Assembly (NCBI RefSeq): GCF_000374005.1
Contig: NZ_KB893146.1
Location: 1 to 64,000 of the forward strand
DNA: 64,000 nucleotides
Source: Kiloniella laminariae DSM 19542
Lineage (GTDB): Bacteria; Pseudomonadota; Alphaproteobacteria; Kiloniellales; Kiloniellaceae
Direction: 5' to 3'
Part shown: positions 1 to 64,000 of the stretch, piece after piece
Layout of the letters: the number at the start of each line of letters is the position of its first letter
How positions within the stretch are numbered: the first letter of the stretch is position 1
The notes under the pieces: generated by a model
Databases searched by the model: none
The model's input: the letters and a program-made list of their open reading frames with translations, nothing else
Told to the model about the DNA's origin: nothing
Translations under genes and position numbers: made by a program

Positions 1-110
1 AAATATTCTCCATAAATGCCTTAGCATTTGGGTCGAATAATTCTCCTGATGACACGTTGCATAAATAACAGGCAAAGCCTATATCTATGCAATAAACTCA
101 GACAGAAAAC

Positions 111-139
111 GGGACCATAAGGGACAAAACCCTTATAAA
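111..139 (+). promoter_or_regulatory. Probable promoter region of the initiator tRNA with inverted repeat
   Basis: A TATAAA box at 134-139 lies about the right distance upstream of the mature tRNA 5' end at 156. An inverted repeat ATAAGGG (117-123) / CCCTTAT (130-136) overlaps it. The -35 side (GGGACC at 111-116, 17-base spacing) is a poor match, so the promoter is inferred mainly from position. The same inverted-repeat arrangement recurs near 2952-2974. The first 110 bases hold no gene that I can support; the only structure is a small AAATGC/GCATTT hairpin at 14-29. Confidence 0.4.
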
Positions 140-155
140 AAAAACACCACCTTGA

Positions 156-232
<77 letters not shown>

Positions 233-240
233 ATAATATC

Positions 241-275
241 AACGCCTTAGCTAGAAATAGCTAAGGCGTTTTTTT
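241..275 (+). terminator. Intrinsic terminator of the initiator tRNA
   Basis: A 12-bp perfect stem, AACGCCTTAGCT (241-252) and AGCTAAGGCGTT (259-270), with a 6-base loop AGAAAT and a T tract running to 275. From here to 461 I see no further gene. Confidence 0.93.
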
Positions 276-461
276 GTGCTTGGGCGTGTGTCTGAGAAAG
301 GGAAAAGGGGGGAGGAAGGTGAAGAGAACAGCTGGATAAAGACTCGCTGCCGATAAACGGCGTTTGCCAGAAAACTTTGGCAATTGAGAATTAAAGCAAA
401 ATTAAGTATTGAAAGATAAGCAGGGTGTTAATCAGGGCACTATCATCCACGAAGGTTGTGT

Positions 462-2876
462 ATGTTAAAGGTAATAGGTTGCATCACCGTCCAGCATGAC
501 TGGCGGCTCGTCCTCGTTGCGGCGCTTGTGTGTTCGTTGATCAGTTTTGTCGCAACGGCGATGTTCCGTCGCGCAGAGACAAGCGAGGGTTTAAGAAAAT
601 GGAGTTGGCTGGGCGGCACGTCTCTTGTGACCGGTGCTGGTGTCTGGGCCACTCATTTTATCGCCATGCTGGCTTATGAATACCAGATTGAGCGAGGCAT
701 TGACGGTTTTTTAACGCTTGGTTCGGGGCTTATCGGTGTGGCTTTTTCCGCCGCCGCCTATTCGGTTATGGTGTTCTCGAAACGGCATATTCGGATTGTT
801 GCCGGCGGCGTTCTCTTGGGGACCGCTATTTCTGCCCTTCATTATGTCGGCATGGCGGCCTATAGCGTCGGTGCGACGTTGAGTTGGGATGTGGCTTATA
901 TCAGCGCCTCCGTTGTGCTGTCGATCCTGTTCAGCACCGCCATGTTCTGGGCGCTTTGCCGCGAGAACAATGGGCTGCTCAACGCAGCTGCGCCGGTTTT
1001 ACTCTTCCTGGCGATCGTTTTGATGCACTTCACCGGTATGACCGCTTTGACCCTTGTACCGACGATGATGATAGATACATCGGTTTTAATTATCGAGAAG
1101 ACGACAGTAACGGTCGGTGTCATCGCTGTTTCGATCATGATGGCCCTTATTGGTCTGGTCGTTCTCGCATTCGACAATCGACTCGTCCATCAAAAGGCCA
1201 AAGACGCAGACAAGCTGAAAGTATTGAACACCCAGCTTGAAGCGGCGCTCGTCCGGGCCGAGGCATCTGCGAAGTCGAAGTCGGACTTTCTTGCCAACAT
1301 GAGTCACGAAATTCGGACACCGATGAACGGTATTATCGGCATGACCGAGGTACTGATGAATACCAACCTTGACAAAAACCAGCGAGAATACGCCCATCTT
1401 GTTCTTTCGTCCGCAAACGGCCTCATGAGGGTATTAAACGACATACTCGATTTCTCCAAGCTGGAAGCAGGCAAGATGAGGCTTAGCCCCTCTTGCTTCA
1501 ATTTGCGGCGCATGGTCGAAGAAGTTGTCGCAACCATGCAGGCGCATGCGTCCGCACAAGACATGGAGCTCATTGTGCGTTATTCGCCGACACTTCCCGG
1601 AGGGGTCGTCGGCGACGAAGGTCGAATACGGCAGGTACTGGCAAATCTGATCGGCAATGCGGTCAAGTTCACCAAATATGGGCATGTTTTTGTGAATGTG
1701 GAGGGGGAGAGAGACGCCGGGGGTGTTTCCTTCCTCATTGAGGTGGAAGATACGGGTATCGGCATTGCGGAAGAACAGGTCGATCATATCTTTGAAAAAT
1801 TCGAACAGGCTGATACCTCTCGCTCACGGCGTTACGAGGGTACAGGGTTGGGGCTGGCCATATCAAAGGAACTCGTCGAGCTAATGGAAGGCTCGATCGG
1901 GGTGCGTAGCGTTCTGGAAAAGGGATCGACGTTCTGGGTAAAGCTGCACTTGCCCGTGGACGATAAGGTAACGGCATTAGCTGTCGCTGATCCCGACGTT
2001 TTCAGTGATCTCCGTGTTCTCGCCGTGGACGACAACTATGTGAATCGGAGGCTTCTCCAGGAAATTCTTGCTGGGAAGGGGATTGAGGCGACGATCGTCG
2101 CCTCGGCGCGTGAGGCATTCACGGCGCTAGAACAGTCCCATATGCGCGGTGCCATGTTTGATTTGTTGCTGACAGATTATCATATGCCGGAAGAAAACGG
2201 CGACGAACTCACCAGGCGCATTCAGCAGGATGAACGTTTCAAAACCCTGCTCTGCGTAATGTTGTCCTCTGTCGATGTCGAAAAACAGCCGGATGAGGAA
2301 TGCGCTGAACGATATGCGGCTTGGGTGACGAAACCAATCCGGGCGGCCCACCTTATGGACACAATATTGGGCGTACTGAGTGAGAGTTCGATTGAGCGAT
2401 TGAAAACTGTAGAGCATTCGCTCAACACCACCGAACGCGTTGAGCCCGACGAGGGTAGACAGAACGGTCCCTATATTTTGGTTGCCGAAGATAATGTCGT
2501 CAATCAACGTGTGCTCGAAGCCTATCTTGCAAATGTGGAATATGAGGTCGTCATGGTCGAAAACGGTCGTGAGGCCGTGGACGCCTATCTGAGGCACCCA
2601 CCAGTGCTCATCCTGATGGATGTTTCCATGCCCGTAATGGATGGTCTTATGGCAACGCGGGAAATAAGAAGAATCGAGGAAGAAACTTCTCTTGCTCGGG
2701 TGTCGATCATTGGCTCCACCGCTCACGTGCTTGAGCAAGACCGGAAAGCATGTATGGAAGCAGGAATGGATGATTTCATCGCCAAGCCCATACGAATGCA
2801 GACGTTGAATGAAGTCGTCCTCAAATGGCTCCCTTCGGAGGAAACGCCTTTAGGGGCTATAGGCGTATTGAGCTGA
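462..2876 (+). CDS. MHYT-domain hybrid sensor histidine kinase with two receiver domains
   Basis: Inner-membrane sensor kinase of about 804 residues. An N-terminal block of six to seven hydrophobic helices carries three MHYT-type motifs (ATHFIAML, ALHYVGMAAY, LMHFTGMTAL), a fold thought to bind copper and sense a diatomic gas or redox state. A coiled-coil linker leads to a HisKA domain (NMSHEIRTPMN, His near residue 282) and an intact HATPase domain (N box NAVKF, EDTGIGI, GTGLGLAISKEL). Two C-terminal receivers follow, with Asp near residues 572 (LLLTDYHMP) and 720 (LILMDVSMP). No Hpt domain is present, so a separate phosphotransfer protein is needed. I chose ATG 462 because GAAGG lies 6 bases upstream; TTG 456 is an in-frame alternative. 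It stands alone between the tRNA and its degenerate copy. Confidence 0.93.
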   Translation: MLKVIGCITVQHDWRLVLVAALVCSLISFVATAMFRRAETSEGLRKWSWLGGTSLVTGAGVWATHFIAMLAYEYQIERGIDGFLTLGSGLIGVAFSAAAYSVMVFSKRHIRIVAGGVLLGTAISALHYVGMAAYSVGATLSWDVAYISASVVLSILFSTAMFWALCRENNGLLNAAAPVLLFLAIVLMHFTGMTALTLVPTMMIDTSVLIIEKTTVTVGVIAVSIMMALIGLVVLAFDNRLVHQKAKDADKLKVLNTQLEAALVRAEASAKSKSDFLANMSHEIRTPMNGIIGMTEVLMNTNLDKNQREYAHLVLSSANGLMRVLNDILDFSKLEAGKMRLSPSCFNLRRMVEEVVATMQAHASAQDMELIVRYSPTLPGGVVGDEGRIRQVLANLIGNAVKFTKYGHVFVNVEGERDAGGVSFLIEVEDTGIGIAEEQVDHIFEKFEQADTSRSRRYEGTGLGLAISKELVELMEGSIGVRSVLEKGSTFWVKLHLPVDDKVTALAVADPDVFSDLRVLAVDDNYVNRRLLQEILAGKGIEATIVASAREAFTALEQSHMRGAMFDLLLTDYHMPEENGDELTRRIQQDERFKTLLCVMLSSVDVEKQPDEECAERYAAWVTKPIRAAHLMDTILGVLSESSIERLKTVEHSLNTTERVEPDEGRQNGPYILVAEDNVVNQRVLEAYLANVEYEVVMVENGREAVDAYLRHPPVLILMDVSMPVMDGLMATREIRRIEEETSLARVSIIGSTAHVLEQDRKACMEAGMDDFIAKPIRMQTLNEVVLKWLPSEETPLGAIGVLS

Positions 2877-2951
2877 TGATTCTAACGCAAAAAGACCTTG
2901 CCTCATAAACGTGCGGAACTATTTTAAAGGCAATGAGATAAATAAGGGATC

Positions 2952-3061
2952 ATAAGGGAATAATCATTCCTTATACGCTAAATACATCACCTTGACCCGG
3001 GGTGATGCACCCGTGACGAATTTGTCTCATAATGCTTCCTTCCTTCGAAAGGATCGCACCA
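2952..3061 (+). pseudogene. Degenerate second copy of the initiator tRNA locus (5' region plus tRNA relic)
   Basis: The order of elements seen at 117-232 recurs here. An inverted repeat ATAAGGGAAT/ATTCCTTAT (2952-2974) is followed 16 bases on by CTTGACCCGGGGTG (2991-3004), which matches 13 of 14 bases at 151-164. Further on, GTCTCATAATGC (3024-3035) resembles the GGCTCATAACCT anticodon arm, then a T-arm-like TCCTT/AAGGA hairpin and GCACCA appear. No working acceptor stem can be formed, so this is not a tRNA gene. An alternative reading is a conserved hairpin element: ATCACC (2986-2991) pairs with GGTGAT (3001-3006), and at the true locus CCACC pairs with GGTGG. Confidence 0.5.
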
Positions 3062-3127
3062 TCAAACCGTGGGATCAAACACCCAGAAAGCTTAAAAGAT
3101 GACAAGCCGAAATGATGGACTGAGAAA

Positions 3128-3964
3128 ATGACAGAGCAAAGACCCCATAACCGTGATAAAAATTACAGGATCCGCAAGGAAAGTGCGTTTTTAAAAGCCC
3201 TGGCTGTTTCTAACACTGCCGGAGAAATCAAACCGAGCATGTACAACAAGTACAGGCAGATCTGCAGGTTTACAGAAATCTTCATGGAGAGGATTGAACG
3301 GACACAAGCGATAAAGCAAAAGCGGGTAAAAGTCTTGGACATCGGATCGGGCAAAGGCTACCTGACTTTCGCAATCTATGATCAGCTTGCTGAGGCAGGT
3401 CTCAATCCAAAAACCGATGGCGTCGATACAAGGCCAGAGATGGTAAATCTTTGCAACGATGCAGCCGAAGTGTGTGGCTTTAGTAACCTTGCATTTCACA
3501 ACATGAAAGCAGAGGATTTTTTTGAAGGCTACTATGATGCAATCATTGCGTTGCACGCCTGTGACACGGCGACAGATGATGCACTGTTTTACGGAATTAA
3601 ATCGAAATCCAAGTTGATCGTTTGCGCGCCTTGCTGCCAAAATGAGGTTTTAAAGGATCTTCAAAAAAGCGACGCCCAAAGCAGGAAATTTATTTCGCAC
3701 GGGTTATTCCTGCAAAAACAAGCTGACATTATCACGGACAATAGCCGCGCGATGCTTCTCAGATCACAAGGGTATCAGGTGGACGTTATCGATTTCATCT
3801 CAACTGAGCACACACAAAAGAACACCCTTATTGCTGCGACAAGAAATAGCAAGCCTTCGCGTGAACAGGTGAAGGAATACGAAAATTACAAAAAATCTTT
3901 TGGCTTTAGTGGTATAAAATTGGAAAAGTTGATGCGGAACGAGGGGTTGTTACCTCCCGCGTGA
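3128..3964 (+). CDS. Class I SAM-dependent methyltransferase (Methyltransf_32-like)
   Basis: A 278-residue soluble protein. The SAM-binding motif I is VKVLDIGSGKGYLTFA near residues 68-83, followed by the acidic motif II GVDTRPEM. Later come the motifs ALHACDTATDDAL and CAPCCQNE, which are characteristic of the Methyltransf_32 group that also contains eukaryotic METTL25-like proteins and various bacterial proteins. The substrate is not known for the bacterial members; nothing here fixes whether it acts on RNA, protein or a small molecule. It is monocistronic, starting at ATG 3128 after an A-rich stretch without a strong ribosome site. Codon use is A/T-richer than that of its neighbours, and an IS remnant abuts its 3' end, so recent acquisition is possible. 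Confidence 0.8.
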   Translation: MTEQRPHNRDKNYRIRKESAFLKALAVSNTAGEIKPSMYNKYRQICRFTEIFMERIERTQAIKQKRVKVLDIGSGKGYLTFAIYDQLAEAGLNPKTDGVDTRPEMVNLCNDAAEVCGFSNLAFHNMKAEDFFEGYYDAIIALHACDTATDDALFYGIKSKSKLIVCAPCCQNEVLKDLQKSDAQSRKFISHGLFLQKQADIITDNSRAMLLRSQGYQVDVIDFISTEHTQKNTLIAATRNSKPSREQVKEYENYKKSFGFSGIKLEKLMRNEGLLPPA

Positions 3965-3965
3965 T

Positions 3966-4154
3966 TCATTTCAGAGATCCTTGTTCAAATTTGGCTTTGT
4001 ATTTGTAAAACGTTGCTGAATGAATTCCGTGAATGCGGCATAGATCGGCTGTTTTTGAACCAGATTCCTGTTCCTTTAAAATCTCTATGATTTGTTCTTC
4101 GCTAAAGCGGGATTTACGCAGCCTCTGTCTCCAGCAACTGGCAGCACGCTCCAT
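3966..4154 (-). mobile_element. Remnant of IS3-family transposase OrfA
   Basis: The 62-residue reading frame contains RFSEEQIIEILKEQESG, then SKTADLCRIHGIHSATFYKYKAKF, the helix-turn-helix of IS3-family OrfA proteins. Full OrfA is usually about 85-100 residues and is followed by a long OrfB with a DDE domain; neither the rest of OrfA nor any OrfB is present. The first 14 residues do not look like an OrfA start and probably come from junction sequence. I cannot find IS terminal inverted repeats around it. It is a decayed fragment and unlikely to be functional. Confidence 0.8.
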
Positions 4155-4164
4155 TTAAATGGAG
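4149..4164. repeat. 16-bp perfect palindrome at the IS remnant boundary
   Basis: CTCCATTT followed by AAATGGAG, perfectly self-complementary, overlapping the apparent start of the OrfA remnant. It may be a rearrangement junction or a regulatory site for the downstream gene at 4310; the sequence alone does not decide. Confidence 0.4.
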
Positions 4165-4309
4165 GGGTTTTCGGAGCGCAGATCATTATCTGGAAGCTGG
4201 GTAGAAGACATTCGTAATTTATCGATTTTTCTAGTACACAGGCAGCCTGATACTGGTATTTACCCCTTGCCGATTCTTTGAAGCAGGTTTTCGAGAAAGA
4301 TATAGTCCC

Positions 4310-6490
4310 ATGGAAATTACTGTAAATTTTTTGGACAACCTTCGGCTTGAGGCCAAGTTCGACGATTTTACGATCACGACCGACCAGCCTATTCGCTATA
4401 AGGGTGATGGCACCGCGCCGAGTCCGTTTGATTATTTTTTAGCCTCTTCCGCGCTTTGCGCCGCGTATTTTGTAAAGTTATATTGCGTATCGCGGGATAT
4501 CCCGACAGATGATATCAGGGTTTCGCAAAATAATATTATCGATCCGGACAACAGGTATAATCAAACCTTTAAAATTCAGGTCGAACTGCCCGCCGGTATA
4601 TCGGAACGTGACCGGGAAGGTATTTTAAGATCAGCTGATCGCTGCACGGTAAAAAAGGTTATCCAGCAAGAACCTGAATTTATCATTGATCTTGTCGATG
4701 ACTTGAATGACGTGCCCCTGCTCCAGTCGTATGAGGGCAGCGGCCATACGGTGGTTCTGGGCAAAGACCTGCCCCTGGAACAGACGATTGCCAATATGAC
4801 GTCTATTCTGTCAGATATTGGCATCAAAATCGAGATTGCGTCCTGGCGGAACATTGTTCCAAATGTATGGTCGCTTCATATCCGCGATGCGGCGTCCCCG
4901 ATGTGCTTTACCAACGGGAAGGGCGCGACAAGGGAAAGTGCGCTCTGTTCGGCTCTGGGCGAATACATTGAGCGGATGAGCTGTAATTTCTTTTATAATG
5001 ATCATTATTTCGGTGAAGAAATCGCGAACAGGGAATTTGTCCATTACCCTAATGAAAAATGGTTCAAAGCAGGTGCTGATGATGCCTTGCCAGAGGGATT
5101 GATGGATGAAAGATGCTTGGAACTCTATAATCCGGATGGCGAACTAAGGGCATCTCATTTAATCGATACAAATTCTGGGCAAATCGAACGCGGGATCTGT
5201 GCCTTGCCCTTTACGCGCAGCTCGGATCAGAAAACGGTCTATTTCCCGTCCAACCTGATCGAAAATCTGTTTGTCAGCAACGGCATGAGTGCCGGCAATA
5301 CTTTGTATGAAGCAAAGGTACAGTGCCTGTCGGAAATATTTGAGCGCGCGATCAAACGGCAAATTATCGAACAAGAAATTGTTCTTCCAGATGTACCAAA
5401 AGAAATCCTGGCAAAATATCCCCGTGTATTAGCTGGTATTGAGGAGCTGGAAAACAAGGGCTTTCCCATTGTCGTTAAAGATGCGTCTTTGGGCGGCAAG
5501 TTCCCTGTTATGTCTGTGACCTTGATGAACCCGAAAACTGGCGGCGTTTTTGCGTCCTTCGGAGCGCATCCCAGTTTTGAAGTGGCGTTGGAACGCTCCC
5601 TCACCGAGCTCTTACAGGGACGCAGTTTTGAAGGCCTGAATGATGTGCCACCCCCGACGTTCAACAGTCCTGCGGTGACTGAACCGGGGAATTTTGTTGA
5701 GCATTTTATTGATTCAACTGGGGTCATATCCTGGAAGTTTTTCAGCGCAAAACAGGATTTTGAGTTTTGTGAATGGGATTTCAGCGGCACGACGGAGGAA
5801 GAAAACGAGTGTCTGATGGAGATCCTCGCAGGTCTTGGAAAAGAGGTTTATATCGCGACCTATGACGATTTTGGCGGTACGGCCTGCAGGATACTGGTGC
5901 CTGATTATTCTGAGGTTTATCCGGTAGAGGATCTGATTTGGGACAATACCAATAAAGCCCTGATGTTCAGGGAAGACATATTAAACATCCATTCCTTATC
6001 GGATGCGCAGCTTGAAGGCCTGCTTGAGCGTTTTGAAGAGTTCGAGCTGGATCCCTATACAGTCATAGCAAATTTAATCGGGATCGAATTCGATGAAAAT
6101 ACCGTTTGGGGCAAGCTGGATGTTGGTGAGTTAAAGATACTGATTTACTTGGCCCTGAAACAATACGAAGAAGCGAAAGAAGCTGTAGGCGACTTCCTGA
6201 ATTTTAATGAAAATACAGTGGCGCGTGTTTTGTTTTATCGAGCAATGGATGCGGTGCTTGATATTACACTGGATGATGAACTGGATATTGATGACTATGT
6301 ACCAAACCTCACCAGAATGTTTGGCCCTGCAGTCATGAACGATGTGGTGGGGGCGGTGACGGGGGATGTCCAGTTCCCTGGCCTGACAAAGACGAGCATG
6401 AAGCTCGAGGGACTAGATAAACATCTGAGATTGATTGAGAGCTATAAAAAACTGCATAAGGCCCGGGAAATACAAGCCCGGAACAAATAG
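4310..6490 (+). CDS. OsmC-YcaO fusion protein
   Basis: A 726-residue cytoplasmic protein. Residues 1 to about 135 form an OsmC-like domain (PSPFDYFLASSALCAAYFVKLYC, with the usual helix and cysteine region; the motif spans roughly residues 37-60). From about residue 180 it is a YcaO domain with GKGATRESALCSALGEYIER near residue 203, the nucleotide-binding signature. A helical, repeat-like C-terminal part runs to the end, as in E. coli YcaO. YcaO proteins activate backbone amides with ATP; E. coli YcaO is linked to RimO-dependent methylthiolation of ribosomal protein S12. OsmC folds act on peroxides or thiols. The fusion suggests sulfur or peroxide chemistry coupled to amide activation, but the substrate is unknown. 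No precursor peptide gene is apparent nearby. Confidence 0.88.
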   Translation: MEITVNFLDNLRLEAKFDDFTITTDQPIRYKGDGTAPSPFDYFLASSALCAAYFVKLYCVSRDIPTDDIRVSQNNIIDPDNRYNQTFKIQVELPAGISERDREGILRSADRCTVKKVIQQEPEFIIDLVDDLNDVPLLQSYEGSGHTVVLGKDLPLEQTIANMTSILSDIGIKIEIASWRNIVPNVWSLHIRDAASPMCFTNGKGATRESALCSALGEYIERMSCNFFYNDHYFGEEIANREFVHYPNEKWFKAGADDALPEGLMDERCLELYNPDGELRASHLIDTNSGQIERGICALPFTRSSDQKTVYFPSNLIENLFVSNGMSAGNTLYEAKVQCLSEIFERAIKRQIIEQEIVLPDVPKEILAKYPRVLAGIEELENKGFPIVVKDASLGGKFPVMSVTLMNPKTGGVFASFGAHPSFEVALERSLTELLQGRSFEGLNDVPPPTFNSPAVTEPGNFVEHFIDSTGVISWKFFSAKQDFEFCEWDFSGTTEEENECLMEILAGLGKEVYIATYDDFGGTACRILVPDYSEVYPVEDLIWDNTNKALMFREDILNIHSLSDAQLEGLLERFEEFELDPYTVIANLIGIEFDENTVWGKLDVGELKILIYLALKQYEEAKEAVGDFLNFNENTVARVLFYRAMDAVLDITLDDELDIDDYVPNLTRMFGPAVMNDVVGAVTGDVQFPGLTKTSMKLEGLDKHLRLIESYKKLHKAREIQARNK

Positions 6491-6660
6491 AGGGATGATG
6501 TGGCTGTCCCCACCAGTAAAAACATCTGATGTAGATTGTTGCCTAAATTTGCAGACTGCATTTTGAATTCTCTAAATATATTCTCTTTTACTGTTATGAA
6601 GAGATGAATTTAGTTTTGTGATCCTTGGATTACGATTGATGGTTCGCAAGGTCTTATAAA

Positions 6661-7092
6661 ATGAACTTAAATTTTCAGGAAAAACAAATACTGTCCTGCT
6701 GTATATTTGAAACATTTGAATGCGCAGGTGAGTTCCTGCATCGGATCGAGATGACGGGGAATATGGGAAGGGTAGAGCGCATTCCGCTTTATCAGCAAAC
6801 TCTGGCTTTGAATAAGTCGAAGAATTATTTTTGTATTCTTGATAACAGAAGAGGGTACGAAAACACTCTAACCCTTGATGATATGCGTTATTTCGACGAT
6901 ATGCTGGTTGAGGCCGGGATTGAGTTATTTTATGGGGCGACGGTTACTCTGGATGATGAGTACAAAAAGATAACCACACTGGCCAATGTTAACGTTGAAG
7001 TATCAGAGCTGGCCGGGGAACTGTTCGCGACCAGCAGTTACCAGGAAGCAGAAGATTTTATCTTTGCGCATATGCAGAAGGCATATCCATAG
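6661..7092 (+). CDS. Hypothetical protein, 143 residues
   Basis: I do not recognise a family with confidence. The protein is soluble, has no signal peptide or membrane segment, and looks like a compact alpha/beta fold: a strand-rich first half with a CC pair near residue 13, an LTLDDMRYFDDML helix in the middle and an acidic C-terminal helix. The size and pattern recall SpoIIAA/STAS-like single-domain proteins, which is only an impression. It follows the OsmC-YcaO gene by 170 bases on the same strand, so the two may be co-transcribed. ATG 6661 is the only reasonable start; AAGG lies about 10 bases upstream. Confidence 0.6.
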   Translation: MNLNFQEKQILSCCIFETFECAGEFLHRIEMTGNMGRVERIPLYQQTLALNKSKNYFCILDNRRGYENTLTLDDMRYFDDMLVEAGIELFYGATVTLDDEYKKITTLANVNVEVSELAGELFATSSYQEAEDFIFAHMQKAYP

Positions 7093-7170
7093 ATTTTAAG
7101 TGTTTTGAAAAAAACTTCTTGTCGCTTCCTGGGGGAGACTTTTATCAAAGGGAGAAGGAACAGGCCACGC

Positions 7171-7398
7171 TTACTTCGCGGTGTTCCATTTGATCTGGAA
7201 TTCAATTTCCTCTTCGCCGTCTCCACGTTCATGTTCGATGTTATAGATCGCCCGAACCGGGACATAGATACGCTCGCCCGCAATCTGAATTTCAAAGCTC
7301 TTGTTTTGTTCCAGTGAATCCGCCAGACGGCGCAACTTTGCGATGAAATCTTCCAGGGGATAGGTTTTCTCGATATCTCTTTCGGGCTTGTTTGCCAT
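7171..7398 (-). CDS. Amphi-Trp domain protein
   Basis: A 75-residue protein with the amphi-Trp domain pattern: LEDFIAKLRRLADSLEQNK followed by FEIQIAGERIYVPV and a C-terminal EEEIEFQIKW strand with the conserved tryptophan. The family is small, widespread and of unknown biochemical role. I start it at ATG 7398 because AAGGAT lies 7 bases upstream; an in-frame extension to 7452 has no ribosome site and is not conserved in character. It is transcribed alone, toward the hypothetical gene at 6661. Confidence 0.82.
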   Translation of the reverse strand: MANKPERDIEKTYPLEDFIAKLRRLADSLEQNKSFEIQIAGERIYVPVRAIYNIEHERGDGEEEIEFQIKWNTAK

Positions 7399-7517
7399 GT
7401 ACGGATCCTTGTTTGGGTACTTTTGTGTGTGTCGTAAAAAGTGCAGGGGCAATCTTTACCGGATCATCTCTGTGAAGCAAGGGGGGCTGTGTTTTCCCTG
7501 TCCGATGAGAAGATCGT

Positions 7518-8429
7518 CTAGTGAACATTTTCCGGGGGCATGTGCCGGAGCTTGTCCGGGTTACGCATAATGTAGATATCGGTTACGTCGCCGCTCTCGC
7601 TGTAGGCAAAGGTAACTCCTGCCAGAATCTCGCTGTCTTTTTGCAGGAAAAACCCGCGCGTGCCGTTAATCTCGGCTGTGACCCAATCATAGCTGGCCCA
7701 CCAGACATAGAGACGCTCCGCCAGAAAGGAAATGACATTGCCTTTGCCATGAAGTGTTTCAAGCAGAGCCTGGACCTTGCCACCGCCATCAGTACTGAGA
7801 CGGATATCGTCAGAAAGCAATGTTGCCAGTTGAGTGGCTGTCCCAGTCGTGATTGCCTGTTGAAAAGCGGAAAGGAGTTTCTCCTGACGCTCGACAGGGG
7901 TGCGGCTTCTGACTTTATTCTTGTCGATCTGTCCCTTGGCGCGGGAGACAAGTTTACGGCAGGTGGCTTCCTGAAGCGCCAGCATGCTGGATATCTCGCC
8001 ATAGGAAAGATCGAAGATATCGTGCAGCAGATAAGCGGCGCGTTCTTTTGGGGTCAGGCGTTCAAGCATCAGCATAAAAGCTGTGCTCAGGCTTGAGGCA
8101 AGCTGCAGTTGACTGTCAGTTTCGTGGGCTGTTTCATGGTTTGTTGTCATGTGCAGGGGCTCCGGGAGCCAGGAGCCGACATAGTCGACCCGGGCGCGGT
8201 GGGCGGAGCGAAGCAGATCGATGCTGCGACGGGTACAGGCGGTCATCAACCAGGCCGAAGGATTGTCTATTTTCTTATGAGCCACCTTCTGCTGGTAATT
8301 TTGCCATTTGATAAAGGTATCCTGTACCGCGTCTTCCGCATCGGCACGAGAACCCAGAATTCGATAAGCTAACCCCAAAAGACGGGGGCGGCAGGTTTCA
8401 AAAATATCTGTGTTGTCGTGTTGCAGCAT
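7518..8429 (-). CDS. ECF41-type RNA polymerase sigma factor with fused C-terminal regulatory domain
   Basis: A 303-residue sigma factor. Regions 2 and 4 occupy residues 1 to about 170 (RLLGLAYRILGSRADAEDAV; LTPKERAAYLLHDIFDLSY). The remaining part is a SnoaL-like domain containing the DGGGK motif and, near the C-terminus, NPDKL, both diagnostic of the ECF41 group. In that group the fused domain takes the place of a separate anti-sigma factor and both holds back and permits activity. It lies one base after the AhpD-like gene (TGA, one base, ATG), so it is translationally coupled to it and very likely transcribes its own operon. No membrane anti-sigma gene is present, as expected for ECF41. Confidence 0.93.
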   Translation of the reverse strand: MLQHDNTDIFETCRPRLLGLAYRILGSRADAEDAVQDTFIKWQNYQQKVAHKKIDNPSAWLMTACTRRSIDLLRSAHRARVDYVGSWLPEPLHMTTNHETAHETDSQLQLASSLSTAFMLMLERLTPKERAAYLLHDIFDLSYGEISSMLALQEATCRKLVSRAKGQIDKNKVRSRTPVERQEKLLSAFQQAITTGTATQLATLLSDDIRLSTDGGGKVQALLETLHGKGNVISFLAERLYVWWASYDWVTAEINGTRGFFLQKDSEILAGVTFAYSESGDVTDIYIMRNPDKLRHMPPENVH

Positions 8430-8430
8430 G

Positions 8431-8862
8431 TCAGTCTCTCGATATTTGGACCCGGTTCCAAAGGTTGATCATGGCAATCGTTCCTGTGAGGATTCCGATT
8501 TCCTTTTCACTAAAGTGCTCTCTTAACTCTGCGCGTAATTTCCCGAGATCCGCGCTGTGATCCATGGTGGTCAGGACCTCGGTCCAGCGCAGGGCTGCGC
8601 GTTCCCTCTGGCTGAAATCATTGACCTTGTCCCAGACAATCAGGCGATCCAGCCGGGTGTTGGTCTCGCCGTCATCCCGGGCCTCTTTGGTGTGCATCTT
8701 GATACAGAAACTGCAACGGTTTATCTGGGAAGCGCGCAGCTGTACAAGATGGTGGAGTGTGCGGTCAAAGCCGTGACTGTCCATCACCGTATGTACGGAT
8801 AAGAGGGACTCCAGAACATCGGGAATTTCCTGTTCGTACTTGACTGCTTGCATCGGGTTCAT
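8431..8862 (-). CDS. Carboxymuconolactone decarboxylase/AhpD-like protein, ECF41 partner
   Basis: A 143-residue all-helical protein with the redox motif CSFCIKMH, the CxxC-x3-H arrangement of AhpD-type peroxidases and alkylhydroperoxidase-like enzymes. AhpD-type genes are the most frequent partners and targets of ECF41 sigma factors. The start is ATG 8862, preceded by GGAG; a longer GTG frame from 8901 would begin inside the proposed ECF41 promoter and can be excluded. It probably reduces a peroxide or electrophile or removes a thiol-reactive compound; the natural substrate is unknown. Confidence 0.9.
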   Translation of the reverse strand: MNPMQAVKYEQEIPDVLESLLSVHTVMDSHGFDRTLHHLVQLRASQINRCSFCIKMHTKEARDDGETNTRLDRLIVWDKVNDFSQRERAALRWTEVLTTMDHSADLGKLRAELREHFSEKEIGILTGTIAMINLWNRVQISRD

Positions 8863-8905
8863 TTTTTTCTCCAGAGTTACAGAAATCGTGTGTCTATACA
8901 CTTAT

Positions 8906-8932
8906 GACGATCCTGCTGATACATTTGTGACG
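8906..8932 (-). promoter_or_regulatory. Predicted ECF41-type promoter of the AhpD-like/sigma operon
   Basis: Read on the minus strand: CGTCACA (8932-8926), a 16-base spacer, then CGTC (8909-8906). The published ECF41 consensus is TGTCACA with CGTC, so six of seven and four of four bases agree. The start codon at 8862 lies about 45 bases downstream, leaving a short leader. The 281 bases from 8933 to 9213 otherwise hold no gene I can support. Confidence 0.75.
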
Positions 8933-9213
8933 CCTTAAGAGAAAAAAATCCCAATAATCGTCAATATTGAGCAACTCCTCTGCAAGAACGTACTCGTGGC
9001 AGCGCGGTGACTGAAACGAAGTTGCCCTGTTCTCGATCAGGCAACTTGCTCACAGAAATGAACTGCCTTACAGTTCGGAGTGTCTTAAATGGTTAGGTCA
9101 GCACTTGGTTCGTCTGATCGCTTCTTTGCTGAGAAGTTCCGATCGGCCTGATTTGCCGGTCCCCTGACGTGAAGCGGGTGCACTCTGTACCAGCACGCGA
9201 AAGGTATGAGCCC

Positions 9214-9636
9214 ATGCAACAACAAATCTCTGTTATTACTCTTGGTGTCGAGAGTTTGATCCGTTCCCGCAAGTTCTATGAAGTCGGTTTTGGCTGGAAA
9301 GCTGTCTTTGAAAATGAGGAAATCATTTTCTTTCAGATGAACGGCTTTGTTCTTGGTCTGTGGGACAAAGGCTCATTGGCAGCAGATACCGGGAGAGAGA
9401 TGACTTCTGGATGTGGCGCCTATGCTGTTGCTCATAACGTCCCAGAAAAGAATGATGTGCAAGCGGTAATGGATCGTCTCGCCGAAGCCGGAGGCCAGAT
9501 CATACGAGAGGCGGACACGCCACCCCAAGGCGGGTTTCGCGGATACGTTTCAGATCCGGATGGCCATTCATGGGAAATTGCCTGGAATCCGGCATGGCCG
9601 ATTGATGAAGACGGTCACGTCAAGTTTGCAGTATAG
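9214..9636 (+). CDS. VOC family (glyoxalase/bleomycin-resistance fold) protein
   Basis: About 140 residues with two beta-alpha-beta-beta-beta modules. Features include ITLGVESLIRSRKFYE at the N-terminus, the FFQMNGFVLGLWD strand pair and the C-terminal GYVSDPDGHSWEIAW, the usual metal-glutamate strand of VOC enzymes. The family contains dioxygenases, lyases and antibiotic-binding proteins, and this member cannot be assigned to a substrate. I use ATG 9214 (AAAGG about 10 bases upstream) instead of the frame opening at 9169, whose first residues show no family similarity. It precedes the P1 peptidase gene by 84 bases. Confidence 0.85.
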   Translation: MQQQISVITLGVESLIRSRKFYEVGFGWKAVFENEEIIFFQMNGFVLGLWDKGSLAADTGREMTSGCGAYAVAHNVPEKNDVQAVMDRLAEAGGQIIREADTPPQGGFRGYVSDPDGHSWEIAWNPAWPIDEDGHVKFAV

Positions 9637-9720
9637 AGACTGCAGGGGAACAATTCTGTATAAGGTCGTTTGCCTCTTCCGAAACGAGAACCGCAACGTG
9701 AATAAGCAAAAGGAATTGAG

Positions 9721-10749
9721 ATGCCAGGGTTTCCGGGAAAAGAAGGATGGTGGCGTCTGCCTTCGGGGGCAAAAAATACGCTATGTGATGTTCCCGGTGT
9801 TACGGTCGGGCAGGTAACCTGCCATGAGGGAGAAATCCACAGCGGCGTGACGGCGATTTGCCCACATGGAGGAAATATCTATCGGGATAAGGTTCGGGCA
9901 GGAGTGGCTGTTCTTAACGGTTTTGGCAAGTCTGCCGGACTGGTCCAGCTTGCCGAGCTGGGGCAGATCGAGACACCAATTATTCTGACGAACACCTTTG
10001 CTGTCAGTGCCGGGATTGAAGCCCTGATCCGTCAGGCTATCTCAGAGAACCCGGATATTGGTCGGGAAACAGCCACGGTCAATCCCGTTGTGATGGAGTG
10101 CAACGATGGCTGGCTCAATGACATTCAGCAAATGCCTGTGACGACGGATATGGTGAAGATGGCCCTGCACAATACAGCCGGGGACTTTGAGCAGGGAACT
10201 GTCGGGGCCGGAGCAGGGATGAAAACCTTCGGCTTTGCCGGGGGCATCGGGTCGGCTTCGCGACAGATCATCTGTGGTGATGGAACGACCTTTACTCTTG
10301 GATGTCTGGTGCTGTCCAACTTTGGTGTCCGGGAGGATCTGCGGGTTTGCGGGGAGCAGTTCGAGCTGAACAGAACCGAGAGCGGAGGAGAAGACAAGGG
10401 CTCTATCATTCTGGTCTTTGCCACGGATGCCCCTCTTGATAGCCGTCAGCTCGGGCGCCTTTGTCGAAGGAGCGGTGCGGCGCTCGGGCGGTTGGGAAGT
10501 GTTCTGGGCAACCAGAGTGGTGATATCGCCCTGGCCTTTTCAACGGCTGCAACGCTGGATCATGATGAAAAATCTGCGGTAAAACAGCTGCCAGCTTTTA
10601 ATGAAAACGATATGAATGCAGTATTTTATGCCACGGTAGAAAGTGCAGAAAATGCCATTCTTAACGGCCTGTGGCACAGCTCGACTGTTCTTGGGCGGAA
10701 CGGACATAAGGCGCCTGCCTTTCGGGAAGTCTATGAGCGACGGTTATAA
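9721..10749 (+). CDS. P1 family (DmpA-type) self-processing aminopeptidase
   Basis: A 342-residue Ntn-hydrolase of the DmpA/BapA group, which removes N-terminal D- or beta-amino residues or L-residues from small peptides and amides. Characteristic motifs are the N-terminal DVPGVTVGQVT, GVTAICPHGG, FGFAGGIGSASR and LVLSNFG. The KGSIILVFATDAPL segment contains the autocleavage point between Gly227 and Ser228; Ser228 becomes the N-terminal nucleophile of the small subunit. There is no signal peptide, so it acts in the cytoplasm. It may help to degrade peptides or amides of the sort imported by the amide-regulated operon at 19.4-27.5 kb, but no link is visible. Confidence 0.9.
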   Translation: MPGFPGKEGWWRLPSGAKNTLCDVPGVTVGQVTCHEGEIHSGVTAICPHGGNIYRDKVRAGVAVLNGFGKSAGLVQLAELGQIETPIILTNTFAVSAGIEALIRQAISENPDIGRETATVNPVVMECNDGWLNDIQQMPVTTDMVKMALHNTAGDFEQGTVGAGAGMKTFGFAGGIGSASRQIICGDGTTFTLGCLVLSNFGVREDLRVCGEQFELNRTESGGEDKGSIILVFATDAPLDSRQLGRLCRRSGAALGRLGSVLGNQSGDIALAFSTAATLDHDEKSAVKQLPAFNENDMNAVFYATVESAENAILNGLWHSSTVLGRNGHKAPAFREVYERRL

Positions 10750-10943
10750 TCTAAGCCCAATATAAAATTGGCCCGTAACAAGGTAACAAAGCCAGAGAGT
10801 TGTGCTGTTTTCCCTCTGGCTGATAAAGTAAGCCTGCTGTTCCTATCAGACAATTTGAATTTGCGCTGGGGAGGTCCCTTGACGGCGGCAATTGATAACA
10901 GAGATATTAAATGCCTGTTATGGATTGCGAGGTGAGGACAGTC

Positions 10944-11696
10944 ATGGCTGATGATCAAGGGAGAAAATCCGGATCTCAAATGCGAAGGTCTATGGATAAA
11001 CAGGACAGCATGAAAAGTGAACAGGGCTTTGCTTCTCCGCCTTGCTTGATGCACGAGCTTGACCCGACCTTTTCAGGTTTTCCTGAAAACCAAAAAGATC
11101 CAGAGCAGGAACGGGATGTAAAGCGCTGGCGAAAGGCAGAACGCGAGCAGCTGATTAAGCAGCGGTTGGCTATTCCCCCGGATATCCGGCGTCAGTCAAA
11201 CAAGCAGATCACAGCTCACCTGGAAGAGGCCATCGGCGATGTTAAGGGACTGGTTATCAGCTGTTACTGGCCCTTTAAAGGAGAGCCTAATCTTCATCCC
11301 TTTATGAAAAGCCTGGCAGCGCTGGGCGGGGTCTGTGCCTTGCCTGTTGTTGTGTCCCTCGGAAAACCCTTGTTCTTCCGGGCCTGGTCGCAGGAAACAC
11401 CGATGACCCGCGGTGTCTGGAATATCCCTGTCCCGCAAGAAACCGCACCGGTTGTTGTTCCTGATGTGGTTATTGCGCCCCTGATCGGTTTTGATCCCTC
11501 GGGTTATCGTTTGGGGTATGGAGGCGGGTTTTATGACCGGACACTTGCAGGCATAACCAAGCCAGTTCGGGTTATCGGGGTTGGATACCAATCTGCAGCC
11601 ATTCCGACAATTTTCCCTCAATGGCACGATATTCCCATGGATAGTGTGATTACAGAGCAGGGAAGAGTGCCTTTGGTAGCAAAAAAGGAAAGGTAA
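10944..11696 (+). CDS. 5-formyltetrahydrofolate cyclo-ligase, long alphaproteobacterial form
   Basis: Converts 5-formyl-THF with ATP to 5,10-methenyl-THF, clearing an inhibitory folate. The catalytic core starts near residue 55 (WRKAEREQLIKQRLA) and ends with GYRLGYGGGFYDRTL, the ATP/Mg signature. Unlike the short enzymes of about 180-200 residues, this one carries roughly 50 extra N-terminal residues with ASPPCLMHELDP; the same extension with an SPPC motif occurs in several alphaproteobacterial homologues. ATG 10944 is preceded by GAGG at 7 bases and is preferred over 10911. Expressed alone; the next gene converges. Confidence 0.9.
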   Translation: MADDQGRKSGSQMRRSMDKQDSMKSEQGFASPPCLMHELDPTFSGFPENQKDPEQERDVKRWRKAEREQLIKQRLAIPPDIRRQSNKQITAHLEEAIGDVKGLVISCYWPFKGEPNLHPFMKSLAALGGVCALPVVVSLGKPLFFRAWSQETPMTRGVWNIPVPQETAPVVVPDVVIAPLIGFDPSGYRLGYGGGFYDRTLAGITKPVRVIGVGYQSAAIPTIFPQWHDIPMDSVITEQGRVPLVAKKER

Positions 11697-11777
11697 GGAA
11701 GCCAGCTATAGAAATTTTTGTCTGCGGGTATTCACAAACCACATTTACATTTGTTCAGTTGGGCTGCTTGCCTGAAG

Positions 11778-11820
11778 GGCTTGATCCTATCCCTTAAAAT
11801 AACAGAGACAGGATCAAGCC
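11778..11820. terminator. Inverted repeat between converging genes, possible terminator
   Basis: An 11-bp perfect stem GGCTTGATCCT (11778-11788) / AGGATCAAGCC (11810-11820) with a 21-base loop, located between the 3' ends of the cyclo-ligase gene and wrbA. It lacks a T tract on either side, so it may only stabilise 3' ends or rely on Rho. Confidence 0.45.
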
Positions 11821-11865
11821 TGGTCAGAATGTGTTCTGGAGTGCCGAACGGGATTTTAAGCTATA

Positions 11866-12465
11866 TCAATCGAACAGTTTGACAGTGACTTCGGCAATCC
11901 GGCGCCCCTGGTAGCGAGCACCATCAAGGTCAATCTGGCTGGGCTGTCGGCTTCCATCGCCTCCGGCAATGGTCGTTGCACCGTAGGGCGCGCCGCCAAC
12001 GATCTCATCTTTGTTCATCTGCCCGGCATAGCCGTAATCGAGCCCCACAATTGTCAGGCCGAAATGCAGAAGGTTGGTGATCATGGAAAACAGGGTTGTT
12101 TCCTGCCCACCATGCTGCGTGGCGGTGGAAGTGAAAGCACCACCAACCTTGCCATTGAGCGCACCGCGCAGCCACAATCCGCCAGCCTGATCCAGAAAGC
12201 TTGCCATTTGTGAGGGCATACGGCCAAAGCGTGTGCCTGCACCGATGATGATGCCGTCGTAATTTTCCAGCTCGGCTACTGTGGCAATGGGGGCTTTCTG
12301 ATCCAGCTTATATCCACTTTTCTGGGCGATTTCCTGGGGAACCGTTTCCGGAACTCGTTTGATGTCCACTGTGGCTCCTGCTGATCTCGCACCTTCCGCC
12401 ACGGCTTCTGCCATCTGTTCAATGTGGCCATAAGTGGAATGGTATAATACAAGAATTTTTGCCAT
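11866..12465 (-). CDS. wrbA: NAD(P)H:quinone oxidoreductase WrbA
   Basis: A 199-residue flavodoxin-like protein. The N-terminal [17 protein letters not shown] loop binds the FMN phosphate; [15 protein letters not shown] and [13 protein letters not shown] are the WrbA-specific flavin and active-site segments. WrbA reduces quinones in two-electron steps and so avoids semiquinone radicals. It is the last gene of a probable operon with the isochorismatase-like and pirin genes, opposite an HxlR regulator, a set typical of quinone or electrophile stress responses. Length and motifs are complete. Confidence 0.96.
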
Positions 12466-12590
12466 TTTAAGTGTCCTGCTTTGGGTCTGATAATGTGAGA
12501 AGAAGCGGTAGCAAATAACCGCAAGGCGGCGAGAGCTCTCTCTTTGTAAGGGAATTCATATGTCCTTGTTGGATGAGAGCTCTGCTTGAT

Positions 12591-13220
12591 TTACTTTGTT
12601 TTGCTGTTGACGGTGTTGTAACCGGTAATCAGATTTGCGTAATCGGGGATGTGATTGGCAAAAAGAGTGCCGAGCCCTTCAACGTCATTACGCCAATCGC
12701 GGTGCAGTTCGCAGGCAACAGCGAACCAACTCATCAATTGGGCACCAGCCTGGGTCATACGATTCCAGGCTGCGTCGCGGGTTACTTCGTTGAATGTTCC
12801 CGAAGCATCTGTCACCACAAAGACATCGAAGCCTTCTTCGATTGCTGAAAGAGCTGGAAAGGCGACGCAGACTTCCGTGACAACACCGGCAATAATAAGC
12901 TGTTTTTTTCCTGTGGCTTTAATTGCCTTGATGAAGTCTTCGTTATCCCATGCGTTGATTTGGCCTGGACGCGCAATAAAGGGGGCATCAGGAAATGTCG
13001 CTTTCAGTTCAGGCAAAAGCGGGCCATTCGGGCCGTCTTCAAAGCTTGTTGTCAGGATGGTTGGGAGCTCGAAGTATTTTGCGAGATCTGCAAGGGCCAG
13101 AACATTGTTCTTGAACTTGTCCGGATCAAAGTCACGGACAAGAGAAAGCAAACCGGTCTGGTGATCAACCAAAAGTACGGCAGCATTGTTTTTATCAAGT
13201 TTTGTGTAAGATTTTGTCAT
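12591..13220 (-). CDS. YcaC-type isochorismatase-like hydrolase
   Basis: A 209-residue cysteine hydrolase of the isochorismatase superfamily. It has the VLLVDHQTGL strand with the catalytic Asp, GKKQLIIAGVVTEVCVAF with the nucleophilic Cys, and the TDASGTFNEVTRD loop. Closest in pattern to E. coli YcaC, which has no settled substrate. Located between the pirin and wrbA genes with gaps of 44 and 125 bases on the same strand, so it is likely induced together with them by the HxlR regulator's signal. Confidence 0.92.
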   Translation of the reverse strand: MTKSYTKLDKNNAAVLLVDHQTGLLSLVRDFDPDKFKNNVLALADLAKYFELPTILTTSFEDGPNGPLLPELKATFPDAPFIARPGQINAWDNEDFIKAIKATGKKQLIIAGVVTEVCVAFPALSAIEEGFDVFVVTDASGTFNEVTRDAAWNRMTQAGAQLMSWFAVACELHRDWRNDVEGLGTLFANHIPDYANLITGYNTVNSKTK

Positions 13221-13264
13221 TTTATCAATTCTCTGTTGTGGTTGGAGTAAATAGGTTTTGAGTG

Positions 13265-14119
13265 TTAAAAATTGCCAAAGCGGCCACTGTTAAAATCGTT
13301 GATTGCCTCGCGAATTTCAGCTTCGCTGTTCATGACAAAAGGGCCATAACCAACGACGGGCTCTGCTATAGGCTCTCCGGTCATGACAAGCAACGTAGAA
13401 TCTCTTTCAGTACAGATGGTTACGTCGCTACCGTTGGTCGACAACCGGGCAATTTCAGCTGAAGTGACGCTTTTCCCATCGACTGTGATGGTGCCGGAAA
13501 GGACGGCAATCATCACATTGTGATCTTGGGGGAGATCCAGGGTAATATTTGCCTGTGTTTCGAGGCGGATATCCCAGAGGTTGATGGGGGTGAAGGTCTG
13601 TGCAGCTCCTTCTGTCCCCTTGAATGTCCCCGCGATTATACGTGCGCTTCCCTGTTCGAGCTCGACAACAGGAATTTGGCTGCTGACGATGGCCTGATAC
13701 GCAGGGGGAGCACTTTTGTCCTTTGCGGGCAGATTGATCCAGAGTTGGACCATTTGGAAAGGCCCGCCCGATTTGGAAAAGTTCTCCGAGTGAAACTCTT
13801 CATGCAATATGCCGCTCCCGGCGGTCATCCACTGGACATCTCCCCGGCTTATGGTTCCTCCGCCACCACTGCTGTCCCTGTGGCTGACTTCCCCCTCATA
13901 GACAATTGTTACCGTTTCAAACCCGCGATGCGGATGCTGTTCCACCCCCCGTGGGCTCCGGATGTTGGGTTCAAATACATGCGGTCCGGCATAGTCAAAA
14001 AGCAGGAAGGGACTGGTGGCTTTGGTATCACCCTGATAGCTGAAAAGCGATCTGACGGGAAAGCCGTCACCAACCCAATGAGAGCCGTTACTGCGCAGTA
14101 TCTGTTCAATTTTCTTCAT
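13265..14119 (-). CDS. Pirin family protein
   Basis: A 284-residue bicupin. The first cupin carries the metal site HPHRGFETVT with the later HEEFHSE segment, both intact; the C-terminal cupin is more divergent, as in all pirins. Bacterial pirins bind iron and some oxidise quercetin or similar flavonoids with oxygen; others act as redox sensors. It is the first gene of the minus-strand operon with the isochorismatase-like gene and wrbA. The start codon lies 106 bases from the divergent HxlR gene, so the shared intergenic region should hold the operator. Confidence 0.94.
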   Translation of the reverse strand: MKKIEQILRSNGSHWVGDGFPVRSLFSYQGDTKATSPFLLFDYAGPHVFEPNIRSPRGVEQHPHRGFETVTIVYEGEVSHRDSSGGGGTISRGDVQWMTAGSGILHEEFHSENFSKSGGPFQMVQLWINLPAKDKSAPPAYQAIVSSQIPVVELEQGSARIIAGTFKGTEGAAQTFTPINLWDIRLETQANITLDLPQDHNVMIAVLSGTITVDGKSVTSAEIARLSTNGSDVTICTERDSTLLVMTGEPIAEPVVGYGPFVMNSEAEIREAINDFNSGRFGNF

Positions 14120-14198
14120 GACATTTGTTCCATCAATAAAGGTGTTTGCTGCTATCGGGCTTGATTTCTGTCATATTTGTTCATACGTATTTTTTACA

Positions 14199-14219
14199 AG
14201 TACTATCATTTAGGATACT
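14199..14219. promoter_or_regulatory. Candidate HxlR operator
   Basis: An imperfect 21-bp dyad with outer half-sites AGTA (14199-14202) and TACT (14216-14219), overlapping the ribosome-binding region of the HxlR gene. HxlR-family operators are often built on GTA/TAC half-sites. A second small palindrome ATACGTAT lies at 14183-14190. Binding at either place could control both directions. The match is weak and positional. Confidence 0.3.
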
Positions 14220-14225
14220 GTTGAA

Positions 14226-14591
14226 ATGACAAAACATTCCGGCTGCCCCACGGAAACCACCCTGGCTTTGATTGCAGGGAAGTGGAAGGTCATGGTGATC
14301 TATTGGCTTCTCAAGGAGAAAAGGCGCTTTAACCAGCTTCAGCGGGATCTGACCGGGATTACTCCCAGAACGCTTGGTAAACAGTTGAAGGAGATGGAGC
14401 AGGATGGCCTGTTAAAGCGGGTTGATTATGGGGAAATTCCTCCGAAGGTGGAATATAGCCTGACTTCGCTGGGAAGGTCCTTGCAACCTATCCTGATCGC
14501 GATGGAGGAGTGGGCCCAGCTTAATATGGACAAAATTCCTGCCAGGGAAAATGCACTTTTTATTGAAGATAATCCCGAAACCAAGACATAA
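14226..14591 (+). CDS. HxlR family transcriptional regulator
   Basis: A 121-residue winged-helix protein. It has the family pattern CPTETTLALIAGKWKVMVIY, then FNQLQRDLTGITPRTLGKQLKEME (helix-turn-helix, within residues 37-60) and the wing VEYSLTSLGRSLQPIL. Cys7 stands at the position where YodB, HypR and similar regulators have their single thiol-sensing cysteine. Divergent from the pirin, isochorismatase-like and wrbA genes, it is the likely repressor of that quinone-response operon and of itself. The 297 bases after its stop codon contain no gene or convincing terminator. Confidence 0.93.
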   Translation: MTKHSGCPTETTLALIAGKWKVMVIYWLLKEKRRFNQLQRDLTGITPRTLGKQLKEMEQDGLLKRVDYGEIPPKVEYSLTSLGRSLQPILIAMEEWAQLNMDKIPARENALFIEDNPETKT

Positions 14592-14888
14592 AAAATAACC
14601 TTCCGGCTATAAAAATTTTATCTGTTATTTTACCGCCCATACTGGTGATTTTGTATCCCGGGAAGGTCGGTCAGACAGCTTTTGGGGGGCGTCATGTTAA
14701 ATATTCTGTTCGACGATCACTGTATCCGAAGAAATAATAGCTGCCGGTTTTGCCTGAAGTCACAAGAAACGAGCTAATATTTGTCTTAATACACATGGCT
14801 GCCCCGCCTTTTGTTTGGGCGTTACATGATTGACTCTTTCGCCTATGCGCTATAGGTAATCGTCTCTCTCAACTTGAAAGTATGCCCC

Positions 14889-16232
<1,344 letters not shown>

Positions 16233-16320
16233 GTACCAGTAAGAGACGATAGAAAACCGGGAGCGGGATATTGACAATCCTGTTCGGGTTTTAGGGTGTC
16301 AGGCGGAATTCATTGTAAAA

Positions 16321-16349
16321 AGAGCTGCAGTTCATGCGGCTCTTTTTTT
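16321..16349 (+). terminator. Intrinsic terminator downstream of the RhlE-like helicase gene
   Basis: A 9-bp stem AGAGCTGCA (16321-16329) / TGCGGCTCT (16335-16343) with one G-U pair and a 5-base loop, followed by seven T residues. It lies about 90 bases after the stop codon. The rest of the 16233-16530 interval holds no gene. Confidence 0.88.
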
Positions 16350-16530
16350 GAGAACATTGCATAGGTTAAGGAGAGCACAGACGGATATAGCGTTGTTTAG
16401 AAAGTTTTTTTGCTATGTCCTGAGTGTTAATCGTATTTTTGCCTTTGTGCGGTTAGCCTTGATGAGTGAGGGAAAGTGGCAATGATTTTCCCTGCAGGTT
16501 AGTCGGGACACAAAAGAAGCGGGGAACGGG

Positions 16531-18207
16531 ATGGCTGAGATCGTATCGTTGTTGGCAGCGTCTGTTTTGGCAGTCTTGCTGTTCAGTCGGTTGGGTCTTG
16601 GTTCTGTTCTCGGCTATTTGGCGGCGGGTGCTGTGATTGGCCCCAGCGGTCTGGCGCTGGTGACGGATGCAGACAACATGCGCCATATCGGCGAGTTCGG
16701 TGTTGTCTTCCTGTTATTTTTGATCGGCCTGGAAATCAAACCGCAGCGACTTTGGGTCATGCGCCGACTGGTCTTTGGTCTTGGTGGGCTGCAAGTTGCT
16801 CTCTCGGGGCTGCTTATTGCGGGCCTGATCTATCTCATCCTCGGTTTAGAAGCGCAAACAGCTCTGATAATAGGCTTTGGGCTGGCGCTTTCCTCGACGG
16901 CTTTTGGTGTGCAAATTCTGACAGAGAAGCAACAGACCACCAGTAACTGGGGCAGGATCAGTTTTTCTGTTTTGCTGTTTCAGGATCTGGCAGTGGTCCC
17001 GCTTTTGATTCTTTTACCCCTACTTGCCCTTGGTGAAATGCAGTTTTCCGTCTCGATGGGATTTGCGGTTTTACAGGCAGTGGGAATTTTTATCTCGGTT
17101 CTGGTTGTCGGGCGCTATGCGATCAGTCCCTTGCTCAATGCCATTGCCTACAGCAAAAGCGGAGATGCCTTCGTTGCAACGGCTCTTTTGCTGGTGCTGG
17201 GTTTCGCCTGGGCGATGGAACTTATTGGTCTGTCGATGGCGATGGGAGCTTTTATTGCAGGGGTTTTGTTATCTGAATCCGAATACAAACACCAGATCGA
17301 AGCCGATGTCATGCCGTTTCGCGGGCTGTTGCTTGGCCTGTTTTTCATGAGTGTCGGCATGACTTTTGTGCCGATTTCGTTCTGGAACAATTTGGAAATT
17401 GTTGTGCTGGGGGCCGTGATACTGGTCTGTGCCAAGGCTGCGGTACTGATCGGTCTTGCCCGGTTTTGGAAGGTGCCTCTCTCCATTGCAGTAAAGTGCG
17501 GCTTCCTTCTGTCCCAGGCGGGTGAATTCGGTTTTGTTCTGTTTTCTCTGGCACAAAATCTCGATCTTTTGCCGACCGGTATGATGGAGACCCTGATTTC
17601 CATTATTGTCCTGAGTATGATCCTGACCCCTGTCATGGTAATGGTTGCTGAAAGACTGGCCCGATGGTTGAAGTCTGCGGCATCGTTTGCGATGGAGACC
17701 TCGGAACCGATCCCTGAAAGACCCGTAATCATTGCCGGATTTGGCCGGGTAGGAGAAGTTATTGCCGGAATGTTGCGTGCTGTGGATGTCGCCTGTGTCG
17801 CGATTGATATGGATGCTGCAAAGGTTGCCAGAGGACGGGAACTCGGACACAGCATTGTCTTTGGCGATGCCAGCCGCCCCGAGATCCTGCGAGCGATCGG
17901 AGCAGCTCGGGCGCGTCTGATGGTCGTGACACTGGATGACCACCATATGGCCGAAGGTGTTGTCCGGACAATGCAACGGCTCTATCCAGAGGTCCCGGTT
18001 CATGTCCGTGCCCGTGACTGGGGCAGTGCCGACCATTTTACCGCACTGGGGGCATCGCATGCCATTCCGGAAACGGTAGAAGCCAGTTTACGACTGGGGG
18101 CTGCTGCCTTGAAAGCGGCAGGTGTCGGGGAAGAGGAACGCCGAACATTATTTGAAGATCTGAGGGAAGAAGACTATGCAAAGTTGCGGGAACATCACAA
18201 AGCCTGA
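16531..18207 (+). CDS. KefB/KefC-like CPA2 monovalent cation:proton antiporter with TrkA-N domain
   Basis: A 558-residue inner-membrane protein. About twelve hydrophobic helices fill residues 1-380, with the CPA2 segments VLGYLAAGAVIGPSGLAL and FLLFLIGLEIKPQRLW and a discontinuous helix region LALSSTAFGVQ. Residues from about 390 form a Rossmann TrkA-N domain (PVIIAGFGRVGEVIAGML, IDMDAAKVARG, GDASRPEIL). Members export K+ in exchange for H+ and are gated by nucleotides or, in Kef systems, by glutathione adducts of electrophiles. No KefF/KefG ancillary flavoprotein gene is adjacent, so glutathione gating is not proven. It would fit the electrophile-defence genes upstream. Confidence 0.9.
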   Translation: MAEIVSLLAASVLAVLLFSRLGLGSVLGYLAAGAVIGPSGLALVTDADNMRHIGEFGVVFLLFLIGLEIKPQRLWVMRRLVFGLGGLQVALSGLLIAGLIYLILGLEAQTALIIGFGLALSSTAFGVQILTEKQQTTSNWGRISFSVLLFQDLAVVPLLILLPLLALGEMQFSVSMGFAVLQAVGIFISVLVVGRYAISPLLNAIAYSKSGDAFVATALLLVLGFAWAMELIGLSMAMGAFIAGVLLSESEYKHQIEADVMPFRGLLLGLFFMSVGMTFVPISFWNNLEIVVLGAVILVCAKAAVLIGLARFWKVPLSIAVKCGFLLSQAGEFGFVLFSLAQNLDLLPTGMMETLISIIVLSMILTPVMVMVAERLARWLKSAASFAMETSEPIPERPVIIAGFGRVGEVIAGMLRAVDVACVAIDMDAAKVARGRELGHSIVFGDASRPEILRAIGAARARLMVVTLDDHHMAEGVVRTMQRLYPEVPVHVRARDWGSADHFTALGASHAIPETVEASLRLGAAALKAAGVGEEERRTLFEDLREEDYAKLREHHKA

Positions 18208-18252
18208 TGTTCTGCTTGAGTGTGGTTCAAACTGATCTTGCAAATAACGATA

Positions 18253-19080
18253 TTATGGCTTTTCCCATTTGACGCCATATTTTTCGGCAATCCAGCTGTA
18301 GCGCTCATCCCTGAAAAGGGAGAAGAGAATTTCCTCCAGTTTTGCGGCAGAGATAGGGCCTTTTCGGCGGGCAATACCGACAAAACTGTATCTCTGATCG
18401 TAGTGTTCCGAAATGAGCAAAACAGAGCGCATGTCCTGATGGGATTGAAAGTAATACTCGAGAAAGCTTTCTGTCATGACGCCGATTTCAACCCTTTTGG
18501 AGAGGACCATCTTCAGGATCTGCATCTGGCGGGTAACCAGGGAGATATTAAATTTTTGATCCAGCGCTGCCGGATCGGTTTCGTAATTTGTAAACTTGTA
18601 ATGGTAGCCGAGAATGGCACCGATCTTTTTACCGGTGAGATCTTCGAAATACGCTGGGGTAATGTCTGAGCCAGCAAGGGTTATATAGCGTTCTCCACCC
18701 TGGAGATACTGCCTGGTTGCCTCGACCTGAGTGCTGTCCCACCCCCATTCCAGATGGTCAAAAAGGGAAACATCGTAATCACCCTTTTGAAACATCAGAT
18801 GTCGCCTGCGGGCGCTGGTTTCCACAGTCGAGAAGTGATAGCCGGATTGTATATCGTTCATGGCGGTAATCAGATCGATACCGAGACCACTATGGGGAAT
18901 ACCGTCGTTGACAACATAAAAGGGCGGGAAGTGGGTAATGCCTATCTGGACTTTTACAGGCTCGGCTGTGACGCGCGTTATCGAAAAAACTACAAAGACA
19001 AAAACTGCCAAACTTGTAAAAAGTTTACAAAAATCCCCAAGCCAAGGTGACGAAGGGCTGGCTTTCTCTGTGGTCAGCAT
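18253..19080 (-). CDS. Orphan extracellular solute-binding protein (SBP_bac_3 type)
   Basis: About 275 residues with an N-terminal membrane/signal segment (LFTSLAVFVFVVFSITRV, then TAEP), followed by a periplasmic binding protein fold: VQIGITHFPPFYVV, GLGIDLITAMN, GDYDVSLFDH, and a C-terminal SLFRDERYSWIAEKYGV. It resembles polar amino-acid binding domains, but no permease or ATPase gene is next to it. Such orphan proteins are common in related bacteria and may work with remote transporters or signal proteins. ATG 19080 is used; a TTG six bases upstream is possible. The ligand is unknown. Confidence 0.82.
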   Translation of the reverse strand: MLTTEKASPSSPWLGDFCKLFTSLAVFVFVVFSITRVTAEPVKVQIGITHFPPFYVVNDGIPHSGLGIDLITAMNDIQSGYHFSTVETSARRRHLMFQKGDYDVSLFDHLEWGWDSTQVEATRQYLQGGERYITLAGSDITPAYFEDLTGKKIGAILGYHYKFTNYETDPAALDQKFNISLVTRQMQILKMVLSKRVEIGVMTESFLEYYFQSHQDMRSVLLISEHYDQRYSFVGIARRKGPISAAKLEEILFSLFRDERYSWIAEKYGVKWEKP

Positions 19081-19394
19081 CCGCAATATTTAAGAATATC
19101 CTGTCTTGGCTTTGTCCGGGATAAGCGGAGCGGGGGTGTCATTAAAGGGTATTCTACAAGAAAAAATGCAAAATATCTTGATAATAGTTTCAGCCATAGC
19201 GAGCAAGTCGGCAAAACCAGAGGCCAGAGACAGCGAAGCCAGGGATTGTGTTTTGTATCAATAGTTCACCAGACTTTTCGGGCTGTGTTCACGGCTTCAA
19301 GACGGGATCATTATACACTGTGGTCCTAATAATATTTCCATGATGAAGTTCAAAGTAATGTTTATTGAGTATTTAGTTCGAAAAATAGCAATAA
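19081..19394. other. Intergenic region, no gene seen
   Basis: About 314 bases between the divergent binding-protein gene and the amiC promoter. I find no convincing coding frame, tRNA or repeat; it is A/T-rich in its second half and presumably contains the promoter of the minus-strand gene. Confidence 0.6.
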
Positions 19395-19422
19395 TTGACA
19401 GCCTTCTCGAATCGTGTAAGCT
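19395..19422 (+). promoter_or_regulatory. Predicted sigma-70 promoter of the amiC leader
   Basis: A perfect -35 box TTGACA (19395-19400), a 16-base spacer, and TAAGCT (19417-19422), which keeps the TA---T core of a -10 box with a TG one base upstream of it. The predicted start near 19429 falls immediately before the first leader hairpin at 19431, which supports the assignment. Confidence 0.55.
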
Positions 19423-19430
19423 CTGGGCAG

Positions 19431-19487
19431 AAATTTAAACAACTGAATTTGCGATTTTAATCGTAATGGCAATGAAGCCTCGACGAT
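19431..19487 (+). ncRNA. Candidate two-hairpin ANTAR target (antiterminator) in the amiC leader
   Basis: Hairpin P1 (19431-19450) has a 7-bp stem AAATTTA/TGAATTT, one pair being G-U, and a six-base loop AACAAC. Nine bases later P2 (19460-19487) has ATCGT/ACGAT, a 3x3 internal loop, GGC/GCC and a six-base loop AATGAA. ANTAR proteins bind tandem hairpins with hexanucleotide loops that have A at position 1 and G at position 4; P2 fits both, P1 fits position 1 only. P2 uses bases 19475-19487, which also form the 5' arm of the downstream terminator, so the two folds exclude each other. Stabilising P2 would allow read-through into amiC. Confidence 0.7.
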
Positions 19488-19527
19488 CTGTAGGGAGAAA
19501 TTCCGATACAGATTGCGGGGCTTTTTT
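19475..19527 (+). terminator. Leader terminator upstream of amiC, predicted to be AmiR-controlled
   Basis: The 5' arm 19475-19492 pairs with 19507-19523 (AAGCCTCGACGATCTGTA against TACAGATTGCGGGGCTT) with one bulge and one or two wobble pairs. The top can close further as GGGA/TTCC around GAAA. A T run (19522-19527, then more T) follows. Its location between promoter and start codon marks it as an attenuator, not a gene-end terminator. Confidence 0.85.
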
Positions 19528-19545
19528 CGTTTTTGGAGTGTTGTA

Positions 19546-20730
19546 ATGTCGCGGAAAATTCCTGTTGGGTTGCTTTACTCCACGACCGGAGCCTATAGCC
19601 TGCTTGGTCAGGAATGTCTGGATGGTGCTTTATTGGCTCTGGATGAAATTAACAGGAGTGCGGATTACGATTTCCAGCTGGTGCCCCAAATTGAAAATCC
19701 AGGTGCAAATATCAATGAATATCAACGTCTGACGGAAAAGATGACACGGGTAGATGGCTGTCGTCAGATCATCGGAACGCTTACATCCATCAGTCGGAAA
19801 GAAATCATTCCGATACTTGAAAAAAATGACGCCCTGCTTTGGTATGTGGCGCCGTATGAGGGGTTCGAGTGTTGCGAAAATGTAATCTATACAGGGGCCT
19901 GTCCCAATCAGCATATCGTTCCCCTGTTTGAGCACATCATCCCGAGATTTGGCAAGAACGCCTACCTCTGCGGGACCAATTATGTCTGGGGATGGGAAGT
20001 AAACCGGATTGCCCGTGAGCTTGTCCAGGCGTGTGGTGGCCAGGTAACGGGCGAGAATTACCTGCCGTTTCATTCCAGGGATGTCGAACGGATGATTGAG
20101 ACCGTTCGGGAAACCAGACCAAACTTTATCCTGAATAACCTGATAGATGATTCAAGTTATGCACTTTTCCGCGCCTATTATTCTGCAGGGAAAACGGACA
20201 GCTTCTTTCACCCTGAAAACTGTCCGATTGTCAGTTGTAATCTGACCGAGTGTGAATTGTCTCGGATTGGCCATGACGCGGCCCAGGGCCATTTAAGTAT
20301 TTCTCCCTATTTTGAAAAGATTGCCACTGCTGAAAATAGTCTGTTCCTGGATGAGTTGTCTCGGAAAGAACCAAAACGTCATTCCGTTTCAGCCTTTTTT
20401 ATCAACGGCTATGCGACAACCTATTATTTGGCCAAGGCAATCAAATCCTGTGGATCTGACGACATCGATGCTGTGAAGCAGAGTGTTCTGGGGCGTAAAT
20501 TTAATACCCCGCTCGGGCAGACAGAAATCAATGAAAAAACCCATCACACTGCCCTGCCCAGCTATATCGGACAGATAAATTCCACAGGTAAATTTGATAT
20601 CGTCTCTGCTGCTGCAGAAGCAAAGATTGCAGACCCCTATCTGGTGAAATTTGATACGGCCGCTTTTGCAAAACAGATATCGGGCCAACTTGATCCCTTG
20701 TCGGGATCTCACCTGAAGGTGATCAAATGA
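19546..20730 (+). CDS. amiC: AmiC-like amide-sensing protein (negative regulator)
   Basis: A 394-residue periplasmic-binding-protein fold without a signal peptide, so cytoplasmic. It begins KIPVGLLYSTTGAYSLLGQECLDG and continues with MTRVDGCRQIIGTLTS, CGTNYVWGWE and FFINGYATTYYLAKAI, the pattern of Pseudomonas AmiC and related urea/short-chain-amide binding proteins. AmiC binds the antiterminator AmiR and releases it when an amide is bound. ATG 19546 has GGAG 7 bases upstream; the frame open from 19513 lies inside the leader terminator. amiR overlaps it by 4 bases (ATGA). Which amide or peptide is sensed cannot be read from the sequence. Confidence 0.9.
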   Translation: MSRKIPVGLLYSTTGAYSLLGQECLDGALLALDEINRSADYDFQLVPQIENPGANINEYQRLTEKMTRVDGCRQIIGTLTSISRKEIIPILEKNDALLWYVAPYEGFECCENVIYTGACPNQHIVPLFEHIIPRFGKNAYLCGTNYVWGWEVNRIARELVQACGGQVTGENYLPFHSRDVERMIETVRETRPNFILNNLIDDSSYALFRAYYSAGKTDSFFHPENCPIVSCNLTECELSRIGHDAAQGHLSISPYFEKIATAENSLFLDELSRKEPKRHSVSAFFINGYATTYYLAKAIKSCGSDDIDAVKQSVLGRKFNTPLGQTEINEKTHHTALPSYIGQINSTGKFDIVSAAAEAKIADPYLVKFDTAAFAKQISGQLDPLSGSHLKVIK

Positions 20731-21344
20731 AAACCTTCCGGACACCGAATTTTCTGGGACAGAAGGCCCTGATTTTGCACAGAGGTGATGAGAATATTCG
20801 CCGGCTTCAGCGCCAGCTGGATCGTCTGGGGATCAGCAGTACCGTTAGCTGGCCTGATTATGATCTGAAAAACACTACTGCTGATCTGGTGTTATTTGAT
20901 GGCGATAATGCCTATGACGATCTGTTCCCCTGGACAAAAGGACTGCCCCCGGTCCCTCTGATCGCCCTGATTTCCAGCGAGGCACCGGGAAGACTTGAAT
21001 GGATGCTCTCCCAATCAATTTCAGCACATCTTGTCAAGCCGGTACAGTCGAGCGGACTGTTCAGCACGCTGGTCATTGCCTATGCGAATTTTGAACGCAG
21101 CAAAGAGCTGGAGCAACAAATTGGGGAGTTGGAAAGCAGGATTTCCCGTCGCCCGGTAATTTTTAAAGCGCTTCTGCTGGTCATGGAGCACGGGGAAGTG
21201 GATGAAGAAGCTGCTTATGGAATAATCCGGACAGCGGCGATGAACAGCAGGGTTTCTATTGAAGATTTTTGTCAGACGGTGAACCGTCAGGTTGCCCTGT
21301 CCCTGATTGAAAAACATCTCTCGGGCAAGGGGGCAGCATCATGA
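20727..21344 (+). CDS. amiR: AmiR-like ANTAR-domain antiterminator
   Basis: A 205-residue protein with a degenerate receiver-like domain (residues about 10-120, no conserved phosphoacceptor context), a coiled-coil helix (ERSKELEQQIGELESRI) and a C-terminal ANTAR domain (FKALLLVMEHGEVDEEAAYGIIRTAAM to about residue 195; pattern over three helices). In Pseudomonas AmiR binds leader RNA and prevents termination, and AmiC sequesters it. The adjacent leader at 19431-19527 has the needed hairpins. Overlaps amiC and the first permease gene by 4 bases each, implying tightly coupled translation. Confidence 0.9.
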   Translation: MKTFRTPNFLGQKALILHRGDENIRRLQRQLDRLGISSTVSWPDYDLKNTTADLVLFDGDNAYDDLFPWTKGLPPVPLIALISSEAPGRLEWMLSQSISAHLVKPVQSSGLFSTLVIAYANFERSKELEQQIGELESRISRRPVIFKALLLVMEHGEVDEEAAYGIIRTAAMNSRVSIEDFCQTVNRQVALSLIEKHLSGKGAAS

Positions 21345-22189
21345 GAGTGTTAAAGGCACTGCTTCGACGCAAACTTGGTGCATTTGGTTTACTGGTGATC
21401 TTCATGACAGTCGCCGTTGCCTTTCTTGCCCCCTTGATTGCGCCCTATCCGCCGGATCTTCAGCTTTTTGAAGGGTTGACACTGGAGGGCGCACCATTGC
21501 CCCCGAACAGCCAGTTCTGGTTGGGAACCGATCTTCTGGGGCGGGATCTCTTTTCCAGGCTTATATACGGGGCTCAGACCTCGTTGATTATCGGGGTAGT
21601 TGCCAATGGAGCTGCTATTCTGATCGGCAGCCTTGTCGGGATTGTTGCCGGATTTTACCGGGGGATTGTCGGCTCGATCCTGATGCGCTTTACCGATCTG
21701 ATGATGGCTTTTCCGGCCCTTTTGCTTGCCATTGTTCTGGCCGCGATCTTTAAGCCGAGTCTATGGATTGTGGCATTGGTTATTGCCATGGTGAACTGGG
21801 TGCAGGTCGCACGGGTGATCTATTCCGAGACGGTTTCTCTGGCTGAGCGAGATTTTATCGCCGCGGAACGCACACTGGGGGCATCACCGCTTCGTATCTT
21901 GCTCAAGCATATCGCGCCGCATCTGATCTATTCGACCATTGTTTTTGGCACACTCGGAATTTCAACCACGGTGTTGCTGGAGGCAACCTTGAGTTTTCTC
22001 GGTATCGGCGTGCAACCGCCAACCCCGAGCTGGGGCAATATCATCTTTGAAAACCAGACCTACTTTGCCAGTGCTCCCTGGCTGGTTTTCCTTCCCGGGT
22101 TTGCTATCGTTTCTCTGGCGCTGGGCTTCAATCTTGTTGGTGATGCCATGCGGGAAATCCTCGATCCGACCATGAAGGGGAAACACTGA
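21341..22189 (+). CDS. ABC transporter permease, DppC/OppC type
   Basis: A 282-residue inner-membrane permease. It has the N-terminal OppC-like segment (LLRRKLGAFGLLVIF, then APLIAPYPP), the FWLGTDLLGRDLFSRLIYGA signature, about six helices and the EAA loop ERDFIAAERTLGASPLRIL that docks the ATPase. Families with this architecture import di- and oligopeptides, nickel or other small solutes. It starts with ATGA overlap on amiR and ends with overlap on the next permease, so it is inside one transcription unit controlled by the leader upstream of amiC. Confidence 0.94.
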   Translation: MRVLKALLRRKLGAFGLLVIFMTVAVAFLAPLIAPYPPDLQLFEGLTLEGAPLPPNSQFWLGTDLLGRDLFSRLIYGAQTSLIIGVVANGAAILIGSLVGIVAGFYRGIVGSILMRFTDLMMAFPALLLAIVLAAIFKPSLWIVALVIAMVNWVQVARVIYSETVSLAERDFIAAERTLGASPLRILLKHIAPHLIYSTIVFGTLGISTTVLLEATLSFLGIGVQPPTPSWGNIIFENQTYFASAPWLVFLPGFAIVSLALGFNLVGDAMREILDPTMKGKH

Positions 22190-23109
22190 TGGCGACCTAT
22201 ATTCTCCGACGCCTGATGGAAGCCGTTTTCATCCTGATCGGGATCACGATGATTACCTATGCCCTGCTGTACCTGATCCCGGCTGACCCGGTTCGGCAAA
22301 TTGCCGGGCGGAGCGCAACGCCTGAAACAGTCGAGAATATCCGACAACAGCTGGGCCTTGATCTGCCCTTTTACGAACAGTACTGGCGCTATGTCTCGGC
22401 CTTGTTTCAAGGGGACCTCGGACGTTCCTATCTACAGAAAACCGAAGTATCAGAATTGATTGCCTCCCGTCTTCCCGCCAGCCTCTTGCTGATGGTTGCG
22501 GCCATATCCCTTGAATTGCTGATGGGTTTGGTGATGGGGACAATTTCTGCTGTCCGGCGCAACAGTGCAGTTGACAACTCATTGATGGTGATCTCGTTCG
22601 TCGGGGTCTCGGCACCGCAATTCGTTGTCGGTATTATTTTTCTCTACATCTTTGCGGTGAAGCTGAACTGGTTTCCAATTGGAGGTTATGGAACCTTTCA
22701 TCACCTTGTCTTGCCCGCCCTGACGCTGGGATTTATGGGCGCGGGTTGGTACTCGCGGATGATGCGGTCTTCCATGTTGAATGTCCTGGGGCAGGATTTT
22801 GTCCGGACCGCCCGGGCCAAGGGGCTGGGGAAAGCGCGCGTGATTGTACGCCATGCTGTCCCCAATGCCCTGCTGCCGATTATCGCTATGATCGGCATTG
22901 ATATCGGCATTTTTATGAGCGGCATTGTTGTCGTGGAATCTGTATTCGGCTGGCCGGGAATTGGTCAGTTGGCGTGGCAGGCAATTCAACGGGTGGATAT
23001 TCCCATTATCATGGGAGTGACACTGGTGGCGGCCTGTTCAATCGTTCTGGGGAATCTTCTGGCAGATATTATTGCGCCGTTTGTTGATCCCAGAATCAAG
23101 CTGAAGTGA
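22189..23109 (+). CDS. ABC transporter permease, DppB/OppB type
   Basis: A 306-residue partner permease with the N-terminal MATYILRRLMEAVFILIGIT helix, DLGRSYLQKTEV, five further helices and the EAA-type loop QDFVRTARAKGLGKARVIV. The C-terminal FVDPRIKLK ending is usual for DppB-like proteins. The order C-type before B-type permease is the reverse of most dpp operons. TGATG overlap couples it to the upstream gene; a 58-base gap with GGAG-type ribosome site precedes the binding protein. Confidence 0.94.
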   Translation: MATYILRRLMEAVFILIGITMITYALLYLIPADPVRQIAGRSATPETVENIRQQLGLDLPFYEQYWRYVSALFQGDLGRSYLQKTEVSELIASRLPASLLLMVAAISLELLMGLVMGTISAVRRNSAVDNSLMVISFVGVSAPQFVVGIIFLYIFAVKLNWFPIGGYGTFHHLVLPALTLGFMGAGWYSRMMRSSMLNVLGQDFVRTARAKGLGKARVIVRHAVPNALLPIIAMIGIDIGIFMSGIVVVESVFGWPGIGQLAWQAIQRVDIPIIMGVTLVAACSIVLGNLLADIIAPFVDPRIKLK

Positions 23110-23167
23110 AGAGGAACATGGGTTTTCTCATTCACCTAACAGCATTTCGTTAATCAGGGAGCAGGAA

Positions 23168-24790
23168 ATGGATAATAAAAAGATACTCGGAGGACTGGCT
23201 GCTGCAGCAATGGCTGTGTCTGTCGCAACCTCTTCAAGTGCTGAGCCAACAAATGGCGGCTCAATGATTGTTACCTATAAAGATGATGTGTCTACGCTGG
23301 ACCCGGCAATTGGTTACGACTGGCAAAACTGGTCAATGATCAAAAGCCTTTTTGATTCCTTGCTGGATTATAAACCCGGCACAACTGTTTTGACCAACGA
23401 TCTGGCTGAAAGCTACAGCATCTCTGAAGACGGTCTGACCTATACCTTTGTCTTGCGTGAAGGCGTCAAGTTCCACAACGGCCGGGTCATGACAGCTGCG
23501 GATGTGAAGTACTCACTTGATCGGGTGACAAATCCGAAAACCCAGAGCCCGGGTGCAGGTTTCTTTGCTTCGGTTAAAGGCTTTGATGAAGCTTCCGGCG
23601 GCAGTGGCGAGCTTTCAGGTGTAACTGTGGTGGATGACCGGACGGTTGCCATTGAGCTCTCCCGCCCGGATGCGACCTTCCTGCATGTTATGGCGATTAA
23701 CTTTTCCTCTGTCGTGCCACAGGAAGCTGTTGAGCAGTGGGGCGAAGACTTTGGCAAACATCCGGTTGGTACGGGTGCCTTTTCTCTCGCTGAATGGTCT
23801 CTGGGGCAACGACTGGTCTTTGCCAAAAATCCTGACTATTACCAGGCGGGCCTCCCGCATCTGGACGAGATTGTTTTTGAAGTCGGTCAGGAACCCGTTG
23901 TCGCGCTTTTGCGGTTGCAGAATGGTGAAGTGGACGTCGCCGGAGACGGCATTCCTCCGGCAAAATTCCTGGAAGTGAAAAATGACCCAGAATATGCCAA
24001 TGCAATTGTTGAGGGCAGTCAACTGCACACCGGGTACATTTCGTTGAATGTGAAAATGAAACCCTTTGATAATTTGGCGGTACGCAAAGCCGTTAACATG
24101 GCGATCAACAAAGACCGTATTGTGCGGATGATTAATGGTCGTGCAGTGCCTGCAAATCAGCCATTGCCTCCTCTGATGCCGGGCTATGATCCTGACTACA
24201 AAGGTTTTGCATTCGATCCGGAAGCCGCCAAGAAAATGCTGGCAGAAGCTGGTTATGGGGAAGGGTTCGAGACGGAATTGTATGTCGCCAACACCGATCC
24301 TCAGCCGCGCATTGCGCAGGCAATCCAGCAGGATCTGGCTGCAATCGGTATCAAGGCTGAGATCAAGTCCCTGGCACAAGCAAATGTGATTGCCGCTGGT
24401 GGCGAGGAGGATCAGGCTCCCATGATCTGGTCAGGCGGGATGGCGTGGATTGCCGATTTCCCGGACCCCTCAAATTTTTATGGGCCTATCCTGGGCTGTG
24501 GCGGGGCAGTTCCGGGTGGCTGGAACTGGTCCTGGTACTGTAACGAGGAAATCGACGCGCGGGCAGTCAAGGCAGATGCCATGACCAACCCGGCCGATGC
24601 CGCCGAACGGGAAGCCATGTGGCGCAAGATCTTTACTGATATTCAGGATGAAGCTCCCTGGGTGCCGATCTTTAATGAGCAGCGTTTTACCATTCGGTCG
24701 GACCGTCTGGACGGACCGGACGGGATCTTTGTCGATCCTGTTCACATCCCGGTCCATTACGACACTGTTTATCTCAAGGGTGGGCAATAA
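23168..24790 (+). CDS. ABC transporter substrate-binding protein, DppA/OppA family
   Basis: A 540-residue periplasmic protein with a Sec signal peptide (KKILGGLAAAAMAVSVATSS, cleavage likely after SSA near residue 25). The SBP_bac_5 fold is shown by DVSTLDPAIGYDWQNW, LAESYSISEDGLTYTFVLRE, GVKFHNGR, and near the end PSNFYGPILGCGG and FNEQRFTIRSDRLDG. Based on the company it keeps (AmiC sensor, formamidase-type hydrolase), the substrate may be a short amide, a peptide amide or an amidated small molecule; the fold alone would also allow di- or tripeptides. Confidence 0.93.
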   Translation: MDNKKILGGLAAAAMAVSVATSSSAEPTNGGSMIVTYKDDVSTLDPAIGYDWQNWSMIKSLFDSLLDYKPGTTVLTNDLAESYSISEDGLTYTFVLREGVKFHNGRVMTAADVKYSLDRVTNPKTQSPGAGFFASVKGFDEASGGSGELSGVTVVDDRTVAIELSRPDATFLHVMAINFSSVVPQEAVEQWGEDFGKHPVGTGAFSLAEWSLGQRLVFAKNPDYYQAGLPHLDEIVFEVGQEPVVALLRLQNGEVDVAGDGIPPAKFLEVKNDPEYANAIVEGSQLHTGYISLNVKMKPFDNLAVRKAVNMAINKDRIVRMINGRAVPANQPLPPLMPGYDPDYKGFAFDPEAAKKMLAEAGYGEGFETELYVANTDPQPRIAQAIQQDLAAIGIKAEIKSLAQANVIAAGGEEDQAPMIWSGGMAWIADFPDPSNFYGPILGCGGAVPGGWNWSWYCNEEIDARAVKADAMTNPADAAEREAMWRKIFTDIQDEAPWVPIFNEQRFTIRSDRLDGPDGIFVDPVHIPVHYDTVYLKGGQ

Positions 24791-24791
24791 T

Positions 24792-25736
24792 ATGTGTAAG
24801 GCCTGTGATTATACCATTCACGGGGCACAGCATCACTTCGGGTGGGATCATTCGATCCCGCCCGTTGCGACGGTCGCTCCGGGCAGCACAATCGAGTTCG
24901 TGTGTCAGGATTCATCTGCAGGGCAATTGTCCTCAAGCTCGACTGTCGAAGACATCGTCAGTCTGGATTTTGGTAAAATCAATCCGGTGAATGGCCCTGT
25001 TTTTGTCGAAGGGGCCGAACCCGGCGATGTGATCAAGGTTTCGATTGAAGAGTTCAAGCCTTCAGGGTTTGGCTGGACCGCAAATATACCGGGTTTCGGG
25101 TTGCTCGCCGATCAGTTCACTGATCCGGCTCTGCATATCTGGAGTTACGATAAAAACACGCTGGCGCCTGCGGCTTTTGGACCGGGCGGCAGGGTGCCGC
25201 TGAAACCTTTTGCCGGTACCATTGGGCTGGCTCTTGCTGAACCCGGTCTCCATTCTGTTGTTCCTCCAAGACGTGTCGGGGGCAATCTGGATATTCGGGA
25301 TCTTGCTGCTGGAACGCAATTGTATCTGCCTGTTGAGGTTGCTGGCGGCCTGTTCTCTATCGGGGATACCCACGCTGCACAGGGTGATGGAGAGGTTTGT
25401 GGGACGGCAATTGAAAGCCCGATGAATGCGGTTGTTACGCTTGATCTGATCAAAAACGAGAAGCTGGAGACGCCGCGCTTCACCACCCCAGGTCCGGTAA
25501 CCCGGCATCTGGACGGCAAGGGCTACGAAGCAACCACCGGAATTGGCAACGACTTGATGGAGGGGGCCAGAGGTGCGGTCAGCCGGATGGTCGATCTCTT
25601 GAGCGCCCGCTATAACATGACACCTGTTGAAGCCTATATGCTTTGCTCAGCCTGTGGAGATCTGCGTATCAGCGAGATCGTTGATCAGCCCAACTGGATT
25701 GTCTCTTTCTATTTCCCAAGACTGGTTTTGGAATAA
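24792..25736 (+). CDS. fmdA: Acetamidase/formamidase family hydrolase
   Basis: A 314-residue enzyme of the FmdA_AmdA family, which hydrolyses formamide or acetamide to the acid and ammonia. It is a beta-rich protein with the DGDVKVSIEEF-like segment GDVIKVSIEEFKPSGFGW, the GLALAEPGLHSVVPPR loop, FSIGDTHAAQGDGEVCGTAIE with metal-binding His and acidic residues, and the C-terminal EAYMLCSACGDLRISEIVD. ATG 24792 lies one base after the stop of the binding protein, and the ATPase gene starts one base after its own stop codon. It would break down the imported amide inside the cell. The nitrilase-type AmiE found in the Pseudomonas operon is not present. Confidence 0.93.
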   Translation: MCKACDYTIHGAQHHFGWDHSIPPVATVAPGSTIEFVCQDSSAGQLSSSSTVEDIVSLDFGKINPVNGPVFVEGAEPGDVIKVSIEEFKPSGFGWTANIPGFGLLADQFTDPALHIWSYDKNTLAPAAFGPGGRVPLKPFAGTIGLALAEPGLHSVVPPRRVGGNLDIRDLAAGTQLYLPVEVAGGLFSIGDTHAAQGDGEVCGTAIESPMNAVVTLDLIKNEKLETPRFTTPGPVTRHLDGKGYEATTGIGNDLMEGARGAVSRMVDLLSARYNMTPVEAYMLCSACGDLRISEIVDQPNWIVSFYFPRLVLE

Positions 25737-25737
25737 C

Positions 25738-27513
25738 GTGACCTATCAACAAAATCATCACCCGGTGCTTGAGGTTCGTAATCTGATTACCCGGGTTGCG
25801 ACCCCAGCAGGGGCAAAGACAGTACTGGATAATGTATCTTTTACGCTTCAGGCGGAAGAGACACTTTGCCTGGCGGGTGAATCTGGTTCCGGAAAATCGG
25901 TCACGGCTCTTTCAATCATGGGCCTGTTACCACCTTCAGCAAGGACAACCCAAGGCGAAATTTTACTGGAAGGTCGTAATCTGCTGGATTTGTCTGATCG
26001 ACAGATGCAAAAAATCCGTGGTGGTGACATTGCCATGATTTTTCAGGAGCCGATGACTTCGCTGAACCCGGTTATGACCATCGGACGACAACTGAAAGAA
26101 GCGATCAGTATTCATCAGGATGTCTATGGCAAGGAGGCGGATGCCAAGGCCTTGAGGGCGCTGGATGCTGTCCGAATTTCCGAAAGCAAACGCCGGATGG
26201 TGCAGTATCCCCACGAACTGTCTGGCGGAATGCGCCAACGGGTGATGATCGCCATGGCTCTATCCTGTAATCCGAAGGTTCTCATTGCGGATGAACCCAC
26301 AACGGCACTGGATGTGACGATACAGGCGCAAATCCTGACGCTGATGAATGAGCTGAAGAAGGACTTCCAGACCTCGATCATTCTGATCACCCACGATATG
26401 GGGGTTGTTGCCGAAATGGCTGATCGGGTGGCGGTGATGAACAGCGGGCGGATTATCGAGGCGCAGGAAGTTAAAAAGCTGTTTCAGGCACCATCCGAAG
26501 CCTATACCCGTGCGCTGCTCAAGGCGATCCCCAGGCTCGGGAGTATGAAAGACACGCCGTCTGAGGCCAAACAGCTGACACCGGAGGGGAAACCACAGAC
26601 CCCGGTGTTGGAAGTACGGGATTTGACCGTGCGTTTTGACATCAATGGAGGACTGCTTAACCGGCCTGTTAGCAGGGTCCATGCGGTGGAAAAACTATCC
26701 TTTGATCTCTTTCCGGGGGAGACTCTGGCGCTGGTCGGGGAAAGTGGCTGTGGAAAGTCAACAATTGGCAAGTCGCTGGTCAGTCTTATTTCGGCAAAGG
26801 GGACGATCAAGATCGACGGACAGGAGGTTACAGGCCTTTCCGCCCAGGAGCTTTTGCCGGTTCGACGCAAGATCCAGATGGTATTTCAGGATCCTTATGC
26901 GGCACTGGATCCCAGAATGACAGTCGGGGATCTGGTCGGAGAGCCCCTGGTTATTCACAAGCTTGCTCATGGTCGTGAACTGATTGACCGTGTGGAGAAT
27001 CTCTTTAACCGGGTCGGTCTTCCCGCGGATGCTATGGCACGACACCCTCATGAGTTTTCAGGGGGGCAACGGCAGAGGATTTGCATTGCCCGGGCACTGA
27101 GCCTTAGCCCCAAGATTATTGTCGCGGATGAATCCGTTTCGGCTCTGGACGTGTCAGTACAGGCGCAGGTGCTTGATCTCTTGCAAGAACTGCAACAAGA
27201 ACTGGGCCTCTCCTATCTGTTCATTTCTCACGACATGGCTGTGGTGGAACAGGTCTGCCATCGGGTGGCTGTGATGTTGCTGGGCGAGATTGTTGAGTGT
27301 GGGCCAAGAGACATTGTCTTTTCCAACCCGCAACACCCCTACACAAAGCAGCTTCTGGATGCGGTGCCTATTGCTGATCCTACAGTTCGCCGCAAAGAAC
27401 GCTTCTTGCCGCAAGGCGAAGTTCCAAGCCCGGTCCGGTCCCTTGATTACAAGCCCGAGATCAGGTCTTTCAACAATCTGGGGCAGGGGCATTTCGTGCG
27501 GGAGTATGCCTGA
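25738..27513 (+). CDS. ABC transporter ATP-binding protein, fused DppD-DppF type
   Basis: A 591-residue protein containing two complete ATPase modules. First: GESGSGKS, QEPMTSLNPV, LSGGMRQR, LIADEPTTALDVT. Second: GESGCGKS, FQDPYAALDPRM, FSGGQRQR, IVADESVSALDVS, with a Glu after the Walker B Asp in both. Each module ends with the oligopeptide-transporter C-terminal extension. Such fusions power dipeptide-type importers. GTG 25738 has GGA five bases upstream and gives the expected N-terminus; the frame is open from 25627 inside the formamidase gene. It is the last gene of the amide operon; the next gene converges. Confidence 0.94.
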   Translation: MTYQQNHHPVLEVRNLITRVATPAGAKTVLDNVSFTLQAEETLCLAGESGSGKSVTALSIMGLLPPSARTTQGEILLEGRNLLDLSDRQMQKIRGGDIAMIFQEPMTSLNPVMTIGRQLKEAISIHQDVYGKEADAKALRALDAVRISESKRRMVQYPHELSGGMRQRVMIAMALSCNPKVLIADEPTTALDVTIQAQILTLMNELKKDFQTSIILITHDMGVVAEMADRVAVMNSGRIIEAQEVKKLFQAPSEAYTRALLKAIPRLGSMKDTPSEAKQLTPEGKPQTPVLEVRDLTVRFDINGGLLNRPVSRVHAVEKLSFDLFPGETLALVGESGCGKSTIGKSLVSLISAKGTIKIDGQEVTGLSAQELLPVRRKIQMVFQDPYAALDPRMTVGDLVGEPLVIHKLAHGRELIDRVENLFNRVGLPADAMARHPHEFSGGQRQRICIARALSLSPKIIVADESVSALDVSVQAQVLDLLQELQQELGLSYLFISHDMAVVEQVCHRVAVMLLGEIVECGPRDIVFSNPQHPYTKQLLDAVPIADPTVRRKERFLPQGEVPSPVRSLDYKPEIRSFNNLGQGHFVREYA

Positions 27514-27539
27514 CCTTCAGGGAAAAACGTACTAAACAG

Positions 27540-27962
27540 TTAATCGGAAAAAGAAACATTGCCGCGGTTTTTTTTGATTGCACCGCGCTGTTTCTTTTTG
27601 TCTGTCCGTTTGGTTTTTGCTGATCTGCTCGGTTTGGTCGGGCGGCGGCTTTTTTGCTGGATTGTGGCCTTCTGGATCAGCGCAACAAGCCTTTCCTGGG
27701 CATCCTGACGGTTGCGATCCTGGCTGCGATGGCTGTTGGCGGTGATAATGATCTCGCCATCCCCAGTCATCAGATGGCTGGCAAGGTTTCTGAGGCGGTT
27801 GAAGACAAAGCTGGAAATGGCAGGGCTGGTTTTTGCGTTGAAGCGCAGCTGGACGGCAGTTGAAACCTTGTTCACATTCTGCCCGCCCGAACCTGAGGCC
27901 CGAATAAAGCTTTCGCTTAACTCGTCGGGATGGAGCTGAATTTGTTCAGTTATCCTGATCAT
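27540..27962 (-). CDS. arfB: Ribosome rescue peptidyl-tRNA hydrolase ArfB
   Basis: A 140-residue release-factor-like protein with the catalytic GGQ motif at residues 26-28 (ASGSGGQNVNK) and a long basic C-terminal tail rich in Lys and Arg from about residue 105. ArfB enters stalled ribosomes, its tail occupies the empty mRNA channel, and GGQ hydrolyses the peptidyl-tRNA. It lacks the codon-recognition domain of RF1/RF2, which fits the short length. It overlaps the upstream GST gene by 4 bases (ATGA). Confidence 0.95.
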   Translation of the reverse strand: MIRITEQIQLHPDELSESFIRASGSGGQNVNKVSTAVQLRFNAKTSPAISSFVFNRLRNLASHLMTGDGEIIITANSHRSQDRNRQDAQERLVALIQKATIQQKSRRPTKPSRSAKTKRTDKKKQRGAIKKNRGNVSFSD

Positions 27963-28630
27963 GGTTGCTCGGGGAAGAGAGTTATATCATCGCCGCTTTG
28001 CCAAAGAGGGTATTTTTTCAGAATAGTCAAAAAGAGCCCTGAATTGACAAAGTTGTTGAGCCAGTCCTGTAAGGCAGGATAACCCGATTGTGAAAACCAG
28101 TCCGGGTCAACCTTGGAGAACTGTCGGATAAAAGGGGCAATAGCCATGTCGGCCAGTGATGCCTTGTTGCCGAAAAGATGTCCGGAGGGCTTTAGTCTGG
28201 TTTCAAGGCGGGTGAGAAAAAGCTCAGCGCTTTCGCGGTGGAACAAGGGATCTGTGTTGTCATAGCGGTTTGGATATTTGTAACGGTCCAGATGTGGCTT
28301 GAAGTCAGCTTCACAGTTGCTGATCAACTCGAGCATTTCTTCAAGGCTTCCTGTCTCGGGGGACAACCATTCCTGCGGGTCATGCTGTTTGAGTGCCCAG
28401 AGCATGATGTCGAGGCTTTCCTCAAGCACTTTTCCATCCGGAAGAACAAGAACCGGGACCGTGCCTTTGGGAGAAGCGGCCAGCATGCTTTCTGGCTTGC
28501 TGCGCAAGATGATTTCCCGCAACTCGCACTGTTGCCTGCTGCTCTGGATGCCCAGTCGTGCTCTCATGGCATAGGGGCACCTTCTGAAACTGTAGAGAAC
28601 CGGAAGGTCTGTTTTCAACGTTGTTATCAT
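27959..28630 (-). CDS. Glutathione S-transferase family protein
   Basis: A 223-residue protein with an N-terminal thioredoxin-like domain (LPVLYSFRRCPYAMRARL, a Cys-Pro-Tyr site near residue 17 as in Grx2-like and some GSTs), the cis-Pro segment GTVPVLVLPDGKVLEESLDI, and an all-helical C-terminal domain from about residue 90. A single cysteine in the active site suggests thiol transferase activity with glutathione. ATG 28630 (GAG 4 bases upstream) is preferred to 28657. Co-transcribed with arfB. Confidence 0.9.
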   Translation of the reverse strand: MITTLKTDLPVLYSFRRCPYAMRARLGIQSSRQQCELREIILRSKPESMLAASPKGTVPVLVLPDGKVLEESLDIMLWALKQHDPQEWLSPETGSLEEMLELISNCEADFKPHLDRYKYPNRYDNTDPLFHRESAELFLTRLETRLKPSGHLFGNKASLADMAIAPFIRQFSKVDPDWFSQSGYPALQDWLNNFVNSGLFLTILKKYPLWQSGDDITLFPEQP

Positions 28631-28721
28631 TTGCTCATATTTTATTAAGAACAACACCAGAGCTTATCTGATGAGGGGGTATTTGATGATCTCAATTTAA
28701 GACCAAAGAGGAACCGGAGTG

Positions 28722-28762
28722 CAAAGAGAAAAGGCCGCCAACCTGGCGACCTTTTCTCTTTG
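28722..28762 (-). terminator. Long inverted repeat downstream of the DEAD-box helicase gene, probable terminator
   Basis: CAAAGAGAAAAGG with CCGCCA pairs with TGGCG and CCTTTTCTCTTTG over about 18 bp around a short loop. On the minus strand the 3' arm is T-rich, as expected for the end of the helicase transcript, though there is no separate T tract beyond the stem. It may act in both directions. Confidence 0.65.
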
Positions 28763-28801
28763 TTTATTGGAAAACCTTCGACCAGCAGGGCAGGAGGAGG
28801 T

Positions 28802-30145
28802 TTAGGCAGCCTGACGCTTGCCAAAACGCTTCTGACCATTTCCATTGGTGTTCTGGGCTGAACGTGGCTTGTAGCTGCGTCCGCGACCTGCATCGTCGCC
28901 ACGGCCTGCGCCATCACGTCCACCACGGCCATTGCCACCACCGGATTTAAACGGACGTCCGCCGCGACGGTTGGCAGGTTTCTGACTCGCAGCATCGCGC
29001 GCGCTGATTTCCACGTGGAAAGGATGGTCTTTTACGACGGTGATGTCCTGACGAATAACCCGTTCAATCCGTTTCAATGTACCGATTTCTTTTGGAGAAC
29101 AGAAAGAATAGGCTTCACCTGTTGCTTCTGCACGGCCGGTACGGCCAATACGGTGCACATAGTTTTCAGGATCTGTCGGCAGATCGATGTTCACAACGAT
29201 CTTAATGCCAGGAACGTCGATCCCGCGTGCGGCAACATCGGTTGCAACCAGAACATCAATATCACCACGGCGGAACTTGTTCAGCACCTTGGTACGAATA
29301 CGCTGCTGCTTGTCACCATGGATTGCATCAACCCGGCGGCCATCATCCCGCAGGGCATCAGACCAGCGGTCTGCTTCGGCTTTGGTCTGCATGAAGACCA
29401 GAACGCGTTCACCAGGATTGTTGTCGAGGATGTGGTTGAGCAGAGCCTGTTTCTGACCGCCGTGCACATAGAAAGCACGCTGGGCAATATTGGCAGACGT
29501 GGTTGACTGTGGTGCAGTCTCGATGCGAACGGGATCATTCAGCAAAGAGGCAACCAGACGGTCAACAGCTTTTGGCATTGTTGCCGAGAAAAGCACGGTC
29601 TGGTGTGGTTTTGGCAGGCTGTTGGCAATCTCGGTAACTTCATCAGAGAAACCGAGGTCGAGCATACGGTCAGCTTCGTCAAGGATCAGCGTGGTGGTAT
29701 TGTCCAGTTTGACAGATCCACGGTTTATGTGATCGACCAGACGGCCAGGTGTTGCCACCAGAATGTGAACGCCACGATTGAGATCGCGGAACTGCGGGAA
29801 CATTGGTGCGCCGCCGGTTACTGTGGTGTAACGGATCGGCAGGAATTTTGTGAAAAGGCGCAGAACCTGGCCAATTTGCTGGGCGATCTCACGCGTTGGA
29901 GCGAGGATCAATGCCTGTGGGTGGTTCGGTTCGAAGCGTTTGTTCTCTTCGGTCAGACGCTGGAGCAGCGGCAGAACGAAAGCAGCGGTTTTACCCCCAC
30001 CAGTCTGTGACAGACCGATAACATCTTTACCATTGAGCAGGGCTGGAATGGCCTGTTCCTGGATTGCTGTTGGTGTGGTGAAACCCTGTGCGTCGATCGC
30101 GCGCTGAAGCGGCTCAATAAGATTGAGCTCGGAAAACTGAGTCAT
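28802..30145 (-). CDS. DEAD-box RNA helicase, RhlE-like (second copy)
   Basis: A 447-residue helicase with all motifs: AIQEQAIP, SQTGGGKT (motif I with Gly where Thr is more common), PTREIAQQ, TPGRLVDH, LILDEADRMLDLGF, SAT, VLVFMQTK, VATDVAARGIDV, HRIGRTGRA. The tail from about residue 385 is Gly/Arg-rich. It differs clearly from the helicase at 14889, so the two are separate paralogues with possibly different RNA targets. ATG 30145 gives the usual MTQFSELNL start; a longer frame to 30169 has no support. Both helicase genes have long upstream untranslated regions. Confidence 0.94.
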   Translation of the reverse strand: MTQFSELNLIEPLQRAIDAQGFTTPTAIQEQAIPALLNGKDVIGLSQTGGGKTAAFVLPLLQRLTEENKRFEPNHPQALILAPTREIAQQIGQVLRLFTKFLPIRYTTVTGGAPMFPQFRDLNRGVHILVATPGRLVDHINRGSVKLDNTTTLILDEADRMLDLGFSDEVTEIANSLPKPHQTVLFSATMPKAVDRLVASLLNDPVRIETAPQSTTSANIAQRAFYVHGGQKQALLNHILDNNPGERVLVFMQTKAEADRWSDALRDDGRRVDAIHGDKQQRIRTKVLNKFRRGDIDVLVATDVAARGIDVPGIKIVVNIDLPTDPENYVHRIGRTGRAEATGEAYSFCSPKEIGTLKRIERVIRQDITVVKDHPFHVEISARDAASQKPANRRGGRPFKSGGGNGRGGRDGAGRGDDAGRGRSYKPRSAQNTNGNGQKRFGKRQAA

Positions 30146-30559
30146 GCTGGATAAATCCTTTGAAAGCATGGTGAAGGCTATACCTGGATCAATCTAGCTC
30201 TTCGCCGCACTCTCGGAGATATCTGTGTACACACAAGAACAAGCGCCATCGATCAAGGCGGAGTTGATATGCAACTCCATTATCAGAGCGGGTATTCATG
30301 AAGTGTCCTTCATCCCCTCCCGCAAGGTGACGCAGCAATATAGGAATGCCCCCTGTGGGTCAAGCCCAAGCGAGGGAATTCTTTTGCATGGCGCCTATGC
30401 GTTTGGAAGGGTACTCGCTTTTTATTGCGGAAAACAATCAGGGACTTATCTATCTGATTCAGACGGATTTTTATGAAGTAAGTTTATGGGGTGATTGATT
30501 AAATTTTGATTTTTGGGAAGGGGGTTGGCGCATGGTATCCTGTCGGGATTTCCCGATCT
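30146..30559. other. Long intergenic region with small hairpins
   Basis: About 414 bases without a gene I can support; an 83-codon plus-strand frame at 30225-30476 looks non-coding. It includes two hairpins, GGAGTTG/CAACTCC (30260-30278) and ATGAAG/CTTCAT (30298-30313). Read on the minus strand they would lie 110-170 bases upstream of the helicase start and might form a structured leader, as seen with cold-regulated helicase mRNAs. That is an inference from position. Confidence 0.4.
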
Positions 30560-31198
30560 TCACTCCCAGACAGGGAAACGCCCTTCGGTGGCGAGTTCGC
30601 TCATCTGCTGTTCAAGATCCTGGATGAAGCTTTCTGTTTCACCGGACCAATATCGGGGGGCGCCGACAAAAGCATCACAAAAAAAGGGAACAAAAACAGC
30701 TTCTCCTCGCGGCAGAGCTTTCCCCAGACCGTGCAAGAACAGGGGAGAGATCGGGACAGCAGGAAATTTTTTACTGATCAAGGCGACCCCCTTTTTAAAC
30801 CGGGTCAGCTCTTCCGGGTTGCCGCGGGAACCCTCGGGGAAAATGATCAGGATCTCTCCACGTTGCAAAGCGTCAAAGCTTGAGGCCAACGGGTTTCCGC
30901 CGCGTGTCGCCCGTTGAACCGGGATAATGCCGATGATGTTAAGAGCGAACCAGGCGAGCAGTGGATTTTTGAGAAAATAGTCGGCTGCGGCGACCGGCCT
31001 TACTTTGGGCAGGAGCTTGAGAGGGAAGAGAGACAGGATCACCAGAGTGTCGAGGTGAGAGTTGTGATTGGCAACAATCACGGCTGGTCCTTGCACAGGA
31101 AGAAGTTCCCGACGCCGGATATTCAGCCCCATGGCCAGCAGGACCAGAGGCCTGACGATGAGGAGAATAAACAAGGCACGGAGCAGCTGGTTGATCAT
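30560..31198 (-). CDS. Lysophospholipid acyltransferase (PlsC family)
   Basis: A 212-residue membrane-associated acyltransferase. The catalytic HX4D motif is H45-NSHL-D50, and the acceptor-binding motif FPEGSRG lies at residues 120-126; IIPVQR corresponds to motif II. The N-terminal 28 residues form a membrane helix. PlsC acylates 1-acyl-glycerol-3-phosphate to phosphatidate. It starts one base after the CdsA-like gene (TGA, one base, ATG), so it is the last gene of a three-gene lipid operon and may be a specialised paralogue instead of the housekeeping PlsC. Confidence 0.92.
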   Translation of the reverse strand: MINQLLRALFILLIVRPLVLLAMGLNIRRRELLPVQGPAVIVANHNSHLDTLVILSLFPLKLLPKVRPVAAADYFLKNPLLAWFALNIIGIIPVQRATRGGNPLASSFDALQRGEILIIFPEGSRGNPEELTRFKKGVALISKKFPAVPISPLFLHGLGKALPRGEAVFVPFFCDAFVGAPRYWSGETESFIQDLEQQMSELATEGRFPVWE

Positions 31199-31199
31199 G

Positions 31200-32183
31200 T
31201 CAGTAATAAAAGTATCTGATGTAGTGGAAGAAGACCGGTGCCGTATAGGTCAGGCTGTCAAGCCGATCCAGAAGGCCGCCGTGTCCGGGAATGGTGCTGC
31301 CGGTATCCTTGACCCCGAGGTCCCGTTTGATCGCAGAGATTGTGACGTCACCAATAAAACCGGCCAGAGCAATAATAGCCCCCCCGATACCCGCCATCAT
31401 CAACGACATGGGAGAAAGCAGCGGGCCGAGGACAAGCGCCAGCAAGGAAGTCGACAACATTCCCCCCAGAAAACCGGCCCAGGTTTTGCCGGGACTGACC
31501 TTGGGGATGATCTTGGGACCGCCGATCATCTTGCCCCAGACATATTGGGCAACGTCGTTGAACTGGGTCAATACCATCAGCAGGAACAGCAGTCCTGCCC
31601 CCGATTTGTCAAACTGCCGGATCGCAGTCGCCGGAGCGAGTTCAACAAGGGCGCTTTCGGGCAAGACCAGAAGATAGGCCGCGTGGGACAGGGCAAAGAC
31701 AGTCATCATCAACCCCCAGCTCAGGGTGCCAATTGCCCGGAGGAAACCCTGGGTTTCACCAAGCAAGACCATCCGGAAGGGAAGAAAGAGAAAGACCCAG
31801 ACAGGGATGAAGATGATGAACATGCCGTACCAGCCAGCATAGACCCAATAAAACTGGATCGGAATGGCAAGATAAGCCCAAAAAAGAACCCGGTGATCTG
31901 CCCGGCGTGTCGGAATCATCGAGAGATATTCTTTAAGCGCGAGAAAGGAAAGTAGTGCCAGGAAAATAACAGAGAGCGTCCGATTGATGGCAATGGCAAA
32001 GGTGAAGATCCCGGCCATGTACCACCAGGATTTTACCCGGAGCCAGAGCTCCTTGTGCACTTCGTCAGCTTTGCCCCGGCGCATCAGGGCGACCAGGAGC
32101 GTGGAAAAAGTCAGAAGCCCAAAAACACTGGCGATGACATAGACAAGGTTTTCCGGGATGGGCAGATCTTGCAGGGAGATCAT
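31200..32183 (-). CDS. Phosphatidate cytidylyltransferase (CdsA family)
   Basis: A 327-residue integral membrane enzyme with eight or more hydrophobic helices. The C-terminal family signature is intact: SAIKRDLGVKDTGSTIPGHG followed by GLLDRLD, near residues 285-312. CdsA makes CDP-diacylglycerol from phosphatidate and CTP. Its location between a CDP-alcohol phosphatidyltransferase gene (ATGA overlap) and a PlsC-like gene suggests a self-contained branch for one phospholipid. The housekeeping cdsA of alphaproteobacteria usually sits with uppS, frr and dxr, so this looks like a second copy. Confidence 0.92.
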   Translation of the reverse strand: MISLQDLPIPENLVYVIASVFGLLTFSTLLVALMRRGKADEVHKELWLRVKSWWYMAGIFTFAIAINRTLSVIFLALLSFLALKEYLSMIPTRRADHRVLFWAYLAIPIQFYWVYAGWYGMFIIFIPVWVFLFLPFRMVLLGETQGFLRAIGTLSWGLMMTVFALSHAAYLLVLPESALVELAPATAIRQFDKSGAGLLFLLMVLTQFNDVAQYVWGKMIGGPKIIPKVSPGKTWAGFLGGMLSTSLLALVLGPLLSPMSLMMAGIGGAIIALAGFIGDVTISAIKRDLGVKDTGSTIPGHGGLLDRLDSLTYTAPVFFHYIRYFYY

Positions 32184-32800
32184 GAACGGGTGCTTTCGCC
32201 AGCTTCGCGCAGGGCTTTCTGCGCACGGTTAAGAAGTGTGTAACAAGAAAGTACGATCAGGATTGCCAGATAAATGGTGCTCAGCTGAGGGGAGATGAAA
32301 TCAAAAGCAAGAAGCAGGGCCAAAAGGCCAAAGGCAAAAGCCCGGTCGCTTTTCCCAAAGGGGCCGTCATATCTTCTGGAGGCCCCGATCTGCACCGCAA
32401 TGACCCCGGTCATCTCGACAATGACGCCAAGAAGGATCACCAGCGTACAAAGTACAGCAGAAACACCGGGTATCAGGGCAAAAGGGAGATAGAGGCAAAC
32501 ATCAGCCAGGACATCTCCCAGCTCATTCAGCAGTGCGCCAAGCCTGCTTTTCTGGTTGAATTCCCGTGCCATCATGCCGTCGATGGCGTTAAGCGCCATT
32601 CGGACGAACAGGAGCAACGGCAGGGTCAGTAACGGCAGGGCAGACCCCGGTGCAAGGGCAATCCAGATGCCGCCAGCAACAGAAAGGATCAAGGCAGCAA
32701 GAGTTATATGATTGGCCGTGAGACCAATCCTGACAAAACGGGCACAAAGCGGCCGGAGCAGATTCTGAAATCGCGGCTTCAGATCATAAATGGTTATCAC
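32180..32800 (-). CDS. CDP-alcohol phosphatidyltransferase with N-for-D motif changes
   Basis: A 206-residue membrane enzyme with about six helices. Family members share D-x2-D-G-x2-A-R-x8-G-x3-D-x3-D. Here the segment reads N71-AI-D74-G-MM-A-R-x8-G88-ALL-N92-ELG-D96, so the first and third aspartates are asparagines. These residues bind Mg2+ and the catalytic base in characterised members, so either this subfamily uses a different metal arrangement or activity is altered. The spacing is otherwise perfect and the reading frame intact. GTG 32800 (GAGGG 6 bases upstream) is preferred over ATG 32881, whose extra residues come from a tandem repeat. First gene of the lipid operon. Confidence 0.86.
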   Translation of the reverse strand: MITIYDLKPRFQNLLRPLCARFVRIGLTANHITLAALILSVAGGIWIALAPGSALPLLTLPLLLFVRMALNAIDGMMAREFNQKSRLGALLNELGDVLADVCLYLPFALIPGVSAVLCTLVILLGVIVEMTGVIAVQIGASRRYDGPFGKSDRAFAFGLLALLLAFDFISPQLSTIYLAILIVLSCYTLLNRAQKALREAGESTRS

Positions 32801-32845
32801 GTATTTCCCTCGATAACTCGACCACAGATACCAACAGATACTATC

Positions 32846-32875
32846 TATAATAATACAGGCTATAATAATACAGGC
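32846..32875. repeat. Perfect 15-bp tandem duplication upstream of the lipid operon
   Basis: TATAATAATACAGGC occurs twice in direct succession (32846-32860 and 32861-32875), 46 bases upstream of the GTG start at 32800. It is A/T-rich and may lie in the promoter region; a replication-slippage origin is likely. Confidence 0.85.
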
Positions 32876-32960
32876 GATCATAAGTTGGGGACATAGGGGT
32901 TGTAAATCACCCAGTTATACTACTGTCTGGAGCGCAGCGAGGTGCGCACTTATAATTGGG

Positions 32961-34667
32961 TCAGGGCTGTCTCTCGGACCGGGGGTGGGCGCCCGGAATC
33001 AGCCAACCCCGGTAGCTGATCAGGCGGCCCCATAGGGGCAGGGAGATATCTACTGAAAAATGGAAGCGCCCCTGTTCATCCAGTTTTTCCTGTGTGTCAC
33101 TGATCGGTGTCATCCAGCGCGGTAGAGGGCAGCCAAGAAAATAGGCCCGGATAACCATCATGTCGAGTGTGCCATCCTTTGAAACGGGCAGGGTCAGGAG
33201 AAAGGAAAATGGTCCGAAGCGTTCAATCTGCTGACCGGGTTTTGCAGTTTTTGACCGTGACATGACAGATCTGAAACGGTCCTTGCCAAACTTGCGATGC
33301 CATATCTCGCGATTGCCCTTTCGTTCAATTGTCACCTGTAGCGGGATTTCCTGGGTGTCATCCGGGAATCCCATGACTCTTTTGATCAGTTTGGCAACTG
33401 GATTTGAGCCACTTTTTACTGACGCCTGACCGTGAAAAATTGCAAGATCCTGAACCTTGTGGAGTGTCTGGACAGGAAGAGGGAGGCGGTTGAATTCCTC
33501 TCCAAGAACCTGTTGGTAGAGTGAGGGATCAGCTTCTCTTGAGATACGATAACTTGCAGGCAAGATCGAGAGTGCTTGCTCAAGATCTTTCATTGAGAAG
33601 GTGCCAAGACAGGGGCGAGCTCCCGGTTCCAGATCCCCGCTCAGGCCTTCTTTCCTGGAGGAGAGGAGGATTTTGCGCGCGAGTATCCAGCAGGGAAGGG
33701 CAGGAATAAAAGGACCATCACCCTTTTCAACAATCATTTCCCAACTGTGTTTACACAGTTGTCCCTTTCTGGCCCCAAGAACAGTTAAAAACATGCCGCC
33801 CCGATCTGTGCCAAAAGGCTGGAAGATTTTGCTGGCAGTCATCAAACTATCTGTCAGGGGCAGTAGGTTGCTGAGCAGGCCAAACCTTGGCAACTGGGAC
33901 AACAGCCAAAGCCCGAGATGTAACAAAGGATTCTCCAGCCCCACACGGGTTTTCACAGCCTGTGCCCTGTAGCGTTCGGGAAAAAGCTTGAGGTCGGGAA
34001 GTTCTATCAGGGCGCTCCATCGGTTTTTCAGGGGAGGAGCGGTTTCTGTGTGCAGGGTCTGGCGGAGGAGACTTCCCCAGCCCCACGCCCAGAATACTTT
34101 ATTGTCTCGCCAGATTTCCAGTGGCTTGCCTGCCTGTCTGAGGATCGTTTCGACCAGTGATCGTCCCCGAGGGGCTTTGTTGCCGGGCAGGATGGCACTT
34201 TCAATCAAAGAGATTTCGTCCAGATCGACAGTGAGATGGTCTGCCAAAACCGAGGTAATGGCCGGGGCGGTGCTAGCGCCTGAAAGGGCGATCCTGTTTT
34301 GAGCACGGGCAAGGTCATCGAGAACGGTAATACCCCGGACAAAATCGGCTGAGTCAGCCAGATCAAGGTAGTGTGCGCCCTGTTCCAGGGCAGCTTTCGC
34401 CAGTCGATAGGGCCTGCGTCCACTATCCTGAAATGGCCCGGCAGCATCAATGACCAGATCCGGGGACAGAAGCGCGAGTTGCTCAACCAGATCAGCTTCC
34501 CGGTTAAAATGAATGGCAGTTCCACCATAGAGTTTACAGAAGCTGCGTGCTTTGGTGAGAGAGCGCCCGGCGACGAGAACGGAGAATTGTTCCTCCCGGA
34601 TTAACAGACGACAAATCCGGCTGCCGAAAACACCGTATCCACCAACCACCAGGATTGTTTTAGTCAA
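32961..34667 (-). CDS. Saccharopine-dehydrogenase-like NADP-binding protein with DUF4166 domain
   Basis: A 568-residue protein. Residues 1 to about 140 form a Rossmann fold (TILVVGGYGVFGSRICRLL, then VLVAGRSLTKA) of the saccharopine dehydrogenase NADP-binding type, followed by the catalytic-domain-like part. The C-terminal 190 residues match DUF4166, with the segments LAIFHGQASVKSG and FGKDRFRSVMS. Function is unknown; the domain pairing is recurrent in bacteria. It overlaps the DCC protein gene by 8 bases, so the two are translated together. No signal peptide; a redox enzyme on lipid or amino-acid related substrates is only a guess. Confidence 0.85.
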   Translation of the reverse strand: MTKTILVVGGYGVFGSRICRLLIREEQFSVLVAGRSLTKARSFCKLYGGTAIHFNREADLVEQLALLSPDLVIDAAGPFQDSGRRPYRLAKAALEQGAHYLDLADSADFVRGITVLDDLARAQNRIALSGASTAPAITSVLADHLTVDLDEISLIESAILPGNKAPRGRSLVETILRQAGKPLEIWRDNKVFWAWGWGSLLRQTLHTETAPPLKNRWSALIELPDLKLFPERYRAQAVKTRVGLENPLLHLGLWLLSQLPRFGLLSNLLPLTDSLMTASKIFQPFGTDRGGMFLTVLGARKGQLCKHSWEMIVEKGDGPFIPALPCWILARKILLSSRKEGLSGDLEPGARPCLGTFSMKDLEQALSILPASYRISREADPSLYQQVLGEEFNRLPLPVQTLHKVQDLAIFHGQASVKSGSNPVAKLIKRVMGFPDDTQEIPLQVTIERKGNREIWHRKFGKDRFRSVMSRSKTAKPGQQIERFGPFSFLLTLPVSKDGTLDMMVIRAYFLGCPLPRWMTPISDTQEKLDEQGRFHFSVDISLPLWGRLISYRGWLIPGAHPRSERQP

Positions 34668-35127
34668 TGAAGCGTTCCCTGATATCGGGCGTAGGAATCA
34701 TGCAGTTGTTGGATCGACCAAAAATCCTGTAGCGGTTTTTGGCAATGCTTTCATAAAACCATCGGTCAAGGGGAGGCGGAATAAAACGGGTGAGAGAGAA
34801 GAGGCGCACGGGGAACGGAAGTAATGATGTGATGGTTGTGAAGGCAGATAGGCGGGCGTAAGCCTGACCCTTATGAATTAGTAGATTGGTTTCGAAATTT
34901 ACCGGGTCGAGCCCGTAGTGGCGAAACAGCGCCTGCCCCAAGTCCGATTGTGCTGCAGTAAAACGGAATTTTTGGTCGTGGTCATGTTTGAGGACAAATT
35001 TGATAAAGCCGGAACAGAGGATGCAAACCCCGTCATAAACAATCAGAGGACGGCTGTCGTCAAACCGGGGGACGGTGGCGTCGTCAGCAAACGAGTATGC
35101 CTCGAAGGGAAGAAAGGCTTTAAACAT
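34660..35127 (-). CDS. Thiol-disulfide oxidoreductase DCC family protein (DUF393)
   Basis: A 155-residue protein with the D-G-V-C-I-L-C motif (D32 to C38) that names the DCC family, placed after a first beta strand (PLIVYDG) as in thioredoxin-like folds. The later segments FRFTAAQSDLGQALF and LFSLTRFIPPPLDRWFYE agree with the family. Predicted to do dithiol chemistry in the cytoplasm, with no characterised substrate. Upstream partner of the saccharopine/DUF4166 gene by 8-base overlap. Confidence 0.88.
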   Translation of the reverse strand: MFKAFLPFEAYSFADDATVPRFDDSRPLIVYDGVCILCSGFIKFVLKHDHDQKFRFTAAQSDLGQALFRHYGLDPVNFETNLLIHKGQAYARLSAFTTITSLLPFPVRLFSLTRFIPPPLDRWFYESIAKNRYRIFGRSNNCMIPTPDIRERFID

Positions 35128-35289
35128 GAAGGATCATATGTGGAGGAAATGCCGCTTGTCGAGATGATTATTCGTGCCCCGAAAGGACTGGAGGGCGTTA
35201 ACTGTTTGATATCTCCTTTTTGGTTAAACTTCCTGATGGAGAGTGAGGTAGCCAAATTTGATTAAGGGGTGGAATGTAGGGTCGGGAAG

Positions 35290-36096
35290 ATGAACCATAC
35301 TGTCAGGAACGTTTCTGTTCTTATTGTCGTTTTTACTGTTTTGGGCTGGAGCGGGATCGCGAAAGCTGATTGCACAAGAAGCTATTCAGTTGCCTATTCT
35401 GAAGACTATATTCCCTACCAGTATCGGAATGTGGACAAGACCCCTGCCGGGCTGGATATCGACATCATCAAGGCTGTAATGGCCGAGATGGGGTGTGAGC
35501 TTAAGATTAAGCTCGTGCCGCCGAAGCGAGCGCAGAAGCTCCTGCAAACGGGTGATCTTGATCTGATGCCTGCTGCGTCTGTGACCGATGAGCGTCAACT
35601 CTATGCCCATTTTTCACTTCCCTACCGCGATGAGAAAGTTGTGATGTTTGTTCAGGTGAACAGATGGGATCACTATCGGGGTTATAACATGGCTGAGGCG
35701 ATTGATCATCGCCTGCGTATGGTGGCCGGAATAGGGGGGTGGTATGGCGAGGAATACGGAAAAGAAAGCCAGCGGGCGATTGATAACGGCATTCTCAATC
35801 TGAATAACAGTACCCAAACCCGTATGAGCCAGTTGATCGCCGGGAGAGTTGATCTGGTGATCGCGGATCTTTTTGTTGGATACCACCATGCCATCAAAGC
35901 TGGGGAAGCAGATAAAGTTATGCCGCTTCCTCACGTTCTTAACAGTGACCCCGTACATTTCATGTTGAGCAAGGAGTCTGTCTCTGCTCAGGAGGTGGGG
36001 GCGTTTAATCTGGCGTTGAAGAGCGTTATTGAAAGTGCAGATTTCCAAACACTATTGGAAAAATATCGCCCTGCGAATACGGCACCGATCAATTAG
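35290..36096 (+). CDS. Orphan solute-binding protein (SBP_bac_3 type)
   Basis: A 268-residue periplasmic protein. Signal peptide MNHTVRNVSVLIVVF with cleavage probably after AKA, then YSVAYSEDYIPYQYRN, AGLDIDIIKAVMAEMGCE, GDLDLMPAASVTDERQLYA and a C-terminal FQTLLEKYRPAN, all typical of bacterial family 3 binding proteins. No transporter genes adjoin it. ATG 35290 gives a clean signal peptide; a GTG start at 35269 with AAGGGG upstream would add seven residues. Second of three orphan members in the window. Confidence 0.87.
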   Translation: MNHTVRNVSVLIVVFTVLGWSGIAKADCTRSYSVAYSEDYIPYQYRNVDKTPAGLDIDIIKAVMAEMGCELKIKLVPPKRAQKLLQTGDLDLMPAASVTDERQLYAHFSLPYRDEKVVMFVQVNRWDHYRGYNMAEAIDHRLRMVAGIGGWYGEEYGKESQRAIDNGILNLNNSTQTRMSQLIAGRVDLVIADLFVGYHHAIKAGEADKVMPLPHVLNSDPVHFMLSKESVSAQEVGAFNLALKSVIESADFQTLLEKYRPANTAPIN

Positions 36097-36240
36097 GCCC
36101 AGCCAGTGATTTAAGTTGGCGCCGCCTGAAGCGGGGGCAAGTATACCTGAAATTAAAGTTCAGATGAACAGCGCTGGGCGCCGGGAAAATATTTGTCGCA
36201 AGCGTTTTTGCATTATAGATTGGGACAAATCGTGCTGGTG

Positions 36241-36260
36241 CTTGCGAGTGCTTGCGAGTG
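36241..36260. repeat. Two tandem copies of a 10-bp unit
   Basis: CTTGCGAGTG is repeated directly at 36241-36250 and 36251-36260, with the partial copies GTG before and CT after. It is in a noncoding interval upstream of the cupin gene and probably arose by slippage. Confidence 0.8.
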
Positions 36261-36334
36261 CTGCGTGGGGCCTCAGGGGTGATGTTCTTATGATCTTGTC
36301 CCGTTCTGAAACCTGCTAATGGAGCTTTTGTAAA

Positions 36335-36691
36335 ATGCTGCCCCAGGGAATTGTTCGAATTGATCGTGAAACGCCAGTGGTCGAAAGCCATATCGGCCAG
36401 GATGTGCTTCTCGCAGGAAAGGCTGATACAAAGCTCTGGAATGCTTTTACAGACCAGACTGGACAGTTTTCCGTCGGGCACTGGGCCAGCGGAAGCTGTA
36501 AGCTGAACGTTTCCTACAGCGAAAACGAACTGTGTCTGTTGTTGAGCGGCAAGGCTATTCTTACGGACGAAGCTGGCCAGAGTTGCGAGTTCGGCCCGGG
36601 GGAAGCTTTTACCATTGCAGCTGGTTTTAAAGGGACCTGGGAATCTGTCGGCGAAGTTGTCAAGATCTATGCTGCCTTTGAAGCGGCCTGA
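36335..36691 (+). CDS. Cupin domain protein (Cupin_3/DUF861-like)
   Basis: A 118-residue single-domain cupin. The pattern FSVGHWASGSCKLNVSYSEN with ELCLLLSGKAILTDEAGQ and FGPGEAFTIAAGFKGTWES matches the Cupin_3 group, which includes ureidoglycine aminohydrolase-like and EutQ-like proteins. The usual metal histidines of other cupins are mostly absent here (the metal-binding strand has Tyr/Glu in place), as in several non-enzymatic members. ATG 36335, with GGAG about 10 bases upstream. Convergent with the LysE exporter gene 18 bases away. Function unknown. Confidence 0.85.
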   Translation: MLPQGIVRIDRETPVVESHIGQDVLLAGKADTKLWNAFTDQTGQFSVGHWASGSCKLNVSYSENELCLLLSGKAILTDEAGQSCEFGPGEAFTIAAGFKGTWESVGEVVKIYAAFEAA

Positions 36692-36709
36692 CAGGCCGCG
36701 TATTCTGTT

Positions 36710-37327
36710 TTATGACAGGAGAATATAGGCCCCAAACACGCCGATAATAACCGCTGAGAGTAGGTTAATGCCCGTGATCACGCGTGTGGGCAGGCGGGTT
36801 CGGAGAAAGGCTCCGGTTGCTGCGATACAGAACCACCAGCCCAGTGAGCCGACAAAAATCCCTGCGGCGATGACCCAGCGCTCCGTCTGGGGGACTTCGG
36901 CACCCAGGCCTGCAAAAATTGCCAAAAATGTCAGAATGGTCATGGGGTTGGTTATGGTCAGGGCGTAAGCGCTGGTGAAGATAAGAAAGAGGCCACCGGA
37001 TTTTCTGTTTTCAAGCTTTGCCGCTTCCGGGCGTTTGTGATCCCGTAATATTTTCAGAAGGTTGAAGCCGGCCATAAAGAGCAAGATCGTACCACCTGCA
37101 GTACGTATAACGTCATTGTAATCCAGGAGGACGCTGGTGATAGCGGTAAGGCCGAGCAGAGCAAAAATACCATAGGTCATGTCGGCAAGGGCAATGCCAA
37201 ACCCGGTAGCTATGCCAGCGGGCAGTCCGCGTTCAAGGCTGAATTTCAGACAAAGCAGGGCCATGGGCCCAACCGGTGCGGCAACCGCGAGGCCAATCAG
37301 CAATCCTTTTATGATCAGGATGAGCAT
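36710..37327 (-). CDS. LysE family amino-acid exporter
   Basis: A 205-residue inner-membrane protein with six hydrophobic helices. The N-terminal LIGLAVAAPVGPMALLCL segment with APVGP is the LysE/RhtB signature, and SAYALTITNPMTILTF the second conserved region. Members export basic or neutral amino acids and related compounds. An Lrp/AsnC regulator gene follows 49 bases upstream on the same strand, a combination usual for amino-acid-induced exporters. The exact substrate is not apparent. Confidence 0.92.
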   Translation of the reverse strand: MLILIIKGLLIGLAVAAPVGPMALLCLKFSLERGLPAGIATGFGIALADMTYGIFALLGLTAITSVLLDYNDVIRTAGGTILLFMAGFNLLKILRDHKRPEAAKLENRKSGGLFLIFTSAYALTITNPMTILTFLAIFAGLGAEVPQTERWVIAAGIFVGSLGWWFCIAATGAFLRTRLPTRVITGINLLSAVIIGVFGAYILLS

Positions 37328-37376
37328 GGGCGTGTGTTTCCCCTAATGTGAGACCTGAAAGTGATTGTCCTGAAAG

Positions 37377-37823
37377 CTAGACAGGCAGAATGGACGTTTC
37401 TTTTTCGCTTTGCAGGACAACAATGGTTTCTGTTCTGGTAACGGCGGGAAGTGCTTTGAGCCGTTGCTTTAAAAACTGCTGTAACCCGTTTGTGTCGGCT
37501 ACCCGTACCTTGGCAAGATAGCTGTGGGGGCCGGTAATGTGGTGCAGCTCCTGCAATTCGGGGAAACTGCGTGCTTCCTGGACAAATGCGTCTTCGTCAC
37601 AGTCTGGCTGCAGGTCAATAAACAGAAAGGCAAGGAGATCCAGGCCAACTGACCCGGGAGTAATAATCGCCTGATTGCGCTGGATGGTTCCATTGTTTTG
37701 AAGTTTGCGTACCCGCTCGTTTACAGCAGAGATGCTCAGGCCAGTCTTCTCGGCGAGGAGGCTCATCGAGATTCTGTTGTCTTCCTGAAGGGAAAATATT
37801 ATTTTTCTGTCAATGCCATTCAT
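37377..37823 (-). CDS. Lrp/AsnC family transcriptional regulator
   Basis: A 148-residue regulator. N-terminal helix-turn-helix (IIFSLQEDNRISMSLLAEKT, with GLSISAVNERVRKLQ) and C-terminal RAM domain (HHITGPHSYLAKVRVADTNG) that binds an amino acid. Located immediately upstream of lysE on the same strand and near ovoA. The noncoding stretch upstream is A/T-rich, as common for Lrp-type operators, though no single site is obvious. Likely controls the LysE exporter. Confidence 0.92.
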   Translation of the reverse strand: MNGIDRKIIFSLQEDNRISMSLLAEKTGLSISAVNERVRKLQNNGTIQRNQAIITPGSVGLDLLAFLFIDLQPDCDEDAFVQEARSFPELQELHHITGPHSYLAKVRVADTNGLQQFLKQRLKALPAVTRTETIVVLQSEKETSILPV

Positions 37824-37949
37824 ATCAGGAAAATTACCTGATAATTTTAAAAAATCAACAAAAATTATTGTTAATTTTAATTTTATCAGTAAATGTGTTG
37901 AGGCTCCAGTTCTTGTTCTGAGGCCTCTCTGTTCTCTGTCGAGCTGATT

Positions 37950-40112
37950 TCAGAGGCCTTTGCGCCAGACTGAAACTTCAGACAGGCTGTGCTGGAATTT
38001 GCGTCGGGTTTCTCTGATGACAAAAGGTACATCACTTGGTGGGCAAACCATTTCAAATTCGGGGGTCAGGGCATCGCGCAGGCCTTCAAGAGTTGTGTAG
38101 CTCTCTCCTGTATTTGCCTTGAAACCACCAAGCCAGTTTTCCCGCTGGGTGAATTCTTCCAGCCAGGTATAGGGGGAGGCCAGAACCAGCAACCCGCCGG
38201 GACGTATGCGCTGTTTGATGGTCTTGAGAAATTGGCGCGGATCATAAAGTCGATCAATCAGGTTCCCGGCAAAAACAAGATCATAATTTGTATATTTTTC
38301 AGCGAGATTGCAGGCGTCGCCCTGCATGAAGCTGATCCGATCTTTGATATTTTCATAGTTATCAAAATCCGAGAGTTTTATTTCTTTGTAGCTGACCAGC
38401 TCCCCTTCGTCCTGGATCGTATAGCGCTGTGTCCCTTTTTGCTGCAGGCTGGTCGGAGCCTGTATCAGCCGGGCAGAAAAATCTATGGCATCGACATGAT
38501 CAAAAACCCGGGCCAGCTCGAAAGATGCCCGCCCTGTCGCACAGCCCAGGTCCAGTGCGCGTTCTGTCCGGCCTTTCCCCGCATGCTCAAGGCAAATTCT
38601 GGCGCAGGCAACCGGGAAGTTCGGCACAGAAAAGAACTCTTCGCCATAGTGAAACTCGATATACTGAGCCACAATGTCATCGGTTTCGTACATATTGACC
38701 TCATTTGCTGGAAGTTCATCTGCTTCAACGTAGCGGAAGCCGGAATGCTGGAAGAAATGTCGCCGAAAGGCATAACGGGAATCCCTGATCGCATAGTTCC
38801 CGGTAGAAATCCAGCAACCGCCTTTGAAGATGTTATGCTTGCCGTCAAAGGTCGGGGTGGAGAAATCATCATAGACGGGATGCACCTTGAAGCCCTCGAA
38901 ACCGTCGATGGGGGTTTCTGTCCATTGCCAGGCATTGCCGATGAGATCAAAAAATCCCCCGGTAAAACTATGACGGTTGACGGGGCAGGATGACATTTCC
39001 CGTTCAAGGTTGATGTTGCCCGGAGCCTGTTTCCAATCAGGCTGGTCTTCGGGGACAAGAGCGCGCAACCTGTACCATTCAGCCTCAGTTGGCAGCCGGA
39101 TCGATTTTCCAGTTTTGATCGATTTCCAGTTGCAGAAAGCCTTGGCTTCAAGGTAGTTCACATCTACTGGCCAGTCCCAGGGCATATCAATAAGGGAAAG
39201 CATAGAGCGATAGCGATATCCCTCAGTCTGCTCTACCCAAAAGACCGGATGTTTTGCCTTGCGATATGAAGCCCACCTCCAGCCCTCTGCCATCCAGTAT
39301 CTTTCATTCTGATATCCGCCGTCGGTGACAAAATCGAGAAACTCCCGGTTTGAAACGAGGAATTTACTGGCTTTGAAACCGGAGACATCAATACGTTTCT
39401 GCCCGTATTCATTGTCCCAGCCATAGAGATGATTGTCTTCTCCCTTGCCCAGAGTAACCGCAGCCGCTGTAACCGGGAGAAGTTCGTTCTGTGGAGCGAT
39501 ACCGCTTTGCAGGCAAATATTGCTCCAGATCCGGTGGGCCTGCAGTTTTTCCAGAGGAAGTTCCCGAATGAGAACCGAGGTGGTTTCAAGATGAATCCGC
39601 TCGTGTTCAATCCCCATCATAATGATCCAGAGCGGATCGTCCTGGGTAAGGGGCAAGCTCAGATCGCAAGTGCGAATGAAGTGGTCGACCAGCTTCCGGG
39701 TCTTGTCGCGATAGTCTTTGACCCTGGCGGGTGTCGGCCAGACATAACTGGTGTCATTGAGATCATCCCAGGACATTTCGTCGACCCCGATAGCAAGGCT
39801 CGATTCAATCTGTTCATCAATACGCGTGTCGATCAGTTTGGCGACATTAAGCTTGTTAATAAAAAAGACCGCGGTGTGTCCGTAGTAGAAAATCAGGGGG
39901 TGTCGCAGGGGATTGGCCCGGCGATAGAAGGCCTCGTCGTCCACCAGACATTCGAAAATTGACTCATAAAGCGAAAAGGTTTTGTGAAAATAGCTGAGGA
40001 TCTCCTGGCGCTTTTCCTCGGCTTCACCCTGATCGAGAATAATGGTGCGGGTGACAAGAAGCTCCTGATCAGAAAACTTAACATGCTGATCCGAGGGTGT
40101 TTTTAATGGCAT
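37950..40112 (-). CDS. ovoA: Ovothiol biosynthesis enzyme OvoA (sulfoxide synthase plus methyltransferase)
   Basis: A 720-residue bifunctional enzyme. Residues 40-180 are a DinB-like domain carrying the iron ligands H170-x3-H174-x-E176, with H79 a likely third histidine. The formylglycine-generating-enzyme-like sulfoxide synthase domain follows to about residue 450 (GFKASKFLVSNREFLDF, IRLPTEAEWYRL, GNAWQWTETPIDGF). The C-terminal SAM methyltransferase begins with TDDIVAQYIEFHYGEEF and contains ALDLGCATGRASFELAR. OvoA joins cysteine to C5 of histidine with oxygen and later N-methylates the mercaptohistidine. The carbon-sulfur lyase OvoB is not obviously encoded beside it. Transcribed divergently from the PLP enzyme at 40400. 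Confidence 0.95.
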   Translation of the reverse strand: MPLKTPSDQHVKFSDQELLVTRTIILDQGEAEEKRQEILSYFHKTFSLYESIFECLVDDEAFYRRANPLRHPLIFYYGHTAVFFINKLNVAKLIDTRIDEQIESSLAIGVDEMSWDDLNDTSYVWPTPARVKDYRDKTRKLVDHFIRTCDLSLPLTQDDPLWIIMMGIEHERIHLETTSVLIRELPLEKLQAHRIWSNICLQSGIAPQNELLPVTAAAVTLGKGEDNHLYGWDNEYGQKRIDVSGFKASKFLVSNREFLDFVTDGGYQNERYWMAEGWRWASYRKAKHPVFWVEQTEGYRYRSMLSLIDMPWDWPVDVNYLEAKAFCNWKSIKTGKSIRLPTEAEWYRLRALVPEDQPDWKQAPGNINLEREMSSCPVNRHSFTGGFFDLIGNAWQWTETPIDGFEGFKVHPVYDDFSTPTFDGKHNIFKGGCWISTGNYAIRDSRYAFRRHFFQHSGFRYVEADELPANEVNMYETDDIVAQYIEFHYGEEFFSVPNFPVACARICLEHAGKGRTERALDLGCATGRASFELARVFDHVDAIDFSARLIQAPTSLQQKGTQRYTIQDEGELVSYKEIKLSDFDNYENIKDRISFMQGDACNLAEKYTNYDLVFAGNLIDRLYDPRQFLKTIKQRIRPGGLLVLASPYTWLEEFTQRENWLGGFKANTGESYTTLEGLRDALTPEFEMVCPPSDVPFVIRETRRKFQHSLSEVSVWRKGL

Positions 40113-40298
40113 GATGCTAAATCCCTGGTGTCGTCTGTTTGGACTTGGTCAAGCTATTCTATATAGGGCGCAGATGTTGCATTTGCGCAGAGATGACAAA
40201 ACTGTGATCACGGATAATGATTATCGATGACTAATTTTCTATTCTCTGAAGGGTAACGCAGCATTTGCGTCGTAAAAAAGGGGTATTTTCTCGTATTG

Positions 40299-40308
40299 CG
40301 CAGCTGCG
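40299..40308. promoter_or_regulatory. Short palindrome in the ovoA upstream region
   Basis: CGCAGCTGCG, a perfect 10-bp palindrome, lies in the 287-base divergent region between ovoA and the PLP enzyme gene. The segments GCATTTGCGTCG and TTGCGCAG close by share its GCG-rich words. It could be an operator, but no regulator can be matched to it. Confidence 0.25.
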
Positions 40309-40399
40309 ACGAAAAAGCAGTGTGAAATGACTTTTAAAACCAGTTTTCTTCCTTACATAAACTCTCTTACACAAACTCTGTGAAAAATGGAGAATGACG

Positions 40400-41341
40400 A
40401 TGGATGTATCTGCACGTGTTTCCCAAGCTTCTATCCTCGGTGCCTATGAGCGGATACAGCCGTTTGTAAGAAGAACCCCGGTGCTACGGGTGCCTGCGGG
40501 AGAGTTGCTTGAAAGCACGCCAGTGACGCTCAAGCTGGAGCAGTTGCAACATGCGGGTTCGTTTAAAAGCCGGGGCGCATTTAATGCGCTGTTATCTGAT
40601 GGCGAGATCCCCGAGGCTGGTGTGATTGCGGCATCGGGTGGAAACCATGGGGCTGCTGTTGCCTATGCTGCAAAACAGCTGGGAATAAGGGCGGAGATTT
40701 TTGTTCCTGAAATTGTTTCTGCAAGCAAACTGGCCAAGCTGGAACAATACGGGGCTTCGATACATGTGGTCGGGCACGATTTTGCGGCAGCACTGGAAGC
40801 TTGTTCCTTACGTCAAAAGGAAACAGGTGCCCGGTTGTTGCATGCCTATGACCAGCCTGACATTGTTTCCGGACAGGGGACGGTTGGCCTTGAGTTGTCG
40901 GAGCAGGCCCCCGAGCTGGACAGCCTTCTGGTCGCTGTTGGCGGTGGCGGACTTATCGGCGGGATTGCTTCCTGGTATCAGGGCAGCCTGAAAATTATTG
41001 CCGTGGAGACAGAAGGTACGGCCAGCCTTTACACAGCACGGCAGAAGGACAGACCGACAGAGATAACCGTTTCGGGCCGGGCAGCTGATTCGCTGGGGGC
41101 CAGAAAGATCGGAGAAATCGGTTTTGAGGCCGCAAAGCGATTTGTCCAACAATCTGTGCTGGTCCGTGACGAGGCGGTTGCTCATGCACAGGAAAAATTA
41201 TGGTCGGACTTTAGGGTTATTGCCGAGCCAGGGGGCGCCACGGCTTTCGCTGCCCTGTTGTCCGGTGCTTATCAACCTGAAAAAGATGAAAAGGTCGGTG
41301 TCCTTGTTTGTGGAGGGAATGCCGATCTGGCAACCTTTTAG
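40400..41341 (+). CDS. PLP-dependent serine/threonine dehydratase-fold enzyme
   Basis: A 313-residue fold-type II PLP enzyme. Lys56 in GSFKSRGAFNAL forms the Schiff base, ASGGNHGAAVAYAAK binds the phosphate side and VAVGGGGLIGGIASW is the glycine loop. Length and motifs fit threonine/serine dehydratases lacking the regulatory domain, or serine racemases. ATG 40400 has GGAGA 6 bases upstream; ATG 40394 is too close to it. Divergent from ovoA; no proof of a link, though a carbon-sulfur lyase role on the ovothiol intermediate would be a testable alternative to dehydratase. Confidence 0.88.
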   Translation: MDVSARVSQASILGAYERIQPFVRRTPVLRVPAGELLESTPVTLKLEQLQHAGSFKSRGAFNALLSDGEIPEAGVIAASGGNHGAAVAYAAKQLGIRAEIFVPEIVSASKLAKLEQYGASIHVVGHDFAAALEACSLRQKETGARLLHAYDQPDIVSGQGTVGLELSEQAPELDSLLVAVGGGGLIGGIASWYQGSLKIIAVETEGTASLYTARQKDRPTEITVSGRAADSLGARKIGEIGFEAAKRFVQQSVLVRDEAVAHAQEKLWSDFRVIAEPGGATAFAALLSGAYQPEKDEKVGVLVCGGNADLATF

Positions 41342-41446
41342 CTGCCTGGGCAGAAGCTTAAGCTGTCGTCCGGCGGAATTAAGCCTTTTGTAATTCGACT
41401 GGGCTATGCTCAAGACTGTTCCGACACAAGAACTTCCCTAGGGTTG

Positions 41447-42370
41447 ATGGGGATACACGATTTGGAAACTGGTCTTGGTTCAATAGCTGGTCGATTGAGA
41501 AGCCTGCTGTGCTTTATCCGAAGTGGCAGGGCTGGGGTCTGCTTTTTCTGTTTGATTCTCTTGTTTGATGACAGGGTCTCGCTTGGGCAGGCATCTGCTG
41601 AGCCTGCGGAAAGTCCTCTGAACAAACCGGTTCGTGTTTGTGCTGACGAACTGGGCTTTCCTCCCTTTACCTATCTTGAAAAAGAAGTTCCCGGTAATTC
41701 TCGTAGAGAATTGACCGGAGCAAGTTACGAGCTGATTTTACTCGTTTTTTCAGAAGCTGGTATTCCGGCGAAGGTGGAGCTGGCACCCTGGAAACGATGT
41801 CTGGCAAGTGTGGCGCGCTTTTCGGTTGAAGGTGATTTTGAAATTTTTCTTGATGGGTCCAGCAGCCGCGAAAGAGAGGGGCTCTATTTGCGGACTCAAC
41901 CAGTTTATCTGGCAACCCGGGCACTTTATTATTCCAAAAAAAATACCCCCCGCGCGACGAAAATACCCGAGCTGACGGCTTTGAACCACTATCGTCTTTG
42001 TGGGATCGCAGGTTATAATCTTCAGTGGTTGAAATTGTACAGTGTGACCCAAAAGGTCGATCAGACGACCTATTCCTATGATCATGCATTTCATAAGCTG
42101 GACGAAGGCAGATGTGATTTTGTTATCGGTTATAAAGAGCAGGTTGATGGTCTGATAAAAGAAGGGGATCTGATCCTGCCCAATGAGATCGAGGTCTTGA
42201 AAAATGTGATTTTCCCGACAGAAACATTCTATCTATGGATTTCTCGCAAGTCTGACCGGGCTGAGTCCTTGCTTCAAATTGTAAACGATGGCATTGCCAA
42301 ACTGCAGGCGGATGGACGTTACGAAGATATCTTCCTGCGCTATGTAAAAGATGAACTGCTTGTGCGCTAG
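41447..42370 (+). CDS. Orphan solute-binding protein (SBP_bac_3 type)
   Basis: About 307 residues. A hydrophobic segment AGVCFFCLILLF near residues 29-40 follows an unusually long N-terminal part, so either the signal peptide is long or translation starts later. The mature part has VRVCADELGFPPFTYLE, ASYELILLVFSEAGI, FEIFLDGSSSRERE and, at the end, LQADGRYEDIFLRYV, matching periplasmic family 3 binding proteins. No permease or ATPase genes adjoin. Third orphan of this type in the window; ligand unknown. Confidence 0.78.
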   Translation: MGIHDLETGLGSIAGRLRSLLCFIRSGRAGVCFFCLILLFDDRVSLGQASAEPAESPLNKPVRVCADELGFPPFTYLEKEVPGNSRRELTGASYELILLVFSEAGIPAKVELAPWKRCLASVARFSVEGDFEIFLDGSSSREREGLYLRTQPVYLATRALYYSKKNTPRATKIPELTALNHYRLCGIAGYNLQWLKLYSVTQKVDQTTYSYDHAFHKLDEGRCDFVIGYKEQVDGLIKEGDLILPNEIEVLKNVIFPTETFYLWISRKSDRAESLLQIVNDGIAKLQADGRYEDIFLRYVKDELLVR

Positions 42371-42485
42371 TATTCGTCTTCTGGGCGAGGTGATGTGGGG
42401 GGCTGACTGAGGCAGGTGTTGAGCTGACCTCATTGCCAAGAGGAGGCCAGCTCGCTGTCGTGTCGAAGTTCGCGATTGTTGAGGG

Positions 42486-42878
42486 TTATTTCAGGCTGGC
42501 GACACCCAAAGGCACATCAAATTTCTCGCACCAGATATAGATTTCGTTGAATTCTGCCGGATCAATTGAGGCGGGAAGCAGGTATTCCTGTCTTCCGCTA
42601 TTGTGTTTCAGTGGGCTGAAAAGAGTGTTTTTGTTAATACCATCCTGCCCAAATGCCAACTTGGGATCCGGGGCACCATCCAAAGAAAAATCTTCGCCAA
42701 GAATAACCCTGTGACTTCCGTCAGTGTTTTTGATCACCTCGATCTTGCCAGAGGTGATGTGGTCACTGCGTCCGGAAAAAGTTCCTTGTAAAATAACGTT
42801 CTCAGCCTGGGCCAGGCTGAAAGAGAATGCTGACAGAGCAAAAATCACTCCTGCAAAAAGATTGATGTACTTACGCAT
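42486..42878 (-). CDS. Secreted DM13-domain protein
   Basis: A 130-residue exported protein with a signal peptide (MRKYINLFAGVIFALSAFSF, cleavage near AQA). The rest matches the DM13 domain: LQGTFSGRSDHITSGKIEVI, LDGAPDPKLAFGQDG, EYLLPASIDPAEFNEIYIWC with the conserved cysteine, and FDVPLGVASL. DM13 domains are proposed to do electron transfer and occur in extracellular redox proteins. A divergent TetR regulator gene starts 194 bases away. Confidence 0.85.
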   Translation of the reverse strand: MRKYINLFAGVIFALSAFSFSLAQAENVILQGTFSGRSDHITSGKIEVIKNTDGSHRVILGEDFSLDGAPDPKLAFGQDGINKNTLFSPLKHNSGRQEYLLPASIDPAEFNEIYIWCEKFDVPLGVASLK

Positions 42879-42963
42879 TTGAATATCTCCGTTTTCTATA
42901 ACACTGATCGTGACTGGCTATCTGCAGCCTTGATTGCTGCTGCGTCTGCTCTAATATGTTATT

Positions 42964-42984
42964 AGAAACCGATTGGTCCAAAAC
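42964..42984. promoter_or_regulatory. Candidate TetR operator in the divergent DM13/TetR region
   Basis: The segment AGAAACCGATTGGTCCAAAAC contains ACCGA/TTGGT, four of five positions symmetric, and an overlapping TTGGTCCAA. TetR members with the RGCFLCNTAVDQ type C-terminal domain often bind ACC-N4-GGT-centred sites. It lies roughly 90 bases from either start codon. Confidence 0.4.
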
Positions 42985-43071
42985 ACAAAACTGTGATGAA
43001 CACACTTTATCTGTGGCATTTGAAACCGGACCGCTGGATACAGTTGTTAACAAGACGGAAGGTTGATCAAG

Positions 43072-43704
43072 ATGGCTCGGCCACGTGAGTTTGATATCGA
43101 GGTTGCAGTAGAACAGGCACTTCAGGTTTTTTGGTCCAGGGGCTATGAAGGTGCGGGCCTGATTGAGCTTCTTGAGGCAATGCAAATCGCGCGGAGTAGT
43201 CTTTACAAAACCTTTGGCGACAAGCGGTCGCTCTTTCTGGCGGCGTTAACGCATTATGACATAACGCGGGTTACAGCCGCAGTTTCCCTGTTGCGAGATG
43301 CTTTAATTCCCGATGGGGAGCATAGAATTGCCAATTTGTTAATGTCTATCGCCGAGGCCATTGAGAAGCAGGGGGACCGACGGGGCTGTTTTCTTTGCAA
43401 CACGGCTGTAGATCAGGCACCGCATGATAAAGAGATTGCCGAGCAGGTCCGCCGAATGATGAGCCGAATGGAAGAGGGATTTTTCTGTGCTCTCGTAGCG
43501 TCAAACCTCAAGCGAACCCTTGATCTTAATGGCGAGGGGGAGGCAAGGTTGCTAAAAACGGCCCGGGTACTGAATACGGTCTATAACGGATTGAGGGTGA
43601 TGGCCAAGGCTGGTTATTCTGCTGGAGAAATCCGAACTGTAATTCAAGCTCAACTGCACCAAAATGGCCTGGAAAATATGGGGCTTGTCACCAAGAAGAT
43701 CTGA
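43072..43704 (+). CDS. TetR/AcrR family transcriptional regulator
   Basis: A 210-residue repressor. N-terminal helix-turn-helix MARPREFDIEVAVEQALQVF followed by IARSSLYKTFGDKRSLFLAAL; the C-terminal ligand domain carries RGCFLCNTAVDQAPHDKEIA, usual in the subgroup controlling redox and detoxification genes, with two cysteines that might sense electrophiles. ATG 43072 has GGAAGG 9 bases upstream; TTG 43063 is an alternative. Probably regulates the divergent DM13 gene and itself. Confidence 0.92.
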   Translation: MARPREFDIEVAVEQALQVFWSRGYEGAGLIELLEAMQIARSSLYKTFGDKRSLFLAALTHYDITRVTAAVSLLRDALIPDGEHRIANLLMSIAEAIEKQGDRRGCFLCNTAVDQAPHDKEIAEQVRRMMSRMEEGFFCALVASNLKRTLDLNGEGEARLLKTARVLNTVYNGLRVMAKAGYSAGEIRTVIQAQLHQNGLENMGLVTKKI

Positions 43705-43974
43705 TTGATGATCCTTGTTTCAGATCAATGAATGATCGAACAATAAAAATTACAAGGTGTGAAAGAAGTGGGGCTGTCCCGCCGGGAGACAAAAAGTATA
43801 AGCGACAGCCTAAAGGTGTATCTTAATATGTTTTCCACTTTATTGGCGTAATCTGGCAGCTGAGATGCTATTGTTTCTGAAAAATAACAGGTAAGATTCT
43901 GATTAATGTTCTAGGGGTAGAGAAGGCTCTATGCAGGAACAGAATGGATTGACGAGTTTCTCCCGGGAAATGCG

Positions 43975-45747
43975 ATGCTCGCCGTAAATCAAAAAGATGC
44001 GGAACAGGATGAAGTTGGTAAAAGGTTATCCCGGCATGAAAGGGATAGTGCCGGTTACCGGGGCTTGAGCCGTTTTCACTTGCGGTGGCGTATATACCTT
44101 GCTTTTCTTTTCAGCATTGCTTTGTTTACCTTTGGCGGGGCACTGACCGTTTTCATTCTTGAGGATGAGCGGGCCATCCTTGAACAGACCCAAAATTATC
44201 AGGCAAGACGCCTGTCCGATCTCACAATCCTGTTCCGGCGACTTACTGATGCAAACAGTGCTCTTTCCGTCCTGCTGTCCGGCAACGACGAAGAAACAGC
44301 TGATGATCAGCTCTTCAAATCTGCCTTGCCTTATGTAAAAGAGTTAAAAAGTATCCGGTTTCTGCTCGAAGAAATCCGGTCAGATCCTGCACTGGTCGAG
44401 GCGGAAGAGCGATATCTGCTTAATGTTATTGCCCGCCTCGAAAGTTATCAGCAGGTCATTTCCACTGCTGTGGAGGTCCCGGAAGGCACGCAACATGTCA
44501 AGCTGGCTGACATGCGTCATACAAGCGACGGGTTTCTCAGGATATCGGAAGCCTTTGGAGAATATGTCGATTACTACAGCGAACGGACCGATGGTGATAT
44601 GGGGGCCTTGCTGGAGCGTTATTCCTTCTATATCCCGTTATTTGTGACCTCTATGATCATCGGACTTTTTGTTCTGGGCGGTGTCGCCTGGGGGGTTTCT
44701 TCCTCTATCGTTAACGACCTGGCGCGTGTGACCCAGACGCTAGGTCTTCTGGCGCAGGGGCGAAACGTCAGCCAGTTGGAAGGGCTGGAACGGAAAGATG
44801 AATTCGGGGATATCGCCCGCGCGGCTGATCTGTTTCGCCATAATCTCAAGCGTCTTGATGATCTTCGCCATCTACAGAAAAACGAGAGCGCCCTGAAGGA
44901 TCGTATAAAAGAGCTGGGGGATGCTGAAGGGCGGTTGGAGAGCCAGGTTGAGTTCCTGCAGGGCTTTGCCCAGAACCTTGATGATGCCCGGCACAAGGCA
45001 GAAGCAGCGGTGATGTCGAAAAACCAGTTTCTTGCCAATATAAGCTACGAACTGAGGGCTCCCCTTAACAATGTCATCGGTTTTTCGCAAATCATGGCAC
45101 AGGAGATGTTTGGCCCAATCCAGGACCCGCGCTACAAGGACTATGCAATTCTGATTGAGAAAAGCGGCACAGATTTGTTGCAGCTTGTGGATGATATCCT
45201 TGATTTGGCGGATCTTGAGGCCGGGAAGATCAAGCTGGAAGAAGAGGCGCAGGATATCAGGGAGCTGTTTGACAGCTGCGAAAGGATGGCAAGCAGCCGT
45301 GCCAGAGAAGCCGGGGTTACGCTGTCGTTTGAGATTCTTCCCGAGGGATTACAACTCGTTTGTGATTTCCGCGTTATGCAGCAGGCTTTGTTGAATCTCT
45401 TGTCCAATGCAATCAAGTTTTCTGAGCGAGGGGGACAGGTCCACCTGTGGGGAGGGTTGAATAACGTTGGTAATGTTTGCCTGTCGGTAAAAGATACGGG
45501 CCGTGGGATGGACCCGGTTGTCGCGCAGCAAGCCCTGGAACCTTATGGACAGAGTTCAGTCGCTCTGGTGCGGGGGCAACGGGGCATCGGATTGGGACTG
45601 CCTCTGACATCGGGCTTTGTTGCAATGCACGGGGGGCGCGTGACAATCGATAGTGAAATAGGGAAGGGCACAATGGTTACCTGCCTGTTCCCAGCGGAAC
45701 GTACACAGTTACCAAAAGATAATCTACGAGTAGAGCAAGCCGAATAG
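43975..45747 (+). CDS. Sensor histidine kinase homologue with tyrosine in place of the H-box histidine
   Basis: A 590-residue membrane protein. Helices near residues 39-60 and 220-242 bracket a periplasmic helical region, then a HAMP-like segment (VTQTLGLLAQGRNVSQLEG), a coiled coil and a HisKA-type domain in which the H box reads NISYELRAPLNNVIGF: Tyr358 stands where the phosphorylated His should be. The ATPase domain is largely kept (NLLSNAIKFSERGG, DTGRGMD, QRGIGLGLPLTSG). The codon is TAC and the frame is open, so this is not simply a frameshift. It may be a pseudokinase that regulates a partner, or phosphorylate differently. No response regulator adjoins. Confidence 0.85.
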   Translation: MLAVNQKDAEQDEVGKRLSRHERDSAGYRGLSRFHLRWRIYLAFLFSIALFTFGGALTVFILEDERAILEQTQNYQARRLSDLTILFRRLTDANSALSVLLSGNDEETADDQLFKSALPYVKELKSIRFLLEEIRSDPALVEAEERYLLNVIARLESYQQVISTAVEVPEGTQHVKLADMRHTSDGFLRISEAFGEYVDYYSERTDGDMGALLERYSFYIPLFVTSMIIGLFVLGGVAWGVSSSIVNDLARVTQTLGLLAQGRNVSQLEGLERKDEFGDIARAADLFRHNLKRLDDLRHLQKNESALKDRIKELGDAEGRLESQVEFLQGFAQNLDDARHKAEAAVMSKNQFLANISYELRAPLNNVIGFSQIMAQEMFGPIQDPRYKDYAILIEKSGTDLLQLVDDILDLADLEAGKIKLEEEAQDIRELFDSCERMASSRAREAGVTLSFEILPEGLQLVCDFRVMQQALLNLLSNAIKFSERGGQVHLWGGLNNVGNVCLSVKDTGRGMDPVVAQQALEPYGQSSVALVRGQRGIGLGLPLTSGFVAMHGGRVTIDSEIGKGTMVTCLFPAERTQLPKDNLRVEQAE

Positions 45748-45869
45748 ACCGTTTTTCACCATGATCAGGGCTATTATCTAACCTGGCCTTGATGCCTTTC
45801 CTTCTTCAACGTAGTTTTGCCAGCGAACCGGATTCTGGTCAGCTTTATTATACGTTGGAAGGTAGTGTT

Positions 45870-46781
45870 ATGTCGGCACCACGTCGGGCATTTATGTTTT
45901 TGGTGATTGCCCAGCTGCTATGGGCGGGAAACTTTATCGTTGGCCGGGCTTTTGCTGCTGATATTGCCCCCCTAACCCTGTCATTCTGGCGCTGGACGGT
46001 TGCTTTTGTCTGTCTGTTGCCCTTTGCCGGGCCAGCTCTGATCAGAGAGTGGCCGCTCTATCGGCCGGTAATCTGGAAAATGATCCTGCTCGCCCTTTTG
46101 AGTGTGACCAGCTTTAATACCCTGTTGTATTTTGGCTTGCAGACAACTGGTGCAACCAATGCAGCACTGCTGAATTCAATGATACCGGTGATTATTATTA
46201 CCCTGTCATTTCTCTGTTATGGGGAACGGATTCGCCTGATCCAGATTCTCGGAATCACGGTTTCTTTTTGTGGTGTTCTGGTGCTGATTACCCGGGGAGA
46301 TTTTGAAAACCTGCTGGGCCTTACACTGAATAGCGGGGATTTCCTGGTATTGGGGGCCGTGGTCTCCTGGGCTTTCTATTCTCTCTGGCTGCGCTGGAAA
46401 CCGGAAGGAGTGTCGCTTTTCTCTTTTGTGCTGCTGAGCATCGGGATCGGGGATTCTGTTCTTGGGCTGATCTACTTTTCCGGCGTGTTTGAAGCAGCGC
46501 CGCTTGAGTTGACCCTCAACAATATTCTTGCCGTTTTTTATGCCAGTGTACCGGTGTCTATTCTTGCCTTTACCTGCTGGAACATTGGCGTTCGGCAGGT
46601 TGGAGCAAGTCTTGCCGGGCAGTTTATTCATCTGTTGCCGGTTTTTGCATCTGTTATGGCAATTGTCCTGTTGGGAGAAACTCCCGAATTCTATCATGGT
46701 GCAGGGGCGATTCTGATTGGTCTCGGCGTCTGGTTTTCGGTGCGTAAAAAGCGCCGCGCCATTGAGGTTGAGCCTGTTTGA
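45870..46781 (+). CDS. EamA/DMT family transporter
   Basis: A 303-residue inner-membrane protein with ten hydrophobic helices in two EamA repeats (FLVIAQLLWAGNFIVGRAFA; then GDFLVLGAVVSWAFYSLWLR) and a basic C-terminal tail RKKRRAIE. The family exports amino acids, nucleobases, cysteine derivatives and other metabolites; the substrate here is unknown. ATG 45870 (GGAAGG 7 bases upstream) replaces the longer frame at 45789. A second member lies at 53850-54779. Confidence 0.92.
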   Translation: MSAPRRAFMFLVIAQLLWAGNFIVGRAFAADIAPLTLSFWRWTVAFVCLLPFAGPALIREWPLYRPVIWKMILLALLSVTSFNTLLYFGLQTTGATNAALLNSMIPVIIITLSFLCYGERIRLIQILGITVSFCGVLVLITRGDFENLLGLTLNSGDFLVLGAVVSWAFYSLWLRWKPEGVSLFSFVLLSIGIGDSVLGLIYFSGVFEAAPLELTLNNILAVFYASVPVSILAFTCWNIGVRQVGASLAGQFIHLLPVFASVMAIVLLGETPEFYHGAGAILIGLGVWFSVRKKRRAIEVEPV

Positions 46782-46848
46782 TTTTCAAATAGTCATGCCA
46801 TAAAAGAATCATGTTCCCTTTTTGTTCTTTTTTCTCTATCTTGAGAAA

Positions 46849-48000
46849 ATGAACAAAAAGACCGCTTTCGACCAACAGCCCGATGGAACAGGGAACCGCA
46901 TAAAAGGTGACCTGCACCCCGACTCCCGCCGGGGAAGAGGGGCGCTTTCCAATCGTGTCGGCAGGTTTGAAAAATCTGAAAGAGAGCGCATTGATGATGG
47001 CTGGGGCAGTCTTGAAGAGGGCGGGAAGCTTAAAACTGAGGTAAGACCGGACCCAAGTCGGTCGGTAATTTCCCGCAATCACTCGCCGGATGTTCCTTTC
47101 GATCAGTCTTTCAATCCTTACAAAGGTTGTGAACACGGCTGCATCTACTGTTTTGCCCGTCCGACACATGCATTCCTTGGGCTGTCGCCCGGACTTGATT
47201 TTGAACGGCTGATTTTTGCCAAGGAGGATGCTGCAGGACTGCTGGCGGCAGAGCTCGCCAAGCCATCCTATCGCTGTCAGGTAATTGCTTTCGGCGCCAA
47301 TACAGACCCCTATCAACCAATCGAACGCGAGCAGAGAATAACCCGGCAGGCGCTGGAAGTCTGTGAGGCCTTTAATCAGCCTGTCGCCATCATTACCAAG
47401 GGAAATCTTGTCCTGAGGGATCTTGATATACTTGAACGCATGGCGCGGAAAAACCTTGTATCAGTTGCGATTTCGCTGACGACGCTGGACCGTAAACTCG
47501 CCCGTACAATGGAGCCGCGTGCCGCAACCCCGATGCGACGTCTGGACGCCATCCGTGAGCTGACGCTCAGGGGGATCAAGGTTTCAGTGCTGGTCGCCCC
47601 CATTATTCCTGCTCTGAATGACCACGAGATTGAACGCATAATAGGACTTGCCGGGCGTGCAGGAGCTGTGAGCTGCAGCTATGTCCTGCTCCGCCTGCCC
47701 GGTGAAATTCGGGATCTCTGGCTTGAGTGGTTGGAGAGCAATTATCCGGACAGGGCGGGACGTGTGATGAAATTGCTTCAGTCTATGCGGGGAGGAAAGG
47801 ATTACGACCACCGTTGGGGAAAGCGCATGCAGGGCGAAGGTGTTTATGCAAAATTGCTGTCTGACCGGTTTCATCTGGCCCGGCAGAAATACGGCCTTAA
47901 CAGACGTTCACTCCGTCAACTCGATACGTCTCTTTTTTCTGTGCCTCACCAATACAGAAAATCAGTCTCCACGCTGAAGCAGTTCGATCTTTTTTCATGA
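46849..48000 (+). CDS. PA0069-type radical SAM protein
   Basis: A 383-residue protein. C94-x3-C98-x2-C101 (GCEHGCIYC) binds a 4Fe-4S cluster and SAM, as in radical SAM enzymes, though with the CX3CX2C spacing. The following FARPTHAFLGLSPGLDFE and IAFGANTDPYQPIER, and the C-terminal LLRLPGEIRDLW and YDHRWGKRMQGEG, define the PA0069 family. Substrate and product are unknown. The N-terminal 70 residues are basic and of low complexity. ATG 46849 follows directly after a cluster of T residues; the 27-base upstream extension is unlikely. Confidence 0.9.
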   Translation: MNKKTAFDQQPDGTGNRIKGDLHPDSRRGRGALSNRVGRFEKSERERIDDGWGSLEEGGKLKTEVRPDPSRSVISRNHSPDVPFDQSFNPYKGCEHGCIYCFARPTHAFLGLSPGLDFERLIFAKEDAAGLLAAELAKPSYRCQVIAFGANTDPYQPIEREQRITRQALEVCEAFNQPVAIITKGNLVLRDLDILERMARKNLVSVAISLTTLDRKLARTMEPRAATPMRRLDAIRELTLRGIKVSVLVAPIIPALNDHEIERIIGLAGRAGAVSCSYVLLRLPGEIRDLWLEWLESNYPDRAGRVMKLLQSMRGGKDYDHRWGKRMQGEGVYAKLLSDRFHLARQKYGLNRRSLRQLDTSLFSVPHQYRKSVSTLKQFDLFS

Positions 48001-48141
48001 AAAACTCTGACGTTATCTCACATGAGCCGGGTCCTTTTTTTGTCACAATCATACGTTACATTTTTTCTGGGTGTCCGATCTGATTATGAGTAATCTGCGC
48101 GCCCTGTTTCCCTGTTCTCTCTTCCAGTAAAGGTTGCTCCC

Positions 48142-49014
48142 GTGTCAAACAGTTCAGAAAAGATCTTCGAAATTCGTCAGGCGAATGAAGAGGATGTCCA
48201 GATTTTCTGTGATTGGGCAGCCATGGAGGGCTGGAATCCTGGGTTGAGGGATATTCAGTGTTTTTACGGGGCTGATAAATCGGGCTTTTACATCGGCTGG
48301 CTCGGGACAGAGCCGATTGCCTGTATCTCGGCGGTCAAGTATGGCAAGAGCCATGGTTTTATCGGGTTCTACATCGTTCGTGAAGACCAGCGGGGAAAAG
48401 GATATGGTCTGAGGATCTGGAACCATGCCATGGCCTCCCTTGAGGGGCGAATTGTCGGGCTTGATGGTGTTGTGGACCAGCAGGATAATTATGCCAAATC
48501 AGGTTTTGTCCTGGCTTACCGGAATATCCGTTTCGAAGGTGTGGCACCGGAGCTGGCGCAAGCTGATAGAGCAGAGGGGAGTATCCCTGTTTCTGATGTC
48601 AGTGCCATAGCTCAACATCTGCTGGTTGAGTATGACGGATTACATTTTTTTACAGAGCGAAAGACTTTCCTTTCCTGCTGGCTAAAAGGAGAGGGACACG
48701 AAGGTCTTGCCGTGCTTGATCAGGGAAAGGTGGTCGGGTACGGGGTTATGCGCCCCTACGCTGACGGTTATAAACTCGGGCCACTCTTCGCTGAAAATGG
48801 GCAGATTGCAGAAGAGCTGTTCATGACATTTTGCCGCAAGGTTCCGGGCAGCAATATCATTCTTGATGTACCGGAAGAGAACGCCGCAGCGGTCGAGTTG
48901 GCCGAAAGATATCAGTTGAAGCAGAGTTTTGAAACGGCCCGGATGTACCGGAATGGTACGGTTGATTTACCCCTGACGCAGATCTTTGGTGTGACAAGCT
49001 TTGAGCTTGGGTAA
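48142..49014 (+). CDS. GNAT family N-acetyltransferase with C-terminal extra domain
   Basis: A 290-residue protein. Residues 1 to about 130 form a GNAT fold (IRQANEEDVQIFCDWAA, then GFYIVREDQRGKGYGLRIW with the acetyl-CoA R/Q-x2-G-x-G/A loop). The C-terminal half resembles the Acetyltransf_18 module (YGVMRPYADGYKLGPLFAE). Such proteins acetylate small amines or peptides; the target is unknown. GTG 48142 is used; no better in-frame ATG exists nearby. Expressed alone or with the radical SAM gene 141 bases upstream. Confidence 0.85.
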   Translation: MSNSSEKIFEIRQANEEDVQIFCDWAAMEGWNPGLRDIQCFYGADKSGFYIGWLGTEPIACISAVKYGKSHGFIGFYIVREDQRGKGYGLRIWNHAMASLEGRIVGLDGVVDQQDNYAKSGFVLAYRNIRFEGVAPELAQADRAEGSIPVSDVSAIAQHLLVEYDGLHFFTERKTFLSCWLKGEGHEGLAVLDQGKVVGYGVMRPYADGYKLGPLFAENGQIAEELFMTFCRKVPGSNIILDVPEENAAAVELAERYQLKQSFETARMYRNGTVDLPLTQIFGVTSFELG

Positions 49015-49185
49015 TGCAGCTTTTACTTGAAAATTAAATTGCTTGCCGATGGCTGCGACCTTGTGAAGCGGTGAAATAACTCGTTTTCCGGATGTGTCGC
49101 GCGTATCTATGGTTTCTCAAGAAGTGGGGAACAAGGTTCTGCATCAAGCAGTAACCAGACAAGATAATCGGAAAGCCTATCAGCT

Positions 49186-49584
49186 ATGCAGAATACTACT
49201 GAAACTGACCAGCATTATCCCGAACTCTCAGCAATGAAAACGGGTCTGCGCGGAAAGTGTCCGCGTTGTGGAGAAGGCAAGATTTTTGACGGGTTTTTGA
49301 CGATAGCCAAGGACTGCAAGGCCTGTGGTTTGAGCTATTCCTTTGCCGATCCTGCCGATGGTCCCGCTTTTTTCATCCAGATGCTTTTTTGTGTGCCGGT
49401 TGTGATTTTTGTTTTGTGGTTTGAGATGAAAATCGAACCGCCAATCTGGGCGCATATCCTGACTACGCTTCCGTTGCTGGTTCTGACCTGTGTGTTGCCT
49501 TTGCGGCCGCTTAAAGGCTGGCTGATTGCCAGTCAGTTTTTTTTCAAGGCAGAAGAAGGTCGCCTGGTGACCAGGGAAGACTGA
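49186..49584 (+). CDS. DUF983 family membrane protein
   Basis: A 132-residue protein with a zinc-ribbon-like N-terminal part (CPRCGEGKIF and CKACGLSYSF, four cysteines) followed by the PADGPAFFIQM motif and two transmembrane helices. DUF983 proteins are common in alphaproteobacteria, frequently near cytochrome oxidase assembly genes, although none is adjacent here. Its stop codon abuts the end of the converging Lrp gene. Confidence 0.92.
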   Translation: MQNTTETDQHYPELSAMKTGLRGKCPRCGEGKIFDGFLTIAKDCKACGLSYSFADPADGPAFFIQMLFCVPVVIFVLWFEMKIEPPIWAHILTTLPLLVLTCVLPLRPLKGWLIASQFFFKAEEGRLVTRED

Positions 49585-50016
49585 TCAGCCTTCCAGTTCC
49601 CGGTTTAGAATCAGGGACGTCCGAAGTTCCTCCACTACCGGGTTGTTTGATATTCTGTTCCGGACTTCGTTCAGGGCTTCTGGACTTCCGGCCCGGACTT
49701 CAATCAGAAGGTCCGGGTCACCAGCGAGAGAATAACAGCGCAGGACTTCAGGGAAACTTGCGATCTCCTCTATCAGCGCGATCGCGGGCGTTCGTTTGAG
49801 GCGGACAAAAAGGAAAGCGCCAAATCCTGAAGTGGCCGCACTTTTGAGCTCAACCCTGTAACCCGTGATGACACTGTCACTTTCCAGCTTTTGCAAACGG
49901 TGACGTACAGTAGAGCGTGCCAGATTTGTTTGGGCAGAAATACCCTTGATTGTTTCCCGGGCATTCTTGCGCAAAACCTGCAGTATAGCCCGGTCAGTTT
50001 CGTCCAGTTCACGCAT
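49585..50016 (-). CDS. Lrp/AsnC family transcriptional regulator
   Basis: A 143-residue regulator with helix-turn-helix LDETDRAILQVLRKNARETI and LARSTVRHRLQKLESDSVI, then a RAM domain (CYSLAGDPDLLIEVRAGS). ATG 50016 has AGGA 4 bases upstream; the frame to 50073 is an artefact of an open leader. It is divergent from the 1013-residue kinase/peptidase/aminotransferase gene, and likely regulates it in response to an amino acid or amine. Confidence 0.93.
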   Translation of the reverse strand: MRELDETDRAILQVLRKNARETIKGISAQTNLARSTVRHRLQKLESDSVITGYRVELKSAATSGFGAFLFVRLKRTPAIALIEEIASFPEVLRCYSLAGDPDLLIEVRAGSPEALNEVRNRISNNPVVEELRTSLILNRELEG

Positions 50017-50159
50017 GGAATCCTGCCTATATGAAGATGAGGTGAGGGTATCAGGCAGCAACCAAAAAAACAATCAAAGGTGCATAATGGCGAAAGATAT
50101 CGCCGGGATAACATACTACAGTAAAACCAGTAACTTGGTTCTCTCAGTTAGGTATTCCC

Positions 50160-53100
50160 ATGGCACAAGACACACTCCACCTCTACAGTACAACGGAAGC
50201 CGAATTTCTGTTTCAGGAACTCTATGGACATGTCGGTCGGGCGACGGCCTTGCCGAGCGAGAGGGATCAGAATTTTCGACTGGTTGTTGAGGGCGGGGGT
50301 GCCTTTGTTCTGAAGCTCTATGCGCCTGAGACAGACAGGGTCTGGCTGGAAGCCCAGGATGCCCTGCTTCAGGAACTGGCACAAAGAGATGCAGACCTCC
50401 CTCTGCCGCGAGCTGTGCCCAATAAAAAGAACATGATAACTGACGAGGTTGTCGACCCGCAGGGCAAATCCCGGCCGATCCGTTTGCTGAGCTGGATGGA
50501 AGGAGATGTCTGGAGCAAGGTGGCACAGAAACAGGATCTGGATTACTCCCAGATTGGGCGGCTGATGGGACGGATGGACAAGGCGCTTAAATCTTTCAGT
50601 CATGAAGGAGCAAAGCGGACGTTTTTATGGGATATAGCCCAGGCGACAACCCATCGTGCCTTCCTTCATCTGATAGAGGATGAAAAGATCAGATCGATTG
50701 TGATGGCCATTGTGGACCGCTTTGAACAGAAAAATGCCTGGGCTCTTAATAAGCTGCCATCCCAGGTCATCCATAATGATGCCAATGATTATAACATCCT
50801 GGTGGACAGCCAGGGGCAGATCAGTGGCTTGATCGATTTTGGCGATTTTATCGAAAGTTACCGGGTTTGTGACCTCGCTGTTGCCTGTGCATATGCCATG
50901 CTGGGGCAAAGAGATCCGGTTGGACGGGCTTGTGAGGTCGTGGCTGGCTATCATGCGACCAATCCCCTGACAGCCGCAGAAATCGCGCTGGTTTATGATC
51001 TTGCCCAGGTCAGGCTTGCTGAATCAACCTGTATGGCGGCCCAGCAATATGCCGCCAATCCGGAAAATGACTATCTTCTGATCAGCCAGAAAGATGTGCG
51101 GGAGCTTTTGCTCCGGATGGAAAAAATCAATCGGGATGTGGTTCATTATCGCTTTAGGGATGTCTGTGGTCTGGAAGCCTGTCCGGGATCGCGCAAGCTG
51201 GTTCAATGGCTTTCGGCCAATGCGGACCGGATCGGGCCGATTTGTGATCCGGTGCTTTCTGCGGACAACGTTCTTGTTCTGGATCTCTCGACCTTGTCTG
51301 TTGATGAAGAAGGTATCACCCTTGATGCGGAGGCGGCCACCAGTCTGATCTTCTCGATAATGGACGACGCCGGAGCCGAAGTGGGCATTGGCAACTATCT
51401 GGAGGACCGCAATGTCTACAAGGGTGACTTTTTTGAAACAGTTGATCCGGAAGAACGCCGGACGGTCCACTTGGGAATTGATCTGTTCTTGCCAGCCTAT
51501 GCGCCGCTTTATGCTCCGCTTGATGGCAAGGTCCGGGTGCATAACGACAACACCCGGGACTATGACTATGGTCCGGTGTTAATCCTTGAGCATGAGATGG
51601 ACGAAGGGCAGGTTTTCTATACCAAGTATGGCCATCTGAGCCGTACATCTCTTGCTCTCTGGGAGGATGGCAAGGCGTTCAAAAAGGGCGAACTGATCGG
51701 GTATGTCGGCCCCTATCCGGAAAATGGGAACTGGGCACCGCATGTGCACTTTCAATTGCTGCTTGATCTGATGGGGATGGAAAATGATGTCTGCGGGGTG
51801 GCTGCACGCAGCGAACGCAATGTCTGGGCATCTGTCTGCCCAAGCCCGAACCTGATCCTGGGGATGCAGATCAAATGCGAGGGGACCACAGTCCGCTCGG
51901 CAAAGGATATTCGCTCTGAACGGGCGCGCCATCTTGGACCAAATCTGAGTCTTTCCTATAGTGCTCCCTTGAAGATTGTCAGGGGAGAGGCGCAGTATCT
52001 TTATAGCGAGAGCGGAGATAGCTATCTCGATATGGTCAACAATGTCTGTCATGTCGGGCATTGTCATCCACGGGTGGTCAAGGCCGCGACAGAGCAGCTG
52101 CCTGTGCTCAATACCAATACCCGCTATTTGCATGATAATATTGTCAACTATGCGCGAGAGCTGCTTTCGACTTTTCCGGAGCCTCTGGAAGTCTGTTTCT
52201 TTGTCAATTCAGGCAGCGAGGCCAATGATCTCGCCCTGCGACTGGCGCAGAACTATACCGGTTGCCGGGAAATGCTGGTGGTTGATCATGCCTATCATGG
52301 CAACCTGACGTCCCTTATTGATCTGAGCCCCTACAAGTTTAATCGCAAGGGCGGCAGGGGCCGGCCTGAACATGTGCGTGTCTGCCCGATGCCGGATGGC
52401 TATCGTGGTCCGGTTAAAGCGGATGACCCGGCGTGTGGGAGCAAATATGCCGACCTGGCGATCCAGGAACTTCGGGCTTTGGAACAGGCTGGAGGAAAAC
52501 CCTGTGCCTTTATCGCGGAATCGCTGCTGGGCTGTGGCGGGCAGATCGTTTTGCCGCAAGGATATCTGCCGAAGGTTTATGACGCGGTACGGGCTTCGGG
52601 GGGACTCTGTATTGCTGATGAAGTCCAGGTCGGCTTTGGCCGTATTGGCGAGCATATGTGGGGCTTTGAACAGCAGGGGGTGGTGCCGGATATTGTGACC
52701 CTTGGCAAACCGATTGCCAATGGTCATCCCATGGGGGCTGTGGTGACAACCCGGGCAGTTGCCGATGCTTTTATGACTGGAATGGAGTACTTCAATACCT
52801 TTGGCGGTAATCCGGTATCCTGTGCCATTGGTCTTGAGGTCCTGCAGGTCGTCCGTGACGAGCGCCTCCAGAACAACGCCCGCCTGGTCGGGGCCCGGAT
52901 GATGCAAGGGCTCAAGAGTATGGTCGCAGATCATCCGCTTATTGGCGAGGTCAGAGGGATGGGTCTGTTTATCGGGGTGGAACTGGTCAGAGATCACGCC
53001 ACGCTGGAGCCTGCAACGCCTGAAGCTGGTAAGGTTGTCAACCTGATGAAAGAGCGTGGAATTTTGCTTTCGACAGATGGACCTCTGGATAACGTTGTGA

Positions 53101-53201
53101 AAATCAAGCCTCCGATTTGTTTCTCTGCTGAAGATGCAGAACGGTTCCTACGGGAGTTTGATGACTGCCTGGCACTGGTGGAGCAGGAAGAGATTAAGTA
53201 A
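50160..53201 (+). CDS. Three-domain protein: APH-type kinase, M23 peptidase-like, class III aminotransferase/phospho-lyase
   Basis: A 1013-residue cytoplasmic protein. Residues 1 to about 370 are an aminoglycoside-phosphotransferase/hydroxylysine-kinase-like domain with the catalytic HNDANDYNIL (His205, Asp207) and LIDFGDF. Residues about 420-560 form an M23 domain with complete zinc motif H437-x3-D441 and H528-x-H530. The C-terminal 430 residues are a class III PLP enzyme with Lys850 in TLGKPIANGHP and NSGSEANDLALRLA. Separately encoded animal homologues phosphorylate hydroxylysine and then eliminate phosphate from it or phosphoethanolamine. The fusion thus probably phosphorylates and then beta-eliminates an amino-alcohol; the M23 role is unclear. 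A divergent Lrp gene likely regulates it. Confidence 0.92.
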   Translation: MAQDTLHLYSTTEAEFLFQELYGHVGRATALPSERDQNFRLVVEGGGAFVLKLYAPETDRVWLEAQDALLQELAQRDADLPLPRAVPNKKNMITDEVVDPQGKSRPIRLLSWMEGDVWSKVAQKQDLDYSQIGRLMGRMDKALKSFSHEGAKRTFLWDIAQATTHRAFLHLIEDEKIRSIVMAIVDRFEQKNAWALNKLPSQVIHNDANDYNILVDSQGQISGLIDFGDFIESYRVCDLAVACAYAMLGQRDPVGRACEVVAGYHATNPLTAAEIALVYDLAQVRLAESTCMAAQQYAANPENDYLLISQKDVRELLLRMEKINRDVVHYRFRDVCGLEACPGSRKLVQWLSANADRIGPICDPVLSADNVLVLDLSTLSVDEEGITLDAEAATSLIFSIMDDAGAEVGIGNYLEDRNVYKGDFFETVDPEERRTVHLGIDLFLPAYAPLYAPLDGKVRVHNDNTRDYDYGPVLILEHEMDEGQVFYTKYGHLSRTSLALWEDGKAFKKGELIGYVGPYPENGNWAPHVHFQLLLDLMGMENDVCGVAARSERNVWASVCPSPNLILGMQIKCEGTTVRSAKDIRSERARHLGPNLSLSYSAPLKIVRGEAQYLYSESGDSYLDMVNNVCHVGHCHPRVVKAATEQLPVLNTNTRYLHDNIVNYARELLSTFPEPLEVCFFVNSGSEANDLALRLAQNYTGCREMLVVDHAYHGNLTSLIDLSPYKFNRKGGRGRPEHVRVCPMPDGYRGPVKADDPACGSKYADLAIQELRALEQAGGKPCAFIAESLLGCGGQIVLPQGYLPKVYDAVRASGGLCIADEVQVGFGRIGEHMWGFEQQGVVPDIVTLGKPIANGHPMGAVVTTRAVADAFMTGMEYFNTFGGNPVSCAIGLEVLQVVRDERLQNNARLVGARMMQGLKSMVADHPLIGEVRGMGLFIGVELVRDHATLEPATPEAGKVVNLMKERGILLSTDGPLDNVVKIKPPICFSAEDAERFLREFDDCLALVEQEEIK

Positions 53202-53251
53202 CAACCAACACATCAGGTTTGTCGGTAGCCAGTATCGAGGATGTTTGCTAT

Positions 53252-53271
53252 AAGTGAGCGATCAATCACTT
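53252..53271. promoter_or_regulatory. TetR operator palindrome upstream of the TetR gene
   Basis: AAGTGA (53252-53257), eight bases containing a central GATC, then TCACTT (53266-53271). The outer arms are perfectly symmetric. It ends 12 bases before the TetR start codon, an ideal place for autorepression. Confidence 0.75.
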
Positions 53272-53283
53272 TAGGCGAATTCT

Positions 53284-53853
53284 ATGCGTGACGGCTCGGT
53301 GACTCGTAAGAAAATCAATCAGGCGGCGCTTGAACTTTTCGCCCGCAAGGGGGTTGCCGAAACAACAACCCGGGATATTGCCGGAGGGGCTAGTATTGCC
53401 GAGGGGACAATTTATCGGCATTACAAAAGCAAAGACGAGCTGGTGCAATCGCTGTTTCTGTCGCTCTATCGCGAACAAGGAGACCTGCTGGCTGCGCGGA
53501 TCAGAAACGAAACAGGGATCAAAGAGCAAATTGCTGTGATGATTAACCTGTTCTGTCACCTGTTCGACGAGAACCGGCCGCTTTTCACCTTTTTGCTGTT
53601 AACCCAGCATGGTCAGCTTGAAAGTGTCTCCGATGAAATGGTGACGCCTGTGAGTGTTCTTCGCGAAGCCATTTCCCGCGCACAGGCAGCAGGGCAGATC
53701 CGGCAAGCAGATCCGGATCTGCTTGCCGCGATGGTGCTTGGTGTGGTTGTCCAGCCTGCCGTTTTTAGTGTGTATGGTCGCTTGAAACAGTCATACCAGG
53801 ATTTTAACGCAGAGCTGGTCCAGGCGGCCTGGGGGGTTTTAGGGCTGACCTAG
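53284..53853 (+). CDS. TetR/AcrR family transcriptional regulator
   Basis: A 189-residue repressor with N-terminal helix-turn-helix (INQAALELFARKGVAETTTR, IAEGTIYRHYKSKDELVQSLF) and an all-helical ligand domain ending in the TetR_C-like MVLGVVVQPAVFSVYGRL. ATG 53284 follows the palindromic operator. Its stop overlaps the end of the converging EamA transporter gene by 4 bases. Target genes beyond itself cannot be named; the aminotransferase fusion upstream and the transporter downstream are candidates. Confidence 0.93.
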   Translation: MRDGSVTRKKINQAALELFARKGVAETTTRDIAGGASIAEGTIYRHYKSKDELVQSLFLSLYREQGDLLAARIRNETGIKEQIAVMINLFCHLFDENRPLFTFLLLTQHGQLESVSDEMVTPVSVLREAISRAQAAGQIRQADPDLLAAMVLGVVVQPAVFSVYGRLKQSYQDFNAELVQAAWGVLGLT

Positions 53854-54779
53854 CTGGTGGATGCTGACAGAACGGGGACAGGTTTTCTTTTGGTGAAGAT
53901 AATCACATTGCCAACCAGAGCAAGCGCGACCCCAAGCAGAGCAAAAGGCGTCCAGACATAACCTTCATAAATCGTGGAGAGGGACAGGGCAACAATGGGG
54001 AAAAGTACGGTGCAATAGGCCGCTTTTTCTGCCCCGACCCGGCCAACCAGATTGAGGTACAGGGCAAAGCCGATGACTGTACCCGGTACGGCAAGGTATA
54101 GCAGGGCACCGAGATAGCGGGCTGTTATTTCCAGCTCGAAACTATAGCCTTGCAGCAGGCACCAGATACCCAGTGTGACACTGCCATAAACCAGCGCATA
54201 GGAGTTGGCAGTCAGCACATTGCGGCCCTGTTTTTGCTGATGCTGGGAAACCATGTTTCCAAGCGAAAAGCAGTAGGTCCCACAAAGAGCAAGAAGCAGA
54301 CCTTTTATATTGTCCCCGGTTATATTGTCTCCGGTCCAGTCCCCGCTGCCCAGATCATCCCAGAACAAGGCACAGACACCCGCGATGCCCAGAGCTGCCC
54401 CAATCAGTGAGCGCAGAGCAGGTATCTGTCGATGAAAGAGCAGGCCATTGATCATATTGAAGATGGTTGCCATGGAGAAGACAACCGCAATAAGCCCGCT
54501 GGTGGTATAAACAGTGGCATTATAGAAAAAGAGAAAATTCACACAAAAGAGCAACAAGCCTTGCAGGATAAACCATCTGTGTTGGCGAAAGGGAACCCAG
54601 GTCAATTTTCCCAGGGCCGACATCAGGACAATCTGTGCCAGTGCAGCGAGGGTGAAGCGATAGAAGGCCGAGACTTCGACGGCAACATCACCGATCTGAA
54701 AGGCAATAGCCAGCCAGGTGGTGCCCCAGATCAGAACGGTGCCGAGATAGAGGAGACTAGTCATGGAAACAGGATCCAT
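53850..54779 (-). CDS. EamA/DMT family transporter
   Basis: A 309-residue protein with ten hydrophobic helices and both EamA repeats (LYLGTVLIWGTTWLAIAFQI; GLLLALCGTYCFSLGNMVSQ). The WGTTW segment is typical of one branch of the family. The start is uncertain: ATG 54779 gives the full N-terminus, ATG 54764 has a GGA about 10 bases upstream. A divergent AraC regulator gene, whose start is about 200 bases away, may control it. Confidence 0.9.
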   Translation of the reverse strand: MDPVSMTSLLYLGTVLIWGTTWLAIAFQIGDVAVEVSAFYRFTLAALAQIVLMSALGKLTWVPFRQHRWFILQGLLLFCVNFLFFYNATVYTTSGLIAVVFSMATIFNMINGLLFHRQIPALRSLIGAALGIAGVCALFWDDLGSGDWTGDNITGDNIKGLLLALCGTYCFSLGNMVSQHQQKQGRNVLTANSYALVYGSVTLGIWCLLQGYSFELEITARYLGALLYLAVPGTVIGFALYLNLVGRVGAEKAAYCTVLFPIVALSLSTIYEGYVWTPFALLGVALALVGNVIIFTKRKPVPVLSASTS

Positions 54780-54974
54780 TAAAATACTGTATGTTTGTGT
54801 CCTGATCGTAACGGCTGTCAGTTTTCGGGGCTATCAGGTTCTTGCGGCCTTTTTCACAATCTTGCGGTTATTATTTTATTTGCCCTCTTGTCGAGCTTCT
54901 CATTTAAAGGACGGCAGGTTAAATTGCAGTATGAAGTGCAAAGGCCTTCAAAAGATTATCCGGGTGAGTGGTTG

Positions 54975-55850
54975 ATGCGGCCAGAAGAACTGTATGTTTA
55001 TAAAGCCCTTGTTGAAGTGGGCGCGAAATCCGGCCGTTCGGCTGACCTCGGCGAAGGCCTGTCTTTATCTACCTGGCGCAACCAGAAGGGCTTTGCCGTC
55101 TACGAACGGGCGGACCATCACAGCATGAGCTTTTATCTGGAAGGTGGGAAAGATACGCGCCGCCATTTGGGAGAGCGTTGTATCGGTTCAGGGCATCCCG
55201 GGGCAGTTTGTATTATGCCTGCGGGGGTACGGTCGGAATGGAGTATTGATGCATCATTCCGTTTCATGCATCTATACTTTGATTGTGGCTGGTTTGATCG
55301 GACGCTTGCCGAGAGCTGTGATGTCGATCCTTCGGGGATAGAACTACGGGACGTTTCTTTTCGCAGTGATCCGGTGATTGAGCAGATCTGTCGAAAGATC
55401 ATCTATCCGCTGGATTGGCAAAGTGCTGCAGATCAGATGGCCCTGTCTCAGGCAGGGCAGCTGCTGGCGCAGCACCTTCTCAGGCACTATACCAACAGAT
55501 CACTGGAACCTGGGCTTTGCCGCGGCGGACTTTCTCCCTATGCCTTGCGTCGGGTCAAAGAATACGTGGAGACCTCGCTGGATCAGGGAGTAACCGTTTC
55601 AGAATTGGCACGGGTCTCTGATCTTAGTCCTTTTCACTTTACGCGGATGTTTCGTGTTTCTGAAGGGATCAGTCCGCATCAGTATGTGTTGCAGCGGCGT
55701 ATCGAAAAAGCCAAATATCTGCTGGGCGATAACAAGGGTTCGCTTTCCGAGATTGCACAGGATTGCGGTTTTAGCAGCCAGAGTCATATGGCCACTCGTT
55801 TCCGCCGGGCCACAGGTCTAACGCCCCAAAACTTCCGCCGCTTATCTTGA
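54975..55850 (+). CDS. AraC family transcriptional regulator
   Basis: A 291-residue regulator. An N-terminal cupin-like sensing half (about residues 20-170) is followed by two helix-turn-helix units: VTVSELARVSDLSPFHFTRM and LSEIAQDCGFSSQSHMATRF, ending with FRRATGLTPQNFRRL. ATG 54975, with GGTGAG 7 bases upstream, is chosen; an open frame extends to 54795 but its residues look like a translated noncoding region. Divergent from the EamA transporter, it probably activates that gene in response to a small effector. Confidence 0.9.
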   Translation: MRPEELYVYKALVEVGAKSGRSADLGEGLSLSTWRNQKGFAVYERADHHSMSFYLEGGKDTRRHLGERCIGSGHPGAVCIMPAGVRSEWSIDASFRFMHLYFDCGWFDRTLAESCDVDPSGIELRDVSFRSDPVIEQICRKIIYPLDWQSAADQMALSQAGQLLAQHLLRHYTNRSLEPGLCRGGLSPYALRRVKEYVETSLDQGVTVSELARVSDLSPFHFTRMFRVSEGISPHQYVLQRRIEKAKYLLGDNKGSLSEIAQDCGFSSQSHMATRFRRATGLTPQNFRRLS

Positions 55851-55990
55851 ACTCTTTACATGCTTGCGTGGTGTGCGCATTTATTTTTCAGACGAGCTGA
55901 TATAAAAGGGACGACTGTATTGACGGGCGAGAGCTTGCCGTGTGAATAGCAGGAGCATTTTATAGAATCATTTGGGGAGAGTATTGCTCT

Positions 55991-56581
55991 ATGGCATCAC
56001 AGTCAGTGTTACCACAAAAAACGCAGGTTCTGGCTTTGGTCGGAAGTCTTCGGGAACAATCTTACAACAGGGCTTTGTTGCGCGAAGCCATCACGGTTGC
56101 CCCTGATGGCATCGAAATTGTGGTTTTTGACCGTCTGGCTGAATTGCCGCTTTTCAACGAAGATCTCGAAGCCGTGCAAACACCCGAAACTGCGCAAGCA
56201 CTGAAACAGGCCATCATGGCGGCGGATGCGTTGTTGATCGTGACGCCGGAATATAATTCTGGTCTTCCTGCCGTGCTGAAAAACGGGATTGACTGGGCGT
56301 CGCGCGGGACACCGTCCGTTTTTGCCAATCTGGCTGTTGGCATTATGGGCACCAGCCCGGGAGCTTTTGGAACTGCCCGGGTACAGGCGCAGTTAAAACA
56401 AAGCCTTGGTGGTTTGGGGGCCTACCCTCTGGCAGCGCCTGACTTTGTCTTGCCCCTAGCAAAAAGCAAGTTTGATGATGAATTAAAAATCTCGGATGAA
56501 GCCACGCGGTCGCGAATGAACAAGTACCTTGAACGTCTCCGGGAGTTGGCCTGTTGTCTGGCAGCGATACGGCAACGCTGA
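55991..56581 (+). CDS. NADPH-dependent FMN reductase (chromate/quinone reductase type)
   Basis: A 196-residue flavodoxin-like protein. LALVGSLREQSYNRALLREA binds the FMN phosphate and TPEYNSGLPAVLKNGIDWAS lies at the flavin ring, as in ChrR/YieF and ArsH-related enzymes. These reduce quinones, azo dyes or chromate with NAD(P)H. Intact motifs and normal length. It ends before a shared palindromic terminator with the converging yceI-type gene. Confidence 0.94.
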   Translation: MASQSVLPQKTQVLALVGSLREQSYNRALLREAITVAPDGIEIVVFDRLAELPLFNEDLEAVQTPETAQALKQAIMAADALLIVTPEYNSGLPAVLKNGIDWASRGTPSVFANLAVGIMGTSPGAFGTARVQAQLKQSLGGLGAYPLAAPDFVLPLAKSKFDDELKISDEATRSRMNKYLERLRELACCLAAIRQR

Positions 56582-56612
56582 TAAACGTTGACCTTTCCAT
56601 ACTGTAGAGCAG

Positions 56613-56642
56613 CCAAAGGGCGCTGATATCAGCGCCCTTTGG
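56613..56642. terminator. Perfect 30-bp palindrome, bidirectional terminator
   Basis: CCAAAGGGCGCTGAT followed by its exact complement ATCAGCGCCCTTTGG, located between the 3' ends of two converging genes. The plus strand continues GGTTTGTC and the minus strand is similarly T-poor, so termination relies on the strong stem; function as a terminator is nevertheless the best explanation. Confidence 0.75.
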
Positions 56643-56671
56643 TTTGTCACAATGCAGTGAGGGAGAGAGTG

Positions 56672-57283
56672 TTATTCTGAACCACGCATCTCGGTTTCAA
56701 TATTAAGGGTCACAACATCGGAAGTCAGCGGAGCAAAGCCGCCTACACCAAAATCACTACGCAGGATGGAGCCTTGTGCCGAGAAAGCCACATAGGGCGC
56801 GCCAGCATAAGCGGGAACGAAAGCCGCTAGCGGGTGATCACCATGATGGGTCAGTGTTGCTTGCAGAGTAACGGGTTTGGTTGTCTCTTTGATGGTCAGG
56901 TCGCCTGTGACAGCATAGATGTTTTTGCCGGTCTGGACGATCTTGGTGCTTGTGAAAGTAATTTCTGGAAACTTTGCAGCATCAAAGAAATCGCCACCGC
57001 TGAGATGCGCGTCAAGTTCCTCAACGTTTGTATCAATGCTTGCTGATTTGATGACAACGTCAATTTTGCTGTTTTCCGGCTTTTCAAAATCAATTGATAC
57101 TGTGCCGTCGTAGTCATCAAAAGTGCCTGACTGAGTGGACATGCCAACGTGATTATAAGCGAAATTGATTTCGGTATGACCTTTGTCAAAGCTGAACGTT
57201 TCAGCTGCCTGAACTGATGCAACTGAGGCCACAAGAGCGGTTCCGAAGGCAGCAGCGGTCAGTTTTTTAGAAATATTGAGCAT
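56672..57283 (-). CDS. YceI family periplasmic lipid-binding protein
   Basis: A 203-residue exported protein with signal peptide (LTAAAFGTALVASVASVQA, cleavage before AET). The beta-barrel repeats match YceI: FDKGHTEINFAYNHVGMS, VEELDAHLSGGDFFDAAKFP, VTGDLTIKETTKPVTLQ and DFGVGGF. YceI proteins bind isoprenoid quinones or lipids in the periplasm. A GGGGAG ribosome site lies 6 bases before ATG 57283. Transcribed alone toward the shared terminator. Confidence 0.95.
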   Translation of the reverse strand: MLNISKKLTAAAFGTALVASVASVQAAETFSFDKGHTEINFAYNHVGMSTQSGTFDDYDGTVSIDFEKPENSKIDVVIKSASIDTNVEELDAHLSGGDFFDAAKFPEITFTSTKIVQTGKNIYAVTGDLTIKETTKPVTLQATLTHHGDHPLAAFVPAYAGAPYVAFSAQGSILRSDFGVGGFAPLTSDVVTLNIETEMRGSE

Positions 57284-57541
57284 TTAGGGCTCCCCTGTAT
57301 GTGGCTGTTTCAAATAGATGAAATTTTGGCGAGAGTTGTTGCGTTTACTGCTGTTTACTTAGGTATGGAGGGGGTGTTCCGTCAATGACACTCCTGGGAA
57401 ACAGTCTGTGCATGGGGAAACAACAATTTCGTGACCTGGCGGCTGTTCCTTACTGGAAAGAACAGCAGGGCGGTGATAAACCTTACGATGTTGCGTATCT
57501 GTTGCGTACCTGTTTTTGAAACCAACTGTTGGGGATAAGGC

Positions 57542-58108
57542 GTGTCTTTTGAAAGTTATTGCCAGACTGTCGCTCGGAATTTTGAAGCCCTTGGGGCGCT
57601 GGAAGATGTGCTGGCACAGGCTGCAGATATCTGGGTTGAAGCCCTGAGAAATGGCAATAAGGTCATCTTTTGTGGCAATGGAGGATCGGCTGCTGATTCC
57701 CAGCATCTCGCAGCCGAGCTGGTTGGTCGCTATATTCTGGAGCGGGAATCCCTGCCTTCAATCGCCCTGACTGTCGACAGCTCAGCCCTGACAGCTATCG
57801 CCAATGATTATGGATATGAACAGGTTTTTGCCCGGCAGCTGAGCGGTTTGGGAAAAGCAGGGGATGTTTTTGTCGGCATCACAACCAGTGGCAACAGCGG
57901 GAATATTCTGGCAGCTGTTAAAGTCGCGCGGAAGATGGGCATCAAGGTGATGGGCTTCACCGGCAAGAGCGGCGGTCAGCTGGCAGAGGCATGTGATCTC
58001 TGTATCAAGGTGCCTTCTGATAAGACAAACCATATCCAGGAAATGCATATCGCCGTTGGGCATTATCTCTGTGGCGTTACTGAAAATCGTCTTGGCAGCC
58101 TGAACTAG
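57542..58108 (+). CDS. gmhA: Sedoheptulose-7-phosphate isomerase GmhA
   Basis: A 188-residue SIS-domain enzyme, first step of heptose synthesis for lipopolysaccharide. FCGNGGSAADSQHLAAELVG and VFVGITTSGNSGNILAA are the sugar-phosphate and zinc-site loops; the acidic and His residues of KTNHIQEMHIAVGHYLC are conserved. Starts with GTG 57542. It converges with a probable gmhB gene that performs a later step, an arrangement that places both on one locus but in separate transcripts. Confidence 0.94.
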   Translation: MSFESYCQTVARNFEALGALEDVLAQAADIWVEALRNGNKVIFCGNGGSAADSQHLAAELVGRYILERESLPSIALTVDSSALTAIANDYGYEQVFARQLSGLGKAGDVFVGITTSGNSGNILAAVKVARKMGIKVMGFTGKSGGQLAEACDLCIKVPSDKTNHIQEMHIAVGHYLCGVTENRLGSLN

Positions 58109-58135
58109 ACTAAATCCCCGGCAAAGGCGCCTGCT

Positions 58136-58804
58136 CTATTTGAGAAGCGGGAGTTCAAGAGCTGCTCGCAGGTCATTGCCAGTTTTGATTTGATAGGCCT
58201 GGGTGCCTGCCTGTAAGGCAGCACCCCTTTCGCCCGGACGTTTACCATGCCCGGTGAGGACGTGAAGCCCGCCAGCAAGCCCGGCTTTTTTCCCTGCGAG
58301 AATATCGCTATCCCGGTCGCCGACGATCCAGGAGCGCTGCAGATCCAGGTTCAGCTGTTCCTGGGCGCGGGTCAACATCCCGGGGTTGGGCTTTCTTGCC
58401 TCGTGGTCGTCTGCATGGCTCCAGATCGTTTCGCCTTTCTGGTGAAAAGGGCAGGCGTAGACAGCATCAACTGTAGCACCCAGTGCTTCCAGTTCCCTGT
58501 GCAGCTTGTTCTGTACGACTTCAAATTCCTGCCAGCCAAAATATCCATAGGCGATACCAGCCTGGTTGGTCACGATAACAACCGGAATTTTCAATCTGTT
58601 GGCTTTCGCGATGACTTCGGCTGCTCCGGCGACCAGAACCAGATCTTCGGCTTTGTGCAGATAGTTGACCTCTTCAACGATCACGCCGTCGCGATCAAGA
58701 AACAGGGCGGGTCTTGGTTCTGATGAGTTGGGAGCGCGCAGTTCTTCCCAGATTCCACTGGAACTGACAAAGGGGAAATCGGGTGTGGTAAAATTTTGGG
58801 GCAT
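58136..58804 (-). CDS. gmhB: HAD-IIIA phosphatase, probable heptose-1,7-bisphosphate phosphatase GmhB
   Basis: A 222-residue HAD enzyme. FLDRDGVIVEEVNYLHK holds the nucleophile and acid Asp, VVIVTNQAGIAYGYF is motif II and IVGDRDSDILAGKKAG motif IV. An N-terminal extension of about 30 residues precedes the core. The zinc-loop region reads CPFHQKG and HADDHEARKPNPGM: the first Cys is kept, but the cysteine pair before RKP in E. coli GmhB is replaced, so the metal site is altered or lost. The nearby gmhA supports the assignment; a related sugar-bisphosphate phosphatase is possible. Confidence 0.85.
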   Translation of the reverse strand: MPQNFTTPDFPFVSSSGIWEELRAPNSSEPRPALFLDRDGVIVEEVNYLHKAEDLVLVAGAAEVIAKANRLKIPVVIVTNQAGIAYGYFGWQEFEVVQNKLHRELEALGATVDAVYACPFHQKGETIWSHADDHEARKPNPGMLTRAQEQLNLDLQRSWIVGDRDSDILAGKKAGLAGGLHVLTGHGKRPGERGAALQAGTQAYQIKTGNDLRAALELPLLK

Positions 58805-59274
58805 TGGTCTGCATTGCTGGGTAAGGGAGCTGTCGATCTTGTCAGTCTTTATAGCGCTCTCTTTGACGAGAGGACAGTTTCTTCTCTGATCCCTCTAAGC
58901 TGTGAGACAACATTATTAACATAGTTATTGTGTGTTAATAAAATAAAGATGGTGAATAATTTACTCAATTTCCGATTTGTTTGTGTGTGTTGTTATTATC
59001 TGTTTGTTTTTATTGATATTGCGTGCCTCCCTTATAATACATAAAAAATTTGTTATATAAAAATATTTTGCTTTTATTCTTGTGTAATTCACGTTACATA
59101 CTATTTTCAACTTGTGGCGGGGGAGATCCGGTTCGATCCAGCCCAAAATTGGTAAAAAAATGTGAGCCTGCACAGACGTCTGCGACCAAGATTACTGTCG
59201 AGGATGTGGATGCTGAGCGGCTGAAGATGTACTTTTATGACCTGCTGACAGACTGGCAGGGTTCGGAGATTTCG
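58805..59274. other. A/T-rich intergenic region upstream of cysD with candidate regulatory site
   Basis: About 470 bases without a supported gene; 58900-59100 is distinctly A/T-rich. A TATAAT hexamer at 59033-59038 may be a -10 box, although TTGATA at 59013 is only 14 bases away. TGTAA-N6-TTACA (59083-59098) is a symmetric site of the size bound by LysR-type regulators such as CysB homologues. No SAM or other riboswitch that I know is recognisable. The reading frame of cysD stays open back to 59050. Confidence 0.45.
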
Positions 59275-60183
59275 GTGAGTGATCCCTATCTGACGCATTT
59301 AAAACAGCTGGAAGCCGAGAGCATCCATATCATCCGGGAAGTTGCCGCGGAGTTCCGCAATCCGGTGATGCTTTATTCCATCGGCAAGGACTCTGCTGTC
59401 ATGCTGCATCTGGCACGCAAGGCTTTCTATCCTTCGAAGCCACCTTTCCCGCTGTTGCATGTGGACACAACCTGGAAGTTCCGCGAGATGATTGCATTTC
59501 GGGACAAGATCGCCAGTGAATATGGCTTTGACCTGATCGTGCATACTAACGAGGAGGGCCGCAGCAAGGGGATGAGCCCCTTCGAGCATGGTTCGGCGCT
59601 CTATACCGATGTGATGAAAACCGAAGCTCTCAAGCAGGCCTTGAACAAATACAAGTTCGATGCGGCCTTTGGTGGTGCCCGTCGTGACGAAGAAAAGTCA
59701 CGGGCAAAAGAGCGGGTTTTCTCTTTCCGGTCAGAAAGCCATCGCTGGGACCCCAAAAACCAGCGCCCGGAACTGTGGAACATCTATAATGCAAGAGTAA
59801 AGCCCGGTGAAAGCATCCGGGCCTTCCCGATCTCGAACTGGACCGAGCTGGATATCTGGCAGTATATCTATCGCGAAAACATTCCGATTGTGCCGCTATA
59901 TTATTCTGCTGAACGCCCGGTGGTCGAGCGTGACGGTGCCCTGATCATGGTCGATGATGAGCGTATGCCACTCAAACCGGGTGAAACGCCCTCCTTGCGA
60001 TCTGTCCGTTTCCGGACACTTGGGTGTTATCCGCTGACCGGTGCGGTTGAGTCCACGGCAGCGACCTTGCCTGATATTATTCAGGAAATGCTTCTTACAA
60101 CAACCTCCGAGCGACAGGGTCGCGTGATTGATCACGACCAGGCCGGGTCCATGGAAAAGAAAAAGCAGGAGGGCTACTTCTGA
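59275..60183 (+). CDS. cysD: Sulfate adenylyltransferase subunit 2 CysD
   Basis: Small subunit of ATP sulfurylase, which makes adenosine 5'-phosphosulfate from sulfate and [23 protein letters not shown] begins the protein, [16 protein letters not shown] is the PP-loop and [20 protein letters not shown] the sulfate/AMP site. GTG 59275 with GGAG 6 bases upstream yields 302 residues, the same as E. coli CysD; ATG 59227 would add 16 residues without a good ribosome site. It ends in a TGATG overlap with cysNC, so the two subunits are made together. Confidence 0.95.
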
Positions 60184-62081
60184 TGGCCCATAAAGACAAA
60201 CTTATCTCTGAAGATATTCTCGCCTATCTTAAGGTACAGGAAGATAAAAGCCTGCTGCGTTTTATTACCTGCGGGTCCGTCGATGATGGAAAGTCCACCC
60301 TGATCGGGAGATTGCTGTTTGATTCAAAATTGATTTTTGAAGATCAGCTTTCAGCCCTGGAAAGTGACAGCAAAAAAGTCGGAACGACCGGTGATGATAT
60401 AGATCTGGCCTTACTGGTTGACGGCCTTCAGGCCGAACGCGAGCAGGGGATCACGATTGATGTGGCCTATCGGTTTTTCTCGACCGACAAGCGCAAGTTT
60501 ATCGTCGCCGATACACCGGGGCATGAGCAGTATACCCGCAATATGGCCACCGGAGCTTCCGGGGCCGAGTTGGCGCTGATCCTGGTCGATGCCCGTAAAG
60601 GTGTCCTGACCCAGACCCGTCGGCATAGCTATATTGTATCGCTTCTGGGCATCAAGAACGTGGTGCTGGTGGTCAACAAGATGGATCTGGTTGACTATTC
60701 CCAGGCCCGTTATGACGAGGTGGTGAAAGACTATCTCGCTTTTGCCGAGAAGCTGAATATTCCAAATATCATTTCAACGCCAATTTCCGCGCTCAAAGGT
60801 GAAAATGTCACCGGGCGCAGCGCATTGATGGAGTGGTATCAGGGGCCGACCCTACTGGAGCATCTGGAAACGGTTGATGTTATTTCCGATCTGACACAAA
60901 CCCCCTTCCGGATGCCGGTTCAGTGGGTCAACCGGCCAAATCTTGATTTCCGCGGGTTTAGTGGAACGCTGGCTTCTGGTCGAGTGAGACCTGGTGACAA
61001 GCTGGCAGTCTCTCCCTCTGGTAAAACCTCGACAGTTGAGCGGATCGTTACCTTTGATGGCGACCTGGAAGAAGCCATTGCCGGACAGGCCGTCACCATC
61101 ACCCTGACTGACGAGATTGATATCAGTCGTGGCGATGTGCTGTCAAAAGCAGATGAAATGCCGGGGCTGAGTGATCAGCTGCGGGCGCATATTCTCTGGA
61201 TGCAGGAAGATGCCATGTTGCCAGGACGGTCCTATCTGCTCAAAACAGCGGCGACCACTGTTCCTGTGGTGATTTCCGACCTGCATCACAAAGTGAATGT
61301 AAACACGCTTGAAGAGCAGGCCGGGAAAAAACTGGAATTGAATGAAGTCGGGGTCTGTAATCTGGCGCTTGATCGTGCGATTCCCTTTGATGCCTACAAG
61401 GACAACCGGGAAACAGGTTCCTTTATCCTGATCGACCGCTACAGCAATGCAACAGTCGGTGCCGGGATGATCGATTTTGGCCTGCGCCGGGCAAGTAATA
61501 TTGTCTGGCAGGAGCTGGACATCAATAAAGACAAGCGGGCCGAACAAAAAGGGCAAAAACCTTGTGTGCTCTGGTTTACCGGTCTGTCCGGCGCCGGAAA
61601 ATCCACGGTTGCCAACCTTGTCGAGAAGAAGCTTTTTGCTGAAGGTCGGCATACCTACACTCTTGATGGTGATAACGTCCGCCACGGCCTGAACAAGGAT
61701 CTGGGCTTTACCGATGCTGACCGGGTGGAAAACATCCGTCGCGTGTCGGAAACAGCCAGGCTTTTTGTTGATGCAGGTCTGCTGGTTCTGGTCTCGTTCA
61801 TCTCCCCGTTCCGCAGTGAGCGACGTATGGCGCGTGAGCTGATGGGGGAACAGGAGTTTATCGAGGTCTTTGTTGATACGCCGCTTGAGGTCTGTGAAGA
61901 ACGCGACCCCAAGGGGCTGTATAAAAAAGCACGGGCAGGCAATATCAAGAACTTTACCGGGATTGATTCGGCCTATGAGGCTCCTGAAAATGCCGAGATC
62001 GTGCTGGCTGGTGGAAGCGCCGAGCCGGAAATTCTGGCGGACCAGGTGATTGCTGCCTTGAAAGAGAAGGGCTTTATCTAG
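60183..62081 (+). CDS. cysNC: Bifunctional sulfate adenylyltransferase subunit 1/adenylylsulfate kinase CysN-CysC
   Basis: A 632-residue fusion. The N-terminal GTPase CysN (residues 1-445) has [14 protein letters not shown], the switch [26 protein letters not shown] and NKMDLVD, and drives APS formation with CysD. The C-terminal CysC kinase (from about residue 455) has the P-loop [25 protein letters not shown] and the lid segment [14 protein letters not shown]; it phosphorylates APS to PAPS. The fusion is common in alphaproteobacteria. All motifs are intact. Confidence 0.96.
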
Positions 62082-62129
62082 CGTCTTTCTGGAGATAAGC
62101 AGAGGACACCTGTATCCAGGGTATGTTGC

Positions 62130-62167
62130 AAAAGGCTGTTGTTCCCTTATCGGGGCTTCGGCCTTTT
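62130..62167 (+). terminator. Possible terminator downstream of cysNC
   Basis: AAAAGGC (62130-62136) and GCCTTTT (62161-62167) pair around a 24-base region that may itself fold. The 3' arm ends in TTTT. The stem is short for an intrinsic terminator. The rest of the interval to 62399 has no gene I can support. Confidence 0.5.
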
Positions 62168-62399
62168 GTCGTTTATATAGGGGGGAGCCCCGCCAGAAAG
62201 GCAGGTAGTGGAGAGTGTATTTTAACACTACCTTAGCCAGTAGTATGCTTTACTGAAGTTCAGGGAGATCATTCCGGGAATTTTAACCATCTTCGCTTGA
62301 AAGTGAGTTATAAGTGAGCAGGTTAATCATGATCTATAAAATATAGAAATTTGATGAGACCTGATATTCCCTGATCGTTATTGTTATTTGGGTGGGGCG

Positions 62400-64000
62400 A
62401 TGGATACAGAGCAGGACCTAGACTTCAAGCCAACCTACGACTGGTGTGTCCGGGCCTTTTCTCTTATGAAGCGTCGCTTGGGAATCAACATCAAGCTTCA
62501 TGACGAGAACGGTGACTTCCCGGGCGGGGATATCTATCTCTTTAATCACTTTGCCCGTTTCGAAACGATCATCCCGCAGTACCTTATCCATGAAGCCACT
62601 GGCGGCTATTGTCGCTGTGTTGCCTCGGGAGAGTTGTTCGAAGGCAACGAGAACTTTGCCAAGTTTCTCTATGGTGTTGGTGCTGTTCCCCACAATCATC
62701 CCCGGTTGTTGCCGTTTCTGGCGGCGGAGATTATGCGGGGGCACAAGGTTATCATCTTTCCCGAAGGGGGAATGATCAAGGACAAGCAGGTCGTTGGTCC
62801 GGGGGGAGAATTGAGTATCTTCTCGCCGACGGCACAAAAACGACGGAAACATCACACCGGAGCAGCTATCCTGGCCCTGACGGTTGAGCTATTCAAACAG
62901 CGGGTTCTTTCTGTCTTTGAAAAGGGCGAACACGATAGGCTGGAGCGTTGGGCCCGGGCGCTGAATATCAAATCTACTGAGGCCTTGCTTGCGGTGGCGG
63001 GCAAACCGACCGAGATTATTCCGGCAAATATCACCTTCTACCCTATCCGTGCCAGTGACAATATTCTCAGCAGAAGTGCTGAGTTTCTCAGCAAAGGCAA
63101 CCATCCCCGGATGGTAGAGGAGGTCCTGATCGAGGCGAATATCCTGCTCAAGGATTGCGACATGGATATTCGTGTCAGCCGCCCGCTTGAGGTTCAACAG
63201 GTCTGGCGCTGGTGGGAAAAGATTATGCTGTCCCGCCTTTTCAGCCAGATCAATTCTCTCGATGATTTCTTTTCTCTCAATGCCACGGCGGATACCCTGA
63301 ATGAGCGCATGTTCAAGATGTGCACTTCGCGCGGGACCAACCGCCTCAGGGACTATTATATGGAGGCTATCTATGCCGGGGTTACGGTAAACCTGCATCA
63401 CCTTGCCTCGGCCCTGATCCGGGAGTTGGTACAAAAAGGGCAATTACGGGTCGGGAAAAAACTGTTTCATCAGGCGCTCTATCTCAGCATTAAACGATGC
63501 CAGAAAGATGACGAAGTCCATCTGCACCGCAGCCTGACCAAGCCTGAGAACTACTGGAATCTCTGGGATGGTGACAGCTGTCCGGTACTGGACAAGTTTT
63601 TTGCATCGGAAGGCTGTGTCGAGCATCTGACTTTTGAAGGTGAGGACTATGGATTTTCGGCTTCGGTTATGGACACGCGCAGTTTTAACCGGGTGCGGCT
63701 TGAAAACCTTATTCTGGTCTATGCCAACGAGGTTACGCCGATTGACCATGCGATAACGCATGTGAAAGAGGCTCTTGACGACGCTGAAACAGTATCCCTT
63801 GAACGAATGGCGTTACTGCTTTTTGATGATGAACTGCTTTCGCTGGATTGTGACCGCAAGACCTTTTCCAAGGAGCAATATCGGGAGACCAATGCAAAAG
63901 AGACCGCGTTTGCGAAACCGGAACCCTTTCTGATTATACCAGATAAACCCAAGAAAATCGGGGTGCTTCTGGTTCATGGACTTCTGGCGTCCCCGGCAGA
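62400..64000 (+). CDS. PlsC-type acyltransferase with C-terminal alpha/beta-hydrolase domain (runs off the window)
   Basis: At least 533 residues, open to the window end. The N-terminal part has an acyltransferase motif of HX4E type (NHFARFET, H50 and E55) and FPEGGMIKDK, so the usual Asp of PlsC is Glu. The middle region of about 300 residues is helical and lacks recognised motifs. At the end, IGVLLVHGLLASPA begins an alpha/beta-hydrolase fold; its nucleophile lies beyond the window. The two domains together suggest acyl transfer and acyl hydrolysis or remodelling on one lipid. Start ATG 62400 with a GGTGGGG just upstream. Confidence 0.85.
   Translation, partial: MDTEQDLDFKPTYDWCVRAFSLMKRRLGINIKLHDENGDFPGGDIYLFNHFARFETIIPQYLIHEATGGYCRCVASGELFEGNENFAKFLYGVGAVPHNHPRLLPFLAAEIMRGHKVIIFPEGGMIKDKQVVGPGGELSIFSPTAQKRRKHHTGAAILALTVELFKQRVLSVFEKGEHDRLERWARALNIKSTEALLAVAGKPTEIIPANITFYPIRASDNILSRSAEFLSKGNHPRMVEEVLIEANILLKDCDMDIRVSRPLEVQQVWRWWEKIMLSRLFSQINSLDDFFSLNATADTLNERMFKMCTSRGTNRLRDYYMEAIYAGVTVNLHHLASALIRELVQKGQLRVGKKLFHQALYLSIKRCQKDDEVHLHRSLTKPENYWNLWDGDSCPVLDKFFASEGCVEHLTFEGEDYGFSASVMDTRSFNRVRLENLILVYANEVTPIDHAITHVKEALDDAETVSLERMALLLFDDELLSLDCDRKTFSKEQYRETNAKETAFAKPEPFLIIPDKPKKIGVLLVHGLLASPA

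Follow-up and report, generated by a model that had tools for sequence, protein, structure and literature searches.

Introduction

The textbook example of a histidine kinase that became a sensor is the cell-cycle protein DivL, which made this transition by exchanging its H-box histidine for a tyrosine. The protein exhibits neither kinase nor phosphatase activity, binds ATP weakly and recognises phosphorylated DivK (DivK~P) via its docking face, and this binding was weakened in a T557N variant (PMC4211667). In HisKA proteins, an acidic residue at position H+1 is needed for kinase activity and a Thr or Asn at H+4 for phosphatase activity, and the same split between kinase and phosphatase residues is also found in CrdS, HK853 and others (PMC3510030). 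For PdhS2 of Agrobacterium, a relative of the class treated here, the H271A variant is described as kinase-minus and the T275A variant, affected at H+4, as phosphatase-minus (PMC7003649). A tyrosine in the H box, with the precedent of DivL, and pseudo-histidine-kinases as a kind are already known. Here we report on a sensor kinase-like protein with a Tyr H box, which is encoded in a stretch of 64,000 nucleotides from a genome of the marine alphaproteobacterium Kiloniella (the window) and for which we found no published report in the open-licence literature.

Gene and domain layout

The gene for the putative Tyr-H-box sensor pseudo-histidine-kinase (43975–45747, plus strand) is an intact open reading frame of 590 codons without any interruption or stop, as the preliminary description of the window had stated, and codes for 590 amino acids with a HisKA and a HATPase_c domain. 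Orthologues are present in the Kiloniella genomes G002 (89% identity) and G008 (65–67%, in two contig pieces). Two transmembrane segments are predicted by hydropathy at residues ~39–63 (44089–44163), where the structural model shows a long helix from residue 24 to 103, and at residues ~216–246 (44620–44712). They enclose a predicted periplasmic sensor (44164–44619), which is all-helical in the AlphaFold model with helices ending at residue 103, extending from 111 to 135 and from 142 to 167, and starting at 174 (pLDDT ~65–86). The HAMP-like linker behind it (44713–44844) is assigned from its position and sequence pattern, shows low model confidence and received no Pfam call; the stretch around residues 220–320 was matched by larger proteins in the homologue search. 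The HisKA (DHp) domain at residues 348–417 (45016–45225; PF00512, 52 bits, E 6e-14) and the HATPase_c (CA) domain at residues 467–575 (45373–45699; PF02518, 70 bits, E 2.7e-19) were both recognised above the Pfam cut-offs, and no PAS domain was found in the protein by the Pfam scan.

The AlphaFold2 model, calculated from an alignment of 34 rows, reached a mean pLDDT of 76 and a pTM of 0.46, with a mostly confident DHp-CA part (80–97, except for the ATP-lid region) and an all-helical sensor of moderate confidence. The closest solved structure to the modelled DHp-CA part was that of DivL (4q20; Z 23.7 over 225 residues, rmsd 4.0), and entries of HK853 followed at Z values of about 22. The fold search with the full model covered mainly DHp-CA, and it established no fold relative of the sensor. 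The model supports an intact kinase-like core, and the structural match does not discriminate between functions.

Residues lost and retained in the catalytic core

The TAC codon at 45046–45048 codes for Tyr358, which sits exactly within the H box (FLANISYELRAPLNN; NISYELRAPLN) at the position of the phospho-accepting His. In the orthologue from K. laminariae G21630-S1 (G002, loci L001 and L005; 89% identity), the H box reads HISYELRSPLN and the Tyr is encoded by TAT, a synonymous difference between two separately assembled genomes. Because the separately assembled orthologue from another species contains a Tyr encoded by a different codon, chance or a sequencing error is excluded, and a strain-specific mutation is ruled out as well. 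The preliminary description would have been given up if all orthologues carried His at this position, and the one from K. laminariae carries Tyr. Its proposal of a single base change holds as a codon distance, with the addition that the Tyr is common to two species and that its codon has since changed synonymously. The ratio of dN to dS between the window gene and the K. laminariae orthologue was 0.061 over the entire gene and 0.038 within the DHp domain, compared to 0.026 for the DivL gene of the same genome (all by the Nei-Gojobori method), which indicates that the protein is mostly under strong purifying selection. The third orthologue, from G008, is interrupted by an assembly gap: two contigs end inside the gene (L034 on C88 and L035 on C152), both in a sequence which we take to be Nextera adaptor. 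The split is an assembly break and the gene itself is not broken; the missing piece of about 120 codons, which would contain the H box, was absent from the entire G008 assembly when searched for.

We compared the protein with 55 His-bearing relatives, picked by their similarity to the query, which share 30 invariant positions in the DHp-CA core. It deviates at three of these, namely by Tyr instead of His at position 358, by Ala instead of Thr at 362 (GCT, 45058–45060), which is the H+4 position of the phosphatase residue, and by Tyr instead of the F-box Phe at 524 (45544–45546). The acceptor His and the H+4 Thr are present in all 55 relatives, as is the F-box Phe (55 of 55), and Tyr524 is common to all three orthologues. 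The K. laminariae protein contains a Ser (TCC) at position 362 and additionally a Glu instead of Asp410. As judged by alignment with the His relatives, the N box (N474..N478..K481; 45394–45417) and the G1 box (D507-T-G-R-G511; 45493–45507) are intact, and the GxGxG motif is retained in the G2 box (G537-I-G-L-G-L542; 45583–45600). The intact ATP-binding motifs mentioned in the preliminary description were thus recovered residue by residue, with N474, N478, K481, D507, G509, G511, G537, G539 and G541 all retained, including those in the G008 piece. Compared to an active HisKA protein, the acceptor His and the Thr or Asn at H+4 are absent and the N, G1 and G2 boxes are present. Since both the acceptor His and the H+4 Thr are lost, the protein is expected to show neither autokinase nor phosphatase activity, with a folded core that possibly binds ATP. 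The residue required for phosphatase activity has probably been lost. The earlier reading as a pseudokinase is strengthened by a Tyr that is conserved in two species under purifying selection and by the additional loss at H+4, which had been left unmentioned, as had the DivL of the same genome.

Proposed function and possible partners

We give an even chance to the reading that the gene codes for a membrane-bound pseudo-histidine-kinase, which would act as an independent functional analogue of DivL by docking a DivK-type response regulator non-covalently. In an ordinary sensor kinase of the PleC/PdhS-like type, Tyr358 would have replaced the phospho-accepting His and an Ala or Ser the phosphatase Thr at position 362, and the fold, the dimer helices, the docking helix for the response regulator and the ATP-binding boxes would have been retained. 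The periplasmic helical bundle is most likely the signal-sensing part. Phosphotransfer would play no part in the action of such a protein, which would bind a response regulator of the DivK type (PdhS family), probably in the phosphorylated form, and either sequester it or pass on its state; which regulator is bound and in which direction the signal runs are guesses.

On the docking face, R361 (R553 in DivL) is kept and F370 (Y562) is aromatic, and N365 (T557) corresponds to the Asn of DivJ. Because N365 matches the T557N exchange that weakened the interaction in DivL, the mode of DivK~P binding may differ in the window protein. Further docking-face positions are conserved in the relatives but changed here (A366N, E372Q, D393L, H400D and K413D), and a regulator other than DivK is therefore conceivable. 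The genomic context of this orphan gene offers no partner: in line with the earlier remark that no response regulator adjoins, the closest receiver domain of the contig belongs to a hybrid kinase at ~2.0–2.8 kb, at a distance of 42 kb, with the next at 156 kb. The former hybrid histidine kinase (~1233–2819 of the window; 814-aa frame) carries two receiver domains, and its gene is the nearest two-component gene by receiver-domain search. Elsewhere, the genome contains a divK-pleD-like gene pair and about 40 further HisKA-type kinase matches.

The retained ATP-binding motifs could equally suit trans-phosphorylation in a heterodimer, and heterodimerisation with a His-bearing kinase is the main rival explanation, which we regard as possible rather than probable. 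The protein would then either modulate a His-bearing paralogue, in keeping with the earlier suggestion of a pseudokinase that tunes a partner kinase, or its CA domain would phosphorylate the His of the partner in trans. This would agree with the ATP-binding residues being kept in three species, with the ~40 other HisKA-type kinases available as possible partners, and with the precedents of RocA-CovS and ChrS-HrrS, in which inactive subunits contact active kinases (PMC7028121, PMC9491836), although the ChrS-HrrS heterodimers were seen for the native proteins and not for the truncated pseudokinase (PMC9491836). However, no obvious partner emerges, since a search of the genome with the N-terminal part as query matched only the protein itself and no close paralogue sharing the sensor domain, and the CA domains differ in the orthologues (GGGFGL in that of K. 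laminariae, HDG in that of G008), which suggests relaxed catalysis.

Relation to DivL and origin of the tyrosine

Of 143 genomes of relatives, 76 contained matches to a DNA pattern for the Tyr H box (S-Y-E-L-R-x-P-[LF]), as a rule a single one, and the reversed pattern used as a control gave three matches. The encoded proteins were scored against two DHp-CA profiles, DivL-type and His-type, in which positions H and H+4 were masked; the scoring covered the fetched loci, and the DivL identity of the remaining pattern matches is presumed. All DivL-like Tyr proteins favoured the DivL profile by 31 to 162 bits, and newly fetched DivL-like sequences from the whole class, which were outside the training set, favoured it by at least 36 bits. 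The exceptions preferring the His profile were the window protein and its orthologue (about −78), a kinase of 706 amino acids from G033 and G039 (−123), and a His-to-Leu kinase from G008 (−92). The window protein scored 278 bits on the His-relative (PleC/PdhS-like) profile vs. 200 bits on the DivL profile, a difference of 79 bits. This higher score and the motif GFS...FGP..DPRY.DYA..I..SG..LL point to a DHp domain of the PdhS type. A separate DivL gene is located at G000:C1:342207 in the same genome (+155 bits for the DivL profile), and a separate DivL-type match was found in every Kiloniella genome. Because the profiles separate them, we regard the common Tyr-H-box protein as DivL and the window protein as an additional one. 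The presence of a separate DivL, together with the architecture and the profile scores, rules out that the latter is DivL itself.

The 706-aa kinase of G033 (C109, L122) and G039 (C536, L124) is not a DivL protein and represents an independent Tyr-H-box case (NISYELRTPLN); a common origin with the window protein was rejected by an AU test (p 0.008). The His-to-Leu protein of G008 (L077 on C84, minus strand, match at 6726–7067) is a kinase of 476 amino acids with the H box NMSLELRSPLN and a Ser instead of Thr at H+4, and is possibly a second recent pseudokinase. Its sister in the genome of the window (L107, G000:C2:411088) contains both the His and the Thr.

The window protein is on a long branch in both trees calculated. 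In the 103-row tree, it is united with His kinases by a starred branch (98). In the 49-row tree, DivL forms a 100/100 clade excluding the window protein, which, at moderate support values (95/71, 90/87), falls close to L028, L070 and L093, all of them His kinases. An independent His-to-Tyr change in this protein is most likely, favoured by these sequence comparisons and not proved.

We consider it rather improbable that the protein is a divergent DivL paralogue, which would have inherited its Tyr from a common origin and swapped the PAS domains for a transmembrane sensor. This explanation would account for the identical residue and for DivL being the top structural match of the model, and the AU test did not reject a joint clade of the window protein and DivL (p 0.28). 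It is at odds with the DivL clade (100/100) that leaves the window protein out, with the 98% starred branch grouping it with the His kinases, and with the lead of the His profile by 79 bits, when every DivL-like protein scored at least 31 bits in the opposite direction. Moreover, the DHp motif (RY..YA..I..SG..LL) is unlike that of DivL (RQ..Y...I..SS..L), and a separate DivL is present in the same genome.

The comparison with DivL also bears on the earlier suggestion of a kinase with a different acceptor, in which Tyr358 itself or a residue elsewhere would be phosphorylated. The CA motifs are intact and Tyr is chemically possible as an acceptor, but DivL with the same substitution was without autokinase activity in vitro (PMC4211667), the F-box Phe is changed too, and the exchange at H+4 breaks the E/DxxT motif. 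The suggestion gained no support from our data, and we regard such a kinase as very unlikely.

Distribution and gene neighbourhood

The Tyr-H-box gene is present in three of nine Kiloniella genomes. Upstream of it lies a gene for a TetR-type regulator (43063–43704, plus strand; Pfam, synteny), which is kept with or without the kinase gene, and downstream on the same strand follows a gene for an EamA (DMT) transporter (45789–46781; Pfam, synteny), with a distance of 41 bp to its called start. The order of genes for a PLP enzyme, a DM13 protein, the TetR regulator, the kinase, the EamA transporter and a radical SAM protein is shared by the window with K. laminariae and G008, in the latter across two contigs. 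In five other Kiloniella species, the same genes are found without the kinase, and the TetR gene directly adjoins that for EamA. Either one lineage acquired the kinase gene or the other lost it.

Marginal and linker matches aside, the N-terminal sensor was confined to the three Kiloniella genomes with this gene: a search of 61 genomes of the order gave nothing except matches to the HAMP/linker region, and a class-wide search of 385 genomes gave one marginal match (E 8e-5). That the gene is an ordinary kinase being lost, or is affected by errors, hardly deserves credit, as its presence in only three of nine genomes and its long branch in the trees are opposed by full-length frames in two species, a dN/dS of 0.06, a Tyr retained despite a synonymous codon change, complete ATP boxes in three species, and a G008 split that occurred at adaptor sequence.

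Further genes were observed in the window. An SBP_bac_3-type gene (41444–42370) is conserved in its location in K. laminariae, but none was found at the corresponding location in G008 or in the five Kiloniella species that lack the kinase. The gene at 37950–40112 (minus strand) codes for a DinB_2, FGE-sulfatase and methyltransferase fusion similar to ergothioneine/ovothiol synthases (EgtB/OvoA type), and an open reading frame for 1013 amino acids at 50160–53201 looks by eye like a fusion of a phosphotransferase, a peptidase-like part and a class III aminotransferase.

Comparison with known systems

Perhaps, although we put this forward tentatively, the window protein represents a second, independently evolved class of Tyr-H-box pseudokinases, a transmembrane receptor through which an extracytoplasmic signal would reach the DivK-CtrA network by binding of a DivK-type regulator without phosphotransfer, beside the classical DivL of the same cell. 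If true, the change from His to Tyr would be a repeatable evolutionary route, also taken by the 706-aa kinase of G033 and G039, rather than a one-off of DivL. An independent case, with another sensor and without the phosphatase residue, would demonstrate the repeated origin of pseudo-histidine-kinases in Alphaproteobacteria. Such a case could also be used to examine if there is a preference for Tyr at the H-box position or if Tyr is just one of many inactive choices.

Among the described systems, DivL of Caulobacter crescentus (PDB 4q20) is alike in the Tyr replacing the H-box His and in the HisKA and HATPase fold with its boxes retained, and from this likeness the window protein would also be expected to lack autokinase activity. 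DivL differs by its PAS domains and by the Thr kept at H+4, compared to the two transmembrane segments, the helical periplasmic sensor, the Ala or Ser at H+4 and the PleC/PdhS-like DHp of the window protein. The alphaproteobacterial sensor kinases of the PleC/DivJ/PdhS type belong to the same DHp-CA sequence class; unlike the window protein, all 55 relatives compared have kept both the His and the H+4 Thr. The 706-aa kinase, from the same order, likewise combines a Tyr H box with membership in the PleC/PdhS-like group outside DivL, but differs in its sensor, its retained H+4 Thr and its position in the tree. RocA of Streptococcus pyogenes, which acts on CovS, and the inactive ChrS of Corynebacterium are histidine kinase-like proteins that work through an active kinase; however, they come from lineages unrelated to the window protein, RocA has a dispensable His at its putative site, and the ChrS variant is a laboratory frameshift.
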